From Candidatus Latescibacterota bacterium (GTDB lineage Bacteria > JAAXHH01): DNA of 64,000 bases. The notes beneath the pieces were generated by a model. That model saw only the letters and a list, made by a program, of their open reading frames with translations. It ran no database searches and was not told the DNA's origin. Below, piece by piece: positions 1 to 64,000 of this stretch. Every line of letters starts with the position of its first letter. Position 1 is the first letter of the stretch. Location of the stretch: assembly GCA_022823465.1 (NCBI GenBank), contig JAJEHX010000042.1, forward strand, positions 144,047 to 208,046, written 5' to 3'. The position numbers and the translations under genes are program-made.

Positions 1-974
1 AAAGAACGCCCTCGCGGGACAGGCTGCCCCTGGAGTTGACGCAGAATCCCTTGTATCGCCGTAAGGGCAAGATCCTCGAAGGGGATGGAAAGCGTTGTCA
101 GGGATGGGTTGACGTAAGCGGAGACTTCGAAGTCTCCGCAGCCGGTTACCGCCACGTCATCCGGAACATGCGCGCCGGATTCGATCAGCGCCCGGCAGAC
201 GCCGAGGGCCGTGTAATCACAACAGCATACGACGGCCGTGAACCGGCCGCCCAGTTCCTTGCCCAGATGGTATCCGGAACGGATGCGGGCGGCTTCGACG
301 GGAGCGAGGCGAGGGGCCAGACCGTACCTGCGCATCGCATTGCGATAACCCGCTCCCAGCGCCGGCAGGCCATCGGCCCGAATCCCGTCTTCGCCCAGAA
401 AGCAGATCCGTTCATGCCCGAGACCGATCAGATGCTCGGTAACCTCCTGAATGCCCGATGACAGGTCCAGTGAAACGGCGGTCATATCGTCTGCCGCGTA
501 TCCAAAAGTCGCAACCGGCAGGCTGGCCGGCACGGCGTGAACGATCCGTCCGGACTCGGCGTCGTCGCCGATCGTCTGGATCAGGATACCGTCCACGTCG
601 CGGGACGCGAGTTGCATGAGCTGCTCCAGCCGTTCGCTTTCAAGGGCAGACGCGGTCCGTCCGGAAGCCGCCGCGACCAGAACCTGGTAACCGTGCCTGC
701 CGGCGGTACGTACCAGGTGGTTAATCTGCCTGCCGGTGATTTCAGGTCCGATCCGACTGGTCAACAGGCCCAGGACGCCTTCTGTGCCCTTCACGAAAGT
801 CTGCGCCATGAGATTGGGCGAATAGTCCATGTCTTTCGCGGTCTGTTCTACGAGAAGACGCGTCTGTTCCTTGACGAGATGGGACCTGCGGGAAGACAGC
901 GCCCTGGAGACCGTGGAGTACGAAATGCCCAGGCGTCTGGCGATATCTTTGATCGTTACCGGTCTGTTTCTCAC
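1..974 (-). CDS. LacI-family transcriptional regulator (3' end cut by window edge)
   Basis: Reading the minus strand from a GTG at 974 gives an N-terminal LacI helix-turn-helix (TIKDIARRLGISYSTVSRAL) followed by a periplasmic-binding-protein-like effector domain. That domain includes DVDGILIQTIGDD, an HLIGLGHERICFLG stretch and PDDVAVTGCGDFEVS. About 324 codons are visible and the family is usually about 340, so only the last few residues are lost at base 1. The GTG was chosen because it opens the usual short lead-in to the helix-turn-helix and has AGGAA eight bases upstream; the frame stays open further upstream. It is divergent from the amino-acid permease at 1390, a plausible target. The ligand is unknown, probably a sugar or sugar derivative by family. 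Confidence 0.85.
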   Translation of the reverse strand, partial: MRNRPVTIKDIARRLGISYSTVSRALSSRRSHLVKEQTRLLVEQTAKDMDYSPNLMAQTFVKGTEGVLGLLTSRIGPEITGRQINHLVRTAGRHGYQVLVAAASGRTASALESERLEQLMQLASRDVDGILIQTIGDDAESGRIVHAVPASLPVATFGYAADDMTAVSLDLSSGIQEVTEHLIGLGHERICFLGEDGIRADGLPALGAGYRNAMRRYGLAPRLAPVEAARIRSGYHLGKELGGRFTAVVCCCDYTALGVCRALIESGAHVPDDVAVTGCGDFEVSAYVNPSLTTLSIPFEDLALTAIQGILRQLQGQPVPRGRS

Positions 975-1389
975 GGATCTGGTTCCTATGGCCGCACGCA
1001 GTTCATGTAGGCGCGAAGGCGTGATGCTGCCGTTTACGCACACGTGTGTATAAGGTAGATACCAGCCGGGAGGATTGTCAAGCGGCAAGGTGACCGCGCG
1101 GTTGTTTCGCGCTTGTCTTACGTTCAAAAGCCAGCGGTGCGACGGCCTGCCGGGCGCCGGCTGGTAGCGCGTCCGGCGACCCGCTGGCGTCCCGCCTGAT
1201 ACCCGCCTGACTGTCTACAGAAAATAAAACGATGGCGGACCACTCCTGTTGCATGGTATCTTGCCTCGACGCACCGGCCTGTCTACCGAAGAATACGCTG
1301 ATCGCCGCGGTCTCCCGGCCCCTTCCACTCACTTCCACGAGACCCGCGGCCATGCGCACACCGCGTGACGCATCACGGAATACGCACCT
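975..1389. other. Intergenic region between the divergent LacI gene and APC permease
   Basis: About 415 bases without a credible gene. It holds the operator-like palindrome and -35 box described separately near the LacI start. No convincing promoter or Shine-Dalgarno was found for the permease at 1390. A long minus-strand frame that begins here is a shadow of the permease gene. Confidence 0.5.
1035..1081 (-). promoter_or_regulatory. Candidate LacI promoter with LacI-type operator
   Basis: On the minus strand a perfect TTGACA (-35 consensus) lies at 1076-1081. Downstream at 1035-1052 is an imperfect 18-bp palindrome with the perfect core CACACGTGTG, centred on CG as LacI-family operators are. 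It sits about 60 bases upstream of the GTG start at 974, suggesting autoregulation. No good -10 box occurs at 17 bases spacing, so the promoter part is weak. Confidence 0.3.
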
Positions 1390-2769
1390 ATGACCTCTAA
1401 GCCTTCGTCCAGTCCCTTCGAGCTCGAGACCGAACTGAGACGGGATCTCGGCGTCGTATCGGCTACGAGCATCATCGTAGGAGGCATCATAGGCTCCGGC
1501 ATCTTCGGAGCGCCGGCCGGCATCGCGCAGCAACTGGGCAATCCCGGCCTGTTCCTCCTGGTCTGGATCGTCGGAGGCGCCCTGTGTTTCGCGGGCGCCC
1601 TGTGCTTCGCCGAACTCGGCACCATGATGCCCCGCAGCGGCGGACAGTTCGTCTACCTCAAGGAGGCCTTTCCGCCCATCGTGGCCTTCCTGTACGGATG
1701 GGTGGAAGTCGTCCTGCTCCAGAGCGCCGGCCTGGCGGCCATCGGTGCGATCTGCACCAGTTACATGGGGTATTTCCTGCCCTTCATCTCGTCCCATGTG
1801 ACCGTGTTTGACCTCGGTTCCTTCGTTATTTCGTCCCAGCAGGTCGCGATCTGGATTCTCCTGATCTTCCTCTGCTTCGTAAACTACGTCGGCGTCCGAT
1901 TCGGCGGCCTGGTGATGAACCTGACCACATTCGCCAAGGTGACGGCCCTGGCCGGGCTCGCCCTGTTGGCGATCGCGATAGGTGGAGACGCGGGGCACTT
2001 CGAACCCATGGTACCGCCGGATATCGACGCGGGCATCCTGACCGTGCTGGGTCCGGCGATGATCGGCGCGCTCTTCGCGTACCAGGGATGGGTCAACACC
2101 AGCATGGTCATGGGGGAAGTGCGAGAGCCGCAACGCATACTGCCCCGGGTCATCCTGTTCGGCCTGGGCCTGTGCACGCTGGTCTACCTGGCCGTGAACT
2201 GGTCGTATCTTTACATCCTGGGCATCGACGGAATCGCGACCTCGGACCGGGTGGCGGCCGACGTCGCGACATGGTTGATCGGTCCCGTCGGCGGTTCGCT
2301 GATCTCCGCGGCGGTCATGATTTCAACCTTCGGGACGATGAACGGCACCCTGATCATCACGCCCAGAATACCGTACGCCATGGCGCGGGCGGGCATGTTC
2401 TTCAAGTCGTTTACCCATGTCCATCCCCGGTTCAAGACCCCTTCCCGCGCAATCCTGGCCACGACGGCCTGGGCCATCCTCTGGACCTTCCTGGGCAACT
2501 TCCAGGCCATCATCAACGCCTTCGTCTACATCGTCTACCTGTACTACGGGCTGAACGTCCTCGCCCTCATCGTACTCCGGCGCAAGCATCCGGACGCGAA
2601 GCGGCCTTACAAGGTACCCGGCTACCCCTACGTCCCCGTGTTTTTCCTGGTCGTGGTATCGTGGGTCGTGGTGACGGTCGTCACCCAGAACTTCCTGCAG
2701 GCGCTGCCCGGACTGGGCGTCCTCGGGCTGGGCGCCGTCGTGTACCTGGTCTGGTTCCGGAAAGCCTGA
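1390..2769 (+). CDS. APC-superfamily amino-acid permease
   Basis: A 459-residue integral membrane protein with about 12 hydrophobic segments, the usual size for the amino acid-polyamine-organocation family. The first helix carries GGIIGSGIF (residues 31-39), the unwound substrate-binding segment typical of the LAT/SLC7-like branch, followed by FAELGTMMPRSGGQFVYLKEAF. It should import or exchange amino acids across the inner membrane; the substrate cannot be read from sequence. The gene is divergent from the LacI regulator and convergent with the MFS gene, whose stop lies 20 bases beyond. No clear ribosome-binding site precedes the ATG. Confidence 0.85.
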   Translation: MTSKPSSSPFELETELRRDLGVVSATSIIVGGIIGSGIFGAPAGIAQQLGNPGLFLLVWIVGGALCFAGALCFAELGTMMPRSGGQFVYLKEAFPPIVAFLYGWVEVVLLQSAGLAAIGAICTSYMGYFLPFISSHVTVFDLGSFVISSQQVAIWILLIFLCFVNYVGVRFGGLVMNLTTFAKVTALAGLALLAIAIGGDAGHFEPMVPPDIDAGILTVLGPAMIGALFAYQGWVNTSMVMGEVREPQRILPRVILFGLGLCTLVYLAVNWSYLYILGIDGIATSDRVAADVATWLIGPVGGSLISAAVMISTFGTMNGTLIITPRIPYAMARAGMFFKSFTHVHPRFKTPSRAILATTAWAILWTFLGNFQAIINAFVYIVYLYYGLNVLALIVLRRKHPDAKRPYKVPGYPYVPVFFLVVVSWVVVTVVTQNFLQALPGLGVLGLGAVVYLVWFRKA

Positions 2770-2788
2770 ATCTCTTCCGGATCCGGGA

Positions 2789-4000
2789 CTATGCGGGCGA
2801 CTTCCCCTCTTTGAAACCCACCGCGAACAGAATCAGGACCAGTACGACCAGGGCGGCGGGCAGGCTCCAGAACACCTGCCAGTCGGACAGGCTCAGGCTC
2901 CCCGTCGAACCGAGAAAGGCATTGTATACGCGGCCGGCGATCTGGGCGCCGATCAGCATGCCCAGGCCGCTGGATACGAGGACGAACAGCCCCTGGGCCT
3001 GGCCGCGGTTGGCGGGCGTGGCCTGCTGGTCCATGTAGACGTGGGCCGTCACGAAGAAGAAGTCGTAGCAGATGCCGTGGAGGATGATCCCCGTGACGAT
3101 GAAGGACCACAGGGCGTCCGGCGCGCCGAGAGAGAACAGCCCGTACCGGATGATCCAGGCCGCCATCGCGATCAGCAGCATCCGCTTCACGCCGAGCCGG
3201 CGGAAGAAGAAGGGCATGCACAGCATCAGGAACACCTCGGAAAACTGGCCCAGCGTCTGCGTGCCCGCGATGTTCGCGAAACCGGCCGCGCCGAGGTAGA
3301 TCTGCGTGAAGTTGTAATAGAAGGCCAGGGGGATGCAGAGGAGCAGGGCGCTGAGAATGAACAGGTAGAACGACCGGCTTCCCAGTTCCTGCAACGCGTC
3401 CAGGCCGATCACGGAACGTAACGACGCCTTCCTTCCCGCGGCGGCCGGCGGCGTTCTGCCGAGCGTGAAGCTGTACAGCCCCATGACCAGGCCGGCCACT
3501 CCCGTCGTGTACAGCGGCCAGGCTGTCTCTTCGGGAATGATCCGGCCCGAGAAAAGACCCAGGACGAAGCTGATGAAGAGCCCCGCGGCGATCCAGCCGA
3601 TCGTGCCAAACACCCGGATCAGGGGATACTGCGCTTCCCGGTCCTCGACGCGGTGAAAGGTGATGGCGTTCACCAGTCCGAGGGTCGGCATGTAGCAGAT
3701 ATTGTAGACCAGCAGAAGAACGATGAAGAGGAGCGGCGTATCCACGGCACGGGGAACGAGCAGCATCACGCAGCCCGCCAGGATGTGCAGCCATCCGAGG
3801 ATCCGCTCCGGCGCGAAATAGCGGTCCGCCACCAGGCCCAGGAAGAAGGGGGAGATAATCGCGGCCACGGGGTTGACCGTGTAAGGCCAGTGGGTCAGGT
3901 CGCCCATCCCGTGGGCGCTCATGTAGACGGCAATCGTCGTGAACCAGGCCCCCCAGATGAAGAACTGGAGGAACATCATGAGACTGAGGGATGGGGACAT
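2789..4000 (-). CDS. Nucleoside:H+ symporter-type MFS transporter
   Basis: 403 residues with about 12 transmembrane segments. The N-terminus (MMFLQFFIWGAWFTTIAVYM) and the GLVADRYFAPERILGWLH loop resemble the NupG/XapB nucleoside:H+ symporter family of the major facilitator superfamily. Import of nucleosides or a related small polar solute is the family role; the substrate here is not proven. It lies 27 bases downstream of the TonB-like gene on the same strand and may be cotranscribed with it. It converges on the APC permease. Confidence 0.8.
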   Translation of the reverse strand: MSPSLSLMMFLQFFIWGAWFTTIAVYMSAHGMGDLTHWPYTVNPVAAIISPFFLGLVADRYFAPERILGWLHILAGCVMLLVPRAVDTPLLFIVLLLVYNICYMPTLGLVNAITFHRVEDREAQYPLIRVFGTIGWIAAGLFISFVLGLFSGRIIPEETAWPLYTTGVAGLVMGLYSFTLGRTPPAAAGRKASLRSVIGLDALQELGSRSFYLFILSALLLCIPLAFYYNFTQIYLGAAGFANIAGTQTLGQFSEVFLMLCMPFFFRRLGVKRMLLIAMAAWIIRYGLFSLGAPDALWSFIVTGIILHGICYDFFFVTAHVYMDQQATPANRGQAQGLFVLVSSGLGMLIGAQIAGRVYNAFLGSTGSLSLSDWQVFWSLPAALVVLVLILFAVGFKEGKSPA

Positions 4001-4027
4001 GGAATCCTGGTTCGGCCGGAAGCGAGG

Positions 4028-4894
4028 TTATCTGCCTACCTTGTAGCCATAGCCTACGGCGATCCACGCCTTGACGGGCCGTTGTCTCAAGGTGGCGGGA
4101 TGATACTGTGAGGCGTAGATCTTCTCGAGCAGAAGCTGATCGATCTCCGGGTACCCCGTCGACTCGATCATCGTGGCGTCGACGACCCTGCCCTGTTCAT
4201 CGATCAGCAACTCGAACCGGACGATGCTGTCCTTTACGTGACGGAGTTTCCTTGGGATCTCTTTCCGGGAAATGCTCATATTGAGGCGCCGCGGTATCGG
4301 GCGTGTGTCGAATTTCCAGGCACCGCCGTCCCGGTCGCCCAGGCCACCCGAACCGCCGGTCCCGCTTCCCCCCTCGACACCGCCGTCTATACCGGAACCT
4401 CCCATGCCCGCCTCATCGCCCGATTCGTCCTCGGTGTCCATGGCGACGGCCACGGCGCTTTCCATCTCTTCCTGGGACGCGATCTCGTGCTCCTCGGCGA
4501 TCAGGCTGTCGTCGACCGGCTCCGGAATGCCGACGACCACGGGAACGGGTACGCCCTTGCTCATGATGTCGTCTCCGGGGTCCTCAGGCGGTTCGAGCCG
4601 GCCGGGACGGCCGCCGCCGCGCTCCGTCGTGACCAGCCTGCTCGGATCGATGAGATCGATCAGGTGGTCGGGATAGGGCATGATTTCGAGCTCCACCATG
4701 GGCTCGAAGTCGATCCGGCTATACAGGTAGACCCCGCCGACGGCGAAGAAATGCACGAAGGCGGCGCACCAGATCCCGGCGGCGAGAAACCGCCGCGAGA
4801 CCCGTTTGAGCGGGTGAGGAACCAGGTCATCGACCTCGTACCGTTCAAGGAAGCGTCCCATCCGGTGCGCGATTTGTCCAAAGCCACCGTTCAT
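4028..4894 (-). CDS. TonB-family energy-transducer-like protein
   Basis: 288 residues. A cytoplasmic N-terminus of about 35 residues precedes one transmembrane helix (about 38-58), then an acidic and glycine-rich periplasmic linker (about 90-190), and a TonB C-terminal fold (about 215-288) with VRFELLIDEQGRVVDATMIESTG. TonB proteins pass the proton-motive force from ExbB/ExbD to outer-membrane receptors. No exbBD or receptor gene lies in the window. The linker lacks the usual Pro-Glu/Pro-Lys repeats and instead has GGSG-type runs. The N-terminal cytoplasmic stretch is long, so a start nearer the helix (MGRFLERYE) is possible. Confidence 0.75.
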   Translation of the reverse strand: MNGGFGQIAHRMGRFLERYEVDDLVPHPLKRVSRRFLAAGIWCAAFVHFFAVGGVYLYSRIDFEPMVELEIMPYPDHLIDLIDPSRLVTTERGGGRPGRLEPPEDPGDDIMSKGVPVPVVVGIPEPVDDSLIAEEHEIASQEEMESAVAVAMDTEDESGDEAGMGGSGIDGGVEGGSGTGGSGGLGDRDGGAWKFDTRPIPRRLNMSISRKEIPRKLRHVKDSIVRFELLIDEQGRVVDATMIESTGYPEIDQLLLEKIYASQYHPATLRQRPVKAWIAVGYGYKVGR

Positions 4895-5250
4895 GGCGGG
4901 CCCTCACGGTTCCGGGCACGGAGGCCGGCCCGGCAGGAAACTAACGCCTGGTCCAATACGTATATAGTCCACCGTGCATGCTGCACTGTCAAGGTTTTTG
5001 GCCGTATAGCCGGGACCTTTCGACCTCGCACTAAGACCCCGAGTAGACCCCACGCGGGGCGCCCATAAAACGCTTGACAGAGACCCACCCCGGTTTCATC
5101 ATGCCTTACGCTTTCAGGTTCGTCCCGCCTTGCCGGTCGAGCCGGGCATCCGCTTGTATTTCAATGCCTTCAGGACAGGTTCATCCCGCGGTCATCCGGC
5201 CGGTTGTCACCGGTGGCCGCCGCGTCGTTTATCGAAAGGGAAGCACGCGC
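4895..5250. other. Intergenic region between divergent TonB-like and cyclophilin genes
   Basis: About 355 bases without a supported gene. For the minus strand a TTGACA lies at 4987-4992, with an inverted repeat (GTGCA-3-TGCAC, 4974-4986) just downstream and a TATATA-rich stretch about 20 bases beyond the -35; this is a possible regulated tonB promoter with poor spacing. A plus-strand promoter candidate is listed separately. An open frame from 5074 joins the cyclophilin frame but looks noncoding before 5251. Confidence 0.4.
5074..5102 (+). promoter_or_regulatory. Candidate promoter for the cyclophilin gene
   Basis: TTGACA at 5074-5079 is followed after 17 bases by CATCAT at 5097-5102, which matches four of six -10 positions. 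It lies about 150 bases upstream of the chosen ATG at 5251. Confidence 0.3.
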
Positions 5251-5940
5251 ATGAGGAATCCCAAGACAGGGCTCAAGGGCATCCTGGCAGGCCTGCTGCT
5301 CTGCGGTATCATCGGCGAACCTGCCGGTCTCACCGGACTGGGCGGACCGATCGGGCAAGGCAGTCAAGGCGGTCAGGGCGGTCAGGCACACGCCCAGGAA
5401 AAGGCAATCACCCTGGAGATGACTACGGACGCGGGCGTCATCGAAGTGGTCCTGGACCCGGCGCGCGCCCCGGTCACCGTGGCCAACTTCATGCGGTACG
5501 TGGACGCGGGGCAATACAACGGCGGGGTGTTCCACCGGACGGTGACCATGGACAACCAGCCGAACAACGACGTGAAGATCGAGGTGATACAGGGCGCCGT
5601 AAACCCCGAATTCCGGGACGACAGCTATCCCCCGAACAGCGGATTCGATCCGATTCCCCTCGAACGCACCTCCGCGACCGGGCTCAGGCACGTGGACGGC
5701 GCCATCTCCATGGCCCGCATGGGGCCGGACACGGCGACGTCGGGTTTTTTCTTTTGCATCGGAGACCAGCCCGAACTCGATTTCGGCGGCAAACGCAATC
5801 CGGACGGGCAGGGCTTCGCCGCTTTCGGCCGCGTGACCCGGGGCATGGACGTGATCCGGAAAATCCAGATGTCCCCCCGCGAAGACCAACGCCTCACGCC
5901 GCCGGTCGTGATTACGAGCGTGACACGGAAAGCCGGATAG
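5251..5940 (+). CDS. Secreted cyclophilin-type peptidyl-prolyl isomerase
   Basis: 229 residues from the ATG at 5251. An N-terminal hydrophobic signal (ILAGLLLCGIIG) ends in AHA at about residue 48, followed by a cyclophilin domain. FHRTV carries the catalytic Arg, VIQGAVNP matches the IQGG region, and GFFFCIGDQPELDF matches the QFFI region. It should catalyse proline cis-trans isomerisation in the periplasm and assist folding. The start was chosen because it gives a normal signal peptide and has AAAGGGA upstream; the frame extends to 5074 without signal-like sequence. The signal region contains a threefold 9-bp duplication. It precedes the M14 peptidase by 52 bases. Confidence 0.85.
   Translation: MRNPKTGLKGILAGLLLCGIIGEPAGLTGLGGPIGQGSQGGQGGQAHAQEKAITLEMTTDAGVIEVVLDPARAPVTVANFMRYVDAGQYNGGVFHRTVTMDNQPNNDVKIEVIQGAVNPEFRDDSYPPNSGFDPIPLERTSATGLRHVDGAISMARMGPDTATSGFFFCIGDQPELDFGGKRNPDGQGFAAFGRVTRGMDVIRKIQMSPREDQRLTPPVVITSVTRKAG
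5359..5385 (+). repeat. 9-bp tandem repeat, three copies, inside the cyclophilin gene
   Basis: Units GGCAGTCAA, GGCGGTCAG and GGCGGTCAG lie head to tail and encode the Gly-Gln-rich end of the signal region. The unit is a multiple of three, so the frame is kept. Confidence 0.6.
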
Positions 5941-5992
5941 TCGCAACCCGCGCAGGCGCGGCCCGCGGGACAACCACGGACAGGAGCGTTGC

Positions 5993-8539
5993 ATGGCCGA
6001 ACGCGTTGAACGACCGGAATCCTTCTTCGGCTTTCGTCTCGGCGACGACCGCAAGATGGCCCGCTGGGACCGCATCGTGGAGTATTTCTACCTGCTGAAC
6101 CAGCAGAGCGAACACATCCGCGTGGTCAATCTGGGTCCCACGACGGAAAACAATCCCTTCCTGCTGGCCATCATCACCTCCGCGGACAACCTCGCGAACC
6201 TGGAGGAACTGCGGGAGATCAACGGGCGGATCACCGATCCGAGGGGCCTCTCCGATGAAGCAATCGACGGCCTGGTGGAGAAAGGCAAGGTCGTCGTCTG
6301 CCAGTCCATGAGCCTCCACGCCAGCGAGATCGCCGCGACGCAGATGGCGCCCCAGCTCGCCTACGACCTGGTGACGGGCGAAGACGACACCACGAAGAAC
6401 ATCCTGGAAAATGTCATCTTCCTGATGATCCCGTGTTTCAATCCGGACGGCCAGATCATGGTGACCGACTGGTACAACGAGCACCTGGGCACGGACTACG
6501 AGGGATGCGATCTCCCGTGGCTGTATCACAAATACTGCGGACACGACAACAACCGGGACGCCTTCATGCTGAACCTGGTGGAATCCAGGTACATGGCCAG
6601 GATCATGTTCCAGGACTGGCATCCACACGTCTTCCAGGACCACCACGAGATGGGCGAGTATCAACCCCGGCTGTTCGTCTGTCCCTACTGCGAGCCTATC
6701 CACCCACACGCCGATCCGCTTATATGGCGCGAGATCAACTGGTACGGGGCCCACATGGTCTACAAGCTGGAGGAAGCGGGCCATGAGGGCGTCATCAGCG
6801 GGGCCATGTTCCCGGCCTGGTACCACATGGGGTTCCACTGGCTCGGCAACTACCACAACATCGCCAGCCTGCTCACCGAGACGGCCCGGGCGAAACTGGC
6901 CAGCCCCCTGTACGTTCACCCCCACCAGCTCAGGGGCGAGGACGGCAACACCCTTCACACGCTGCCCCACTACAAGCCGCAAACCAACTTCCCCAATCCC
7001 TGGCCGGGGGGCTGGTGGCGGCTGCGCGACATGGTGGACCAGCAGCTCGTCGCGGCCACGGGACTCATGGACATCGCGGCCCGGTGCCGGGAAACGGTGC
7101 TCCGGAGTGCCGTGCAGAAGGCCCTGCACCAGACCGGAAGAGGACGCGAGGACGAGTCGGCGGGGTTCTTCATCCGGCCTGACCAGCACGATCCGCTTGT
7201 CGTAGTCAACCTGGTGAACGCCCTCCTCCGCCAGGGCGTCGACGTGCAACGCACCCGGACCCGGTCGACCGTGGGGAACCGGGTCTATCCCGCGGGCACC
7301 TGGTTCATCTCCAACGCCCAGCCCAAGCGCGGTGTGGTCAGGACGCTGCTGGAACGGACCTTCTGGCCGGACGACGCCTGGGCGCGCAAGGCCGACGGTT
7401 CGCCCACAAGAATCTTCGACTCGACGACGGACACGCTGGCGGAGATGATGGGCGTCCGCGCGGAGCCGGCGGAAGTGCCCCACGCCGCCCTGGACCCGGG
7501 ATCATTGAACCTGGATCCGGTGATCGAATCGGTGCCCGTCCAGGGATCGGTTACCGGAGACGGGGAACACGGGATGGCCGTCGATCCCCGGCGCAATGCC
7601 GCCTTCGGCGCGGTCAACGGACTGCTGGAAGCGGGTGCGGACGTCACCCGGACCGCCACATCCCTTTCGGTGGGGGGCCGTGACCTGCCGGCCGGCACCT
7701 TCATCGTCGGCGGGGTCGACCAGGCACGGGCCGAGGGAATCGTCCGGGATACCGGAGCCGCCGGCTACCGTCTCGAAGAACCGGTGGAAGGCGAACCCCT
7801 TCGCGCACCGCGCATCGCCATGTACCAGCGGTACTGGGGCGGCAACATGCCCGAAGGCTGGACCCGCATGACGCTGGAGCAGTCGGGTTTCCCCTATCGC
7901 AGCGTACGGGACGCCGATATCCGGGACGGTCTCAGCGACCTCTGCGACGTGTTCATCCTACCCGACGATACCATGGACATGATGGCCGGCACGGAGCAGG
8001 AAATCGAACGTCGCCTGAAGACCATGCTCCAGCCCGAAGCGTACCGCAGCGCCCTGGGCGAATCGGAAATCGAGGCCATCGGGGACTTCGTGGAAAAGGG
8101 CGGCACGCTCGTGGCCGTCAGCCAGGCGGGCCGGCTTCCCATCGAGAAGTTCGGCCTCCACATCACGGACGTATCCGCCGGTCTGGCGGAGAGCGCCTTC
8201 TTCTGCCCCGGGTCCACGCTGCGGATTCGGGTCGACAATACCCACCCCCTCGGATACGGCATGCCGGACCAGGCCCTGGTCATGCACCGCACCAGTCCCG
8301 TTTATTCGATTAACCCTTCTCACTACAACGACCGGTACGAAGTGGTCGCCGCCTATCCAGAGAAAGACGTGCTCGAAAGCGGCTGGCTGATCGGCGAGGA
8401 GCACATCGCAGGCAAGCCAGCCATGATCAGCGTGCGGCACGGCGAGGGACGGATCGTACTCCACGGGTTCCAGGTCAATTTCCGCAACCAGACCCAGGGC
8501 ACGTTCAAGCTGCTCTTCAACGCGTTATACGGGAGTTGA
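5993..8539 (+). CDS. M14-type zinc carboxypeptidase-like protein, large
   Basis: 848 residues. The N-terminal third matches M14 metallopeptidases: the zinc motif HASE (H109, E112), FNPDG (149-153), and GHDNNRDAF and HPHVFQDHHEMG further on. The remaining 500 residues include a late region (YQRYWGGNMPEGWTRMTLEQSGFPY, about 605-630, to EIEAIGDFVEKGGTLVAVS) resembling the GATase-1-like C-terminal domain of large M14 proteins. Its expected role is peptide or amide hydrolysis. No signal peptide is present, and there is no room upstream for one, which is odd because many relatives are exported. CAGGAGCG precedes the ATG. The amidohydrolase gene follows after 33 bases, probably cotranscribed. Confidence 0.8.
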   Translation: MAERVERPESFFGFRLGDDRKMARWDRIVEYFYLLNQQSEHIRVVNLGPTTENNPFLLAIITSADNLANLEELREINGRITDPRGLSDEAIDGLVEKGKVVVCQSMSLHASEIAATQMAPQLAYDLVTGEDDTTKNILENVIFLMIPCFNPDGQIMVTDWYNEHLGTDYEGCDLPWLYHKYCGHDNNRDAFMLNLVESRYMARIMFQDWHPHVFQDHHEMGEYQPRLFVCPYCEPIHPHADPLIWREINWYGAHMVYKLEEAGHEGVISGAMFPAWYHMGFHWLGNYHNIASLLTETARAKLASPLYVHPHQLRGEDGNTLHTLPHYKPQTNFPNPWPGGWWRLRDMVDQQLVAATGLMDIAARCRETVLRSAVQKALHQTGRGREDESAGFFIRPDQHDPLVVVNLVNALLRQGVDVQRTRTRSTVGNRVYPAGTWFISNAQPKRGVVRTLLERTFWPDDAWARKADGSPTRIFDSTTDTLAEMMGVRAEPAEVPHAALDPGSLNLDPVIESVPVQGSVTGDGEHGMAVDPRRNAAFGAVNGLLEAGADVTRTATSLSVGGRDLPAGTFIVGGVDQARAEGIVRDTGAAGYRLEEPVEGEPLRAPRIAMYQRYWGGNMPEGWTRMTLEQSGFPYRSVRDADIRDGLSDLCDVFILPDDTMDMMAGTEQEIERRLKTMLQPEAYRSALGESEIEAIGDFVEKGGTLVAVSQAGRLPIEKFGLHITDVSAGLAESAFFCPGSTLRIRVDNTHPLGYGMPDQALVMHRTSPVYSINPSHYNDRYEVVAAYPEKDVLESGWLIGEEHIAGKPAMISVRHGEGRIVLHGFQVNFRNQTQGTFKLLFNALYGS

Positions 8540-8572
8540 CGCGCAAGCGAGCGGACCGGAGAGGAACACCCC

Positions 8573-9556
8573 ATGCCCATCGTAGACTTTCATAACCACG
8601 TCTATCCGCCTCAATACGTCGAGGAGATCCGGAAAGGACCGAGCGCCTACACGGTGACCGACGACGAAGACGGCAACCCGGTCCTGCACTCCCCGGGCGA
8701 CTACAACATCCTGGTGCCCGGCCACCGGCTCATGGACGTGCGCCTGGAGGTCATGGATGAAGCCGGAGTCGACACCCACGTCATCACCTTCACGGCGCCG
8801 GGCACGCTCATCGAGACGCCGGAGCGGTCCGCCGAACTGAGCAGCAAGGTCAACGACCTGTTCGCGGAAATACAGCGCGCGCACCCGGACCGTTTTCCGG
8901 CCCTGGCCACCCTGCCGCTGAACCAGCCGGAGGCCTGCGCCGCCGAACTGGAACGGGCGGTCGGTTCGCTGGGTCTGAAGGGAGCCTGCGTCTACAGCAA
9001 CGCCAACGGAGTGGCCCTGAGCGATCCGCGGTTCTGGCCCATGTACGAGGTGGCGGACGACGAGGCCATGGTCGTTTTCATCCACCCCACCTTCCCCGTG
9101 GGCGTGGAGGCCATGGAGGAATACATGCTCATGCCCGCGGTGGGATTTCTCATGGACACGACCCTGGCCACGGCCAACCTCCTGTTCAGCGGCGTGGTGG
9201 AGCGGTTTCCGAACATACGCTGGGTGCTGGGGCACCTGGGCGGTGCCGTGCCCTATCTCGCCGAGCGCTTCGACCGGTGCTACGAGGCCTTTCCGCAGTG
9301 CCGCGCGAACCTGGAGCACCACCCCACGGCCTACCTCAAGAGCCAGTTCTACTACGACACGGTCAATTTCGACGTGGACGCGCTGAATTTCGCCGTGGGC
9401 TTCGCCGGCGCCGACCGTATCCTGGCGGGGAGCGACTATCCCCACCAGATCGGCAGCATACCGAAGATGATCGAGAGCATCAACGCGATGGATCTGTCCG
9501 AAGAAGATCGCACGGCCATTTTGGGTGGAAACGCCGTCCGGCTGCTGGGCCTGTGA
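8573..9556 (+). CDS. Amidohydrolase-2 family (ACMSD-like) metal-dependent hydrolase/decarboxylase
   Basis: 327 residues. The N-terminus DFHNHVYP supplies the HxH metal ligands (H7, H9). Further ligands are seen in FIHPTFP, VLGHLGGAVPYLAERFDR and the C-terminal GSDYPH with its catalytic Asp. This is the PF04909 fold of aminocarboxymuconate-semialdehyde decarboxylase and related aromatic-acid decarboxylases and lactonases; the substrate is unknown. GGAGAGG lies upstream of the ATG. It stands between the M14 gene and a run of oxidoreductase and cupin genes, which suggests a small catabolic operon. Confidence 0.85.
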   Translation: MPIVDFHNHVYPPQYVEEIRKGPSAYTVTDDEDGNPVLHSPGDYNILVPGHRLMDVRLEVMDEAGVDTHVITFTAPGTLIETPERSAELSSKVNDLFAEIQRAHPDRFPALATLPLNQPEACAAELERAVGSLGLKGACVYSNANGVALSDPRFWPMYEVADDEAMVVFIHPTFPVGVEAMEEYMLMPAVGFLMDTTLATANLLFSGVVERFPNIRWVLGHLGGAVPYLAERFDRCYEAFPQCRANLEHHPTAYLKSQFYYDTVNFDVDALNFAVGFAGADRILAGSDYPHQIGSIPKMIESINAMDLSEEDRTAILGGNAVRLLGL

Positions 9557-9699
9557 TTGATCCATGTTCCGACTGCCGATTCGACTTCGGGACCGGTCCG
9601 CTGTCCGCGAACGGCCTGCCACAGTCAACACGGCACTATAAAGATGGCTGATCGCAAACAGCCGCGGCAGGTGTGTGCCATCCACCAGGACGCGTAATC

Positions 9700-10488
9700 A
9701 TGGACCTCAAGCTCCACGGGAAAAGAGCGATCGTCACCGGCGGCAGCCGGGGCATCGGCAGGTGCTGCGCGCTGGCCCTGGCCCGGGAGGGCGCCCGCGT
9801 ATGCGTCACGGCCCGGAGCCGGGACCTGCTCGACGAGGTGGTCCGCGAGATGAACGCGGCGGCGGGTGAAGGGCGCGCGGTCGCGGCCGACCTGGTCTCG
9901 CTGGAAGACTGCCGCAGGGTGGTCCGGGAAACCGCCGACGCCTTCGGCGGCATCGACATACTCGTCAACTGCGCCGGCGCGGCGCGCGGAGGCGACATAC
10001 TGGGGCTTCCCGCGGAACAGATCGACGAGGGGATGGCGCTGAAGGCCCACGGGTACCTGCGGATGTCGCAACTGGTGATCCCGTACATGCGGGAGAATCG
10101 GTGGGGGCGCATCGTCCATATCGCCGGCAGCGCGGGAACGAGCCCCGGCCGCGACAACATCCCCTTGAGCCTGGCAAACATCGCCGTCCTGAACTGCACG
10201 CGGGCCCTGTCGGACGCCGTATCCGGCGACGGCATCCTGGTCAATGCCATCTGCCCCGGCCTGACGAACACGCAGAGAGCCCGGGACGTGCAGCAGGCGG
10301 AGGCCGACCGGCAGGACCGGGACGTCGAGGAACTGCTTCGCGAAGCCGGTGAGAAGCTTCCCGCAGGGCGCATCGCGGAACCGGAGGAGATCGCCGCCGT
10401 GGCGGCTTTCCTCGCGTCTGAACCCTGTTCCTATGTTTTCGGCACCGCCGTCTACATGGATGGCGGCGAGAGGCGGGGCACGCCCTGA
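9700..10488 (+). CDS. Short-chain dehydrogenase/reductase with an altered active site
   Basis: 262 residues. The Rossmann signature VTGGSRGIG near the N-terminus, the NCAGAA motif and a C-terminal YMDGGERR-type end identify the SDR family. The catalytic centre is unusual: after the Ser of IAGSAG, the positions normally occupied by Tyr (+13) and Lys (+17) read Ser and Ile (PLSLANIAVLN). A divergent SDR subgroup with this loss exists, so the enzyme may use other residues or may not be a reductase. The start at 9700 (MDLKLHG) was preferred over an upstream in-frame ATG because it has AGGA at about 10 bases and aligns with the family start. Confidence 0.85.
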   Translation: MDLKLHGKRAIVTGGSRGIGRCCALALAREGARVCVTARSRDLLDEVVREMNAAAGEGRAVAADLVSLEDCRRVVRETADAFGGIDILVNCAGAARGGDILGLPAEQIDEGMALKAHGYLRMSQLVIPYMRENRWGRIVHIAGSAGTSPGRDNIPLSLANIAVLNCTRALSDAVSGDGILVNAICPGLTNTQRARDVQQAEADRQDRDVEELLREAGEKLPAGRIAEPEEIAAVAAFLASEPCSYVFGTAVYMDGGERRGTP

Positions 10489-10556
10489 ACATCCCTATTC
10501 CGAATCCGTTGAATCCGGTTTGAACCTGCAATCCAAAAATCGAAAGGAGCACCATC

Positions 10557-10943
10557 ATGGCTGAAAACACGTCCAAATCCTTCGCGGCCCAGTCGGAAGG
10601 CGCCGAATGGGTCAAGGGGCTGCGGCCCTATTTCGTGTACCGCGACCTGGGCATGAAGACCGCCACGGAGGGCCGCGTGATGGCCCATGTCATCCGCGCC
10701 GCACAGAGCTGTGACGGTCCCATGGGCTATCATTCCCACGAACTCGAGTTCCAGATGAACTACCTGCTCAAGGGCTGGGCGCGCATCGACCTTGCAGACG
10801 TGGGCGAGATCGAGGTCACCGCGGGCGACGCGTGGTACCAGGCGCCCGGCGTAGCGCATGAGTTGATGGAATATTCCGACGATTTCGAAGTCATCGAGAT
10901 CACTATTCCGGGCGATTTCCCGACCATTGACGAGACGCGTTAG
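10557..10943 (+). CDS. Single-domain cupin protein
   Basis: 128 residues with one conserved beta-barrel cupin domain. Motif 1 is GYHSHELEFQMNYLLKG (metal ligands H59 and H61) and motif 2 is AGDAWYQAPGVAHELMEY (H101). Cupins of this size are sugar or aromatic-acid isomerases, dioxygenases or binding proteins, so the reaction cannot be assigned. AAAGGAG lies 8 bases before the ATG. The dehydrogenase gene begins 9 bases after its stop, indicating cotranscription. Confidence 0.85.
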   Translation: MAENTSKSFAAQSEGAEWVKGLRPYFVYRDLGMKTATEGRVMAHVIRAAQSCDGPMGYHSHELEFQMNYLLKGWARIDLADVGEIEVTAGDAWYQAPGVAHELMEYSDDFEVIEITIPGDFPTIDETR

Positions 10944-10951
10944 GACCGGCC

Positions 10952-11839
10952 ATGAAGGTGGGATTCATCGGACTGGGCAACATGGGCAATCCCATGGCCG
11001 CCAGCCTCCTTCGGGCGGGGCACAGCCTGCGGGTCCACGACCTGTGCGAGGATAAGGCTTCGAACCTGCTGGAATCCGGGGCGACCTGGGCTTCATCTCC
11101 CCGCGAGACGGCCGCGGGCGCCGACGCAGTCATTACTTCGCTGCCCGGTCCAGCCGCGGTGGAGGAGGTGGTCCTGGGCGACGAAGGCGTTTTCCAGGGC
11201 CTCGCGCGCGGCTCCGTCTATATCGATACCAGCACGGGCGAACCGGGACTCACCCGGCGAATCGCCGCGGAAGGCGCCGGGCGGGGGATCGACGTGCTCG
11301 ACGCGCCCATCAGCGGCGGGGTATTCGGTGCCAGGGACGCCAGCCTGACCGTGTTCGTCGGCGGCGATCAGGCGGTATTCGACCGATACGAACCCCTCTT
11401 GCGCGGCATGGGCAGTACGGTGGTCCGCATGGGGGATATCGGCAGCGGTGTGGCGACCAAGCTGGTGAATAACTTCATGATGTTCATCAATTTCATCGGC
11501 GCCTGCGAAGGGATGGCCATCGGCGCGCGGGCCGGCCTGGATCCGAAACAACTGATAGACGCCATCCGGCCGAGCATGGGCCAGAGCCGGATGATGGAAC
11601 GGTGCCTGGCACGTTTCCTGGAGGGCAAATCCCTTTATTCAGCCATCGACCTGGGCGTAAAGGACATGCACCTGGGCGTCGGGCTTGGCAGGGCGCTCGA
11701 GGTCCCGCTGGAAATCGGCCCGATGGTCGAGGAGATCCTCAGGCGATACCAGGACGAGGGGAACGCCCAGGCAGACCTCCTCGATTACATCGGGGACTAC
11801 CTTGAGCGGTCGGGGGTCGACCCGGCCGGAAAATCGTGA
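10952..11839 (+). CDS. 3-hydroxyisobutyrate dehydrogenase-family NAD(P)-dependent oxidoreductase
   Basis: 295 residues, the usual length of beta-hydroxyacid dehydrogenases. The N-terminus has the dinucleotide motif GFIGLGNMG, then the substrate loop DAPISGGVFGA (about 117-127), and the catalytic Lys170 in GVATKLVNN. It should oxidise a beta-hydroxyacid or reduce the semialdehyde (hydroxyisobutyrate, tartronate semialdehyde or similar). The start overlaps the preceding ribosome-binding region closely, so it belongs with the cupin. It fits a degradation pathway with the SDR and amidohydrolase upstream. Confidence 0.9.
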   Translation: MKVGFIGLGNMGNPMAASLLRAGHSLRVHDLCEDKASNLLESGATWASSPRETAAGADAVITSLPGPAAVEEVVLGDEGVFQGLARGSVYIDTSTGEPGLTRRIAAEGAGRGIDVLDAPISGGVFGARDASLTVFVGGDQAVFDRYEPLLRGMGSTVVRMGDIGSGVATKLVNNFMMFINFIGACEGMAIGARAGLDPKQLIDAIRPSMGQSRMMERCLARFLEGKSLYSAIDLGVKDMHLGVGLGRALEVPLEIGPMVEEILRRYQDEGNAQADLLDYIGDYLERSGVDPAGKS

Positions 11840-11847
11840 GGACAACC

Positions 11848-12414
11848 ATGAGCTGGACAGTAACCATCCTTATTGCCGCCTTCCTGGCGCCGGGCGTCTT
11901 CCTTGCGCCGGGCGCCGCGAACGCCGCCAAGGCTACCGCTGCACCGCGCGCCGCCGAGACCGCGCTCACACAGTCTGCGGCAGCCAATCCGCAGTCCGCG
12001 GCCACTATCACGCAGAACACAACCGAGTCGCCCGACGTCCGGGGCTCCTGGAAACCGGAAACGTACCGGCTCAAATCGGGACCGGTCCACGAGGTGACCG
12101 GCCTGATCACCTTCACCGAAAAGGACTGGTCGGTCCTCTTCTTCATCGTCACCGACGAGGGTCCCCGGCGGGGTTCCGGTGAAGGGGGCACCTACACCCT
12201 GGACGGGGACAAGCTGACCTTCCGGCACCTGTACAACCTTTCCGGCGGTCACGCGGTCGATGGTTTCGAGGCCAGCGACCTGTCCATGAAGGTGAGGCCG
12301 AAGGACGCCGAGGACGCGCCCGCCGAACCCTGCACCATCTCAATAGAGGATGACCTCCTGACCATCTTCTTCCCCAGCGGAAACCAGATGATCTTCCGGC
12401 GCAGTTCCGACTGA
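11848..12414 (+). CDS. Small secreted protein of unknown function
   Basis: 188 residues from the ATG at 11848, which has GAGG six bases upstream; an in-frame GTG at 11836 is less likely. An N-terminal signal peptide (TVTILIAAFLAPGVFLAPG, then AANAA) is followed by an Ala/Thr-rich stretch and a beta-rich domain (DVRGSWKPETYRL to LLTIFFPSGNQMIFRR). That domain looks like the lipocalin-like small barrels that begin with a GxW motif. The family was not recognised with certainty. The gene starts next to the dehydrogenase stop and may be the last gene of that operon. Confidence 0.65.
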   Translation: MSWTVTILIAAFLAPGVFLAPGAANAAKATAAPRAAETALTQSAAANPQSAATITQNTTESPDVRGSWKPETYRLKSGPVHEVTGLITFTEKDWSVLFFIVTDEGPRRGSGEGGTYTLDGDKLTFRHLYNLSGGHAVDGFEASDLSMKVRPKDAEDAPAEPCTISIEDDLLTIFFPSGNQMIFRRSSD

Positions 12415-12420
12415 AGCGCG

Positions 12421-12450
12421 CCACGTCCGCTACAACCACGTCCGCTACAG
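12421..12450. repeat. 15-bp tandem duplication, two copies
   Basis: CCACGTCCGCTACAA is followed at once by CCACGTCCGCTACAG in the gap before rpiA. Only the last base differs. No function is evident. Confidence 0.7.
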
Positions 12451-12571
12451 CCGCAGCCTCAGCAACTTTACCGTATATACTCGAAGGACGGGAATCAGTT
12501 GACTTTATAGGGCGTTCCGACTTATCTTGGGACGCTGTCATTCAGGCGAATCGAGACCCGGGAACCAGTGC

Positions 12572-13282
12572 ATGCCATCCGAAGACCTGACCCGTGAAAT
12601 GAAGAAGACGGTTGGCGTCGAAGCCGCCCGGATGGTCGGCCAGGGCGACGTGGTCGGACTGGGCACGGGATCGACGGCGGAGTTCATGATCGAGGAACTG
12701 GGCCGCCGCGTGCGGGAGGAGCGGCTGGACATCGTCGGCATACCCACGTCCTTCGACGCGTCGGTGCTGGCCCGCAAAAACGGCATTCCGGCGGGGACGC
12801 CGGACGACGTGGACCGGATCGATATCGCCGTGGACGGCGCGGACGAGGTGGATCCCGCCATGAACCTGATCAAGGGCCGGGGCGCCGCCCACCTGCGGGA
12901 GAAGATCGTGGACGGCATGGCCGGACGGTTCGTCGTCATCGTGGATGAATCGAAAGTGGTCGATCGGCTGGGGACCAGGTGCCCCGTGCCGCTGGAAGTC
13001 CTTCCCATGGCGGTTCGACCCGTCATGCGGGCCGTCGAAGCGCTGGGCGGGGAACCCGTGCTGCGCATGGCGGCACACAAGGACGGACCAGTCATCACGG
13101 ACCAGGGGAACATGGTGGTGGACGCCCGTTTCGACGGGATCGACGACCCCGGCGGAATGGAGACCACGCTTAACAACGTGCCCGGCATCCTGGAGAACGG
13201 CCTCTTCGTCGGACTGGCGACCGAAGTGCTCATCGGCAGCATATCCGGCGAGGGACGAATCGAAGTGGAAAGAAGAACCTGA
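12572..13282 (+). CDS. rpiA: Ribose-5-phosphate isomerase A
   Basis: 236 residues from ATG 12572. It interconverts ribose-5-phosphate and ribulose-5-phosphate in the non-oxidative pentose phosphate pathway. Family motifs are [10 protein letters not shown] (phosphate binding, 29-38), [10 protein letters not shown] (86-95) and [11 protein letters not shown] (101-111), the last carrying the catalytic Glu; most relatives read KGGGGALLREK there. Length is close to the usual 220-235. The frame extends upstream to a TTG at 12527, but the [10 protein letters not shown] start fits the family better. It stands alone between small tandem repeats. Confidence 0.92.
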
Positions 13283-13289
13283 AACCGCG

Positions 13290-13308
13290 AGACCGCTCGC
13301 TGCGGTCT
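13290..13308 (+). terminator. Possible stem-loop after rpiA
   Basis: AGACCGC and GCGGTCT form a 7-bp stem around a 5-base loop, 8 bases after the rpiA stop. No T-run follows, so intrinsic termination is doubtful. Confidence 0.3.
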
Positions 13309-13325
13309 TGACCGTTCGCCACGTG

Positions 13326-13392
13326 CCTGAGGACTGCACCCGAAGGCACCGCCTGAGGGCTGCCCCCGAAGGCACCGCCTGAAGGCTGGGCG
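13326..13392. repeat. 26-bp tandem repeat, about 2.5 copies
   Basis: Two 26-bp units (13326-13351 and 13352-13377), each running from CCTGAGG to GAAGGCACCG and differing at two positions, are followed by a partial third unit (CCTGAAGGCTG). They lie in the gap between rpiA and ccmF. No function is evident. Confidence 0.75.
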
Positions 13393-13431
13393 AGCGAGTA
13401 TAGAGCGAATACAGCGAATAAAGAGACAACA

Positions 13432-15441
13432 ATGAACGATATCGGATACTTCAGCCTGCTGCTCGCCTTCATGACGGCGGCCTACGGCGGCGTAACCGGC
13501 GTGGTCGGCGCCCGCGCCCGCAACCCGCAGATGATCGCCAGCGGCGCCCATGGCGTCATCGCCACTTTCGGCCTGCTGACGCTGTCGTCCATCGTGCTGG
13601 TGTACCATTTGTACACCGGCAACTTCCAGGTGGAATACGTCGCCTCCTACACCAGCAGCACGCTGCCCGAATTCTACCGCGTCACCGCGCTGTGGGCCGG
13701 CCAGAAGGGATCCCTGCTTCTGTGGGTGTGGACGCTGGCGCTCTTCGCGCTGGTAGTGCACCTCACGAACCGGAACCGAAACCAGTCCCTGATCCCGTAC
13801 GTCCACGCGGTGATGATGTCGGTGATCCTGTTCTTCATCGCCCTGCTCATATTCGTGGCCGATCCCTTCGAACTGCTGCCCTTCGTGCCCGCCGAAGGCC
13901 GCGGCCTGAACCCGGTCCTGCAGATGCCGCTCATGATCATCCACCCGCCCATACTCTACCAGGGCTACGTGGGGACCGTGGTCCCCTTCGCCTTCGCCAT
14001 GGCCGCGCTGATGACCGGGGAACTGGGGGACTCCTGGATCCGTACGATCCGGAGGTGGACCCTCTACGCCTGGTTCTTCCTCGGGTTCGGCCTGATGCTG
14101 GGCGGCCGGTGGGCCTACGTCGAACTGGGATGGGGCGGGTACTGGGCCTGGGACCCGGTGGAGAACGCGGCGCTCATGCCGTGGCTGACCATCACCGCCT
14201 TTCTCCATTCGGTGATGATCCAGGAAAAGAAGGGCATGCTGAAGATCTGGAATTTCACCCTGATCATCCTGACCTTCGGCCTGGTCTACTTCGGGACCTT
14301 TCTCACGCGAAGCGGTGTGGTTTCATCGGTGCATTCCTTTACCGCCTCGGGCATCGGCCCCATGTTCATGGGATTCGTCATCGTCTCGATGGTCCTGTCC
14401 TTCGGCCTGCTCATCAGCCGGCGCCGCGCCCTGAAGGCCCGCAGCGAACTCGACTCCTTCGTCTCGAGGGAAAGCAGCTTCCTGCTGAACAACCTGGCGC
14501 TCGTGGGCGTGTGCTTCGCCGTCCTCTGGGGGACCATATTCCCCGTGCTTTCCGAGGCCGTCAGCGGCGAAAAGATCACGGTAAGCGCGCCGTACTTCAA
14601 CGAGATCAACGTACCGCTGGGCCTCTTCCTGCTCTTCCTGACGGGCGCGGGTCCCCTCTTCGCCTGGCGAAAGACGTCCGTCCAGAGTCTCAAGCGGCAC
14701 TTCACCGTACCCGCGGCCTGTTTCTTCGTCGTGGGCGCCATCCTGTTCGCCCTGGGCATCCGGCACGTCTATGCCCTGCTCTCCTTCAGCATGTGCGCCT
14801 TTGTGGCCGGGGCCATCGGGCTCGAGTTCTACCGCGGGGTCCGCGCACGCCGCTCGACGAACGACGAATCCTACCCGGCGGCTTTCTACCGGCTGGTCAT
14901 GGGCTACAAGCGCCGGTACGGCGGTTACATCGTGCATATCGCCATCGTGCTCCTCTTCGTGGGCTTCACCGGGTCCGCCTTCAACCGGGAAGAAAACTTC
15001 GCGGTCCGCGAGGGCGAATCCTTCCAGATTAAAAACTACACGCTGGACTTCGATTCCCTCACCGAAACCAACATGGGCGAGTACGTGTCCTACGCCGGCC
15101 TGCTCCGCCTTTCCGTGGACGGCGAGCCCGTCGTCATGATGGCCCCGGAGAAGCGTCTTTACCCCATACAGGACCAGGTGACTTCGGAAGTATCCATCTG
15201 GTCGACGATAAACGAAGACCTGTACGTGGTCCTGGCCGAACTGAACGAAACGCTTGACGTAGCTACATTTAAGGTCTACATTAATCCATTGGTAAACTGG
15301 GTCTGGATCGGTACGGCATTGCTCATGCTGGGGACGATCATTCTCTTCCTTCCGGATCGATTCGGCAGGAAAACCACCGGGCGCGACGGGAACCGCGAAC
15401 CGCGCAAGTCGGTGCCCGAGACCCGGGACGCAATCGTCTGA
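13432..15441 (+). CDS. ccmF: Cytochrome c-type biogenesis protein CcmF (haem lyase subunit)
   Basis: 669 residues with many transmembrane helices. CcmF receives haem from CcmE and, with CcmH, attaches it to apocytochrome c in the periplasm (System I). The tryptophan-rich WWD haem-handling motif WGGYWAWDPVENAA lies at about 235-248, preceded by a conserved IHPPILYQGYVG region. The C-terminal part ends in a periplasmic beta-rich segment and a final helix before a basic tail, as in the family. AAAGAGA precedes the ATG. No other ccm genes are adjacent in the window, so the rest of the system must be encoded elsewhere. Confidence 0.92.
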   Translation: MNDIGYFSLLLAFMTAAYGGVTGVVGARARNPQMIASGAHGVIATFGLLTLSSIVLVYHLYTGNFQVEYVASYTSSTLPEFYRVTALWAGQKGSLLLWVWTLALFALVVHLTNRNRNQSLIPYVHAVMMSVILFFIALLIFVADPFELLPFVPAEGRGLNPVLQMPLMIIHPPILYQGYVGTVVPFAFAMAALMTGELGDSWIRTIRRWTLYAWFFLGFGLMLGGRWAYVELGWGGYWAWDPVENAALMPWLTITAFLHSVMIQEKKGMLKIWNFTLIILTFGLVYFGTFLTRSGVVSSVHSFTASGIGPMFMGFVIVSMVLSFGLLISRRRALKARSELDSFVSRESSFLLNNLALVGVCFAVLWGTIFPVLSEAVSGEKITVSAPYFNEINVPLGLFLLFLTGAGPLFAWRKTSVQSLKRHFTVPAACFFVVGAILFALGIRHVYALLSFSMCAFVAGAIGLEFYRGVRARRSTNDESYPAAFYRLVMGYKRRYGGYIVHIAIVLLFVGFTGSAFNREENFAVREGESFQIKNYTLDFDSLTETNMGEYVSYAGLLRLSVDGEPVVMMAPEKRLYPIQDQVTSEVSIWSTINEDLYVVLAELNETLDVATFKVYINPLVNWVWIGTALLMLGTIILFLPDRFGRKTTGRDGNREPRKSVPETRDAIV

Positions 15442-16176
15442 AAGACCGCGGGTAATTCACGGACGCGGCACGCGCAACCATTACGAGTCATGCGGATGGC
15501 TTGAATGGGCCGAATGGCCGCGCCCTAATGTTGCGGAACTACAACCCGGTCCATGGACCGGTAGCTTCATACAGTATGGCCTGATTTGGCAACTCGATAA
15601 GCAGGGTGGGGGCGCACCGGGGAAAGACCGGGCGCCTTGGAAACGAATATTGCAAGCAGCACATATGGCTGACACCGTTCCTCGCAAGCAGGTGGTATAA
15701 GGTTCTGTTCGACAACCGGTTGATATCTGCAGAAATGTGCATGAGTTCTTCTCGACGCAGACAGGCGCAGTTACTTTCTGAACGGACACACTGGAATTGC
15801 CTGGCGGCAGATCGTCGGGACAACGCACATAAACACCACTACGGCTGAACGGTGCAAGAAACACGGGCGCCATACCTTCCTCGCCATTAGGCAACACGTC
15901 CCCTGCCGGCCTACGCCGAACCGGTCACGCTCCAGACCGGCGGCGGCCAGCTTATCGACATCAAGCCCAGGTTCGACGCTGACGCTATGGAGAACGTCTA
16001 TCCGTAGTCTTCGGCCATAAAACGTCCGTACCCCGCGAATACCGTGCGGCACGAGACGTTTTTGCCCGGCCAGGACGCTCCCGCCGGGCCAGCCGTCCAG
16101 ATTGACCAGGCTGACCAGGCTGGCCAATCTGACCGCCGAACCCGGGAATAAGCCGTTATATCGCAGGGGGTGTTAT
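15442..16176. other. 735-base gap between ccmF and rny without a supported gene
   Basis: Visibly less GC-rich between about 15480 and 15850. It holds a perfect 16-bp palindrome centred on CCATGG at 15546-15561. From about 15920 to 16006 a plus-strand frame reads like a coding remnant (PAYAEPVTLQT ... DAMENVYP, then stop), but it is closed by a stop just upstream. Several 60-140 codon frames on both strands have no recognisable family or codon bias. No tmRNA, SRP RNA, RNase P RNA or tRNA could be recognised by eye, though a small RNA cannot be excluded. Confidence 0.4.
16098..16131 (+). promoter_or_regulatory. Stem-loop in the rny leader
   Basis: CAGATTGACCAG pairs with CTGGCCAATCTG (one mismatch in 12) around a 10-base loop, 45 bases upstream of the rny start. 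The stem includes a direct 9-bp repeat GACCAGGCT. It may fold in the 5' leader of the message; RNase Y autoregulation is speculation. Confidence 0.4.
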
Positions 16177-17856
16177 ATGGATTTCCCATTGGAAAACCTG
16201 AACGGGCTTTTGCTGCCCCTGGCCGCCCTGACCCTGATTTCCGGGCTCGTCGGGCTGGCAATCGGCATGCTCTGGCGGCGCAGCAAGGCCGGCGAAATGG
16301 AGGAAAAGGCCCAGAAGCGCGCACAGCGCCTTTTCAAGGAAATGGAAGTGCAGCGCCGCGCGGAGTTGCTTGAGGAGAAAAGAAAATGGCACGATGCGCG
16401 GGAGGCCCAGGAAGAAGAGATAAACAGCAGGCAGTCTGCCCTGGAGAGCCAGGAGCAGGACATGATGGACCGGGAGAAAGAGTACGAACAGCGATTTGAC
16501 AACCTGAAGGACCGTGAAGATCAGACCGGTCTGAGAGAAGACGACCTGGAAAAGCTGGAAGAAAAAATGAAAACCCAGGAAGTCCGGCTGAAGGAATCGG
16601 CCTCGGAATACCGCCTTCGACTGGAATCCCTGGCCCGGCTGACCGCGGAGGAAGCCAAGCAGCAGCTCCACGATGAACTCATCCGCGACGTGAAGCAGGA
16701 AGCGGAGCACAGGGTAAGAGACATCCTGAAAACCGCCCAGACCAATGCCAACCGGGAAGCGAGAAAAGTCGTTACACTGGCGATCAGCCGGTGCGCGGTG
16801 GATCAGTCGACCCAGACGAGTGTGGCGGTGGTCCCCCTGCCCAACGACCAGATCAAGGCCCGTATCATCGGAAAAGACGGCCGTAACATCCGGACTTTCG
16901 AGGCGGCCAGCGAAGTGAAGGTCATGGTGGACGATACCCCCGAGGCCGTGGTCATCTCCTGCTTCGATCCCATTCGCAGGGAAATCGCCCGCACCGCCAT
17001 GGCGGATCTCGTATCCAACGGCAAGATTACCCAGAACCGGATAGAAGAAGTGATCGCACGGGCGCGGGAACAGATCGACAGCCGGCTGCTCTCCGAAGGG
17101 CAGCAGGCCGTTGACGAGCTCAACCTGAAATCCATGCATCCCGAGATGATGAAACTGGTCGGCCGGCTGCGGTTCCGGTCCAGTTACGGCCAGAACGCCC
17201 TGGATCACTCGAAGGAGGTGGCGTTCCTTACCGGCATGATGGCCGTCGAGATCGGCCTGGACGAACTGCTCGCCCGTCGCTGCGGACTCCTGCACGACGT
17301 CGGCAAGGCCCTGGACCACGAGATGGAGGGGTCCCACCCGGAAATCGGCCTGGCCTTCGCGGAAAAATACGGCGAACCCGAGGAAGTCAAGAACGCGATC
17401 ATTGCACATCACAACGACGAGAACGAGGAAATCACCTCGCCGATCACCTTTCTGGTCGCCGCGGCGGATGCCATTTCCGGCGCCCGGCCCGGCGCCCGCA
17501 GGAATGATCCCGAAGACTATATCCGCAGAGTAGTGGAACTCGAAGAACTCGCCCGGGCGTTCGACGGGGTGGCAGACGCCTACGCCATCAACGCCGGACG
17601 CGAGATCCGGGTCATGGTCCGGCCGGACCAGGTGGACGACGAACGGACGCACACGCTGGCCTGCGAGATATCCCAGAAGATCCGTAACGACCTGACCTAT
17701 CCCGGGCACATCAAGGTGACCGTCATCCGGGAGAAGATCGCCCACAGGATGACGAACAAGCGGGACGACCAGCAACAGGGCGGCCGTCGAAGGTCGTACG
17801 GAAGAAACCGGAACCGGCGTCATTCCCAGACGCCCAGCGGGCAGGCGGCGGGATAG
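16177..17856 (+). CDS. rny: Ribonuclease Y
   Basis: 559 residues. RNase Y is a membrane-anchored endoribonuclease that initiates mRNA decay. In order: an N-terminal membrane helix (LAALTLISGLVGLAIGMLW), a long charged coiled coil (about 35-200), a KH domain with IIGKDGRNIRTFE (the usual loop is GREGRN), an HD phosphohydrolase domain with LDHSKEVAFL, LLHDVGKA and IIAHHND, and a basic C-terminal tail. The tail (about the last 35 residues, rich in Arg, Gln and Asn) is longer than in typical homologues of about 520 residues. The start at 16177 has AGGGGG six to seven bases upstream; an in-frame ATG at 16102 is disfavoured. Confidence 0.93.
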   Translation: MDFPLENLNGLLLPLAALTLISGLVGLAIGMLWRRSKAGEMEEKAQKRAQRLFKEMEVQRRAELLEEKRKWHDAREAQEEEINSRQSALESQEQDMMDREKEYEQRFDNLKDREDQTGLREDDLEKLEEKMKTQEVRLKESASEYRLRLESLARLTAEEAKQQLHDELIRDVKQEAEHRVRDILKTAQTNANREARKVVTLAISRCAVDQSTQTSVAVVPLPNDQIKARIIGKDGRNIRTFEAASEVKVMVDDTPEAVVISCFDPIRREIARTAMADLVSNGKITQNRIEEVIARAREQIDSRLLSEGQQAVDELNLKSMHPEMMKLVGRLRFRSSYGQNALDHSKEVAFLTGMMAVEIGLDELLARRCGLLHDVGKALDHEMEGSHPEIGLAFAEKYGEPEEVKNAIIAHHNDENEEITSPITFLVAAADAISGARPGARRNDPEDYIRRVVELEELARAFDGVADAYAINAGREIRVMVRPDQVDDERTHTLACEISQKIRNDLTYPGHIKVTVIREKIAHRMTNKRDDQQQGGRRRSYGRNRNRRHSQTPSGQAAG

Positions 17857-17879
17857 CTTCGCCGCGCCCTCGGATTCCC

Positions 17880-19007
17880 GTGTCTCTTACGGAAGAAATC
17901 AAGACGCACGCCGGGCGTCTCGGCTTCGACCTTGCCGGCGTAACCACGGCCGCGCCCCCCAGGTACGGGGCATACTACGCCGAATGGGTCGAGCGGGGCA
18001 TGGCCGGCGAGATGGACTACCTGGGCCGCCAGATCGAGAAACGGCAGGACCCGGGACAGATCCTGCCGAACGCCCGGTCCCTCGTCGTAGTCGCCATGAA
18101 CTACCGTTGTCCGGACACGGATCCCGCCCCCGACGGCACGCACAGCGGCAAGATCGCCCAGTACGCCCGGGGCGACGACTATCATGACGTAATGAAGGAA
18201 AAGCTGCAGGCGCTGCTTCTGTTCATCCGGGACCGGGCCGGCCGTCCCGTGGAGGGCAGGGTGTACGTGGACACAGGCCCCGTGCTGGAACGTGAATTCG
18301 CCGTCCGCGCCGGGCTGGGCTGGTTTGGAAAGCACACCAATCTCATTCATAAGCGGGTCGGTTCGTGGCTACTGATCGGGGAAATCCTCCTCGACATCGA
18401 ACTGGACCAGGACCGGCCCGCGGCCGACCACTGCGGCACGTGCACGCGGTGTATCGAAGCCTGTCCCACCGATGCCATCGTCGAACCCTACGTGGTCGAT
18501 TCGCGGCGCTGCGTTTCCTATCACACCATTGAGCTGAAAGGCCCCATTCCCACCGCGTATCGCGCGGCGATGGGAGACCGCGTATTCGGATGCGACGACT
18601 GCCAGGATGTCTGTCCCTGGAACCGCCGGGCGCCCGTTTCCGGCCATTCGGCCTTCCTTCCCCGTCCGTGGAACGAAATGCCGGGGCTGATTGAAATGCT
18701 TGGGCTGACGCCGGAGGAATTCAGGACCCGATTCAGAGGTAGCCCAATAAAGCGGACCAAGCGGCGGGGCCTGCTGCGGAACGCCGCGGTAGCCCTGGGT
18801 AACACGAAGGACCTCGAGGCGGTCCCCGCGCTCGCCGATTCGCTCGGCGACGACGAGCCGCTGGTCAGGGGACACGCAGCCTGGGCCCTGGGAAACGTCG
18901 GTGGCGACCGGGCGCTTGCGGAACTGAAGCGCGCGCGGAAGACCGAAGAAGATCCGTGGGTAATAGAGGAAATAGAACAGGCGCTTGCGGAATGCGCGGC
19001 GTCCTGA
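17880..19007 (+). CDS. queG: Epoxyqueuosine reductase
   Basis: 375 residues from a GTG at 17880. QueG uses cobalamin and two [4Fe-4S] clusters to reduce epoxyqueuosine to queuosine in tRNA. The cluster motifs CGTCTRCIEACPTDA (from about 185) and CDDCQDVCPWN (from about 238) are intact, and VYVDTGPVLEREFAVRAGLGWFGKHTNL is the family core. The C-terminus has HEAT-like repeats (LVRGHAAWALGNVGG), as in longer QueG proteins. It follows rny by 23 bases and may be cotranscribed. QueA, the preceding enzyme of the pathway, is encoded at 54.4-55.5 kb. Confidence 0.93.
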   Translation: MSLTEEIKTHAGRLGFDLAGVTTAAPPRYGAYYAEWVERGMAGEMDYLGRQIEKRQDPGQILPNARSLVVVAMNYRCPDTDPAPDGTHSGKIAQYARGDDYHDVMKEKLQALLLFIRDRAGRPVEGRVYVDTGPVLEREFAVRAGLGWFGKHTNLIHKRVGSWLLIGEILLDIELDQDRPAADHCGTCTRCIEACPTDAIVEPYVVDSRRCVSYHTIELKGPIPTAYRAAMGDRVFGCDDCQDVCPWNRRAPVSGHSAFLPRPWNEMPGLIEMLGLTPEEFRTRFRGSPIKRTKRRGLLRNAAVALGNTKDLEAVPALADSLGDDEPLVRGHAAWALGNVGGDRALAELKRARKTEEDPWVIEEIEQALAECAAS

Positions 19008-19031
19008 GTCCTGCTGTTTTTTTGAAAACCC

Positions 19032-19059
19032 TTGCCTCCTCGGAGGTTATACATATATT
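19032..19059 (+). promoter_or_regulatory. Candidate promoter for the lytic transglycosylase gene
   Basis: TTGCCT at 19032-19037 and TATATT at 19054-19059 are separated by 16 bases, 78 bases upstream of the ATG. A T-run (19018-19023) after queG and a small CCTC/GAGG hairpin overlap the region. Confidence 0.35.
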
Positions 19060-19136
19060 TCAGGTGGCTCCGGCGGCAGGTACGGAGCGACGAGTCGACG
19101 TCTGGCAGCCAAACCGGCTTCTGAATCGCTGACGCA

Positions 19137-20888
19137 ATGATGATTCGATACCTCCCTCTCATAGGCCTTGTAATCCTCGCAGGTTGCGCCGGCCATGCCG
19201 GCCCCCGAAGCCTTGAACCGGTCGCGCCCACGTCCGCCACCGGGATAGCGGATACCACCGGAAATATCGTCGCGGTGGAGGAATTACCGGCCCCGGACCT
19301 TACACTAGACCATATCACCCTCGCAGATTCCCTGGCGACGCAGGACCCGGATCGGCTGCTCGCCGATGCCAGATTGCGCTATGACGCCGCTCGCGCCGCG
19401 CTGGAGCGTTCCGATACCACGGCCGCTCGCGCCGCGGTCGACGAGGTGCTTGGCCTGCTCATCCTGCTGAGCGACGACCAGAAGCACGCGGGGACTCCTG
19501 CGCAGGTTGAACTGCTCAAGCAGCTCGGCGTGCTGGTGGATCGTATGCAGGACCGGCGTCACGCGGCCGCGGAAGTCAAGGGTACGATTCCCATCGTGCT
19601 CAACCGCAAGGTCAGACAACAGATCAATCTGTATCTCAAAGACAAAAGGATGGACATTCTCAAGGCGGCGTATCAGCGGTCCGGGCGCTACACCCCCATG
19701 ATCCGCGAAGAACTGGCCGCCCGGGGACTGCCTATGGAGCTTCAGTGGCTGCCGATCGTCGAAAGCGGCTTCAAGCCCAGAGCATTCTCGTGGGCCGCCG
19801 CGGCGGGCATGTGGCAGTTCATCTACGATACGGGAAAGCGGTACGGGCTCCAGCGTTCCGGTTGGATAGACGACCGCTTTGACCCCCACAAGGCCACACC
19901 GGCCGCGCTTGCCTACCTGGAGGATTTGTACGACATGTTCGACGACTGGTACCTCGCGCTTGCGGCCTACAACTGCGGCGAATACCGCGTACTCCGCGAG
20001 ATCAACCGGACGGGCAACCGGGACTACTGGAAAATGCGCCTGCCCAGGGAGACCCGGAACTACGTGCCCAAATTACTCGCGGTGCTGCATATACTCGATA
20101 AGGCGGACGAGTACGGCGTCGAATGGCCGGAGACCCACCGTCCCCACCTGTTCGAAGAAGTGCGTATCGACAAGTCGGTCACGCTGCAGCACATTGCAGA
20201 ATCGCTTGGGATGGCCCCGGACGATCTCAAGACCTTGAATTCCGACATACGGCATGGCGTGACGCCGCCTACCGGGTATTCCCTGCGCGTACCCCTCGGC
20301 GCGGGCTCGACCCTGCTCGCCAGTCTCGACGAACTTCCGGAATCGAAATTCAAGCCCCCGCCCGAGGCACGCAGATACCGCGTGCGCCGGGGTGATACGC
20401 TGGGCCATATCGCCCGCAGATTCCGGACTTCGGTCAGCAGGATCCGGCGCATGAACGGAATCCGCGGCAGCCTGATCCGTATCGGGCAGACGCTGCGCAT
20501 ACCCGGAAGAAACTACAGCAGCGGGACATGGGCGGACCTGGCGCCTTCCTACGGCACGCCGAAGAACGCCGCGACACACACCGTGCGGCGGGGTGACACG
20601 CTGGCTCGCATCGCCCGGTACTACGGGACTTCCGTAATCGCGCTGAAACAGAAAAACGGCCTGAGGGGCGACATCATCCACCCGGGCCAGGTGCTTCGTC
20701 TTTCCAGTACCGGCGACGGCGGCACGCAAATTGCCGGTGGTTCGACAACCTACAATATCCGCTCGGGCGATACGCTTTCACACATCGCGCAGGCCTTCAA
20801 GGTGTCCGTCTCGGACCTCATGCGGGCGAATCCCGACATACAGGCCAAGCGGCTGCGGATCGGCCAACGGATCGTCATACCGGGCTGA
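19137..20888 (+). CDS. MltD-like membrane-bound lytic transglycosylase lipoprotein with three LysM domains
   Basis: 583 residues. The N-terminus MMIRYLPLIGLVILAGC ends in a lipobox with the lipidated Cys at residue 17. The SLT domain lies at about 185-310; the catalytic Glu is at about 208 in LPIVESGFKPRAFS, followed by AAGMWQF and AAYNCGEYRV. Three LysM peptidoglycan-binding repeats begin near 411, 480 and 538, each with RGDTL or SGDTL. It cleaves the peptidoglycan glycan strand non-hydrolytically in the periplasm. The order lipoprotein-SLT-LysM is that of MltD. The Rieske gene follows after 70 bases. Confidence 0.92.
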   Translation: MMIRYLPLIGLVILAGCAGHAGPRSLEPVAPTSATGIADTTGNIVAVEELPAPDLTLDHITLADSLATQDPDRLLADARLRYDAARAALERSDTTAARAAVDEVLGLLILLSDDQKHAGTPAQVELLKQLGVLVDRMQDRRHAAAEVKGTIPIVLNRKVRQQINLYLKDKRMDILKAAYQRSGRYTPMIREELAARGLPMELQWLPIVESGFKPRAFSWAAAAGMWQFIYDTGKRYGLQRSGWIDDRFDPHKATPAALAYLEDLYDMFDDWYLALAAYNCGEYRVLREINRTGNRDYWKMRLPRETRNYVPKLLAVLHILDKADEYGVEWPETHRPHLFEEVRIDKSVTLQHIAESLGMAPDDLKTLNSDIRHGVTPPTGYSLRVPLGAGSTLLASLDELPESKFKPPPEARRYRVRRGDTLGHIARRFRTSVSRIRRMNGIRGSLIRIGQTLRIPGRNYSSGTWADLAPSYGTPKNAATHTVRRGDTLARIARYYGTSVIALKQKNGLRGDIIHPGQVLRLSSTGDGGTQIAGGSTTYNIRSGDTLSHIAQAFKVSVSDLMRANPDIQAKRLRIGQRIVIPG

Positions 20889-20958
20889 CCACGTCGCGAA
20901 AACCATCCCCTGCGCAGGACCGGGACCACGATAAATCCGAGAAAGGAGAATCGGTTAC

Positions 20959-21264
20959 ATGGGATACGTCAAGGCGGCGGACCTGGATGAATTGAGTCCG
21001 GGCCAGATGAAAATGGTCTCGATCGATGGGAAGGAAATCGTCCTTTGCAACGTGGACGGGAAGTACTATGCCGCCGATAACTTCTGCCCCCACATGGGAG
21101 CGCCCCTGAGCGAGGGGGAACTCGACGGCACCGATCTCTGGTGCCCCTTCCACGGCGCTTCTTTCGATGTGACGACGGGTGACGTGCTGTCGCCCCCGGC
21201 CTACGAGAATCTCACCTGCTTTCCCGTCCGCGTGACCGGCGATGGCGTGGAAATAGAAATCTAG
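20959..21264 (+). CDS. Rieske [2Fe-2S] ferredoxin-like protein
   Basis: 101 residues, a single Rieske domain. The cluster ligands are C43 and H45 in CPHMGAPL, and C62 and H65 in CPFHGASFD. Proteins of this size are soluble electron carriers for dioxygenases or the small subunit (NirD-like) of reductases; no partner oxygenase is adjacent. A strong AAAGGAG lies upstream of the ATG. It converges on thiL, with only three bases between the stops. Confidence 0.9.
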   Translation: MGYVKAADLDELSPGQMKMVSIDGKEIVLCNVDGKYYAADNFCPHMGAPLSEGELDGTDLWCPFHGASFDVTTGDVLSPPAYENLTCFPVRVTGDGVEIEI

Positions 21265-21267
21265 CCG

Positions 21268-22311
21268 TCAGCTTCTGAAGTGGTCGTACCCTTTTGGGCG
21301 CAGGGGCCGAAGCCCGGTGTGATCCGCGAATGCGCATCCGCGGTCCTCGGATACGCATTCACCTATGGAGGTCAGGGGGGTACCGGTACGCTCCGCCAGT
21401 TCGGCCGCCAGTCGATCCACCCCGTCCGGCGCGACGGCACACAGCAGTTCGAATTCCTCACCGCTTTCCAGGGCCGTCCTGACGGGATCGAGCCGAAGAT
21501 CCTCCATGGCCCGCCTGGTGCCGTCCTCGATGGGCAGGGCGGTCCCTTCCAGGACCAACCCCACTCCGCTCTTACGACACAGGTGCAGGGCGTCCGAACT
21601 GAGCCCGTCGCTCACGTCGATCATGGCGTGGACCCACCCGCTGCGGGCCAGTATGCCGCCCTCAGAGACCCGTGGAACGGGCGTGCGGTGACGGGACAGC
21701 GTGTCCTCGAACCGGTCCGGCAGACTCCCCGCGACCGGTTGTTCCCGTGCCGACTGAAGCAGACGCAGGCCTGCCTCGCTCGCGCCCAGGTGTCCGGTCA
21801 CGCACAGCCTGTCTCCAACCCGGGCGCCTCCCCGCTTCGTGATGTGCTTCCCTTCCGCTTCTCCCCACACCGTGATGGAGACGACGGTCGGTCCGTCCGT
21901 CGAACTCAGGTCACCCCCGACGATGGATACGGAAAGGCCGGTATGTCGCGCCAGGTCGCGGAACCCCGCGTACAGCGCCTCCACCTCTTTCGCCGTGCGA
22001 TGGGCCGGAAGGCAGAGGGTCGTCAACGCATGCCTGGGCACGCCGCCCATGGCCGCGATATCGCTGTAGTTTGCGGCCATGCTCTTCCATCCGATCTGCC
22101 GCCAGGACGAGAAAGCGATGTCGAAGTCCACGCCTTCCACGAAGGTATCGGTCGTCAACAGGGCCGTCATGCCGGGCCCGGGCGCCACGGCCGCGGCGTC
22201 ATCTCCGACCCCTAGCAGGACACTCGGATCCGGCTCGGGCAATGTGTTCCCGATACGCCGGATCAGTTCGAATTCGCTGGGAAGGCCTGCGTCTTCCTTC
22301 TGATTTGCCAC
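21268..22311 (-). CDS. thiL: Thiamine-monophosphate kinase
   Basis: 347 residues from a GTG at 22311. ThiL phosphorylates thiamine monophosphate to the active cofactor thiamine diphosphate. Motifs: EFELIRRIG, GVGDDAAAV, the metal-binding LTTDTFVEGVDF, IVGGDLSSTDG and MIDVSDGLSSD. The open frame runs to 22398, but the extra residues (RSGRARRKRRT) are not family-like, and family alignment favours the GTG, which has AAGGA about 12 bases upstream. It follows the winged-helix/STAND gene on the same strand after about 120 bases. Confidence 0.9.
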   Translation of the reverse strand: MANQKEDAGLPSEFELIRRIGNTLPEPDPSVLLGVGDDAAAVAPGPGMTALLTTDTFVEGVDFDIAFSSWRQIGWKSMAANYSDIAAMGGVPRHALTTLCLPAHRTAKEVEALYAGFRDLARHTGLSVSIVGGDLSSTDGPTVVSITVWGEAEGKHITKRGGARVGDRLCVTGHLGASEAGLRLLQSAREQPVAGSLPDRFEDTLSRHRTPVPRVSEGGILARSGWVHAMIDVSDGLSSDALHLCRKSGVGLVLEGTALPIEDGTRRAMEDLRLDPVRTALESGEEFELLCAVAPDGVDRLAAELAERTGTPLTSIGECVSEDRGCAFADHTGLRPLRPKGYDHFRS

Positions 22312-22402
22312 GGTTCTTCGTTTCCTTCTCGCGCGGCCGGAACGCGTGAATGCATGCCCGGGCGCCACCCGTTTCTCCAGGCGCGATCCATGCGCCACCC
22401 GG

Positions 22403-22434
22403 TCGCGACCCGCTTCTCCGATCGCGACCCGCTT
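22403..22434. repeat. 13-bp direct repeat at 19-bp spacing
   Basis: TCGCGACCCGCTT occurs at 22403-22415 and again at 22422-22434. A related GCGCCACCCG motif occurs twice nearby (about 22360-22400). The second copy reaches the stop codon of the STAND gene, so the repeats lie between it and thiL. Confidence 0.55.
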
Positions 22435-25207
22435 ACGCGTCTTCCGCGAACCGCCCCTCGGGCCGTTCCCTCGAGCGGGTGAAGATCTCTATGCCGGCCG
22501 TAACGCCGCCGGCGAAGAGCAGCCCCTCCAGGGCGCCCAGGGCGATCTGGGTGGTGCGGCCGAATTCTCCCTCGCCGAAGATCGTCGCAATGGTTTCGAG
22601 CCGTATCTGCGACGCGTCGAAGGACTGCCGCATGATTTCCAGGCTGCCGGTGAACATGTTGCCGCCCATCACGGTCAGGGCGATACTGGCGATCATGCCG
22701 CCCAACGCGCCGAAGACGATATAGAGCAGGCTCCGCCACTGCCCGGGCCGCCGGACCAGGTAATACGTGACGACCGGGCCCAGGGCCACGCCCGCGCCGA
22801 TAAGCGCGCCCTCGGCCCCCCCGGTAAGCCCCGTGGGATACTGGCCGAACAGGGTTTCAAGGGTATCTGAACTGTACAGATTGAATGACGCGCCCACCAT
22901 GCCGCCGCCCAGCGCTCCGCCCAATACGCCGAGCCACCGGCCGTATTTCCCCGATACGCGCCGCAGGGCGACCATGCCGAAGGACACGCCCGCACCGCCA
23001 AAAGCGCCGCCGAACAGGCCCAGGCCCGCCAGGACGAAGATGGGCGAGAGTGTTTCCGACGGCAGGCCGGAACCGGTAGCGGCGAGGGCGGTTCCCAGGA
23101 GAAGTCCGCCAAACAGGCCGGCCACGGCGCCGCCGAACGTTCCGCCGACTCCTTGCTGCATGATGTCGATCCCGCCCTGTTGCAGGCGCATCAAGATGAA
23201 ACCGACCATCACCATAACCCTGTACAGCCGGGAGAGTTTGACAGACCGGTTCTGTTCCCGCAGAAAGGCCAGGCTGACGGCGCGTTGCAGGCGGCTCACG
23301 GACTCGTTACCCGTGGGACGGGTCAGGATGGATTCCACGGCCGAACCGAACCAGTCCGCCAATTCGATGCTCGCCGCCCGGCGCACCTTCAGCGCGGGGT
23401 CCCGCAAGGCGAGGTGCCTGAGCCGGGTGTTCAGGGCCGCGCAGCGCACGGGCCGGGATGACTCCACCGCGCGGCGGCGGACTTCCTGGCGGTCGTTGTA
23501 CATGGCCTCCAGGATCACGTTCAGCGCATCCGGCACCATTTCGACCAGCCAGGCCGGCACGGGCCGGTCCCTGTTGAGCAGACTGATGCAAAGCAGGTAC
23601 GCTTCCTGGCCGGAGACCCCGATTTCTTCCAGGTAGGGCGAGAGCAGGTCCAGGCTTTCTCGGTCCATGATGAGCTGGTAGGTCCTGTAATTCTCCAACG
23701 ATCGTTCGAGCAGGCTGCGTGCCTGCTTTGCTTCATAGACGCTATTGGTCAGCCAGCGGGACACCTCCGGAATCAGGCATTCGTGGGCGAGTTCAAGCCA
23801 CCCCTCTCCCTCCTGGTTCCGCCGCCTGACGATACGGGCATCGACCAGTTCCCCGAGCAGCGCTCCAAGGGCAGCGTCGTCGTACCGGTCGCCTCCCTGG
23901 ACACGCGCGGTCAGTTCGGCCTGCCGCACGACGATGAGCCGTTCATCCGCGGAGATGAGCGCCAGAAGCACCTGCTGCACCACGGACAGGTCGGCCGGCG
24001 AAAACCGGCGTAGCACCCTCGCGAGATAGTCGGCAAGGATCTGCGAAGCGCCGCCCAGATCGTCATAGGCCGATTCCGTGATCAGGTTTCCCGTATTGCG
24101 TTGATCGTACAGTGTATCGCATACGATTTGCAGATGCGGCGGATCGACGGCGTCCTGGTCGGAGAGATCATCCAGCAGACGGTTCACGAGCGTATCTTCG
24201 AACCGGCATCCTACCCGCCAGGCCGGTCCCGTGATGGCCCTGGCGGCCTGTTCGGGGGATAGCCGGGCAAGCCTATACTCGTGGTGGAATATCTCCGGAA
24301 CCGCCTGTTTGAGTTGGCTCATCTCTGCAAGCATGTCTTCCCTCAGCACGAATACGAACTGCAGAGGGAGCGTATCATCCTCCATGATTGCGCCCAGCTC
24401 GCTGATGAACGCCTGCCGGCTCTCCGCGTCGAGCAGGAGGAAAAACTCTTCGAACTGGTCCAGCATGACGACGAGTCGGGATGATGGACCGGCCCGTAAG
24501 CGATAGAGCAATTCCCGAAGTGACAGTCCTGCCGGGTCGGCTTCTTCATTTCCGTCTTCGCGGACTAGTCGCCGAACTATATGCGTCATGTGCTGAAGCG
24601 GGTCGGTGAAACTCCGGATGATGCAGGTCCGGTGGCCCTGGTCCTGCAACCAGGGAATGAGGCCGGCCCGAAGAATCGAACTCTTGCCGACGCCGGAACG
24701 GCCGTAGAGGAGAAATGACCGGCGGGAAAGGATGCGGGAACAAATGTTCTCGATCTCCTCCTCGCGGCCGAAGAAAAGGCCCTGGTCGTTTTCGGTGTAA
24801 TAGTCGAGGAACTTGTACGGCCGGGTCGGCTTGCCCTGGGCCGGACTGCCCTGGGCCGGCGGGGAAGGTTCATCCAGGATCTCCACCGCGTCGCCGATGA
24901 AGACGTATCCATGCTTGGGTACCGTTTTGACGTAGCGGGGGTTCGACGCGTCGTCCCCCAACTGTTTTCGGATCGACTTGATACACTGGGTCAGCGCCGT
25001 GTCGCTGACGATTACGTCCTCCCATACTTCATCGAAGATACGGTTCTTTTCCACCAGTTGCCCCGCGTTGGACACCAGCAGCACGAGTACATCGAAATAC
25101 CTGGAACTCAAGGGCAGCGCGGTATCATTCAGGCGAACCTGGCGATTCTGGATGTCCAGCACGAAGTCGTCGAACCGGAAGCCTTTGGCAGCGGTCTGTT
25201 GCGTCAT
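22433..25207 (-). CDS. Winged-helix / STAND-NTPase / multi-pass membrane protein
   Basis: 924 residues. Residues 8-105 form an OmpR/CadC-type winged helix (ending PRYVKTVPKHGYVFIG). A Pro/Gly linker follows, then GLFFGREEEIE and a STAND-type P-loop ATPase (nSTAND1-like): Walker A GRSGVGKSS (169-177), Walker B VVMLDQFEEFF (D250), FVLRED, and the winged-helix element ELAHECLIPEVSRW. Next come HEAT-like helices (about 580-660) and, from about 685 to the end, a glycine-rich region of seven to nine membrane segments. It looks like a membrane-tethered, nucleotide-switched DNA-binding sensor; the signal and targets are unknown. The neighbours are housekeeping genes (thiL, ribB), with no effector or defence gene. 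Divergent from ribB. Confidence 0.8.
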   Translation of the reverse strand: MTQQTAAKGFRFDDFVLDIQNRQVRLNDTALPLSSRYFDVLVLLVSNAGQLVEKNRIFDEVWEDVIVSDTALTQCIKSIRKQLGDDASNPRYVKTVPKHGYVFIGDAVEILDEPSPPAQGSPAQGKPTRPYKFLDYYTENDQGLFFGREEEIENICSRILSRRSFLLYGRSGVGKSSILRAGLIPWLQDQGHRTCIIRSFTDPLQHMTHIVRRLVREDGNEEADPAGLSLRELLYRLRAGPSSRLVVMLDQFEEFFLLLDAESRQAFISELGAIMEDDTLPLQFVFVLREDMLAEMSQLKQAVPEIFHHEYRLARLSPEQAARAITGPAWRVGCRFEDTLVNRLLDDLSDQDAVDPPHLQIVCDTLYDQRNTGNLITESAYDDLGGASQILADYLARVLRRFSPADLSVVQQVLLALISADERLIVVRQAELTARVQGGDRYDDAALGALLGELVDARIVRRRNQEGEGWLELAHECLIPEVSRWLTNSVYEAKQARSLLERSLENYRTYQLIMDRESLDLLSPYLEEIGVSGQEAYLLCISLLNRDRPVPAWLVEMVPDALNVILEAMYNDRQEVRRRAVESSRPVRCAALNTRLRHLALRDPALKVRRAASIELADWFGSAVESILTRPTGNESVSRLQRAVSLAFLREQNRSVKLSRLYRVMVMVGFILMRLQQGGIDIMQQGVGGTFGGAVAGLFGGLLLGTALAATGSGLPSETLSPIFVLAGLGLFGGAFGGAGVSFGMVALRRVSGKYGRWLGVLGGALGGGMVGASFNLYSSDTLETLFGQYPTGLTGGAEGALIGAGVALGPVVTYYLVRRPGQWRSLLYIVFGALGGMIASIALTVMGGNMFTGSLEIMRQSFDASQIRLETIATIFGEGEFGRTTQIALGALEGLLFAGGVTAGIEIFTRSRERPEGRFAEDA
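24831..24860 (-). repeat. 15-bp tandem duplication in the STAND gene linker
   Basis: Two copies of a 15-bp unit (TTGCCCTGGGCCGGA and CTGCCCTGGGCCGGC on the plus strand) encode the repeated PAQG segment between the winged helix and the ATPase. The reading frame is preserved. Confidence 0.65.
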
Positions 25208-25246
25208 TCGGGGCTCAATGGACGAATTTTGGGGAGAAAAGCGAAG

Positions 25247-25380
25247 TATTCATACATTCCTCACAGAATACTCACGGAGGCCTCATGCAATCCATATATG
25301 GAATGAATATAATCCCCTTATGAGCATATGTCTAACTTTCCACCCGTTGCGAATCCGATTGTGAGACCGCAGCATTCATA
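25247..25380. promoter_or_regulatory. Cluster of ATTCAT motifs and a 12-bp palindrome between the STAND gene and ribB
   Basis: This AT-rich 200-base divergent region has TATTCATA at 25247-25254 (plus), TATTCAT at 25303-25309 (minus) and ATTCATA at 25374-25380 (plus). It also has the perfect palindrome TCCATATATGGA at 25291-25302. These are candidate binding sites for the adjacent winged-helix protein, by position only. No FMN riboswitch was recognised. Confidence 0.35.
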
Positions 25381-25412
25381 TTTAATTACATCCGACAAGG
25401 GGGGTAAGCGCC

Positions 25413-26060
25413 ATGTTATCCCATTTCTGTTCCATTCCCGAAGCCGTGGAAGAAGTCCAGGCCGGACGCGTACTGATCGTCATCGATGACGAAAACCGTG
25501 AGAACGAGGGCGACTTCATGGTGGCCGCCGAAAAGGTCACGCCCGAAATCATCAACTTCATGTCGCGGTACGGACGGGGGTTGATCTGTCTGCCCACCAC
25601 GAAGCAGCGGCTTGAAGAGCTGGATATTCCCATCATGGTCAATGGAAAGACTTCGATTGCGGACACGCCTTTCACGGTGTCCGTGGATGCCGTGGACGGT
25701 GTGACATCCGGCATATCCGCGCCCGACCGCGCAAAGACCGCCCGGTTGTTCGTCCATCCGGACGCCGTGCCGGAAGACTTCGAGCGAGCGGGGCATCTCT
25801 TCCCATTACGCGCACGGGACGGCGGAGTGCTGGAACGGGACGGCCACACCGAGGCGACGGTCGACCTGATGAGACTGGCAGGACTTTACCCGGCGGGCGT
25901 CCTGTGCGAAGTGCTGGACGAAGATGGTTCCATGGCCCGTCTGCCCCGGCTACTCGAAATCGCTGATGAACATCATCTGAAGATCGCAACCATTAAGGAC
26001 CTCATCGAATACCGGCTCGAAGAAGAACTCGTACTGGAATCCGCCTGCAGCGGCGGATAA
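25413..26060 (+). CDS. ribB: 3,4-dihydroxy-2-butanone-4-phosphate synthase
   Basis: 215 residues, a single-domain RibB without a fused RibA GTP cyclohydrolase. It converts ribulose-5-phosphate to the four-carbon precursor of riboflavin and formate. Family motifs are intact: VIDDENRENEGDFM (acidic metal-binding loop, about 23-36), YGRGLICLP, TSGISAPDRA and HLFPLRARDGGVLERDGHTEATVDL. AAGGGGGG precedes the ATG. It is divergent from the STAND gene and stands alone; the other rib genes are not in the window. RpiA in this window acts on the same substrate pool. Confidence 0.93.
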   Translation: MLSHFCSIPEAVEEVQAGRVLIVIDDENRENEGDFMVAAEKVTPEIINFMSRYGRGLICLPTTKQRLEELDIPIMVNGKTSIADTPFTVSVDAVDGVTSGISAPDRAKTARLFVHPDAVPEDFERAGHLFPLRARDGGVLERDGHTEATVDLMRLAGLYPAGVLCEVLDEDGSMARLPRLLEIADEHHLKIATIKDLIEYRLEEELVLESACSGG

Positions 26061-26244
26061 GGCGACGGAATCCCGGCTGAACGGCGGCCGGAACGGGGAG
26101 ACGCGGACCACGGCGGACCGGGCAATACGCCCGGTTCGTCGCGGCGGTCTCTCTTCCGCCGGCCGTCAAGGGCAGGCCCTGCTACAGGCAACCTGGCCGT
26201 GTTCCCGCAAGGTCGACCGGAGCCGGTCTTTCCGCGTCTTATTC

Positions 26245-27180
26245 ATGTCCCAGCTACCCGACTACCTGCCGGAAGCCATACTCAGGCTCGACGGTCTCGC
26301 CCTCGACGCGCTGCCTGACGCCGGCGACTCCTCCGTAGCGTCCGCCCACCAGTACTGCAGCCGCCTCGCACGTCGGCACTACGAGAACTTCATTGTCGTT
26401 ACCCGGTTCCTGCCCGCCGCATTGCGACGGCACTTCTATCATGTCTACGCCTACTGCCGGTGGTCCGACGACCTCGCCGACGAAACCGGCGATGCCGGGT
26501 TGTCCCTGGAATTGCTCGAATGGTGGGACGCCGAATTGGAGGCCTGTTACGACGGTCGCGTCCGACATCCGGTATTCATCGCCCTCCGGGAAACGATCGA
26601 CCGTTACGAGATACCGATTACTCCGTTTCGCGATCTGCTGACCGCCTTTCGGCAGGACCAGGTCGTGACGCGTTACAGGACCTACGCCGATGTGCTCGAA
26701 TACTGCCGCTACTCGGCCAATCCGGTGGGCCATCTCGTGCTCTACCTGTTCGGCTACCGGGACAGGGAACGCCAGGAGCTGTCGGACGCTACATGTACCG
26801 CGCTCCAACTGGCCAATTTCTGGCAGGACGTGCGGGTAGACCTGGAAAAAGGCAGGATCTACTTGCCCCTGGAGGACCTGGACCGATACCATTACACCGA
26901 GGCGGACCTCGAGGCCGGGGTCGTCGACGAGCGTTTCAGGGGACTGATGTCGTTCCAGGTGAATCGGACGCGCAAGCTCTTCGACGAAGGACTCGGACTG
27001 TGCGGCATGGTGGACAGGCGGTTCAGGCTGGACGTCGAGTTGTTCAACCGGTGCGGGGCGGCCGTCCTGGACCAGATCGAGTTACAGCGTTACGACGTGC
27101 TGTACCGGCGGCCGGTGCTGTCATCCGCCCGGAAGACCGGCCTGTTTCTGAAATACGCACTGAGACGACTCTGGAGTTGA
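26245..27180 (+). CDS. hpnC: HpnC, squalene synthesis enzyme (squalene/phytoene synthase family)
   Basis: 311 residues. In the HpnCDE route HpnD makes presqualene diphosphate from two farnesyl diphosphates, HpnC converts it to hydroxysqualene, and HpnE reduces this to squalene. The HpnC-type N-terminus ENFIVVTRFLPAALRRHFYHVYAYCR leads into the first Asp-rich motif RWSDDLADE. The second is NFWQDVRVDLEKGRIYLP. The order hpnC-hpnD-hpnE here is the usual one. No clear ribosome-binding site precedes the ATG at 26245; hpnD follows 64 bases after the stop. Confidence 0.9.
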   Translation: MSQLPDYLPEAILRLDGLALDALPDAGDSSVASAHQYCSRLARRHYENFIVVTRFLPAALRRHFYHVYAYCRWSDDLADETGDAGLSLELLEWWDAELEACYDGRVRHPVFIALRETIDRYEIPITPFRDLLTAFRQDQVVTRYRTYADVLEYCRYSANPVGHLVLYLFGYRDRERQELSDATCTALQLANFWQDVRVDLEKGRIYLPLEDLDRYHYTEADLEAGVVDERFRGLMSFQVNRTRKLFDEGLGLCGMVDRRFRLDVELFNRCGAAVLDQIELQRYDVLYRRPVLSSARKTGLFLKYALRRLWS

Positions 27181-27244
27181 AACGGACCGGCCGGCGTCGT
27201 GGGCGGCTTGTGCGCGTCGGCCAAAACGCCGGATCACCGTTGCC

Positions 27245-28174
27245 ATGAACCTTGCGGATCGACAACTCGTTGATCGGGAATCGGTGAAACGTTCCTATGA
27301 TTTCTGCCGAGAAATCGCGAAATCGAGGGCGAGGAACTTCTACTATTCCTTTATCATCCTGCCACCGGAACGAAGACGGGCCATGTGCGCGGTTTACGCC
27401 TTTATGCGCCACTGCGACGACGTCGTCGACGAGGAGGCCGTGGAGGCCGACAAGAAAACCCGGTTGAACGCGTGCCGCGAGACCCTGGACGACGCCTATG
27501 ACGGAGACGCCTGTAACGGAGGTGCCTGTAACGGAGACGCCCGTGAAGGAACGCAGGCAGGCGGCGGACTGTTGCCGGCGTTCAGGGATACGGTGAAGCG
27601 GTTCGGCATCCCGAGGGCGTACTTCGACGCCATCATCGACGGCGCGGAAATGGACCTTACCGTGACACGCTACGCGACCTTCGAGGACCTGTACCAGTAC
27701 TGCTACCGCGTGGCTTCCGCCGTCGGACTGGTGTGCATACACATATTCGGATTCAACGGCAAAGAAGCCAGACAATACGCCGAATCCTGCGGTATCGCCT
27801 TTCAACTTACCAATATACTCCGCGACGTCCGGGAAGACGCCGGGATGGGCCGTATCTACCTGCCGCAGGAAGACCTCGAAGCCTTCGGGTACTCGGAGGA
27901 AGAACTACGGGGCGGCGTTTTCAACGATGCGTTCCGGCGGCTGATGGCCTTCCAGGTAGAACGCGCGAGACGCTATTACGACGAAGCGCTTCCGCTCCTT
28001 CCGCTGGTCCGGTCCTCGAGCAGGGCATGTCTGGCGGCCATGATCGGCATCTACCGGGCATGCCTCGAAGAGATCCCCCGCCGGCAGTACGATGTGTATA
28101 GCCGGCGCATCAGCCTGTCCGCCTGGAAGAAGCTCGCCATCACCGCCCGGGCGCTGATCCGAAAGCGCGTATGA
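27245..28174 (+). CDS. hpnD: HpnD, presqualene diphosphate synthase
   Basis: 309 residues of the squalene/phytoene synthase fold. It condenses two farnesyl diphosphates to presqualene diphosphate. Motifs: CREIAKSRARNFYYSF, the first Asp-rich motif MRHCDDVVDEE, the second QLTNILRDVREDAGMGRIYLP, and the GYSEEEL segment common in HpnD. Between the first motif and the core is an unusual low-complexity insert (GDACNGGACNGDARE) created by a threefold 15-bp duplication. Its stop overlaps the hpnE start by four bases (ATGA), so the two are translationally coupled. Confidence 0.9.
   Translation: MNLADRQLVDRESVKRSYDFCREIAKSRARNFYYSFIILPPERRRAMCAVYAFMRHCDDVVDEEAVEADKKTRLNACRETLDDAYDGDACNGGACNGDAREGTQAGGGLLPAFRDTVKRFGIPRAYFDAIIDGAEMDLTVTRYATFEDLYQYCYRVASAVGLVCIHIFGFNGKEARQYAESCGIAFQLTNILRDVREDAGMGRIYLPQEDLEAFGYSEEELRGGVFNDAFRRLMAFQVERARRYYDEALPLLPLVRSSSRACLAAMIGIYRACLEEIPRRQYDVYSRRISLSAWKKLAITARALIRKRV
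27503..27547 (+). repeat. 15-bp tandem repeat, three copies, inside hpnD
   Basis: GGAGACGCCTGTAAC, GGAGGTGCCTGTAAC and GGAGACGCCCGTGAA follow one another in frame and encode GDACN, GGACN and GDARE. The insert lies in a loop-like position after the first Asp-rich motif. Confidence 0.75.
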
Positions 28175-29622
28175 GCCGGGTAATCGTCATCGGCGGCGGG
28201 CTGGCCGGACTGGCCGGAGCGGTCGCACTGGCCGACGCCGGTCTCCGGGTCGAACTGTACGAAAGGCGTCCGATCCTGGGAGGCCGCGCGTCTTCCTTCA
28301 TACACCCGTCGAGCGGCGAAAGGGTGGACAACTGCCAGCACGTGCTCCTGGGATGCTGCGTCAACCTCCTCGACTTCTACGCCCGCCTCGGCGTCCGGGA
28401 CCGCATCGCCTTCCACGAGACCATTCCGTTCATCGACGAGTCCAGCCGGGTTTCGGTCATTGGACCCTCCCGCCTCCCGCCTCCCCTTCACCTGTTCCCA
28501 TCGTTCCTGCGGCTGCGAACGATGGGATTTCGGGACAAGCTGTCGATCGTCCGTACCGTGGCGGGCATGATTCGCTACGTTCTGACACAACGGAAAACGG
28601 ACTCCCTGGCAGGACGCCATGCCGCGGAAGCGACGTCCCCGGTTTCCATGGCCGCCTGGCTCGCGGTCCACGGCGCGACGGGGCGGGCCGTGGAGGCCTT
28701 CTGGAAACCCTTCCTGATCAGTGCGCTCAACGATGAGCTGGACGACATCGACGCCGAATACGGCATCAGGACGGCCGTCCGGGCCTTTCTGATCAATCGA
28801 CGCGGGTACGAGGTGGGGCTGCCCGCCGTGCCGCTGGGAGACCTGTACGCGCCCTGCATAGATTACATCGAGCGGCGGGGCGGGCGCGTCGTACTCGACC
28901 AGGGTGTCGCCGGCATATCGACCGACGGCGGCCGCGTGGCTTCCATCTCGCTGCAGGACGGTTCGTCCGTCGAGGCCGGGGCCTGCCTGTCGGCCCTGCC
29001 ATTCGACGTCCTGTGCAGGCTGCTGCCCGCGGACCATGCGGCGAATCCCTACTTCGCGATTCTGAGCGGACTGTCGGTTTCTCCCATCACGGCCGTGCAC
29101 GTCTGGTTCGACCGGCCCGTGACGGAACTGGACTACGCAGCGGTGATCGGACGGCGGATACAGTGGATATTCAACCAGTCCATTAGAGACCCCGACGCCT
29201 TTTCCACAGGTGGCGGAGGCACCTATCTCGGGCTCGTGGTCAGCGCTTCCGATGAATGGATGAAGATGCCGCAGCAGATGATTATCGACCAGACCATGGA
29301 AGACCTCGGGGCCCTGCTGCCCGCCGTGCGCCAGGCCGAACTGCTCAAGGCCATCGTCGTCAAGGAGGGCAGGGCCACGTTCGCGCCCAGGCCCGGCTGC
29401 GACGCGCTGCGTCCCGGGCCGTCCAGCCCCCTATCCAATTTATTCGTCGCGGGCGACTGGGTCCAGACGGGCTGGCCGGCGACCATGGAAAGCGCCGTGC
29501 GCAGCGGTTACCAGGCCGCCGAGGCCCTGCTGCGCGCCCGGGGCGTTCGGGCACCCATTCTGAAACCCGAATTGCCCCTCGAAGGCCTCATGAGATGGTT
29601 GGCGGGAAAACGGGATATCTGA
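28171..29622 (+). CDS. hpnE: HpnE, FAD-dependent hydroxysqualene reductase
   Basis: 483 residues of the phytoene desaturase-like amine oxidase fold. The FAD-binding Rossmann motif VIGGGLAGLAGAVAL opens the protein, followed by ERRPILGGRASSF and, near the C-terminus, LFVAGDWVQTGWPATMESAVRSGYQAAEAL. HpnE reduces hydroxysqualene to squalene as the last step of HpnCDE. It overlaps hpnD by four bases. No squalene-hopene cyclase gene follows, so the cyclised product, if any, is made elsewhere. Confidence 0.9.
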   Translation: MSRVIVIGGGLAGLAGAVALADAGLRVELYERRPILGGRASSFIHPSSGERVDNCQHVLLGCCVNLLDFYARLGVRDRIAFHETIPFIDESSRVSVIGPSRLPPPLHLFPSFLRLRTMGFRDKLSIVRTVAGMIRYVLTQRKTDSLAGRHAAEATSPVSMAAWLAVHGATGRAVEAFWKPFLISALNDELDDIDAEYGIRTAVRAFLINRRGYEVGLPAVPLGDLYAPCIDYIERRGGRVVLDQGVAGISTDGGRVASISLQDGSSVEAGACLSALPFDVLCRLLPADHAANPYFAILSGLSVSPITAVHVWFDRPVTELDYAAVIGRRIQWIFNQSIRDPDAFSTGGGGTYLGLVVSASDEWMKMPQQMIIDQTMEDLGALLPAVRQAELLKAIVVKEGRATFAPRPGCDALRPGPSSPLSNLFVAGDWVQTGWPATMESAVRSGYQAAEALLRARGVRAPILKPELPLEGLMRWLAGKRDI

Positions 29623-29635
29623 CCGGCACGATATC

Positions 29636-29675
29636 TTGACCCCATGGTACCCTTCGGTTATATTTCGAAGGGTAC
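29636..29675 (+). promoter_or_regulatory. Near-consensus promoter with an inverted repeat around the -10 box
   Basis: TTGACC (29636-29641) and TATATT (29659-29664) are 17 bases apart, a strong sigma70-type match. The arms GTACCCTTCG (29647-29656) and CGAAGGGTAC (29666-29675) form a perfect 10-bp inverted repeat flanking the -10 box. A dimeric repressor bound there would block transcription of the isomerase gene starting at 29721. The repeat could alternatively fold as a hairpin and act as a terminator for hpnE, but no T-run follows it. Confidence 0.6.
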
Positions 29676-29720
29676 TCATCCCCGTCCGCACACGTTTCGT
29701 TTCCCGAAAGAAGGATGCCT

Positions 29721-30488
29721 ATGCCCGCCAATCTGCTTGCATGCCGAACGGCAAGCTACGGAAAGTTCAGCGAATCCGCCTATGCCCATCTGCCCACGAC
29801 GGGCGTACGTCACGTTGAGATCAACGCCCCCGCGCCGGACGAGGTTGCCGCGGTCAAGGCCAGGCTGGAAGGCCACGGGCTGTCGGCCAGCAGCCTGCAG
29901 TGTCCGGTGGAAATCGAGTACGAGGACGTGGACACGCGGCTGACTCCCCACCTGGATGCCGCGGCGGCCCTGGGCGCCGGAACGCTCTTCGTGAGCGTAC
30001 AGGCCGGGGAACTGGACCGGAAGGTGGCTTACGAGCGGTTGCACCGCGCGGGAGTCAAAGCCGCCGAATACGGGATTACCATCGGCATGGAAACCCATCC
30101 CGACCTGATCACCAATGCGGCCGTCGCCCTGGAGACCATGCGCGGCGTCGATCACCCCAACGTCCGCGTGAACTACGACACGGCCAATATCCACTACTAC
30201 AACCGGGACGTGGACCACGTCGACGAAATGGAAAAAGTCATCGACTACATCGGCAGCATGCACCTCAAAGATACCGACGGAGGATACAAGACCTGGTGTT
30301 TCCCGACCTTCGGCGAGGGGATCGTCGATTTCAAGAAGGTCTTCGACCGGTTGAACGCCCACGGGTTCTATGGACCGTTCACCATGGAAATCGAGGGCGT
30401 GGAAGGGGAATTGCTGAACGAAGAAGAAACCTGCCGGCGCGTGGCGGACTCGGTGGCGCACCTGCGGAGCGTCGGGTGTGACGTGTAG
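29721..30488 (+). CDS. Sugar phosphate isomerase/epimerase-type TIM barrel
   Basis: 255 residues of the AP-endonuclease-2-like xylose-isomerase TIM-barrel superfamily. Metal ligands are recognisable in GMETHPD, VNYDTANI, GSMHLKDTD and FTMEIEG. Members isomerise or epimerise sugars, inosose or hydroxypyruvate; the substrate is unknown. ATG 29721 was chosen because GAAAGAAGG lies six bases upstream; the in-frame ATG at 29715 would sit on that site. The strong promoter with its inverted repeat lies directly upstream, so expression is probably controlled by a repressor. The GNAT gene follows after nine bases. Confidence 0.85.
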   Translation: MPANLLACRTASYGKFSESAYAHLPTTGVRHVEINAPAPDEVAAVKARLEGHGLSASSLQCPVEIEYEDVDTRLTPHLDAAAALGAGTLFVSVQAGELDRKVAYERLHRAGVKAAEYGITIGMETHPDLITNAAVALETMRGVDHPNVRVNYDTANIHYYNRDVDHVDEMEKVIDYIGSMHLKDTDGGYKTWCFPTFGEGIVDFKKVFDRLNAHGFYGPFTMEIEGVEGELLNEEETCRRVADSVAHLRSVGCDV

Positions 30489-30497
30489 GGGACGTCC

Positions 30498-31031
30498 ATG
30501 CCTGAACAACAGCTCCGGATGGTACGTCCCGACCTGGATCGCCTCCCGGGAATCGGTGTGCCGGCCGGGTATGAACTGAGGACCTGGCGGCCCGGCGACG
30601 AAGCAGCCTGGTCCGAGGTCATGAATACGGGCATCGGAACGGACTGGACGGCGGAAAAATGCCGCAGGGAGTTGACGGAACGGGAACCGTTTCTCCCGGA
30701 CGGCTGCTTCTTTGTAACGAAATCCGGGGAAGCCGTGGCTACGGCCTGCGCCTTTGACGTCCAGCCCGAGGGCCTGAATGCCGCGCAAGTGCACATGGTC
30801 TGCGCGAAACCCGCCCACCGCGGACTGGGACTGGGCCGCCTCGTGACCCTGGCCGTGCTCCACTACATGCGGGCGCATGAGTACGCGGCGGCGTTTCTGG
30901 GTACGGACGATTTTCGCGTGCCGGCCATCCGGACCTATCTCGGGCTGGGATTTATTCCCGACTATATCGAGGACAGCCACCGCAAGCGATGGTCCGCCGT
31001 ATTCGCCAAAGTCGGGGAACGGCCGTCCTGA
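30498..31031 (+). CDS. GNAT-family N-acetyltransferase
   Basis: 177 residues. The acetyl-CoA pyrophosphate-binding motif A is PAHRGLGLGRLVTLAVL, preceded by the beta strand VHMVCAKP; the end FRVPAIRTYLGLGFIPDY is the usual motif B region (AIxLYxxxGF type). The acceptor substrate is unknown. AGGGGACG lies before the ATG, and the gene follows the isomerase by nine bases, so the two are cotranscribed. Confidence 0.85.
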   Translation: MPEQQLRMVRPDLDRLPGIGVPAGYELRTWRPGDEAAWSEVMNTGIGTDWTAEKCRRELTEREPFLPDGCFFVTKSGEAVATACAFDVQPEGLNAAQVHMVCAKPAHRGLGLGRLVTLAVLHYMRAHEYAAAFLGTDDFRVPAIRTYLGLGFIPDYIEDSHRKRWSAVFAKVGERPS

Positions 31032-31073
31032 ACCTGCGTTATAAAACTGCAACCTTCCATCAGAGAGTGCCCT

Positions 31074-31844
31074 ATGCAGCAAAGATACCGCCGCGTAACC
31101 TGTCCCAAGTGTTTATTGGCCCTTATCGTCCTGTTTTCCCTGGCGCTGGCGACCCCGGTCAGGGCGCAGGACGGGGAAATCGCGGACGTGCCTCCTGTCG
31201 TTATCACCGGGATCGGCATCCTCGGCGGTTTTCCGACGGGCGAGTTTGGTGAAAACGTCAAGAACCCGGGCATCGGCCTTTCCGGATTCGTGGGCTACAT
31301 GATCCCCCGGACGCCGGCCGTGATCGGCCTGGACCTGGGTTACCTGATTTACGGCCACGAACGGCGCCCCGAGCGGTTCAGCCTCACGATTCCCGATGTC
31401 CTCGTCGACGTGGTCACCGAGAACAACATCTTTTCAATGAACGCCTTTCTCCGTCTGCAGACCCAAACCGACCCCTTGCGTTTCTACGTTGAAGGGGTCG
31501 TGGGATTCCACTACCTGTTCACCAGCACGACGATCGAGGACATTGACCGGTTCGACGACGAGGATATCGCGAGTCACAAGAACCTGAGCGATTTCGCTTT
31601 CACCAAGGGCGTGGGCGGCGGTTTGCTGATAGAACTGTGGCGAGGCGGCGAAGGCCGGACGCCGCAGAACCGATCCTTGCGGACCGTGTCCCTGGATTTT
31701 CGGATGCGCTACCTTGACGGCTCCCAGGCCGATTACCTGAAGCGGGGCGACATCGTCCGCAAGTCGGGTACGGCCGAACTCAACATAACCAAGTCGACCA
31801 CCGATCTCATTACGGCCCATCTCGGAGTTGCATTGGACTTCTAG
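31074..31844 (+). CDS. Outer-membrane beta-barrel protein
   Basis: 256 residues. An N-terminal signal peptide (CLLALIVLFSLALATPVRA, cut before QDG) precedes alternating amphipathic strands such as GLSGFVGYMI, AVIGLDLGYLIYGH, LRFYVEGVVGFHYLF and TAHLGVALDF. The C-terminal aromatic Phe is the usual outer-membrane insertion signal. Eight to ten strands would fit this length. Its role as porin, adhesin or structural barrel is unknown. It precedes the Tat-exported aminotransferase. Confidence 0.75.
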   Translation: MQQRYRRVTCPKCLLALIVLFSLALATPVRAQDGEIADVPPVVITGIGILGGFPTGEFGENVKNPGIGLSGFVGYMIPRTPAVIGLDLGYLIYGHERRPERFSLTIPDVLVDVVTENNIFSMNAFLRLQTQTDPLRFYVEGVVGFHYLFTSTTIEDIDRFDDEDIASHKNLSDFAFTKGVGGGLLIELWRGGEGRTPQNRSLRTVSLDFRMRYLDGSQADYLKRGDIVRKSGTAELNITKSTTDLITAHLGVALDF

Positions 31845-31896
31845 CGAGTGGGTCCCCGGCGCGCCGGGCCATCCCCTCACATCCGGAGGCTTAAGG

Positions 31897-33225
31897 ATGA
31901 CACAGGACGATTTCGCAGTCGAGAGCATTCCCGAAGCGGCGTGGCAGGTATCCCGCCGATCATTCATGAAACGGCTGGCCGGCGGGATCGCCGCGGGCGG
32001 CGCCCTGGTCTACGGCACCTCCGCAGACGCGTCACAGGTCGAGGACCTGGAGACGGCGGTCTCCGGCAAAGACCCCGGCGAAGAACGGTACTGGCACGCG
32101 GTCCGGAGCCAGTTCCTCCTCCGGGACAACCTGGCGCTGATGAACGCCGCCAATCTCTGTCCGTCGCCCTATCCGGTGATGGAATCGGTCTTCAAGTATA
32201 CACGGGACCTGGATTACGACGCGTCCTTCCACAACCGGACCAAGTACCGGCAGATCCGGGAGGAGACCCGCGAGAAGATGGCGCGCCTCCTGGGCGCCCA
32301 TCCCGACGAGATCGCGCTGGTGCGGAACACGAGCGAGGCCAACAACGTCATCAGCACCGGCTATCACCTCGGGCCGGGCGACGAGGTGCTTCTCTCCGAC
32401 CTGAACCATCCCTCGAACAACCAGGCGTGGCAGGTCAAGGCGCGGCGCTACGGATTCAAGCTCAACTACGTGTCGGTTCCGGTGGTGCCGCAGAGCGAAG
32501 ACGAGATCGTTGATGCCTTCGAACGGGCGTACACCCCGGCGACGAAGGTCATGTCCTTCACCCACGTGTCCAACCGTACCGGGCTGACCATGCCGGCAAA
32601 AAGGCTGTGCGCGGCGGCTCGTTCCCGGGGCGTGTTTTCCCTCGTGGACGGCGCCCAGAGCTTCGGCGCCCTGAAGATCGATCTCGCCGACATGGGATGC
32701 GACGCCTACTCGGGCAGCGCGCACAAGTGGTTCATGGGCCCGAAGGAGGTCGGCGTGCTCTTCGTCCGCAAGGACAACCAGGACGCCGTCTGGCCCAGCA
32801 TCGTGAGCGCCGGCTGGCGGGATGAAGTGGAGGGAAGCGCCCGGAAGTACGAGGTCCTCGGACAGCGGGACGACGCGGCGCTGACGGCCACGGGACGGGG
32901 CGTCGAGTTCCACGAGAAGATCGGGGCCGGCCGCGTGGAGGCCCGCATGCGCCAGGTGGCCACGGCCATCAAGGAAGGCCTTTCCGGCCTGCCGGGCGTG
33001 GAGCTTTCCACGTCCATGGATCCCGCGCTTTCCGCCGGTGTCGTCATCTTCAAACCGGGCGAGCTCGATCCGCGCAAGGTCTTTGACAAGCTTTACACGA
33101 AGTACCATATCGCCGGCGCGGGCATGGGGCCCAACGTCCGGCTTTCCCCCCATATCTACAATACCCTCGACGAGGCGGACCGCGCCGTCGCCGCGGTAGC
33201 GGAGATCCTGAGGGACGGAGTCTGA
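31897..33225 (+). CDS. Tat-exported class V aminotransferase-fold (PLP) enzyme
   Basis: 442 residues from ATG 31897, which has GGAGG eight bases upstream. The N-terminus carries a twin-arginine signal (SRRSFMKRLAGG, then a hydrophobic run ending SADA). The rest is a class V aminotransferase / cysteine-desulfurase fold: RNTSEANNVI, SDLNHPSNNQAW, THVSNRTGL, SLVDGAQSFG, and the PLP Lys in SGSAHKWFMGPKEVGVLF. Tat export implies folding with PLP in the cytoplasm before transport, as for PvdN of Pseudomonas. The substrate (amino sugar, amino acid or siderophore-like peptide) is unknown. The upstream in-frame ATG at 31828 lies inside the previous gene and is unlikely. Confidence 0.85.
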   Translation: MTQDDFAVESIPEAAWQVSRRSFMKRLAGGIAAGGALVYGTSADASQVEDLETAVSGKDPGEERYWHAVRSQFLLRDNLALMNAANLCPSPYPVMESVFKYTRDLDYDASFHNRTKYRQIREETREKMARLLGAHPDEIALVRNTSEANNVISTGYHLGPGDEVLLSDLNHPSNNQAWQVKARRYGFKLNYVSVPVVPQSEDEIVDAFERAYTPATKVMSFTHVSNRTGLTMPAKRLCAAARSRGVFSLVDGAQSFGALKIDLADMGCDAYSGSAHKWFMGPKEVGVLFVRKDNQDAVWPSIVSAGWRDEVEGSARKYEVLGQRDDAALTATGRGVEFHEKIGAGRVEARMRQVATAIKEGLSGLPGVELSTSMDPALSAGVVIFKPGELDPRKVFDKLYTKYHIAGAGMGPNVRLSPHIYNTLDEADRAVAAVAEILRDGV

Positions 33226-33263
33226 GCCTTACCGCCGGTGCAGGTCCACCGCCTGACGGGCCC

Positions 33264-34727
33264 ATGTCAAAACGAAACGCCGCGGTCATACTCTATGCCG
33301 CGCTGCTCGGCGCGAGCGCACTCCAGGTACTCCAGTCGATCATCGTCGCCCATTTCTTCGACCCGGAATACCTGGCCCCTTACCGGTACGGCATACTCAC
33401 CGCCGGATTCGCGTACCTGTTCGCCGTCGGGCTGATCGAGAGCGTCTTCTACTTCATCTCGGGGAAATACGCGGCGGACGCCCGCAGGTACGTAGGGAAT
33501 ACCCTGGCCGGTTGCGTCGTGATCTTCCTGGCCCTCCTCCTGTTGTTTCACCTTCTCGTCAAACCCTACCTGCTCGTCCACACGGAACTGGGACCCTATC
33601 TCCGGGAGGTCGGCGCCTACCTCCTGATCGCCCTGTTCCTCTTCGTAAACGTGACCGCCCACAACGTCCTGGTGGGAACCAGTCACACGGCCGCCGCCAG
33701 CGGGCTACGCCTGTTCCAGTACCTCCTGCGCATCGCGGCCATCGCCGCCGCGCTGTTCTCGGGCCTGATTTCGTCCATCTACGAACTCATCGTCCTGATC
33801 GTGTTTCTGGAAGCATTTCAGTCCCTCCTCTACGGACTCTTCCTGCTCAGCGGGAAGCTGTTGTCCTTCCGCCTGCGGGGCATCGAGGCCGGGGCCCAGT
33901 ACCGTTACGCCCTGGGACTGGGTATCGCCGGGTTCATTCCCTTCATAAACGCCAGCCTGGACAAGATCATGATCAGCGCCTTCCTGGGCGCGTCCAGCTT
34001 CGCGATCTACAGCGTGTCGGCCATCGAACTGCCCATCGCCGGCCTCCTGATGAGCGTGTTCGGGTCGGTGCTCTTTTCCACCTACGTGGGATACGCCGAA
34101 GGCGGCGATCATCCGTCCATGTCGGCCCTGTGGCGCAAATGCTCGACCTACGGCATGATCGCCATCGTCCCCGTGGGGATCTTCGTCTTCCTCTTCTCCG
34201 ACGTGCTGTACCGGCTGATCCTCCCGGACGCCTATTTCGAAGGCCACCGGGTCCTGGGCATCTACGCGCTGCTCCTCCTGCTCCGCTTCAACAGCCCGGA
34301 CGTGCTCGCCCGGGCCCTCAACCGGAACGCGGTCATCGTCCAGGCCGCGGCCGCCATGCTGATCGTCAACGTCACGGGGAACCTGGTCTTCATCAAGGCA
34401 TTCGGCCTCTGGGGCGCGGCCCTGGCCACCCTGTGCGGCACCGCCGCGGGATGGATCTACTATCTGGCCAGGTACGCCCGGCTGCTGAAGCAACCCGTAA
34501 CCGCGCTCCTTCCCTGGAAACCCTATGTCCGGCTGATCGTCCTTTCGGCGTTCTTCTTCGGCGCGGCGCGGTGGACCTTCGACAACATCTGGGTCAGTAT
34601 CGTCCTGATTCTCCTGGGCGGCACGGCCTATGCCTGCTACGCCTATTCCCTGCTGGATCAGCCGGAGAAGGCCTACGTTCGGGGCTGGGTTCAAAAGATG
34701 GGCATTCCGCTCCGATTAACGGATTAA
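33264..34727 (+). CDS. Polysaccharide/lipid-glycan flippase (Wzx/MATE-like)
   Basis: 487 residues with about 12-14 transmembrane helices, the usual architecture of oligosaccharide flippases of the MOP superfamily. The start ILYAALLGASALQVLQSIIVAHFF and the mid-protein INASLDKIMISAFLGASSFAIYSVSAIELPI resemble polysaccharide biosynthesis exporters. It should flip undecaprenyl-linked glycans to the periplasmic face. It heads a group with glycosyltransferases and a methyltransferase downstream, ten bases before the next gene. The exact substrate is not known. Confidence 0.82.
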   Translation: MSKRNAAVILYAALLGASALQVLQSIIVAHFFDPEYLAPYRYGILTAGFAYLFAVGLIESVFYFISGKYAADARRYVGNTLAGCVVIFLALLLLFHLLVKPYLLVHTELGPYLREVGAYLLIALFLFVNVTAHNVLVGTSHTAAASGLRLFQYLLRIAAIAAALFSGLISSIYELIVLIVFLEAFQSLLYGLFLLSGKLLSFRLRGIEAGAQYRYALGLGIAGFIPFINASLDKIMISAFLGASSFAIYSVSAIELPIAGLLMSVFGSVLFSTYVGYAEGGDHPSMSALWRKCSTYGMIAIVPVGIFVFLFSDVLYRLILPDAYFEGHRVLGIYALLLLLRFNSPDVLARALNRNAVIVQAAAAMLIVNVTGNLVFIKAFGLWGAALATLCGTAAGWIYYLARYARLLKQPVTALLPWKPYVRLIVLSAFFFGAARWTFDNIWVSIVLILLGGTAYACYAYSLLDQPEKAYVRGWVQKMGIPLRLTD

Positions 34728-34736
34728 ACCTGATTT

Positions 34737-35648
34737 ATGCGTTCATCTCTTCCCCACGTAACGATCGTCATGCTAAACTGGAATCGGCAAGCGGACACGC
34801 TGGAATGCCTGGATTCCATCAGGCGCATGAACTACCCGGCATTTTCGGTCGTGCTCGTGGACAACGGATCGACCGATGGGTCGCCGGACGCCATTGAGCA
34901 CTGGAGCGACGGGGAGATTCCGGTCACACTCATTCGCAACAAAAAAAACCTGGGTTTCGTCGGGGGCAGCAACCAGGGTATGCGCCACGCGCTTGCGACC
35001 GATACCGATTACGTGCTCCTGCTGAACAACGATACGGTCGTGGAACCGGACGTATTGACCATCCTCGTTCAAGCGGCGGAACGTTCTGAAGAGATCGGCA
35101 TGGTGGGTCCCAAAATATACCAGTACGGAAAGGTCAACATACTCGACTCGGCCGGTACGCGAACGATACCGTGGCTGGCACAGGGGTTTCTCGTCGGTCA
35201 CGGGGAAGAGGACAGGGGCCAATACGATTCTACGGCCGAGATGCCGTACGTCACAGGCACGGCGCTCCTCGTCAAACGCGCCGTGTTGAAGAAGGTCGGA
35301 CTGATGGATGAAGATTACTTTTGCTACTTCGATGACTTCGACTGGGGAATGAAGGCGCGGGAAGCTGGTTACAAACTCCATCTGGAGCCAAAGGCGGTGG
35401 TCCACCACAAGGGGTCGCAGACGGCCGGTTTAAATAGTCCCTTCTATATGCGTCACATGGTTCGCAGCAGGATTCTGTTCGCGAGAAAACACGTGCCGCC
35501 TCTGCTGTTTCTGTTTGCGTTCCTGCCCTACCTTTTTCTATATCGATATCTTCGTCCGCTTGCTATCTTGGTCATCCGCCGCCGGTGGGTCCACCTGGGC
35601 GCGCTCCATCGAGGCATCCGGGAAGGATTCAAGGTCCCAATCAGCTGA
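34737..35648 (+). CDS. Family 2 glycosyltransferase (rhamnosyltransferase-like)
   Basis: 303 residues. A GT-A fold is seen with VTIVMLNWNRQADTLECLDSI, the nucleotide-binding VLVDNGSTDGSPDA, and the metal-binding LLLNNDTVVEPD. EDYFCYFDDFDWGMKAREAGY is the acceptor/catalytic region, and a hydrophobic C-terminal segment (PPLLFLFAFLPYLFLY) likely associates with the membrane. WbbL-type rhamnosyltransferases share this layout, but the sugar donor is not established. It follows the flippase by nine bases and precedes the methyltransferase by 13. Confidence 0.88.
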   Translation: MRSSLPHVTIVMLNWNRQADTLECLDSIRRMNYPAFSVVLVDNGSTDGSPDAIEHWSDGEIPVTLIRNKKNLGFVGGSNQGMRHALATDTDYVLLLNNDTVVEPDVLTILVQAAERSEEIGMVGPKIYQYGKVNILDSAGTRTIPWLAQGFLVGHGEEDRGQYDSTAEMPYVTGTALLVKRAVLKKVGLMDEDYFCYFDDFDWGMKAREAGYKLHLEPKAVVHHKGSQTAGLNSPFYMRHMVRSRILFARKHVPPLLFLFAFLPYLFLYRYLRPLAILVIRRRWVHLGALHRGIREGFKVPIS

Positions 35649-35661
35649 ATGGTGACTATCA

Positions 35662-36567
35662 ATGAACCATTACACTCGGAAAACCAGGGAATGGCTCGAC
35701 GATCGATTCAGGCAGACTGATCGCCGTGGAGTATATTTCGCCCATCAGCCGATATACGGTTTCCGAATGGGACATAGTGAAAAAAGCCTGCTGCACCGGT
35801 ATGCCATCACATATCAAATTATGAAACTGTTATCCCACCTCAGGTTCGACAACCTCGTTGATGTTGGTGGTGCAGAAGGATACAAGGGCGCGTTGGTACG
35901 GCATCTTTTCGACGCAGAAGTTAAAAGTTGCGACTTGTCTCAAGAAGCATGTAAGCGGGCTGATGAAATATACAGTATCGATACTCAGGCCATTGATGTT
36001 CAGGACCTGCCCTTTGAATCGGATTCCTTTGACATCGTATTGTGTAGCGAAGTGCTGGAACATGTTCCTGAATTCGAAACGGCGGCGGAACAATTAGTTC
36101 GAATATGTAGAAAAGCGGCTGTAATAACTCTACCTCATGAATCCATCGGACATGTAGAGAAACATAGTGCCCAACCGCATGCTCATCTACGTGCTTTTAA
36201 CATGAATTCACTTGATTACCTTGAATCTCGCGGGTTTAAGATCATACGAAGGAGAATGAACAATCAATTTCTGAAGCCGTTAGGCGTCCTCGCAGAAGCA
36301 ATGCCACGCAGCCATAAACGATTAATACCGTTGTGGAATCTATACAACAGCTCATTGCCGTTTTTGCGAGCTCTATTCGGTGAACGTACAATGGGTTTTC
36401 TTGTCTACCTAGACGCCCTCTTTAGTAGCGTTATGTCCTACAGCACTATGATGTTTGTGATACTAAAGGACAAGAGCGCATACTCCACACGTCCACTAAA
36501 GCAGATAAGAAGTAGTCACATAATAGATTTTGCTGTGCCTTTTCATTACATTCGCGACCAATCGTAA
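35662..36567 (+). CDS. SAM-dependent methyltransferase in an AT-rich insert
   Basis: 301 residues. A class I methyltransferase core is visible: motif I LVDVGGAEGYKG, then DVQDLPFESDSFDIVLCSEVLEHV and a following AAVITLP strand. The C-terminal half is less conserved and hydrophobic in places. Base composition is strikingly lower in GC than in all neighbours (A/T-rich codons such as ATA, AGA, TTA), suggesting recent acquisition. It lies inside the glycan cluster and probably methylates a sugar or lipid carrier intermediate; the exact substrate is unknown. Confidence 0.85.
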   Translation: MNHYTRKTREWLDDRFRQTDRRGVYFAHQPIYGFRMGHSEKSLLHRYAITYQIMKLLSHLRFDNLVDVGGAEGYKGALVRHLFDAEVKSCDLSQEACKRADEIYSIDTQAIDVQDLPFESDSFDIVLCSEVLEHVPEFETAAEQLVRICRKAAVITLPHESIGHVEKHSAQPHAHLRAFNMNSLDYLESRGFKIIRRRMNNQFLKPLGVLAEAMPRSHKRLIPLWNLYNSSLPFLRALFGERTMGFLVYLDALFSSVMSYSTMMFVILKDKSAYSTRPLKQIRSSHIIDFAVPFHYIRDQS

Positions 36568-36593
36568 CGATTGTATCATAGAAATGAAACGAG

Positions 36594-39065
36594 ATGGCGA
36601 AACGTAAAACCACTGTGTCCAGGTCAGAGCGGCACAACACGGGAATGTTCATTGGCCGGTCGGGAAATCCAACGGCCCGAAAGCTTAAACACAATCTCGG
36701 GGATGTCCTGTTCTGCCTGATCATCGCCGTGTTGGCCGTCTTCGTTTACCGTGGCTATATCATCGAAGGCAGGATGGACATCCGGCCCGATTTCATCGGC
36801 CAGGCCATACCTTTCGACCGCTTCGCTCAGGACTTCGTTAAAGATTTCGACGAGACGCCCCTCTGGTACCCCCACATCTTCGGCGGCATGCCCTTCCAGG
36901 CCAGCGGCACCTATCACCATCTGCAGTACAGCTTCGAAGCCCTGGTCAACGCCGTCCTGCCGGACGGGCTCATCGGCGCCTTGCACGGCCGCTTCTTCTT
37001 CCACCTGCTCCTCGGCGCGGTTTCCATGTTCTTTCTGGCGCGAGCCCTGTCGCTCTCCAGGCCCGCATCCTTCGTCGCCGCGGCGGCCTTCGTGTTTTCC
37101 ACCCACATGATGGCCACCGAACACGCCAACCGGTTCATCTGCTTCATGCACGTCCCCCTCGTGTTCCTGGCCGCCTACCGCGTATTCGATCGCGGCGGGG
37201 TGTTCGACATGGTATTGCTCGGCGGCGCCTTTGGCTCGCAGTTGTGTTCCTTTCATCCCCAGATCGCCTTCTACACGGCCATGCTGATCGGCCTGTACGC
37301 CGCCTACGCCGTGATCAATGAACTGCGGGACAGGACGCAAGCCGACAGCATACTGAGGAAATCAGGTCTATTCGCGGGCGGTATCGTCCTGGCAATCGCC
37401 GTCGCGGCGGTGCTCGTACTTCCCATGCAGGAATACGCGCAGTATTCCGTCCGTGGCCTCTCCGTCGGCGGCAGCGGTGTCAACGTCCCCTTCGCCACGA
37501 GCTGGTCATTCCCTCCCATCGAAGTGCTGACTTTCATCGTGCCCTCATTCGCCGGATTCGGCGGTCCCTTCTACTGGGGAGAAATGCCCTTCACGGATTT
37601 TCCCAACTACTTGGGCGTCGTCGTTTTCGTACTGGCGGTATCGGGCGTATTGCTGCGACCATCACGCATGACCGTGTTTCTCGTCCTGGCGGCCGTGCTG
37701 GCCCTCCTGGTCTCCTTCGGACGGCACCTTCCTCCTGTATCCTACGTCATGCTCCACTTCGTCCCCTTCTTCGCCAAGTTCCGCGCGCCGGTCATGATCC
37801 TGGTGATCGCGCAGTTCGCGGTTGCCCTGCTGGCGGGATACGGCGTGCATGCGGTGATCGAAGGGATACGTTCCGGCAGGGCAGGCCGGGACAGCCTGAG
37901 ACGCTTCGCGACACGACTATGCTGCGTGGCCGCCGGAGTACTCCTGCTGGCCCTGATCCTGACCATGTTCGAAGCCGCCTTTCAGTCCTATATGACGGGT
38001 ATTTACGAACAGGCGGACGCTTCGCACGGGGCCCGTGGCGGTATCGTGAACAACGTGGATTACCATGCCAGGCTCAACGCCGTGCGTTTCGAACTGCTCA
38101 TGGGTGACCTGTGGGTCATGGTGCTGTTCCTCTGCGCGGCGTCTGCGTTGCTCTTTGCCACCCGCAAGACGAGCCCGGCACTGTTTGCCGCCGGTGTGAG
38201 CTTACTCGTCACCATCGACCTGTTGCTCGTGGCTTCCCGGGTCGTGAACCCCGAGGACGGTCCCGCGCGGATCGAAGCCTACTACGCCGCCCGCGAGAAC
38301 GATATCGTGAAGGCCCTGGAAGCCGACACCGGCCTGTATCGCATCCTCCCGCTATCGGAGTTCTCTTCGAATGAATACGGATACTTCGGCATCTCCAGCA
38401 TCGGAGGCTACCACGCCGCCAAGCTGGGCATCTACCAGGAACTCATGGACCAGGTGGGGTTCAGTTCCTTTCCGGTTTTGAACATGATGAATACCCGTTA
38501 CCTTGTGTCGCGGCAGCCTATCGTGGATTCCGGGCTCTCACCCGTGCTCGAGACCGAAGGTGGATACCTTTATCGAAACGACGCCGCGCTGCCACGGGCC
38601 TTCCTGGTGGACAGCGTACGCGTCATTGCTGAGAAGGACACGATTTTCGAAGCGTTGAAAGACACCAACTTCGAACCAGGTGCATACGCGATTCTGGAGA
38701 AACCCGTCGGAGCGCGGCTCGGTCCGAAAGGTGACGCCTCCGTGGAAATCACCCTGCACACGCCCCATCGCATCGAGATGGCGGTGGAAGCCGACGCGCC
38801 GTGCCTGTTGGTATTGAGCGAGATATACTATCCGGCAGGGTGGCATGCCGAGATCGACGGCGATGTCACGGAGATATACAAGACCAACTATGTGCTACGC
38901 TCTGTGGTTGTACCTGAAGGCCGTCACGAAGTGGTGTTGATCTTCGATCCGTCGAGCTTTACCACGGGGCTTCTCGTGAGCCGGATCGCCAGCGCGCTGG
39001 TCCTGGCCGGGTTGATCGCCGCGGGTGCAATGCGCATCAGAAAACGCCTGAAGGCCAAGACCTGA
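36594..39065 (+). CDS. YfhO-family multi-pass membrane protein
   Basis: 823 residues with about 12-13 transmembrane segments and a C-terminal extracytoplasmic domain (about 560-790) before a final helix and basic tail. The N-terminal LWYPHIFGGMPFQASGTY and the late YYPAGWHAEIDG, with a beta-sandwich before the last helix, match the YfhO family. That family is linked to lipoteichoic-acid or other lipid-linked sugar modification and resembles GT-C glycosyltransferases. Next to a polyprenol-phosphate mannosyltransferase, a role transferring sugar from a polyprenol phosphate donor on the outer face of the membrane is plausible. Confidence 0.8.
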   Translation: MAKRKTTVSRSERHNTGMFIGRSGNPTARKLKHNLGDVLFCLIIAVLAVFVYRGYIIEGRMDIRPDFIGQAIPFDRFAQDFVKDFDETPLWYPHIFGGMPFQASGTYHHLQYSFEALVNAVLPDGLIGALHGRFFFHLLLGAVSMFFLARALSLSRPASFVAAAAFVFSTHMMATEHANRFICFMHVPLVFLAAYRVFDRGGVFDMVLLGGAFGSQLCSFHPQIAFYTAMLIGLYAAYAVINELRDRTQADSILRKSGLFAGGIVLAIAVAAVLVLPMQEYAQYSVRGLSVGGSGVNVPFATSWSFPPIEVLTFIVPSFAGFGGPFYWGEMPFTDFPNYLGVVVFVLAVSGVLLRPSRMTVFLVLAAVLALLVSFGRHLPPVSYVMLHFVPFFAKFRAPVMILVIAQFAVALLAGYGVHAVIEGIRSGRAGRDSLRRFATRLCCVAAGVLLLALILTMFEAAFQSYMTGIYEQADASHGARGGIVNNVDYHARLNAVRFELLMGDLWVMVLFLCAASALLFATRKTSPALFAAGVSLLVTIDLLLVASRVVNPEDGPARIEAYYAARENDIVKALEADTGLYRILPLSEFSSNEYGYFGISSIGGYHAAKLGIYQELMDQVGFSSFPVLNMMNTRYLVSRQPIVDSGLSPVLETEGGYLYRNDAALPRAFLVDSVRVIAEKDTIFEALKDTNFEPGAYAILEKPVGARLGPKGDASVEITLHTPHRIEMAVEADAPCLLVLSEIYYPAGWHAEIDGDVTEIYKTNYVLRSVVVPEGRHEVVLIFDPSSFTTGLLVSRIASALVLAGLIAAGAMRIRKRLKAKT

Positions 39066-39082
39066 CACCAATTCCGGTAAAG

Positions 39083-39796
39083 ATGAAATCCCTGATCATC
39101 GTCCCCACCTACAACGAACTCGAAAACATCCGGCGGCTTCTGCCCGAACTGATGACGCTGGATCCGGATATCCGCGTGCTCGTGGTGGACGACAATTCCC
39201 CGGACGGGACGGGGAAGCTGGCCGATGCACTGGCCGCGGAGCACGAGAGAATCAGCGTCCTCCATCGTCCCGGCAAACTCGGGCTGGGATCGGCTTACGT
39301 GGCGGGTTTCAAGTACGCCATCCAGCAGGACGTGGACTGCGTATTCGAGATGGACGCGGACTTTTCCCACGATCCCGCCATGATTCCCAGGTTCGTGGAG
39401 CAGATCGCGTCCTGCGACGTGGTGATCGGCTCCCGGTACATCAGCGGCATCAACGTGGTAAACTGGCCCATGTCGCGGCTGCTGCTCAGCTATTTCGCCA
39501 ATATCTACACCCGCCTGGCCACGGGCATGACGATCCGGGACACCACAAGCGGATACAAGTGCTTCCGGCGCGAAGTGCTCGAAAACATCGAGCTGGATGA
39601 AGTCCGGTCCGATGGATACGCCTTCCAGATCGAGATGAATTTCAGGTGCTGGCGAAAGGGGTATCGAATCCGTGAAATCCCCATTATTTTCGTAGACCGG
39701 CGGTCGGGTACGTCGAAGCTTTCCCAGGGCGTGATCAACGAGGCGGTCTGGATCGTCTGGTGGTTGCGGTTGCAGCGCCTGCTGCGTAGAATATAG
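39083..39796 (+). CDS. Polyprenol-phosphate mannosyltransferase-like GT2 (DPM1 type)
   Basis: 237 residues. A soluble GT2 domain with IIVPTYNELENIRRLLPEL, VVDDNSPDGTGKLAD and the catalytic MDADFSHDP, then SRYISG and DTTSGYKCFRREVL. These are the signatures of dolichol/polyprenol-phosphate mannose synthase. It transfers a sugar from GDP-mannose or a similar donor to polyprenyl phosphate, which GT-C-type enzymes such as the adjacent YfhO-like protein use. It follows that gene by 17 bases. No C-terminal membrane domain is present. Confidence 0.88.
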   Translation: MKSLIIVPTYNELENIRRLLPELMTLDPDIRVLVVDDNSPDGTGKLADALAAEHERISVLHRPGKLGLGSAYVAGFKYAIQQDVDCVFEMDADFSHDPAMIPRFVEQIASCDVVIGSRYISGINVVNWPMSRLLLSYFANIYTRLATGMTIRDTTSGYKCFRREVLENIELDEVRSDGYAFQIEMNFRCWRKGYRIREIPIIFVDRRSGTSKLSQGVINEAVWIVWWLRLQRLLRRI

Positions 39797-39904
39797 CCGT
39801 CTTGCTTCAACGCCGCGGAAGCTCTGGACGTGCCGCCTTCACCAGGCGTCTTTTGCTCAGTACATAGTCTTACTCCTTCAACATGAAGATGGAGGAAGTC
39901 CGTC

Positions 39905-40705
39905 ATGTTGACAGAACAACAGCATCAGCACTTCAAGACCTTCGGATTCGTGGTCCTGCGCCAACTCTTCACGAGGGATGAACTGGCCGTGATCAACAGG
40001 GAATTCGACCACGGGCTCGAATCGGCCTACCGCCACCTGCCCTTCGACGGCACGGTCCGGCACTGGGTCACGATGATGGGGAAGTCTACGCCTTTTTTCG
40101 CGAGTCTGCTGGAGGATAACAGACTCTGTGGCGTCGCCGAGCAACTCTATGGCGAGGATGCGCTGGGGGTCGCGGCGGACGCCAACCGTTACGTCGGCAA
40201 CACGGGATGGCACCCGGATACCCACAGCATCCACCAGTACGGGATCAAGTTCGCCTTCTACCTCCAGCCCGTGGGACCGGAAACCGGTGCGCTGCGCGTC
40301 ATTCCGGGTTCACACCGCAACCCGTACCATGGCGAACTCAGAAAGGTTATGCCCGAGTTGGGCCTGCATGTCGCGGAAGTGCCGTCCCACGTCTGCGTAT
40401 CCGAACCGGGCGACGTGGTGGGATTCGACCTCCGATTGTGGCACGCCAGCTACGGAGGATCCAGCGACCGGCGCATGTGCACCTGCGTGTACTACAATAA
40501 CCCGAGAACGCCGGAAGAAACCGAAACGACACGCTCCCAGGGAGCGAACAATGGCAAGGCGACGGCCAAGTACAACCGCCCCGGCGATCCCCTGGTCGAT
40601 CCCTACTGGCTCGCCAATCCCGAAGGCAGCCCCAAACGCCAGCGATGGCTGGACCGCCTCCTGGAACTGGGCTTCTACCAGGATGCAACCGGCGACGATT
40701 CATGA
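39905..40705 (+). CDS. Phytanoyl-CoA dioxygenase-family Fe(II)/2-oxoglutarate oxygenase
   Basis: 266 residues. The iron ligands are H103 and D105 in GWHPDTHS and the distal H180 in RLWHASYGG, with an Arg nearby (about 189-190) for 2-oxoglutarate. GALRVIPGSHRNPYH is typical of the PhyH family. The reaction is a hydroxylation coupled to 2-oxoglutarate decarboxylation; the substrate is unknown. GGAGGAAG lies eight bases before the ATG. The stop overlaps the aldolase start by four bases, so the two are translationally coupled, suggesting consecutive use of a hydroxylated product. Confidence 0.9.
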   Translation: MLTEQQHQHFKTFGFVVLRQLFTRDELAVINREFDHGLESAYRHLPFDGTVRHWVTMMGKSTPFFASLLEDNRLCGVAEQLYGEDALGVAADANRYVGNTGWHPDTHSIHQYGIKFAFYLQPVGPETGALRVIPGSHRNPYHGELRKVMPELGLHVAEVPSHVCVSEPGDVVGFDLRLWHASYGGSSDRRMCTCVYYNNPRTPEETETTRSQGANNGKATAKYNRPGDPLVDPYWLANPEGSPKRQRWLDRLLELGFYQDATGDDS

Positions 40706-41502
40706 TACGCAGCCGCCTCAAAAATCGGCTGAAGGAAGGGAAGCCCGCCTTCGGCATACAACTTCGATTCGGGTCCCCCGCCATCGCGGAACTGGCCGGA
40801 CTGGCCGGTTACGACTGGATGCTGATCGACACGGAGCACGCGCCGCAGACGCCCGTGACCGTGCAGTCCCAGATCCAGGCGATCGGTTGCACGCCGGCCG
40901 CGCCGATCGTCCGGATCACCCGCACCGATCCGGACCTGATCAAGCTATACCTCGACATGGGCGCCATGGGGATCGTCGTCCCCTTCGTAAACACGCCGGA
41001 GGAGGCGAAACTGGGGGCCGATGCCTGCCGCTATCCCCCGCGCGGCACGCGGGGATGGGGACCCCACCGCGCCGCGGGCTTCGGACTCTTCGAAGAGGAA
41101 TACACCGCCAGGGTTGATGACGTTGTGGTCTATCTCCCCATCATCGAATCGGCCGAAGCGGTCGGGCGCATCGACGACATCATGGCCGTGGATGGCGTGG
41201 ACGGCTGTATCGTGGGTCCTGTGGACCTGTGCATTTCCCTCGGAGTCCCCTTCCGGTTCGACCATCCGAAGTACCTCGACGCGCTCCGCCGCGTGCGGGA
41301 AGCCGGGCAGCAAACGGAAAAACCCGTGGGTCATCCCCTGCTCGGTCCCTTGGATGACGAAGAGAACGTTCGTCGCCAGGTGGATGAAGGCGTGCGCCTG
41401 CTGCTCGTTGGAGGCGATGAGCCGGTCTTGAAGGAAGGGTTACGGCGGGCGGTCGACGAACTGGCGTTCCTGCGGAAGGATGGCCAGGACGATCGGGCCT
41501 GA
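40702..41502 (+). CDS. HpcH/HpaI-family aldolase
   Basis: 266 residues from the ATG at 40702 (MIRSRLKNRL). The TIM-barrel class II pyruvate aldolase signature is seen in DWMLIDTEHAPQT, ITRTDPDLI, PIIESAEAV (metal Glu) and GPVDLCISLG (metal Asp). Members cleave or form 2-keto-3-deoxy sugar acids or similar hydroxy-keto acids. The reading frame also extends upstream into the dioxygenase gene, but the ATGA overlap fixes a natural coupled start. It converges on the methyltransferase gene, 21 bases away. Confidence 0.9.
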   Translation: MIRSRLKNRLKEGKPAFGIQLRFGSPAIAELAGLAGYDWMLIDTEHAPQTPVTVQSQIQAIGCTPAAPIVRITRTDPDLIKLYLDMGAMGIVVPFVNTPEEAKLGADACRYPPRGTRGWGPHRAAGFGLFEEEYTARVDDVVVYLPIIESAEAVGRIDDIMAVDGVDGCIVGPVDLCISLGVPFRFDHPKYLDALRRVREAGQQTEKPVGHPLLGPLDDEENVRRQVDEGVRLLLVGGDEPVLKEGLRRAVDELAFLRKDGQDDRA

Positions 41503-41523
41503 AGGAACGCGTTTCTTTGCGGA

Positions 41524-42519
41524 TCAGTCGGAAGCGCCCGGTTTCCGGGCAATCAGCGCCTGGGTCACCGTGGACAGACCCAACACTATGGCCATCAGGT
41601 CGACCATGCAGCTTACCGACTTGGCGAGGAAGTTATCGTAGCTGATTATGCTGTACATGAATCCGGTCGAACTGGGTGCGTGGGGTTTCATACCCAGCTT
41701 GATTCGGAGACTGGCGGGCCAATGGCTCGCTTCGACGATGGCGCCGTGGAACTCGATCTTCAGATCGCTTTCACTGACGCAGGCCGCGAGTGCCTTGCGA
41801 GAGAACATATGGAAGTGCCTGGGGATACTTAGCGCCAGCCAGTGGTTCCTGAAGACGTAACGGGAAAGCCCGTTCAGATCTGGTGCCTCAAGATACAATA
41901 CACCTCCCGGCGCGAGATGGTCCGAAATCCATCGAATCACCTGTTTGGGATCGGTCACGTGTTCGATGACGTGTTGGCAGATGATGGCATCGAACCGCTC
42001 GCTGCATTGCACATCCTCGATAGGGCCTTCCAGAAGGGTTACGTTGCGCTCGGAAAGGTGTGATCGGGCTTCGGGCTCGAACCTGAGGTCATTGGCGAAG
42101 AGTTTGACAGGAAATGGCGCGAGTTCCGCCAGAAAGGTCAGGTTCCCGCCGAATCCCGCGCCGATATCGAGCACACGGGAACCGGCCCGGAGATTCGCGA
42201 TCACCTTCCTGTACCATCCCCGGTCGAGTACGTTGAGTTTCAGCCACCTGAAGGGAGCAAACGCGGGATAAGCGACTTCCGTGACACGTAAATCGTAGTC
42301 GCGCGGATAGATGCGGCCTACGTCCGCCATCCTGACCCTCGGCGACTGGTATACGTGTCCGCACTCCGAGCACGCTACGAACCGGAACTGGTTGTCGCAG
42401 GTACGGTACTCGTAGTCGTATCCCTCGAAGACCGGCCGCGGTTCCGTCTCGGCGCTTCCGCACATCGCGCACGGAACCGGAACCAGTTCCAGTTCGACAC
42501 CGCTGTCAATGGGGTTCAT
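41524..42519 (-). CDS. SAM methyltransferase with N-terminal zinc-ribbon
   Basis: 331 residues. The N-terminus carries two CxxC pairs (CAMCGS and CSECGHVYQSPR), a zinc-binding arrangement seen in sugar C-methyltransferases and related enzymes. The class I fold follows: VLDIGAGFGGNLTFLAEL, DVQCSERFDAIICQHVIEHVTDP and LAPGGVLYLEAPD. A hydrophobic C-terminus may contact the membrane. It is the last gene of the minus-strand block beginning with the atp operon, 39 bases after atpC. Its substrate is probably a nucleotide or lipid sugar, as an inference. Confidence 0.82.
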   Translation of the reverse strand: MNPIDSGVELELVPVPCAMCGSAETEPRPVFEGYDYEYRTCDNQFRFVACSECGHVYQSPRVRMADVGRIYPRDYDLRVTEVAYPAFAPFRWLKLNVLDRGWYRKVIANLRAGSRVLDIGAGFGGNLTFLAELAPFPVKLFANDLRFEPEARSHLSERNVTLLEGPIEDVQCSERFDAIICQHVIEHVTDPKQVIRWISDHLAPGGVLYLEAPDLNGLSRYVFRNHWLALSIPRHFHMFSRKALAACVSESDLKIEFHGAIVEASHWPASLRIKLGMKPHAPSSTGFMYSIISYDNFLAKSVSCMVDLMAIVLGLSTVTQALIARKPGASD

Positions 42520-42558
42520 GGGATAGTCGGCCGTGCGGCAGGGCCTGGCAGCAGGAAA

Positions 42559-42966
42559 CTACTGCAGGCCCGCACTGGCCCTGATGCGGTTAAGGGCCCG
42601 GTCGAGCGAGGCTTTGGCCCGTTCGACGTCGACGCCTTCTTCGGCCGATTCCAGGCGCCCGCGCGCCCGTTCCTCGGCCTGGCGCGCGCGATCAAGGTCG
42701 ATGGCGCCCACCTCTTCGATGGTCTCGGCCAGGACGGTCACCTGGGACCGCAGCACTTCGACGAAACCGCCGGACACGGCGTACTGGGTACGGCCGTCTT
42801 CGTTCCGGATGGTCAGGATGCCGGGGCGAAGCGAGGTGAGCATGGGCACATGGCCAATCAGCACTTCGAAGTATCCGTCGGTGCCCGGCGCCAGCACGCT
42901 ACGCGCCTCTCCCTCGAAGGCCATGCTCGAGGGCGTGACGATGACCAGGGAGTATCCGTCTGCCAT
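42559..42966 (-). CDS. atpC: ATP synthase epsilon subunit
   Basis: 135 residues. The N-terminal beta sandwich (SLVIVTPSSMAFEGEARSVLAPGTDGYFEVLIGHVPMLT) and C-terminal two-helix domain (ARQAEERARGRLESAE) are those of the F1 central-stalk epsilon subunit, which couples gamma rotation and can inhibit ATP hydrolysis. It starts three bases after atpD stops. Length is normal for bacteria. Confidence 0.93.
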   Translation of the reverse strand: MADGYSLVIVTPSSMAFEGEARSVLAPGTDGYFEVLIGHVPMLTSLRPGILTIRNEDGRTQYAVSGGFVEVLRSQVTVLAETIEEVGAIDLDRARQAEERARGRLESAEEGVDVERAKASLDRALNRIRASAGLQ

Positions 42967-42969
42967 GTT

Positions 42970-45262
<2,293 letters not shown>

Positions 45263-45272
45263 GGTACCCTTT

Positions 45273-46817
45273 CTACGTCGTAAACGTCTTGCGGAATGCT
45301 TCTACGGCGGACCGGATGCGCTGCTCCAGGTCTTCACTCAATTCCTTCGTTTCCCGTATCTCGCGGCCCACGTCGGGATGATTCGTCGCCATGTGCTGGA
45401 GCAGACCCGCCACGAAGGGCTGCACCTCGTCCACGGCCAGGTCGTTCAACATCCCGTTGACGCCCACGTAGAGCGAAATGATCTGTTCCTCGACCGCCAT
45501 GGGCCGGTACTGCGGCTGCTTGAGCAGTTCCACCAGCCGTTCGCCCAGATGCAGTTCACGTTGCGTGGTCTGGTCCAGTCCCGACGTGCCGAACCGGGCG
45601 AAGGCTTCCAGTTCGCGGTATCGGGCCAGGGACGTTCTCAAAAGCCCGGCGACCTGGCGCGATTTCATGGCCTTGATCTGCGCGGCGCCACCCACGCGGG
45701 AAACCGACAGGCCCACGTTGACCGCCGGCCGCTGGCCCGCGAAGAACAGGTTGGACTCCAGGTAGATCTGGCCGTCGGTGATGGATATCACGTTGGTCGG
45801 AATGTAGGTCGACACGTCGCCGAACTGCGTCTCGATTACCGGCAGCGCGGTCAGCGAACCGCCGCCGTACTCGTCGCTCATCTTGGCCGCGCGCTCCAAA
45901 AGGCGGGAATGAAGATAGAACACGTCGCCCGGATAGGCCTCGCGTCCCGGTGGACGACGCAGGTTCAACGACAGCTGCCGGTACGCGACCGCGTGCTTGG
46001 TAAGATCGTCGTAGACCACCAGGGCGTGCTTTCCGCTGTCACGATAGTACTCGCCCATGGTCGCTCCGCCGTAGGGCGCCAGGAACTGCATGGGCGCCGG
46101 GGCGCTGGCCGCGGCCGCGACCACGGTGGTGTATTCCATGGCCCCGTGTTCCTCAAGAGTGGCGACGGTCTTGGCGATCGTGGAACCCTTCTGGCCGACG
46201 GCGACATAAATACAGGCCACGTCCTCGCCCTTCTGGTTGAGGATCGCGTCGATAGCCACGGCGGTCTTGCCCGTCTGCCGGTCGCCAATGATCAGTTCGC
46301 GCTGGCCCCTTCCGATGGGGAACATGCTGTCGATCACCTTGAGACCGGTATACATGGGCTCGTTTACGGGCTGGCGTTGCACCACGCCAGGGGCCTTCGT
46401 CTCTATCGAACGCGCTTCCGCTCCGACAATGGGCCCCTTGCCGTCGATCGGCCGGCCCAGGGAATCCACCACGCGGCCCGACATGCCGTCGCCCACGGCG
46501 CATTCGGCGATGCGCCCCGTCCGCTTGACGGGATCGCCTTCCTTGATCAACTGATCGTCCCCGAAGAGAATGCATCCGACGTTATCCTCTTCCAGGTTGA
46601 GCACCATGCCTACCACGTCATTGGGGAATTCGACGAGTTCGTTCGCCATCACGTTGGAGAGGCCCTGCACACGGGCAATTCCGTCGCCCACCTGGAGCGC
46701 GGTGCCCGTTTCGTAGATGTCGACTTCGCGCTTGAAGTCGAGCACTTGCTGCTTGAGAAGTTCGGAGACCTCGTCCGCACGAATTGTTATTTCATCAAAC
46801 GCCATTGTGTTCTCCAT
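45273..46817 (-). CDS. atpA: ATP synthase alpha subunit
   Basis: 514 residues, the non-catalytic nucleotide-binding F1 subunit. It shows [11 protein letters not shown], the P-loop [29 protein letters not shown], and the arginine-finger region [15 protein letters not shown] that completes the catalytic site of the beta subunit. Length and order match other bacteria. It starts ten bases after atpH ends. Confidence 0.96.
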
Positions 46818-46826
46818 CGATGCTCA

Positions 46827-47366
46827 TTATGAAGCGAGCGACTGCCGGACTCGCTGGAGTTGCGTCGCCAGGCTGCTGTCGAATACCTGATCGCCCACGC
46901 GCACGACGAACCCCCCGATCAGGTCCGGATTCACGGAGGTCTTCATCCGCACGCTCTTGCCCGTATAGGCCTCGAGTCCGGCTTTCAGATCCCCTTCCTG
47001 CCCGGCCGACAGGGCCACCGCGCTCGACACGTCCGCGTTCACCACCCCGTCCCAGTCGTCCAGGATCTCCCGGCAGGCTTCCAGGATTTCCGGCAGGTAG
47101 CGTGCACGCCGCCTGGAGGCCAGCAAATAAAGGAAATTGAGGGTGATGTCCTGAACCCTGCCTTCGAATATCTCGCCCAGGATGCGCTGCTTTACGTCGC
47201 CCGGTATGACCTTGTCCGTGATAAAGTCCACGAAGGGCTCGGAATCCCGGCACAACTGCTCGAAGGCCGTGATTTCCCGGCGCGCCGAATCCAGGGTGTT
47301 TCTTTCCGCCGCGGCTTCCAGCCAGGCGCCGGCATACCGCTGTGCGATGTCTTTCGTACTGGCCAT
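46827..47366 (-). CDS. atpH: ATP synthase delta subunit
   Basis: 179 residues, peripheral stalk subunit of F1 that joins the b subunits to alpha. The N-terminus IAQRYAGAWLEAAAERN and the C-terminal DLIGGFVVRVGDQVFDSSLATQLQRVRQSL are typical for the family. It begins ten bases after atpF stops. Confidence 0.93.
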   Translation of the reverse strand: MASTKDIAQRYAGAWLEAAAERNTLDSARREITAFEQLCRDSEPFVDFITDKVIPGDVKQRILGEIFEGRVQDITLNFLYLLASRRRARYLPEILEACREILDDWDGVVNADVSSAVALSAGQEGDLKAGLEAYTGKSVRMKTSVNPDLIGGFVVRVGDQVFDSSLATQLQRVRQSLAS

Positions 47367-47375
47367 GGTCGCCCG

Positions 47376-47885
47376 CTATTCCTTCGAAGAGGGTATCTGT
47401 GCGATGAACTCGTCCACGACTTTCCGGTGCTCCGCCGCGTCCAGTGTGCTGTTCAGCACCCTGCCCGCGATCTCCACTGCCAGGTCGCCCACCTGCGCGC
47501 GCAGTTCCTTCACGGCGTGTTCCTTCTCCCGCCTGATGGTATTGCGCGCCTTCTCCAGCTCACGGTCGGCGGCCTGCTGGGTCTCTTCCAGGATCCTGCC
47601 GCGTTCCGCGTTGGCCTGGTCGACCGCCGCCTGCATCTTCTCGCGGGCCTCGGTCTCGATTTCCTCGAGCCGCCGCCTGGCTTCCTCGTGCAGACGGTCC
47701 AGTTCAGCCCGGTCCGCGTCCAGTCCGGCCATGCGGTCGCGGATGTCCCGTTTCCTGTCTTCGATGGCCTGGGCGATGATGCCGAAGACATACTTCCTCA
47801 GGACGAAGAACAGGACGGCGAACCCGATCATCTGGATGATCAGGGTGCTCAGGTCAATGCCAAGATCGTGCAAGATATCTAACAC
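47376..47885 (-). CDS. atpF: ATP synthase b subunit
   Basis: 169 residues, the membrane-anchored peripheral stalk of Fo. One N-terminal transmembrane helix (STLIIQMIGFAVLFFVLRKYVFG) is followed by a long charged coiled coil rich in Ala, Glu and Arg, such as EEARRRLEEIETEAREKMQAAVDQA. Only one b-type gene is present, so a homodimer is expected. It lies 66 bases from atpE. Confidence 0.93.
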   Translation of the reverse strand: MLDILHDLGIDLSTLIIQMIGFAVLFFVLRKYVFGIIAQAIEDRKRDIRDRMAGLDADRAELDRLHEEARRRLEEIETEAREKMQAAVDQANAERGRILEETQQAADRELEKARNTIRREKEHAVKELRAQVGDLAVEIAGRVLNSTLDAAEHRKVVDEFIAQIPSSKE

Positions 47886-47951
47886 GCGCTATGCTCCTTC
47901 GAACGCCGGCGGCACGCTCCGGACAGGCGCGCACCGCAAGCCGCTTGTCTT

Positions 47952-48224
47952 CTACTGGGCGAGGCGGCTAAGTTCCATGACCTGTTCGAAGGACGGCAAC
48001 TGTCCCTGGAGCATGAAGAACACCAGCAGGCCGTAAATCGCCAGCGATTCCATGAACGCCAGGCCGATGATCAACACCAGCTGTATACGGCCGGCGGATT
48101 CGGGTTGACGGGAAATGCCCTGACAGGCCAGACCGGTGGCGATACCCTGTCCCACACCGGAACCGATGGCCGCAACGGAAACGGCCAGCGCGACGCCAAG
48201 ACCTAAACCCATGTAGTACAGCAT
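47952..48224 (-). CDS. atpE: ATP synthase c subunit
   Basis: 90 residues, two transmembrane helices forming the rotor ring. Helix 1 has GSGVGQG with Gln26, the polar loop is RQP (39-41), and helix 2 has the ion-binding Glu59 in [10 protein letters not shown], followed by Ser60 and Tyr64. Gln, Glu-Ser and Tyr coincide with sodium-binding positions in Ilyobacter-type c rings, although the Pro and Thr of that signature are absent, so the ion is ambiguous. An 18-residue polar C-terminal tail (after FFML) is longer than usual. Confidence 0.94.
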
Positions 48225-48326
48225 GAAAAAGACTCCTTTCGGAATTGAAATAATGAACTGCTACAAATCAAACGTCTAAAGTTTACAGTCCGATCCTACC
48301 CATCGCGATCTTGCATCGACCGCCCG

Positions 48327-49139
48327 TCAGTGTTCTTCTTCCGCGTGATCGTGATCCAGGAACTGGGCCACGTACACGGCGCTGAGCACCGAGAAGATCA
48401 TCGCCTGGACCGTCCCTGAAAACACGCCGAACATCAACATCGGGACCTGCATCGGCACGAAGGGCACCTCGAGGGCGCCGATCAGGAACACCGGGGACAG
48501 ACCCAGCAGCACCAGCACGATCATCTCTTCTCCGAACACGTTTCCGAAGAGGCGAATCGACAGGGAGATGACCTTGGCAAACTCGCCGACGATATGAAGC
48601 GGGCACATGAGTATGCCCATCCACTTGGGCTCGCCCCAGAAATGCCAGAGATAGGACTTGAGTCCGATCTCGCGCAGACCGATGACATGGGCCGAGACGA
48701 TGGAGATCAGGGCGAATCCGAGGGTGGTGTTCAGATCGGCGGTCGGCGACTGCATGCCGGGTATGACGCCCAGCATGTTCATGAACCAGATGTAGATGAA
48801 GAAGGAGGCGAAGAAGGGAATGTACTTCCGGCCGCGCTCCCCGACGATATTGAGGAAGAATCCGGTCAGCCCCTCGACGGCCATTTCGAATAGCGTCTGG
48901 ACCGAGCCTTCGGGTATGCGCTTGAACGTTCTTACCGCGATAGTCACAAGAACGAGGACAATTACGAAAACGAGCAGGGTGTTCAGCAGGAGATCCGGCT
49001 GTCTGACGGGTTGGGGGATCCAATCGGCCAGCGGGCCCAGCAGGTAAAATATACCATGTAGAATCGAGTAGTGCGCTTCACCGCTCCCCCCCTCGGACGC
49101 CATCTCCAGAGAGAGGACACTCGACCACGGACCAGTCAA
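48327..49139 (-). CDS. atpB: ATP synthase a subunit
   Basis: 270 residues, the Fo stator channel. The essential Arg is in ISLSIRLFGNVFGEE, and about five to six helices are predicted; the C-terminus is His/Asp/Glu-rich (HDHAEEEH). The start is a TTG at 49139, supported by a perfect AGGAGG seven bases upstream; a later in-frame ATG (MASEGGSG) lacks that support. It follows atpI by 12 bases and is separated from atpE by about 100 bases without a visible feature. Confidence 0.93.
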   Translation of the reverse strand: MTGPWSSVLSLEMASEGGSGEAHYSILHGIFYLLGPLADWIPQPVRQPDLLLNTLLVFVIVLVLVTIAVRTFKRIPEGSVQTLFEMAVEGLTGFFLNIVGERGRKYIPFFASFFIYIWFMNMLGVIPGMQSPTADLNTTLGFALISIVSAHVIGLREIGLKSYLWHFWGEPKWMGILMCPLHIVGEFAKVISLSIRLFGNVFGEEMIVLVLLGLSPVFLIGALEVPFVPMQVPMLMFGVFSGTVQAMIFSVLSAVYVAQFLDHDHAEEEH

Positions 49140-49151
49140 AGGACAACCTCC

Positions 49152-49679
49152 TTACCGGTAAGACCGCTTCGGCTTGTTCAACACGGCGGTCCAGTCTGCC
49201 CGATTATCCGATGTACCCTGTTTCATGACCAGGACGAGGCCGCACAGGGTCAGCGTGAAGGGAATCAGGGACACGCCCGTCAGCAAACCGATGGGGTGAA
49301 ACCAGTTCCCCGACGTCACGAAATAAAGCACGAACCCCAGCAGCGGCAACTTGGCCATCAACAGCAGGAACAGCTTGTTGCGGTTCCGCTTGATTTGCTC
49401 GCCGGGCGTCACGAAACGGCGGACCAGCCAGGCCGTGAGAAACAGCATCATCAGACCGATCATCGATCCGACGAAGAAATTGACGGCGAACAGGTCCGCG
49501 CCCGCCACGCGCGCCGCGATGGCGCCGACCACGGTCAGCACGGCGCTGATCCGGTAGACGCGGGGCAGGAACCGCCTCAGCGGTTCATCCGCGCTTCCCG
49601 GCGGAGCGCCCGTGCCGGTTTCAGTGCCCGGTGCATTGCCGATCAATGTTCCGCCGTCCTGCTCAGTGCTTTGCGCCAT
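49152..49679 (-). CDS. atpI: ATP synthase subunit I-like membrane protein
   Basis: 175 residues. A soluble Gly/Thr-rich N-terminus (about 40 residues) precedes four hydrophobic segments (ISAVLTVVGAIAARV, FFVGSMIGLMMLFLTAWLV, LFLLLMAKLPLLGFVLYFV, LLTGVSLIPFTLTLCGLVLVM), the layout of AtpI, an assembly factor for the c ring. Position directly before atpB supports this. It overlaps atpZ by 17 bases. Sequence conservation in this family is low, so the call relies partly on context. Confidence 0.8.
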   Translation of the reverse strand: MAQSTEQDGGTLIGNAPGTETGTGAPPGSADEPLRRFLPRVYRISAVLTVVGAIAARVAGADLFAVNFFVGSMIGLMMLFLTAWLVRRFVTPGEQIKRNRNKLFLLLMAKLPLLGFVLYFVTSGNWFHPIGLLTGVSLIPFTLTLCGLVLVMKQGTSDNRADWTAVLNKPKRSYR

Positions 49680-49932
49680 CTCTCTCCCGCTCCGCCACTT
49701 CGATCTTTCTATTCAGACGTCTCAGCGTTCTCGCCATTTCCAGGAACCCGGCCACGACGCCGAGCATGGCGCCGACGACTCCGCCCCAGGGTTTCCACTC
49801 AGGCCAGGCCAGTTCGACCTGGTGGCCCAGAAAGTACCCTATCGCGGTGGAGAAAACCAGGGTCAGGCCGATTACGGCAAGCTCTCCGGCTTCTCTCATG
49901 TACTGCCATCGGCCCTGCGTATTCCGTCCCAT
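49663..49932 (-). CDS. atpZ: AtpZ-like small membrane protein
   Basis: 89 residues from ATG 49932. Two hydrophobic helices (LAVIGLTLVFSTAIGYFLG and GGVVGAMLGVVAGFLEMARTL) with a charged C-terminus match AtpZ/AtpI family proteins (PF09527-like), often encoded before atpI; some have been linked to magnesium or calcium transport with AtpI. The open frame continues to 50016 inside the bactofilin gene; the start at 49932 is 11 bases after that gene's stop, but MAFEIRSG at 49971 is an alternative. Confidence 0.75.
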   Translation of the reverse strand: MGRNTQGRWQYMREAGELAVIGLTLVFSTAIGYFLGHQVELAWPEWKPWGGVVGAMLGVVAGFLEMARTLRRLNRKIEVAERERDGAKH

Positions 49933-49942
49933 AGTCCATTGT

Positions 49943-50350
49943 TCAACGCCCGATCGGATTTCGAATGCCATCCACAGGGCCTTGCCCGCCACTATCCACA
50001 CGGTCTCCCCCGCCATTCGCGCGGTCCGAAACGGCGTCTTTATCCGACATGGCCGAGTTTCCGTGGAAGACCGCCCCTTCCTCGATGACGAGGGACTTGG
50101 TCTTCAGGTCTCCGACGAAGTTGGATTTGCTGCCCAGGAGAACGTGCTGGGAAACGGTGAGATTACTCTCCACGTACCCATTGATAATCGCGGTCTTGGA
50201 CTCTATGGACGATCCAACGATCCGGCCGGACTTTCCGACCTCGACGCCGTCGGTGGCCTTCACATCGCCGTTCACGGTGCCGTCTACCCGGATATTGCCT
50301 TCCACGTCCACCGAACCGTTCACTTCAGTGCCCTTGGCAATGATCGTCAT
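49943..50350 (-). CDS. Bactofilin
   Basis: 135 residues from ATG 50350, which has AGGAG six bases upstream (an upstream in-frame ATG at 50392 is disfavoured). The DUF583 bactofilin core is a right-handed beta helix of short repeats: IIAKGTEVNGSVDVEG, NIRVDGTVNGDVKA, GKSGRIVGSSIES and GSKSNFVGDLKTKSLVIEEGAVFHG. A disordered polar tail follows. Bactofilins polymerise into cytoskeletal filaments that position peptidoglycan enzymes. The M23 peptidase immediately upstream and parAB beyond it match known shape/segregation neighbourhoods. Confidence 0.9.
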   Translation of the reverse strand: MTIIAKGTEVNGSVDVEGNIRVDGTVNGDVKATDGVEVGKSGRIVGSSIESKTAIINGYVESNLTVSQHVLLGSKSNFVGDLKTKSLVIEEGAVFHGNSAMSDKDAVSDRANGGGDRVDSGGQGPVDGIRNPIGR

Positions 50351-50393
50351 ACCGCGCTCCTGAACCCGTATCGCACCCGATGACCTGAACATT

Positions 50394-51266
50394 TTAACGT
50401 TGCGTTCGCACGCTCACCAGTAGATCGTCCCACTGGATGACCTCGGGCAGGTAGCCGCGAGGATCGACGGGGGCGTCATCCTTCCAGACTTCGTAATGCA
50501 GATGGGGCGCCGTACTGCGGCCCGTGCTCCCGACCAGGGCAATGATCTGCCCGCGACGGACCAGTTGGCCGCGTTCGACTCGCAGCCTGGCGTTGTGACC
50601 GTATCGTGTCGCCAGGTCGTAACCGTGATCGATCTGGACCAGCCAACCGAGGTGCTGGTCCCAGTCCGCGAACGTCACGATCCCGTCGGCGGAGGACAAG
50701 ACCGGCGCATTTTCACGGGCGGCGACGTCCAGGCCGAAATGCGGCGCGACGATCGAATCGTCCTCCTGTTGAAACTCCCGCGTCACCCAGCCCGCCACCG
50801 GCCATATGGACGGCATGTGCCGGAACGGTGCGAGCGGTCCGGCGCGTTCTCCGGCCGCAACGGACTCAGGCCGCGCCGGGAGGCCGCCGTCCGTCAGAAA
50901 GGGCAGCCCGTCCCGGCTGGCAGCCAGGAGTCCGTCCCCATCTTCCACCCTTACCGGGGAATCTGAATCGAATCGCTCGACGCCCGCCAGCCTCCGTATA
51001 CTTCTGGCAGTCTCTCTCAGTTCCTCCAGTTGCCGGGTCAGTTCCACGGACCTTTCCTCCAGGGACTTCACCTGTGCTTTCCAGGTATGACCGAACGTAA
51101 CGTCGACTACACCCGACGGCAGGGCCAGAAGAACCACCGGCGCAAGCAGGCCAAGAGCGAACACCGAGACGAGCAGGCCAAACAGGAACCTCGGTATGCG
51201 CAGTTCGTATGTCCGGCCCGATCGTTCAGAGACGAAGACCAGTGACATCCAGTGCATTCTGAACAT
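50394..51266 (-). CDS. M23-family peptidoglycan endopeptidase with membrane anchor
   Basis: 290 residues from ATG 51266. An N-terminal membrane helix (FLFGLLVSVFALGLLAPVVLLAL) is followed by a coiled coil (KSLEERSVELTRQLEELRETARSI), a linker, and a LytM/M23 zinc peptidase domain. Zinc ligands appear in PHFGLDVAA and PHLHYEVWKD, with RYGHNARL between. It hydrolyses peptide cross-bridges of peptidoglycan in the periplasm. Adjacent to the bactofilin, it fits the pair in which the filament localises the hydrolase to shape the cell. The frame extends 15 codons upstream; the chosen start fits better. Confidence 0.88.
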   Translation of the reverse strand: MFRMHWMSLVFVSERSGRTYELRIPRFLFGLLVSVFALGLLAPVVLLALPSGVVDVTFGHTWKAQVKSLEERSVELTRQLEELRETARSIRRLAGVERFDSDSPVRVEDGDGLLAASRDGLPFLTDGGLPARPESVAAGERAGPLAPFRHMPSIWPVAGWVTREFQQEDDSIVAPHFGLDVAARENAPVLSSADGIVTFADWDQHLGWLVQIDHGYDLATRYGHNARLRVERGQLVRRGQIIALVGSTGRSTAPHLHYEVWKDDAPVDPRGYLPEVIQWDDLLVSVRTQR

Positions 51267-51430
51267 AGTCAATACCGCCTGGGATACGCATATCCGTCCC
51301 TGTTCCGCCACACCTCGCGACAGAATCGGCGCAACAGGATAAATATAGGCCGCAGGCCTGAAAAGTCAAAGAATATCGGTAAAATATCGGGGCTGGAGAG
51401 ACGGGGCGTGAATCCGGGGTTCGATGCGCT

Positions 51431-52291
51431 TCACAGCCGGACTTTCAGCAGTTCTAGGATGCGGTTCAGATCATCGGCGGAATAGAACTCGATTTCGATC
51501 TTCCCCTTATGCTGCCTGCGATTGATGTTCACCTTCGTTCCGAGGATGCGCTGCATAATGGTCTCGGCGGCCGCGAGGTCGTTAGGCTTGCGCGCCGGGG
51601 CGCTTTCCCGCTTCTCCTCGTAGCGCTTCTTGACCAGTTCTTCCACCTTGCGCACGGACAGGCCCTTCTTTACGATCTGCTTGCACAATTCGGCCTGTTC
51701 CGCGCGGTTTTCGAGCCCCAGAAGCGCCCGCGCGTGGCCCATCGAGATCTCGTCGGCCAGGAGACACTTCTGGACCTCGGACGGCAGTTTCAACAGTCTG
51801 AGCGTGTTGGCCACCGTCGTCCTGTTCTTCCCCACTCGGGTGGCGACTTCTTCCTGCGTGAGGTGGCATTCTTCCTGCAGCCGGAGGTACGCCCGGGCTT
51901 CGTGGATCGGGTTCAGGTCGTCGCGCTGGATGTTCTCGATCAGCGACAGTTCCATCATTTCTTCGGGAGATGAAACCGTCATGACGATGGCCGGTATGGT
52001 CTGGTAGCCCGTTTGTCTGGCGGCCCGGAGCCTCCGCTCGCCGGCGATCAGTTCGTATTCCTCTTCCTCGTTTTTACGGCGGACGGTGACCGGCTGGATA
52101 ACGCCTTTTTCGAGGATGGACCGGGCCAGTTCGTCAAGCCTGGCCTGGTCGAAGGACTGCCGCGGTTGGTAGGGATTGGCCGAAATCCGGTCTATCGGCA
52201 CCTGGAGCACGCTCTGCCGGTCTTCCTGGTCGTCCGGAAGATCAGGAATCAGCGCTTCCAGTCCCCGTCCCAGCACTTTCCTGGCTGCCAT
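51431..52291 (-). CDS. parB: Chromosome-partitioning protein ParB (Spo0J)
   Basis: 286 residues. The family N-terminus KVLGRGLEALIP is followed by the CTP-binding and GERRLRA box (ELIAGERRLRAARQTG), LSLIENIQRDDLNPIHEARAY, the helix-turn-helix (THQEEVATRVGKNRTTVANTLRLL region) and a C-terminal dimerisation domain. ParB loads on parS and clamps DNA near the origin using CTP. The gene overlaps parA by 50 bases. No parS (TGTTTCACGTGAAACA-like) site was seen in the window. Confidence 0.95.
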   Translation of the reverse strand: MAARKVLGRGLEALIPDLPDDQEDRQSVLQVPIDRISANPYQPRQSFDQARLDELARSILEKGVIQPVTVRRKNEEEEYELIAGERRLRAARQTGYQTIPAIVMTVSSPEEMMELSLIENIQRDDLNPIHEARAYLRLQEECHLTQEEVATRVGKNRTTVANTLRLLKLPSEVQKCLLADEISMGHARALLGLENRAEQAELCKQIVKKGLSVRKVEELVKKRYEEKRESAPARKPNDLAAAETIMQRILGTKVNINRRQHKGKIEIEFYSADDLNRILELLKVRL

Positions 52292-53045
52292 TGGCCATCA
52301 CCTCTCTGGCTAGGTTCATATAGCTTTCCGCTCCCGACGAGAGAATATCGTATAGGATGATCGGACTGCCGAAGCTCGGCGCTTCGCTCAACCGAACGTT
52401 TCTCGGGATCGTGGTCTGGTAGACTTTGTCCGCGAAGTACTGCTTGGCTTCCGCCTCGATCTGTCTCGAGAGATTGAGCCGCTTGTCGTACATCGTCAGG
52501 AGGATGCCTTCTATCTTCAGGCTCCGGTTCAGGTGCTTCTGGATCTTGCGGATCGAATTGAGCAGCTGCCCGAGCCCCTCGAGGGCATAGTATTCGCACT
52601 GTATGGGAATCAACACCGAATCGGCGGCGGTCAGCGCGTTCAGGGTGAGGAGACTCAGAGAGGGCGGGCAGTCGATCAGGATGTATTCGTATTCGTCGCG
52701 AATCGGCTTGATCGCGTCATCAAGCTTCCGCTCCCGGGCGATGGCCGATACCAGTTCGATCTCGGCGCCGACCAGCCGGCGATGGGCCGGGACGACGTGG
52801 AGCGAAGGGATCTCGGTCTGCTGGACGGCTTCCTCGATGGGGCGCTCGTCCAACAGGATCTCGTAAATCGTCGCGTCCAGCGTCCGGTCGTGCAGTCCGA
52901 GCCCCGACGTGGCGTTCGACTGCGGATCCAGATCGACCAGCAGGGTCTTCTTTTCCGCGACGCCCAGGCATGCGGACAGGTTGACCGACGTCGTCGTCTT
53001 GCCGACACCGCCCTTCTGATTCGCAATCGAAATGACCTTGCCCAT
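52242..53045 (-). CDS. parA: Chromosome-partitioning ATPase ParA (Soj)
   Basis: 267 residues. The deviant Walker A motif is NQKGGVGKTTTSVNL, Walker A' is LLVDLDPQSNAT, Walker B is YILIDCPPSLS, and the DNA-binding region is in the later third (TTIPRNVRLSEAPSFG). ParA dimerises on ATP binding and moves ParB-parS complexes. Its 3' end overlaps the parB start by 50 bases, implying coupled expression. The Ser/Gly-rich C-terminal extension after REVMANGSQ is variable. Confidence 0.96.
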   Translation of the reverse strand: MGKVISIANQKGGVGKTTTSVNLSACLGVAEKKTLLVDLDPQSNATSGLGLHDRTLDATIYEILLDERPIEEAVQQTEIPSLHVVPAHRRLVGAEIELVSAIARERKLDDAIKPIRDEYEYILIDCPPSLSLLTLNALTAADSVLIPIQCEYYALEGLGQLLNSIRKIQKHLNRSLKIEGILLTMYDKRLNLSRQIEAEAKQYFADKVYQTTIPRNVRLSEAPSFGSPIILYDILSSGAESYMNLAREVMANGSQESAGTGTGSADS

Positions 53046-53143
53046 TAAAACAGAAAGCCCTTCAAGATGGAAAATCCGCGGTCCTTACGGCCCGCATCGC
53101 CCGCACGCCCCGTGCCGCATTCCTCCACGCGCAGAAACGCACC

Positions 53144-53635
53144 TCACCCGCCGTCCGCGGAACGGATCAGCACTACGGCGTGCGCCGCGATACCTTCTTC
53201 CCGTCCGGTGAATCCAAGTCTTTCGGAAGTCGTGGCCTTGACCGACACGCGATCGTCCGGCAATCCGAGGGCCGCGCCGATCCTGCTGCGCATCAGCGGC
53301 ACGAAGGACGACAGTTTCGGACGCTCCGCGACGACGGTGGCGTCCACATTCGATACAGTATAACCTGATTCGCGCAGCACGTCAACAATCCGTTGGAGCA
53401 GGAGGAGACTGGAAATATCACGGAATTGCTCGTCGTCATCGGGGAAATGTTTTCCGATATCGCCCAGCGCGGCGGCGCCCAGGAGGGCGTCGCCTATGGC
53501 GTGTGAAAGCACGTCCGCGTCCGAGTGGCCCTGCAGCCCGCGTTCGTGGGGAATGGTCACGCCGCCCAGGACACAGGGCCGGCCGTCCGCGAATGCGTGG
53601 ACGTCGTAGCCGGTTCCTACGCGTATGTCATCCAT
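53144..53635 (-). CDS. ispF: 2-C-methyl-D-erythritol 2,4-cyclodiphosphate synthase
   Basis: 163 residues from ATG 53635, with AAAGGTG upstream; an in-frame ATG at 53656 adds seven residues. IspF forms the cyclodiphosphate in the MEP isoprenoid pathway. Active-site sequences: RVGTGYDVHAF (metal ligands), GHSDADVLSHAIGDALLGAAALGDIG, and ATTSERLGFTGREEGIAA. It follows ispD and precedes parA, all on the minus strand. Length is normal. Confidence 0.95.
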   Translation of the reverse strand: MDDIRVGTGYDVHAFADGRPCVLGGVTIPHERGLQGHSDADVLSHAIGDALLGAAALGDIGKHFPDDDEQFRDISSLLLLQRIVDVLRESGYTVSNVDATVVAERPKLSSFVPLMRSRIGAALGLPDDRVSVKATTSERLGFTGREEGIAAHAVVLIRSADGG

Positions 53636-53729
53636 GGCCGGCACCTTTGTTTCCACTGTTTCCGTCTGCTTCCATCCCTATCCGTCGCGACCGCCACCTA
53701 TCGCAATTGCCGCGTCGCGTTTAGCGCGA

Positions 53730-54428
53730 TCAGATCCGCCCCTGGCGCCGCAATATGCGCTCCGCGACTTCCAGGTCCTCGGCGGTGGTCACCTTGATAT
53801 TGTCCGGGGTGCCGTCAAGAACACGCACCACGTATCCTGCCCGTTCCACCAGTTCGGCGTCGTCGGTCCCCACATAGCCCTCTTCCCGCGCCTGTTCGTG
53901 GGCTGTCCGCAGGACCCCGTACGGGAAGGTCTGGGGCGTCTGCGCCCGCCACAGCGTCGCTCGGTCCGGCGTCGCCTCGACCCTTCCGTCCCGGATGACC
54001 TTCATCGTATCCGTGGACGGGGTGGCCGAGATCACCGCGCCGTACCGGGCGCACCCGAGGACGGACGCTACAAGGGCGTCCTGCTCGACGCAGGGCCGCG
54101 CCGCATCATGAATCAGCACGGATCCGGTGCCGCCGTCAAGGGCCATCAGCCCAAGGTAGACCGACTCCTGGCGCGTGCTGCCGCCGGCGACCACGTTCGC
54201 GAGCTTCGGGTAGGTATCGTCCGTCTGCGAAAGATGCGCCCTGCAGGACGCTACCCGAGACGGCTCCACCACCAGCACGTATCCATCCACGGCCGGGCAG
54301 GCTTCGAAAACGGAGAGCGTGTGGGCCAGGATCGACCTGCCGCCGATCGTGATGTACGGCTTTTCCGTATCCGACCGCATGCGCAGGCCGTGGCCGGCGG
54401 CGGGAATGATGCCCATGACGGGTTTCAA
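53730..54428 (-). CDS. ispD: 2-C-methyl-D-erythritol 4-phosphate cytidylyltransferase
   Basis: 232 residues starting from TTG 54428, which has AGGAGG eight bases upstream; the ATG at 54416 lacks such a site. IspD attaches CMP to methylerythritol phosphate. Motifs: GIIPAAGHGLRM, HDAARPCV, WRAQTPQTFPYG and the C-terminal DNIKVTTAEDLEVAE. It starts 13 bases after queA ends, overlapping its Shine-Dalgarno with the queA stop. Together with ispF this feeds isoprenoid precursors to HpnCDE. Confidence 0.93.
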   Translation of the reverse strand: MKPVMGIIPAAGHGLRMRSDTEKPYITIGGRSILAHTLSVFEACPAVDGYVLVVEPSRVASCRAHLSQTDDTYPKLANVVAGGSTRQESVYLGLMALDGGTGSVLIHDAARPCVEQDALVASVLGCARYGAVISATPSTDTMKVIRDGRVEATPDRATLWRAQTPQTFPYGVLRTAHEQAREEGYVGTDDAELVERAGYVVRVLDGTPDNIKVTTAEDLEVAERILRRQGRI

Positions 54429-54441
54429 CGCCTCGTCCTCC

Positions 54442-55545
54442 TCAGACGATCAGCATGGCGTCGCCATAGCTGTAGAACCGGTATTTCTCCCTGACCGCCT
54501 CCTCGTAGGCGTCAAGGATCAACTCTCTTCCCGCGAAGGCGCTGACCAGCAGCAACAGCGTCGACTTCGGCAGGTGGAAATTGGTCAGCAGCGCGTCGAC
54601 CAGCCTGAAATCGTAGGGCGGATAGATGAAACACCGGGTGCGGCCCTCGTACCGGCGCGGTTCCAGTATGGGTTCGGCCCCTCTTCCTTCGCCGGACGCG
54701 TCGGGCACTCCGCGTTCTCCGGGTGCTCCGCGTTCCCCGGCCGCGATCGTCTCCAAGGTGCGCACGGCCGTGGTGCCGACGGCCACCACGCGGCCCGTGT
54801 TCCGCCTTTGTCGGATGATCTCCGCTTCGTGGGCCTCGACACGGTAATATTCGTCGCCCATTTCGTGGTCTTCCACGGCGGCGGTTCGGATGGGCTGGAA
54901 CGTGCCCGGCCCGACATGGAGCAGGATCGGCACGACGGCCGTGCCACGCGCCCGGATGCGGTCCAGCAGGGGTGCCGTGAAATGCAGGCCGGCCGTCGGC
55001 GCGGCCACGGCGCCGTACTCCTCCGCGTAGACGGTCTGATAACGGTCCCGGTCGGACGCGTCCGGGGCGCGTCGAATATAGGGTGGCAGCGGCGTACCGC
55101 CCACCTGTTCGATGACCCGGGGCACGTCCACGTTCCCGGCGAAACGAATGAGGCGTATGTCCTGGCCGGGGTCGTCCTCCACGGTGGCGACCAGGGCCCC
55201 GCCCTCCAGCTCCAGGCGCGTCCCTTTTGCAAGCCGGGCGCCGGGCTTCAGCAGGGCTTCCCAATGGGATGGCGATTCATCACGGGCCTGGCGCACCAGC
55301 ACGACTTCCACGCGGCCGCCGGTTTCCGGGCGCACCCCCCGAAGCCTGGCGGACATCACCCGCGTCCGGTTCAGCACCAGCGTGTCGGCCGGAGCCAGGT
55401 AGTCGGCGATGTCCCGGAACGTCCGGTGTTCGATTGCACCGCCGCGGCGGTGCACCACCATAAGCCGGGACGCGTCGCGGGGTTCGGCGGGGTACTGGGC
55501 GATCAGGTCTTCCGGCAGCGAAAAGTCGAAATCTGCTAGATTCAC
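54442..55545 (-). CDS. queA: S-adenosylmethionine:tRNA ribosyltransferase-isomerase
   Basis: 367 residues, the next-to-last enzyme of queuosine biosynthesis (makes epoxyqueuosine in tRNA; QueG at 17.9 kb finishes it). Motifs: FDFSLPEDLIAQYPAEPRDASRL, LNRTRVMSARL, APTAGLHFTAPLLD, LLHVGPGTFQPI and TNFHLPKSTLLLLVSAFAGRE. The start is a GTG with no clear Shine-Dalgarno and a long perfect palindrome 14 bases upstream. A linker (ERGAPGERGVPD) results from an 18-bp duplication, which sits between conserved blocks. Confidence 0.95.
   Translation of the reverse strand: MNLADFDFSLPEDLIAQYPAEPRDASRLMVVHRRGGAIEHRTFRDIADYLAPADTLVLNRTRVMSARLRGVRPETGGRVEVVLVRQARDESPSHWEALLKPGARLAKGTRLELEGGALVATVEDDPGQDIRLIRFAGNVDVPRVIEQVGGTPLPPYIRRAPDASDRDRYQTVYAEEYGAVAAPTAGLHFTAPLLDRIRARGTAVVPILLHVGPGTFQPIRTAAVEDHEMGDEYYRVEAHEAEIIRQRRNTGRVVAVGTTAVRTLETIAAGERGAPGERGVPDASGEGRGAEPILEPRRYEGRTRCFIYPPYDFRLVDALLTNFHLPKSTLLLLVSAFAGRELILDAYEEAVREKYRFYSYGDAMLIV
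54702..54737 (-). repeat. 18-bp tandem duplication inside queA
   Basis: CGGGCACTCCGCGTTCTC and CGGGTGCTCCGCGTTCCC (plus strand) are adjacent and differ at three positions. On the coding strand they give the ERG-repeat linker. Frame is preserved. Confidence 0.65.
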
Positions 55546-55558
55546 GGGTGATCGTTTA

Positions 55559-55580
55559 CGCCGGCCCGCGCGGGCCGGCG
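55559..55580. repeat. 22-bp perfect palindrome upstream of queA
   Basis: A 22-bp GC-only perfect palindrome centred on CGCG lies 14 bases upstream of the queA GTG and about 115 bases downstream of ruvB. It has left half CGCCGGCCCGC and its exact complement on the right. As a hairpin it would have a 9-bp stem and 4-base loop, with no following T-run, so it is not a typical terminator. It may affect translation initiation of queA. Confidence 0.6.
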
Positions 55581-55695
55581 ACAGGCCGGAGGTGCCGCGA
55601 CGGCGTGTGCCGGGAATCGGCCGGACCGTGTGGCCCCGTTCCGACCCTTGTGGCCTCTTTCCGATCCGGACCGCGGGCGCGCGTCATGCCGGCCG

Positions 55696-56730
55696 TCAAT
55701 CGAAAAGTCCGGCCTGCGGCCTCTTGTTCGCGGTGAATCCCAGGTGTCCGTACGCCAGTTCGGTGGCCACTCTGCCGCGGGGCGTTCGATTGATCAGGCC
55801 CTGGACGATGAGAAATGGCTCGTATACCTCTTCGAGCGTTCCGCTCTCCTCGCCCACGGCCACAGCCAGCGTGTTCAGGCCCACGGGACCGCCCTCGTAC
55901 TTCTCGATGATGGTCGTAAGAATCAGCCGGTTCATGTCGTCCAGTCCCATGTGGTCCACGCCCAGCATATCGAAAGCGGCCTGGGCGGTTTCCCCGGTAA
56001 TGCGTCCGTCGCTCTTGACCTGCGCGTAGTCCCGCACCCGCTTAAGGTACCGGTTGGCGATGCGGGGCGTTCCCCGGGATCTCCGGGCGATCTCCATCGC
56101 CCCGGCGTCATCGGTCTCGACGCCGATGATTTCGGCCGCCCGCGTGACGATCAGGAACAGTTCCTCCGGCGTGTAGAAATCCAGGCGGATCGGGATGCCG
56201 AACCGTGCCAGGAGCGGCGCCGTCAGCAGTCCCGTGCGCGTCGTAGCGCCGACCAGGGTAAAGTGGTCGAGGACGAGCGAAAGGGACCGGGCGCTCGGCC
56301 CCCGGTCCACCAGGATGTCGATCTTGAAATCCTCCATCGCCGCGTACATGTGCTCTTCCACGACGTGGTTCAGCCGGTGGATCTCGTCGATGAAGAACAC
56401 GTCGCCCGGCTGCAGGTTGGTCAGCAGGCCCGCCAGGTCGGCCGGCTTGTCCAGCACCGGACCCGCGGTCGGCCGGATCTCCACGCCCATTTCATTGGCG
56501 AGAATGGTGGCCAGCGTGGTTTTGCCCAGTCCGGGCGGACCGTGGAGCAGCACGTGGTCGATGTGGTTCTCACCCCGGGTCTTCGCGGCCTCGATGTACA
56601 GTTGCAACTCCGCCTTGGCCTTTTCCTGGCCGGGGAATTCGTCGAACCGGCCAGGCCGCAACGCGCGGTCGAATTCGGTATCCTCGTCGAACCGGTCGGG
56701 ATCGGTCAACGGGTAGTCCCGATCGTCCAT
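55696..56730 (-). CDS. ruvB: Holliday junction ATP-dependent DNA helicase RuvB
   Basis: 344 residues. The AAA+ motor has Walker [15 protein letters not shown], Walker [12 protein letters not shown], sensor 1 [11 protein letters not shown], the arginine-finger region [16 protein letters not shown], and the C-terminal winged helix with [16 protein letters not shown]. It drives branch migration of Holliday junctions with RuvA. The ATG follows the ruvA stop with no gap. Order ruvC-ruvA-ruvB is standard. Confidence 0.97.
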
Positions 56731-57339
56731 CTACCGCCCTCCCTGGTTCTGCAGCGCCAAACGCATGATCTCTTCCCAGGAGGGCGTTTCCGAGCGCTCG
56801 GACATCACACGGACGACGAGACGGCGCGCTTCCGGATGATCGATGCCCAGGGCCACCAGGCCCTTGATCGCATCGTCCACTTCAGGCGCCTCTCCCGTCG
56901 GCGCCACGGGCAGCGACTCCGCCCCACCGGTATCCATGGAGGCCAGCTTGTCGCGCAGCTCCATGATCAGCCGCTGCGCGGTCTTTCGGCCTATCTTGGG
57001 CAGCGAAACCAGTTTGCCGATGTCTTCGTTGATGATCGCGGCGGTGAACTCGGCAACCGTCGCGCCGGAAAGGATGTTCAGGGCCACGCCGGGACCGATG
57101 CCGGGCAGGGTGATCAGCACTTCGAAGAGGCGCTTCTCCTCCGCGGTCGCGAACCCGTAGAGCTGCATGCCGTCTTCCCGCGCGTGGAGCACCGTTTCCA
57201 CGCGGACGCTGGAGCGCGGCGGACCCAGGGCCTGGTACGTGGACAGGGGAATGTCCATGTACAGGCCTATACCGCCGACGGACACCGTGATACCGTCGGG
57301 CTGCTTGTCGACCAGTTCACCTTCTACGAATGCGATCAA
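56731..57339 (-). CDS. ruvA: Holliday junction DNA-binding protein RuvA
   Basis: 202 residues from TTG 57339 (LIAFVEGELVDKQPDGITV, matching the family start MIAFVxGEL), overlapping the ruvC end by 23 bases and with AAGGA about nine bases upstream. The OB-fold N-terminal domain is followed by helix-hairpin-helix motifs (TLPGIGPGVALNIL, LPKIGRKTAQRLIMEL), a linker and the RuvB-binding domain III at the end. The longer frame to 57486 is not family-like. Confidence 0.95.
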   Translation of the reverse strand: MIAFVEGELVDKQPDGITVSVGGIGLYMDIPLSTYQALGPPRSSVRVETVLHAREDGMQLYGFATAEEKRLFEVLITLPGIGPGVALNILSGATVAEFTAAIINEDIGKLVSLPKIGRKTAQRLIMELRDKLASMDTGGAESLPVAPTGEAPEVDDAIKGLVALGIDHPEARRLVVRVMSERSETPSWEEIMRLALQNQGGR

Positions 57340-57823
57340 CCGCCTTGATCCTTCCCGATATCCTGTGATAGTGACACAGGGCGACCGCCAGCGCGTCCGA
57401 CGCGTCTTCCGGCATGGTTTCGCTGCCGAGTTCAAGCATGGCACGTACCATGTACTGGACCTGCTGCTTCGACGCGCCACCGGCACCGACAGTGGCCATC
57501 TTGACTTCCCGAGGCGCGTATTCCCAGACCTGCAGTCTCCGATTCGCCGCGGCCAGGAGGGCTACTCCGCGGGCGTGGCCCAGCACGAGGGCCGCCTTGG
57601 GATACCGTCCTCCGAAGGCGGTCTCGACGGCCACCAGTTCCGGGCGGCTCCGGTCTATGACCTCGCACAGGCCGTCGTAGATGACTTTAAGCCGGTCCTC
57701 GAGGGCTTTTCGCGATCCCGGACGCAACACGCCATGGTCCAACAGCCGGCACTGCCTGCCCCGGGCTTCGATCACACCGTATCCCGTAATCACGCTGCCG
57801 GGATCGATTCCGAGGATGATCAT
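57317..57823 (-). CDS. ruvC: Holliday junction resolvase RuvC
   Basis: 168 residues. The RNase H-like catalytic acidic residues are all present: D7 in GIDPGS, E67 in VAVETAF, and D140/D143 in MPEDASDALAVALCH. RuvC cuts Holliday junctions after RuvAB branch migration. It overlaps ruvA by 23 bases and starts ten bases after yebC ends. Confidence 0.96.
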   Translation of the reverse strand: MIILGIDPGSVITGYGVIEARGRQCRLLDHGVLRPGSRKALEDRLKVIYDGLCEVIDRSRPELVAVETAFGGRYPKAALVLGHARGVALLAAANRRLQVWEYAPREVKMATVGAGGASKQQVQYMVRAMLELGSETMPEDASDALAVALCHYHRISGRIKAVDRIRRR

Positions 57824-57832
57824 GGATACCCG

Positions 57833-58582
57833 CTACCCGTTTAGCTCCTCCAGCATCTTGTCGTCCATGTCGAAATTGGCATATACATGCTGGACGTCGT
57901 CATGGTCTTCGAGGACCTCCATCAGCCGGAGCAGCTGTTCCGCTTCCTTTCCGGCGACCGCCACAGTCGACTGCGGAATGCGGCCGATTTCAGCCCGCAC
58001 AGGCGCGAAACCGTTCTCCTCGAGCCGGGTCCGCACCGATTCGAAATCTGAAAGGGAAGTCAACACATCCAAGGTATCCCCCTCGTCCAGGATGTCTTCC
58101 GCGCCGGCGTCGAGGGCGACCATCATGGCCTCGTCCTCGTCGACGCCGTTCTTGTCCACGACGATCGTGCCCTTCTGGTCGAACATCCAGGCCACGCAAC
58201 CCGTTTCCCCCATGTTGCCGCCGTTCTTGGTAAAGGCGTGACGCATCTCGGAAGTGGTCCGGTTCTTGTTGTCCGTCACCGCTTCCACCAGCAGCGCCAC
58301 GCCGGAAGGACCGTAACCCTCGTAGACCAGTTCCTCGTATTGAACGCCGTCCAGTTCACCTGTGCCCCTGGCGACCGCCCGGTCGATGTTGGCCTGGGGC
58401 ACGTTCTCCGCCTTGGCCGCCAACACGGCCGTTCTGAGCCGGGGGTTGCTGTCGACCGAGCCGCCGCCCTGCCGCGCGGCGATGGTAATCTCCTTGACGA
58501 TACGGGTGAAAATCTTCCCGCGCGCCGCGTCTTTCTGTTCCTTCTTCCGCTTAATCGTACTCCACTTGGAATGACCCGACAC
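57833..58582 (-). CDS. yebC: YebC/PmpR-family (TACO1) protein
   Basis: 249 residues. The signature start [28 protein letters not shown] is followed by [24 protein letters not shown], the [23 protein letters not shown] core and [18 protein letters not shown]. YebC proteins act in translation (poly-proline or stall relief) or as regulators. Encoded just upstream of ruvC, as in many bacteria. Length is typical. Confidence 0.96.
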
Positions 58583-58592
58583 CTTGGCCTCC

Positions 58593-60818
58593 TCAGGGGA
58601 TCGTGACGACCCGTTTCCCCGTACCCGTGTTATTGGATGCGTCCCTGGCGCGAATGGCGAGGGTATGTTCGCCGGCTTCCAGTCCCTCCAGGGCGATCTC
58701 GAATTCCTCCATCTCCGAATCCGTTACGCCGTCCCGGGGGTGGACCACGCGCCAGTCGCCTCCATCAATAGCGTATTCGACTCGGAACAGGGGACTCGCG
58801 CCGTCCCGGACCAAGAAGGACAGTACGCCTCCTGTCACTTCGATCCGGGTTACCCGCGGGCCGGTATTGTCCACCAGGAACGGTTCGCTCAGGTACTCCG
58901 CCGCCAGCGCCTGGTCCGGTGGATTCGAAGGCGCGTCGCTGGCTACGACCCGGATGACATAGCTTCCGTCCGGAAAAGTCTCGGAGTCCCAGGAATAGGA
59001 AGGGACGCGCCGTTCCGAGTCCAGGAGTTTCCAATGCGTTTCGGCTTCGCCACGAAAATAGATCTCGTAGGACAGCCTGTCCCCGTCGGGGTCGCTCGCC
59101 TGGACCGCGACGGCCCGCATGCCTTTCCGGTAAGTGGGGGCGCCCGTCGAGGCTTGCTGTCCAAGACTGCCGCCACGGCCTCCAACCTGCGCGGCGATAC
59201 CCGGGGGGAGATCTCCGTTCTGGTCGCCGGAGCCCGCGGGGGCGTCGCGCAGGTAGACTCCCGGCTCGTATACCGTGACCGAATGCACCCTGGGCGGGTT
59301 GTTCCGCGTGAGGTAGGCGGCCGAAACGGACAGGACCGAGGGGGCTTCTTCGTTCCGCGTACTCATTACCGCCTTCCATTGCAGATAGCGGGCGGGCGGA
59401 CAGGCCAGGGCCTCCCCGTCCGAATCGGTGTAGGGACCGGTCCAGTCGCTCCAGGTCTGGTCCGGGGAGTCCGTATTGCCGGACCGTGCATACAGGCTGA
59501 CCGCCGTCCCGGGAGGCCGCTCGTCCTCCCACCGTATACGTCCCCACCGGGCGTGACCCCGGGTGTCCTTTACATCGGACTCGTACTCGCCTTCGCCCAC
59601 GGGCCGCGAACGCAGGCGGTACAGGTTGCCGCGATTGCTCGTCGCGGCGACCACGCCGTCCGTTGCGTCAGGCATCAGCGCCGTGACCTGGGATTCCTGC
59701 AATTCGCTCAGCAACGTGCCGCGGCCCCGTTCCCGGACACGGTAAAGCCTGCCGCGGGGTCCGGTACCAAGGACCAGTTCACCGTCCCCGCGTACCGCCA
59801 TGGACAGGCACAGGTCCGTCTGGGACCGCCACCACTCTTCCACCCGCCCGTCGGGATCGATCCTGTAAACGACGCTGCCGCCCGGGCTGAAACCACGGCC
59901 GGCCGGCCGGTCGCTCCCCTCCACTGAAGCCGTCGCTTCGACCATGCCGCGGCCCGGATCGCCGTCCTGATCCCCGGCGGCGCCCGGGGACGGAGGGGGC
60001 ATCGATGAACCGGACCGTCCACCGCGGCGCGGTTCACTCTGCGCGGCGGCGTACACGTATCCGTCTTTATCGACCCGCAGGGTGCTCACTTCGCGGTAAG
60101 GAGAATCGTAGAGGACGGAGAGGACGCCCGAAGGCGTGATCCGGTAAATCCGACCGCCCGGCTCGGTACCGGCGATCAGCCGACCGGATCCATCCACGGC
60201 CAGGGCCATGACATGGGCTTCTTCCAGTTCCGCCAGGACCTGTCCCTCGCCGTTTTCGTCTATACGATAGACGCGTCCCTGCTCACCCGTTCCCGCGTAC
60301 AGGATCCCTTCCGCGTCCAAGACCAGCGACCAGATGTAGCGCGTGTCTTCGTCAGCAGTACCCTCGCCCGCGGGATCGAAAAACACCGAGTGGGACCCAT
60401 CCGGATCGATCCTGTAGATCCGGCCGTCGGGGAAGGTGGCGGCGTACAGCCGGTCATTCCGATCGACCGCGATGCTGCTGATTTCCAGTTCCTCCGCGTC
60501 GAAGACCACCTCGGACTCACCTGTGGTATCGATACGGTACAGCCTGCCGTCGTTTCCCGTACCCGCGTACAGATTGTCCCCGGAATCGGATGCGAGACAC
60601 CATACCAGGGGTTCGTCGCTCTCGAAGAGGGGGTCCAGGACCGGCGAAAGGGTCAGGTGCCCCCTGTCGGTAATGGAAACGCCCCTGTTTTCTCCTTTAA
60701 GAAAATCTCCGTGCCCGGCCTGTTTCCAGATCACCGGCGTCGACGCGAGAACCACGCCAGCGACCAGCAGAAACACCGCGGCCATAAACAAAGCACGCCA
60801 ACCCTGGAACTGGTTCAA
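58593..60818 (-). CDS. Secreted beta-propeller protein with Ig-like C-terminus
   Basis: 741 residues. An N-terminal signal anchor ([19 protein letters not shown]) precedes six or seven propeller blades with the repeated pattern LYAGTGxxGRLYRID, seen at about residues 80-390. A Gly/Ser/Pro-rich linker interrupts it near 265-300. The C-terminal half has an Ig-like or fibronectin-like segment ([34 protein letters not shown]) and a final beta domain. It looks like an exported surface or envelope binding protein. The family was not recognised with certainty. The S55 gene lies ten bases upstream on the same strand. Confidence 0.72.
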
Positions 60819-60827
60819 GTAACTCTC

Positions 60828-62786
60828 CTATCGCTTTACGGTCAGCCGGCTCCAGTTTTGTCCGGATACGACATAGTCCGTTCGGATCGTTTCTTCGGCC
60901 ACCACCTTCTCGCGGATCGGGATGAAACTGCCTTTCGTCCGCTCGGAATTCATGACGGCGAGTACCGATGGCGGCAGGCCGGGCATCTCCCGGCCCTTCA
61001 CGATCCCGCCCGCGCCGGCCTGGAACATCTTCAGATAGACCCGGTTTCCGGTGCGGCGGTTGTTGAGCAGTTCGATCAGGCGGGCGCCGTCCGTGGGCCT
61101 GTACCGCTGGGGGACGGTATTCAGATCATGACGGGTGACGGCCTGGTCAGACCCGACCAGCACCTGTACCGGCCCATTGGATATGTTCTTGGGGATGGCG
61201 ACGTCGATCCGCTTCACCAGCCGGTCGCCCCGGTAGGGCCTGAGGAATACCCTGACCTCCAGCGTGTCGCCCGGTTTCAGGGTCTCCGATCCGAACCAGA
61301 CGTCTTCGATGACGGCGGTCCTGCGTTCGTTCGACGAACCGATCTCGATCTTCACGGACTCGAGCCTTGGGGTAACGAACCGGTTGTCGAGCAGGACGTT
61401 GAGCACGCGGTTCACATCCCTGGCCAGGGCCGCCATGGACGCCTGTCCCGAGAACTGGTCGTCGAAGACGATATCCGGATGGCCGCTCAGGACGATCCTG
61501 CCGCCGAGCGATATCGTCCGCTCGCCGCCCAGCCGGCCGTTTGCGATGATGGTGTTCGCCACCGCCATGTTTACCAGCATGGGCGTCCAGCCGTTCGCCA
61601 TCATCACGTCGAACCGGTAGTGCTGGTCCGGCCTGACGTTATCGCCATAGGAAAGCTCCACCGGTATCATGCGCGCCGTATCGCCGAGTTGCCCGTATAT
61701 CCCATTCGTGTGGTCCCACAGGACCGAGCCGACTTCGTCCGACACGCTGCTGATTTTGGTGGATCCGGCCTGGTCCGGAATGACCGTGATGATTTCAGCC
61801 CGGTTCATGGGGATGTTCAGGGCGCCTGTCCACAGGAAGGGATGCCCGAAGGCCAGTACGGCGTCTTCGTCACGCCAGGTGACTGTCCCCGTACCGGCGA
61901 GACTGAAGTCGCCCCGGATAAGCTGCGCGCTCACGGCAGATCCGGGCTCCAGGGCGGACCGGGCGGACCGGGCAACGCGCGACGCCGGGCCGGCCTGTTC
62001 CGGGGCCGCGTCGCCGACGGTCGAACCCGCGGCGGGCACCCTGCCGGGAGCGCCACCGCCCACACTGCCGCCGCCGGAGACCGGAACGAGTCCGCGCCGG
62101 CGCAGTTCATTTTCAAAGAGATCCACGGTCAGGGGATGGAAGCCCGAAAAGGCCATGGGCACGGCGATGGGCTGGAGGCTGGACGTGCTCGCGGGCGTTT
62201 CCCCCCGCCTGGAGAACGCCATGGCGGACCGGTCTTCGTCGGCGGACCGGTCTCCGTCCGGCCACGGGAGTGACGGATCGAAGAACGCGTCCTTCGGCCA
62301 GTTGCCGCCCCGGCTGTCGCCCATCCCGTTGAAGGAGCCGTCCGGCGAGTCCCGCCCCGGTAAAGCATCCGCGTCCACGGCATCGCGTATGGCCAGCATA
62401 TGATCTATTGGCGTGACGCCGCCGATGGGTTTCATCGGAAACAGTCCGAAGCGGTAGGCGAGCGCGCCGACGAGTTTTCCATCGATATACACGGGGCTGC
62501 CGCTCATCCCCGCGATTACGCCCGCTTCGTCGACATAGGGCCCTGAAACCCCGACCATGATAATGTCGTGTTTCGTGTAGAATGTGTTTTTCATGACGCC
62601 CAGCACTTCGACGTCGAAGGTGTCGATCCTTGCGTCCTGGAAAACCGAGAGGCCGTATCCGCGCATGCCCGGCTTCACGTCATCGATATCCATGAATCCG
62701 CCGGTCGTCTGCCCCCCGGCCGGTGGAGCGGCGGCAAGCAGACAGGCGAATAGAATCGGAAAGCAGGCTGTTCGTTTGAATTCCAT
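60828..62786 (-). CDS. SpoIVB-type (S55) peptidase domain protein, secreted
   Basis: 652 residues from ATG 62786. A signal peptide (PILFACLLAAAPPAGG) is followed by MDIDDVKPGMRGYGLSVFQ and the S55 serine-protease motif VIAGMSGSPVYIDG (93-98 region), then LAFGHPFLWTG with a conserved His, and a long C-terminal beta-rich part. A 150-residue acidic, Ser/Gly/Ala-rich insert (about 145-290) separates the motifs. In Bacillus SpoIVB is a sporulation signalling protease; homologues in non-spore-formers are secreted and of unknown role. It is encoded ten bases before the propeller gene. The frame extends to 62915 but the chosen start gives a normal signal peptide. Confidence 0.78.
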   Translation of the reverse strand: MEFKRTACFPILFACLLAAAPPAGGQTTGGFMDIDDVKPGMRGYGLSVFQDARIDTFDVEVLGVMKNTFYTKHDIIMVGVSGPYVDEAGVIAGMSGSPVYIDGKLVGALAYRFGLFPMKPIGGVTPIDHMLAIRDAVDADALPGRDSPDGSFNGMGDSRGGNWPKDAFFDPSLPWPDGDRSADEDRSAMAFSRRGETPASTSSLQPIAVPMAFSGFHPLTVDLFENELRRRGLVPVSGGGSVGGGAPGRVPAAGSTVGDAAPEQAGPASRVARSARSALEPGSAVSAQLIRGDFSLAGTGTVTWRDEDAVLAFGHPFLWTGALNIPMNRAEIITVIPDQAGSTKISSVSDEVGSVLWDHTNGIYGQLGDTARMIPVELSYGDNVRPDQHYRFDVMMANGWTPMLVNMAVANTIIANGRLGGERTISLGGRIVLSGHPDIVFDDQFSGQASMAALARDVNRVLNVLLDNRFVTPRLESVKIEIGSSNERRTAVIEDVWFGSETLKPGDTLEVRVFLRPYRGDRLVKRIDVAIPKNISNGPVQVLVGSDQAVTRHDLNTVPQRYRPTDGARLIELLNNRRTGNRVYLKMFQAGAGGIVKGREMPGLPPSVLAVMNSERTKGSFIPIREKVVAEETIRTDYVVSGQNWSRLTVKR

Positions 62787-63045
62787 GGGGGGTCGCTGCT
62801 CGTTAATCGGGGGTGCGGTACGCCATGCGAAACAAGTGCAATATAACGGTTCGCAGGCGCTGCTGGCAACTGCTTTGTAGCAGGTGCGGAACGATAACTC
62901 CGGTGTCGTTAACAAAAGAAATCGCTTGACTTACCGCGATGGATCTTCGAAATTCAGACAGCGGCGCAGGGGTCCGGATGGAAGGATCTGTTCCGAACCC
63001 TGGCACGATTTGATGCTGGTCCGAGAAACCGGAAAACAGGTAATT

Positions 63046-64000
63046 ATGAATCGTCCCAGGCGTAAAAAGTCGTCCGATCAGAAACTGGTGCCTATCTGCA
63101 ATATGACTATGTCCGAAACGCGCACGCAAATCGGCGCGCTGGCCTCCCAGATCGTACAGTCCTACGACACGATCGGCGGCCTGAACCGTATCGACGGCAA
63201 GAACCTGCCTTCCAGGGAACGGGTCTACGGCATCCTGAAGGACTTGCTTACGCTCTGCTTTCCCGGTTACTTCGGCGCCGAACCGCTCGTGACGAAGAAC
63301 GTGGCCTTCTACGTGGACGGGCTGGTGGACGCCATCTACATCCGCCTGAGAGAGGAAGTGACCCGCAGCCTCATGCACGACGCGCAGTGCAAGGGCAAGG
63401 ACCCCGTGGCCTGCGAGGAAATCGCAGACAGGATCTCGCTCGAGCTCCTCGAGGCCGTTCCCGGAATCCGGAAACTGCTCATGGGCGACGTGGAAGCCGC
63501 CTACGACGGCGATCCCGCGGCCAAGAGCCACGACGAAATCATCCTCAGCTACCCGTGCGTGGAAGCCATCGCCACCCACCGGATCGCCCATGAGCTGTAT
63601 TTACGGAAAACGCCGCTCATCCCGAGGATCATGTCCGAGCACGCCCACAGCCGCACGGGGATCGACATCCACCCCGGTGCGAACATCGGCACCCGCTTTT
63701 TCATAGACCACGGCACCGGGGTCGTCATCGGGGAGACCGCTGTGATCGGCAAGAACGTCAAGCTCTACCAGGGTGTGACGCTGGGCGCACTGAGTTTCAG
63801 GAAGGATGAAGGCGGACGTCTCGTCAAGGGGGGCAAGCGCCACCCTACCATCGAAGACGACGTGGTGATCTATTCCGGGGCGACGATCCTGGGCGGCGAA
63901 ACGACCGTCGGCCACGACTCCGTCATCGGGGCCAACGTCTGGTTGACGGAACCGGTGCCGCCCCATTCCAAGGTCACCATCGGAAACCCGCGGCTCGACG
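63046..64000 (+). CDS. cysE: Serine O-acetyltransferase (3' end cut by window edge)
   Basis: The first 318 residues are visible; the right edge cuts it. SAT makes O-acetylserine, the precursor of cysteine. The N-terminal helical region (about 1-185) is the long type, followed by the hexapeptide-repeat barrel: RTGIDIHPGANIG, the catalytic FIDHGTGVVIGETAVIG, LYQGVTLGALSF, and KRHPTIEDDVVIYSGATILG. It is divergent from the S55 gene, with a weak TTGACT at 62926-62931 in the 260-base gap. The start at 63046 (MNRPRRKKSS) could alternatively be one of two Met codons about 20 residues later. Confidence 0.9.
   Translation, partial: MNRPRRKKSSDQKLVPICNMTMSETRTQIGALASQIVQSYDTIGGLNRIDGKNLPSRERVYGILKDLLTLCFPGYFGAEPLVTKNVAFYVDGLVDAIYIRLREEVTRSLMHDAQCKGKDPVACEEIADRISLELLEAVPGIRKLLMGDVEAAYDGDPAAKSHDEIILSYPCVEAIATHRIAHELYLRKTPLIPRIMSEHAHSRTGIDIHPGANIGTRFFIDHGTGVVIGETAVIGKNVKLYQGVTLGALSFRKDEGGRLVKGGKRHPTIEDDVVIYSGATILGGETTVGHDSVIGANVWLTEPVPPHSKVTIGNPRLD

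Follow-up and report, generated by a model that had tools for sequence, protein, structure and literature searches.

A conserved sigma-70-type promoter ahead of isomerase and GNAT genes in an uncultured bacterial clade, and a lineage-specific, most likely fortuitous inverted repeat around its -10 box

In bacterial control of the lac or tet type, an inverted repeat lies over the -10 region of the regulated promoter. For the Latescibacteria, the match returned by a literature search on promoters and sigma factors concerned rumen bacteria, judging by its title and the start of its abstract; the matches listed in a separate search on footprinting concerned methods and regulons. A comparable geometry is present in a 64,000-nucleotide stretch of a Candidatus Latescibacterota genome, hereafter the window, where a perfect 10-bp inverted repeat spans the -10 box of a promoter-like sequence ahead of a putative isomerase gene. 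The original prediction had taken this arrangement for a repressor operator and the genes behind it for an inducible unit. The locus was compared among 12 genomes of the genus, comprising the source genome (G000) and 11 congeners, and in more distant relatives.

Upstream of the promoter, a gene on the plus strand (positions 28171 to 29622) codes for an FAD amine oxidoreductase (PF01593, E 2.5e-43), here called hpnE after the original prediction. Downstream, a xylose-isomerase-like TIM-barrel protein (PF01261, E 1e-30) is encoded at 29721 to 30488 (plus strand), preceded by a ribosome-binding-like sequence, AAGAAGGA (29708 to 29715, plus strand), with GAAAGAAGG present in all 12 leaders. The isomerase more likely starts at 29721 than at the ATG at 29715 that opens the longest reading frame, because the latter overlaps the ribosome-binding-like site; the start at 29721, ATGCCCGC, was conserved in 12/12 genus genomes. 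A gene for a GNAT acetyltransferase (PF00583; 30498 to 31031, plus strand) lies 9 nt past the isomerase stop and follows the isomerase gene throughout the genus (12/12), and it is probably the second gene of the isomerase unit. The order hpnE, isomerase, GNAT, barrel, aminotransferase was found in 7/7 congener loci (L054 to L060), which belong to seven of the 12 genus genomes and so are not independent data. In two loci from the same family (L061 and L062), hpnE and the isomerase gene were again found together and the GNAT gene followed directly in one, while the aminotransferase was found in neither.

The promoter, as read from the window sequence, consists of TTGACC at 29636 to 29641, a 17-nt spacer and TATATT at 29659 to 29664, all on the plus strand. 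It matches the sigma-70 consensus at 10 of 12 positions, and its spacing falls within the 16 to 18 nt of that class. It had been called the best promoter in the window, which is too strong: five other window sites also reach 10/12 consensus matches, so that it ranks level with them and is not the single best. The promoter call itself was strongly supported by the congeners. Isomerase orthologues were found at 89 to 93% identity in all 11 other genus genomes (E <= 1e-40), and TTGACC, exactly 17 nt and TATATT preceded the gene in 12/12, in an alignment whose rows were chosen by promoter pattern, with all 12 genus loci passing and none dropped. All 12 hexamer columns were invariant, compared with 13 of 57 other columns (Fisher p 6e-7, uncorrected for the relatedness of the 12 genomes). 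Accordingly, the mean pairwise difference among the 12 genomes was 0 in the hexamers and 0.019 over the nine positions between the repeat arms, which include the -10 box; it amounted to 0.35 for the left and 0.31 for the right arm, about twice the 0.165 determined for third codon positions of the isomerase gene. Since the hexamers remained unchanged while the arms diverged beyond third codon positions, selection sees the promoter and not the palindrome. Selection on the hexamers, as found here across the 12 genomes, is what a sigma-70-type promoter is expected to show.

Outside the genus, isomerase orthologues (E <= 1e-40) were present in two genomes of the same family (75 and 66% identity), in 0/2 genomes of the same order and in 1/43 of the same domain. 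The pattern TTGAC-N12-24-TATWTT was not found before the isomerase gene in either same-family genome, G012 or G013. When the 150 nt upstream of the gene were scanned more loosely, TTGATT-17-TATATT (9/12) appeared at a comparable place in G013, and G012 gave a best match of only 9/12, with a poor -35 box. Perfect arms longer than 5 bp with loops of 3 to 20 nt were likewise absent from these 150 nt in both genomes.

The distance from the hpnE stop to the isomerase gene, measured to the position matching 29715, was 92 to 145 nt in nine genus genomes, 757 nt in G002 and 889 nt in G010, and in the latter two the promoter adjoins the isomerase gene. About 4.8 kb separate the hpnE end from the promoter in G004, where the promoter again lies directly before the isomerase gene. 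Because the promoter stays with the isomerase gene in G002, G010 and G004, it belongs to that gene and is not part of the hpnE end. The extra DNA itself occupies L059 at about 178 to 4950 (G004), L010 at about 2300 to 3030 (G002) and the matching gap of L018 (G010), that is, 3/12 genus genomes. It represents a BglII-type restriction-modification locus in G004, with genes for a DNA methylase (PF01555) and a BglII-type endonuclease (PF09195) and an open reading frame resembling proteases of the ClpP/SDH type, and amounts to about 0.65 to 0.8 kb in G002 and G010; the insert of G002 holds a 79-aa HicB-like open reading frame that scores below the Pfam cut-off (25.7 versus 27 bits). The gap between hpnE and the isomerase gene is possibly an insertion hot spot.

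Promoters of this kind were also sought throughout the G000 genome. TTGAC-N18-TATNNT occurred 118 times, versus 7 times for the reversed pattern, TTGAC-N17-19-TATATT 51 times versus 4, and the corresponding TATAAT version 15 times versus 1. TATATT is thus favored over TATAAT in G000, a hint that the clade differs slightly from E. coli in its preferred -10 box. Some of these matches are surely not promoters, and 12 of the 29 TATATT loci examined (out of 51 genome matches) lie across an open frame of at least 200 codons. As the 29 loci shared no strong common extension after TATATT, the conserved GTTATATTT of the isomerase promoter is not a general motif.

This GTTATATTT forms the 9-nt loop of the inverted repeat, whose arms, GTACCCTTCG at 29647 to 29656 and CGAAGGGTAC at 29666 to 29675 (both plus strand), were confirmed as perfect over 10 bp and as enclosing the -10 box. 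Across the 12 genomes, 3/10 columns of the left arm and 0/10 of the right arm were invariant, and the two arms are perfect partners in G000 only. In the same register, 10/10 Watson-Crick pairs were counted in G000, 8 in G011, 7 in G009, 4 each in G007, G004, G008, G001 and G010, and 3 each in G002, G005, G003 and G006. The promoter regions of G011 and G009 are the most similar to that of G000 (91% over 69 columns). Both keep six contiguous inner pairs (CCTTCG/CGAAGG) and have broken outer pairs; the changes relative to G000 lie in the left arm for G011 and in the right arm for G009. As G009 thus retains the left arm of G000 and G011 its right arm, a perfect repeat may have been present in the common ancestor of the three and have decayed since. 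An inner TTC/GAA triple was intact in 7/12 genomes including G000 (counted by eye), a length insufficient for an operator.

Considering chance, the window holds five perfect repeats whose arms reach 10 bp or more at loops of 0 to 20 nt (three of them with loop 0), whereas 10 first-order Markov sequences held 1.6 on average. For the 98-nt gap alone, a 10-bp arm with a loop of 3 to 20 nt was reached in 12/5000 Markov sequences. A repeat of this size would therefore be unusual for one given gap and unremarkable given that a genome contains thousands of such gaps.

The rarity of the repeat for a single gap, its position over the -10 box and the six contiguous inner pairs shared by G000, G009 and G011 are what speaks for a lineage-specific operator, in which a dimeric regulator bound to the arms would cover the -10 box and block initiation; the core CCTTCG-N9-CGAAGG might then serve in these three genomes, with the outer pairs as accessory. 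The outer pairs, however, are broken in G009 and G011, and nine further genomes retain only 3 to 4 of 10 pairs ahead of an unchanged promoter. A genome-wide search for the repeat, which the original prediction had suggested as a way to define a regulon, recovered only a single copy: in the 3.86-Mb G000 genome, neither exact 8-bp arms separated by 4 to 24 nt nor 10-bp arms separated by 9 nt, at up to 3 mismatches, gave a second one. Similarly, exact copies with 10-bp arms and a loop of 5 to 14 nt were absent from the 11 congeners, and when the intergenic region was searched as DNA against G000, it matched itself plus five short stretches at E 1.3 to 4.5. The regulator, said not to be evident nearby, was indeed absent from the seven neighboring proteins scanned (26.2 to 33.2 kb), none of which has a regulator domain, but 4.4 kb upstream of the promoter a 924-aa protein (22433 to 25207, minus strand) combines an OmpR-type DNA-binding domain with a following STAND NTPase domain (nSTAND1); its proximity may be counted in favor of an operator. 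Given a symmetry that is imperfect in 11/12 genomes with an identical promoter, a single genomic copy and no regulator domain among the seven neighbors scanned, the reading as an operator, and with it that of an inducible unit, is unsupported. An operator would be expected to keep its dyad in close relatives and to come with a regulon or an adjacent regulator gene, and neither was found here. We consider a lineage-specific operator quite unlikely, and it is likewise quite improbable that an operator arose recently in the spacer and early leader of the otherwise conserved promoter and places the isomerase and GNAT genes of this species, and perhaps those of its two closest relatives, under a regulator encoded elsewhere.

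A palindrome of another kind, TATATTTAGTC-NN-GNCTAAA, was met twice on a single G000 contig, each time covering a -10 box. The two promoters are similar, and their palindromes (TTTAGTC-NN-GNCTAAA) are found at L117:1501-1516 and L118:1501-1516 of contig C19. One of the two sites is located just before a gene for a DtxR-family regulator (PF01325, PF02742, FeoA). This palindrome had two copies in G000 at 0 to 1 mismatches, and weaker matches to the palindrome alone, at 2 mismatches, were at control level. A longer version of the pattern, with one mismatch allowed, matched in 7/12 genus genomes, in six of them before the DtxR-family gene (G000, G001, G004, G007, G009 and G011), although as a control this contrast is incomplete, with five genomes lacking a match and the G006 match not lying before the gene. 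In G009 and G011, two of the genomes with an imperfect isomerase palindrome, the DtxR palindrome keeps the 6/7 symmetric pairs of G000. It is a candidate metal-repressor operator of the DtxR/MntR family with autoregulation, and its recurrence, in contrast to the isomerase repeat, further argues against an operator at the latter.

The original prediction had also named a transcription terminator for hpnE as the alternative. The repeat begins 24 nt past the stop codon of hpnE and is able to fold as RNA, as would a hairpin that terminates or stabilizes the hpn transcript at its 3' end, but its stem is followed by TCATCCCC with no T-run, whereas an intrinsic terminator has a G+C-rich stem and then a T-run. 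A terminator scan called none at this place, and the fold of a 101-nt segment was unremarkable (z -1.18; 26/200 shuffles as good). The hairpin, with only 3 to 4 of its 10 pairs left in 9/12 genomes, was also absent from the consensus structure computed for seven of the 12 genus sequences, which was weak (-8.44 kcal/mol) with 1/27 pairs changed on both sides; no conserved RNA structure was found in the twelve leaders. A 3'-end hairpin is thus very unlikely. A mobile or dispersed element of the REP or MITE type, to which a perfect stem-loop within an intergenic gap might point, is extremely improbable in view of the single genomic copy, the lack of exact copies in the congeners and 0 Rfam matches in the window at gathering thresholds.

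At the level of sequence, then, the hexamers and their spacing are conserved and the symmetry around them is not. We conclude, at a probability of roughly 0.85, that an ordinary sigma-70-type promoter serves the isomerase and GNAT genes and that the inverted repeat is lineage specific and fortuitous, with no conserved regulatory role. TTGACC-17-TATATT, in the gap past the squalene-synthase-like and hpnE genes, would direct transcription of the isomerase and GNAT genes from a start near 29671, at the distance of about 7 nt past the -10 box that is expected of a sigma-70-type promoter, presumably with the housekeeping sigma factor. The repeat around the -10 box, real and found once, would have arisen in one lineage by drift in an unconstrained spacer and early leader, and most likely has no function. 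A conserved promoter is thereby given for an uncultured clade, the relatives of which have been deposited under the names Candidatus Latescibacterota or Gemmatimonadetes. The importance of the locus is otherwise small; comparison of congeners here separates a promoter that is kept from a palindrome that is probably fortuitous.

Among known systems, operators of the lac or tet type over a -10 box resemble the locus in that an inverted repeat spans the -10 region, and differ from it in that the candidate repeat is a single site with no regulator assigned and a symmetry that relatives have not kept. An intrinsic terminator shares the stem-loop past a stop codon; here the stem-loop lacks a T-run, is unconserved and holds a conserved promoter. 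The closest counterpart is the sigma-70 (RpoD-type) promoter, from which nothing essential sets the locus apart: the last -35 base is C instead of A and the -10 box reads TATATT instead of TATAAT, while TTGAC and TATATT are joined by a 17-nt spacer, both sequence and spacing are conserved, and the -10 box ends 56 nt upstream of the start codon.
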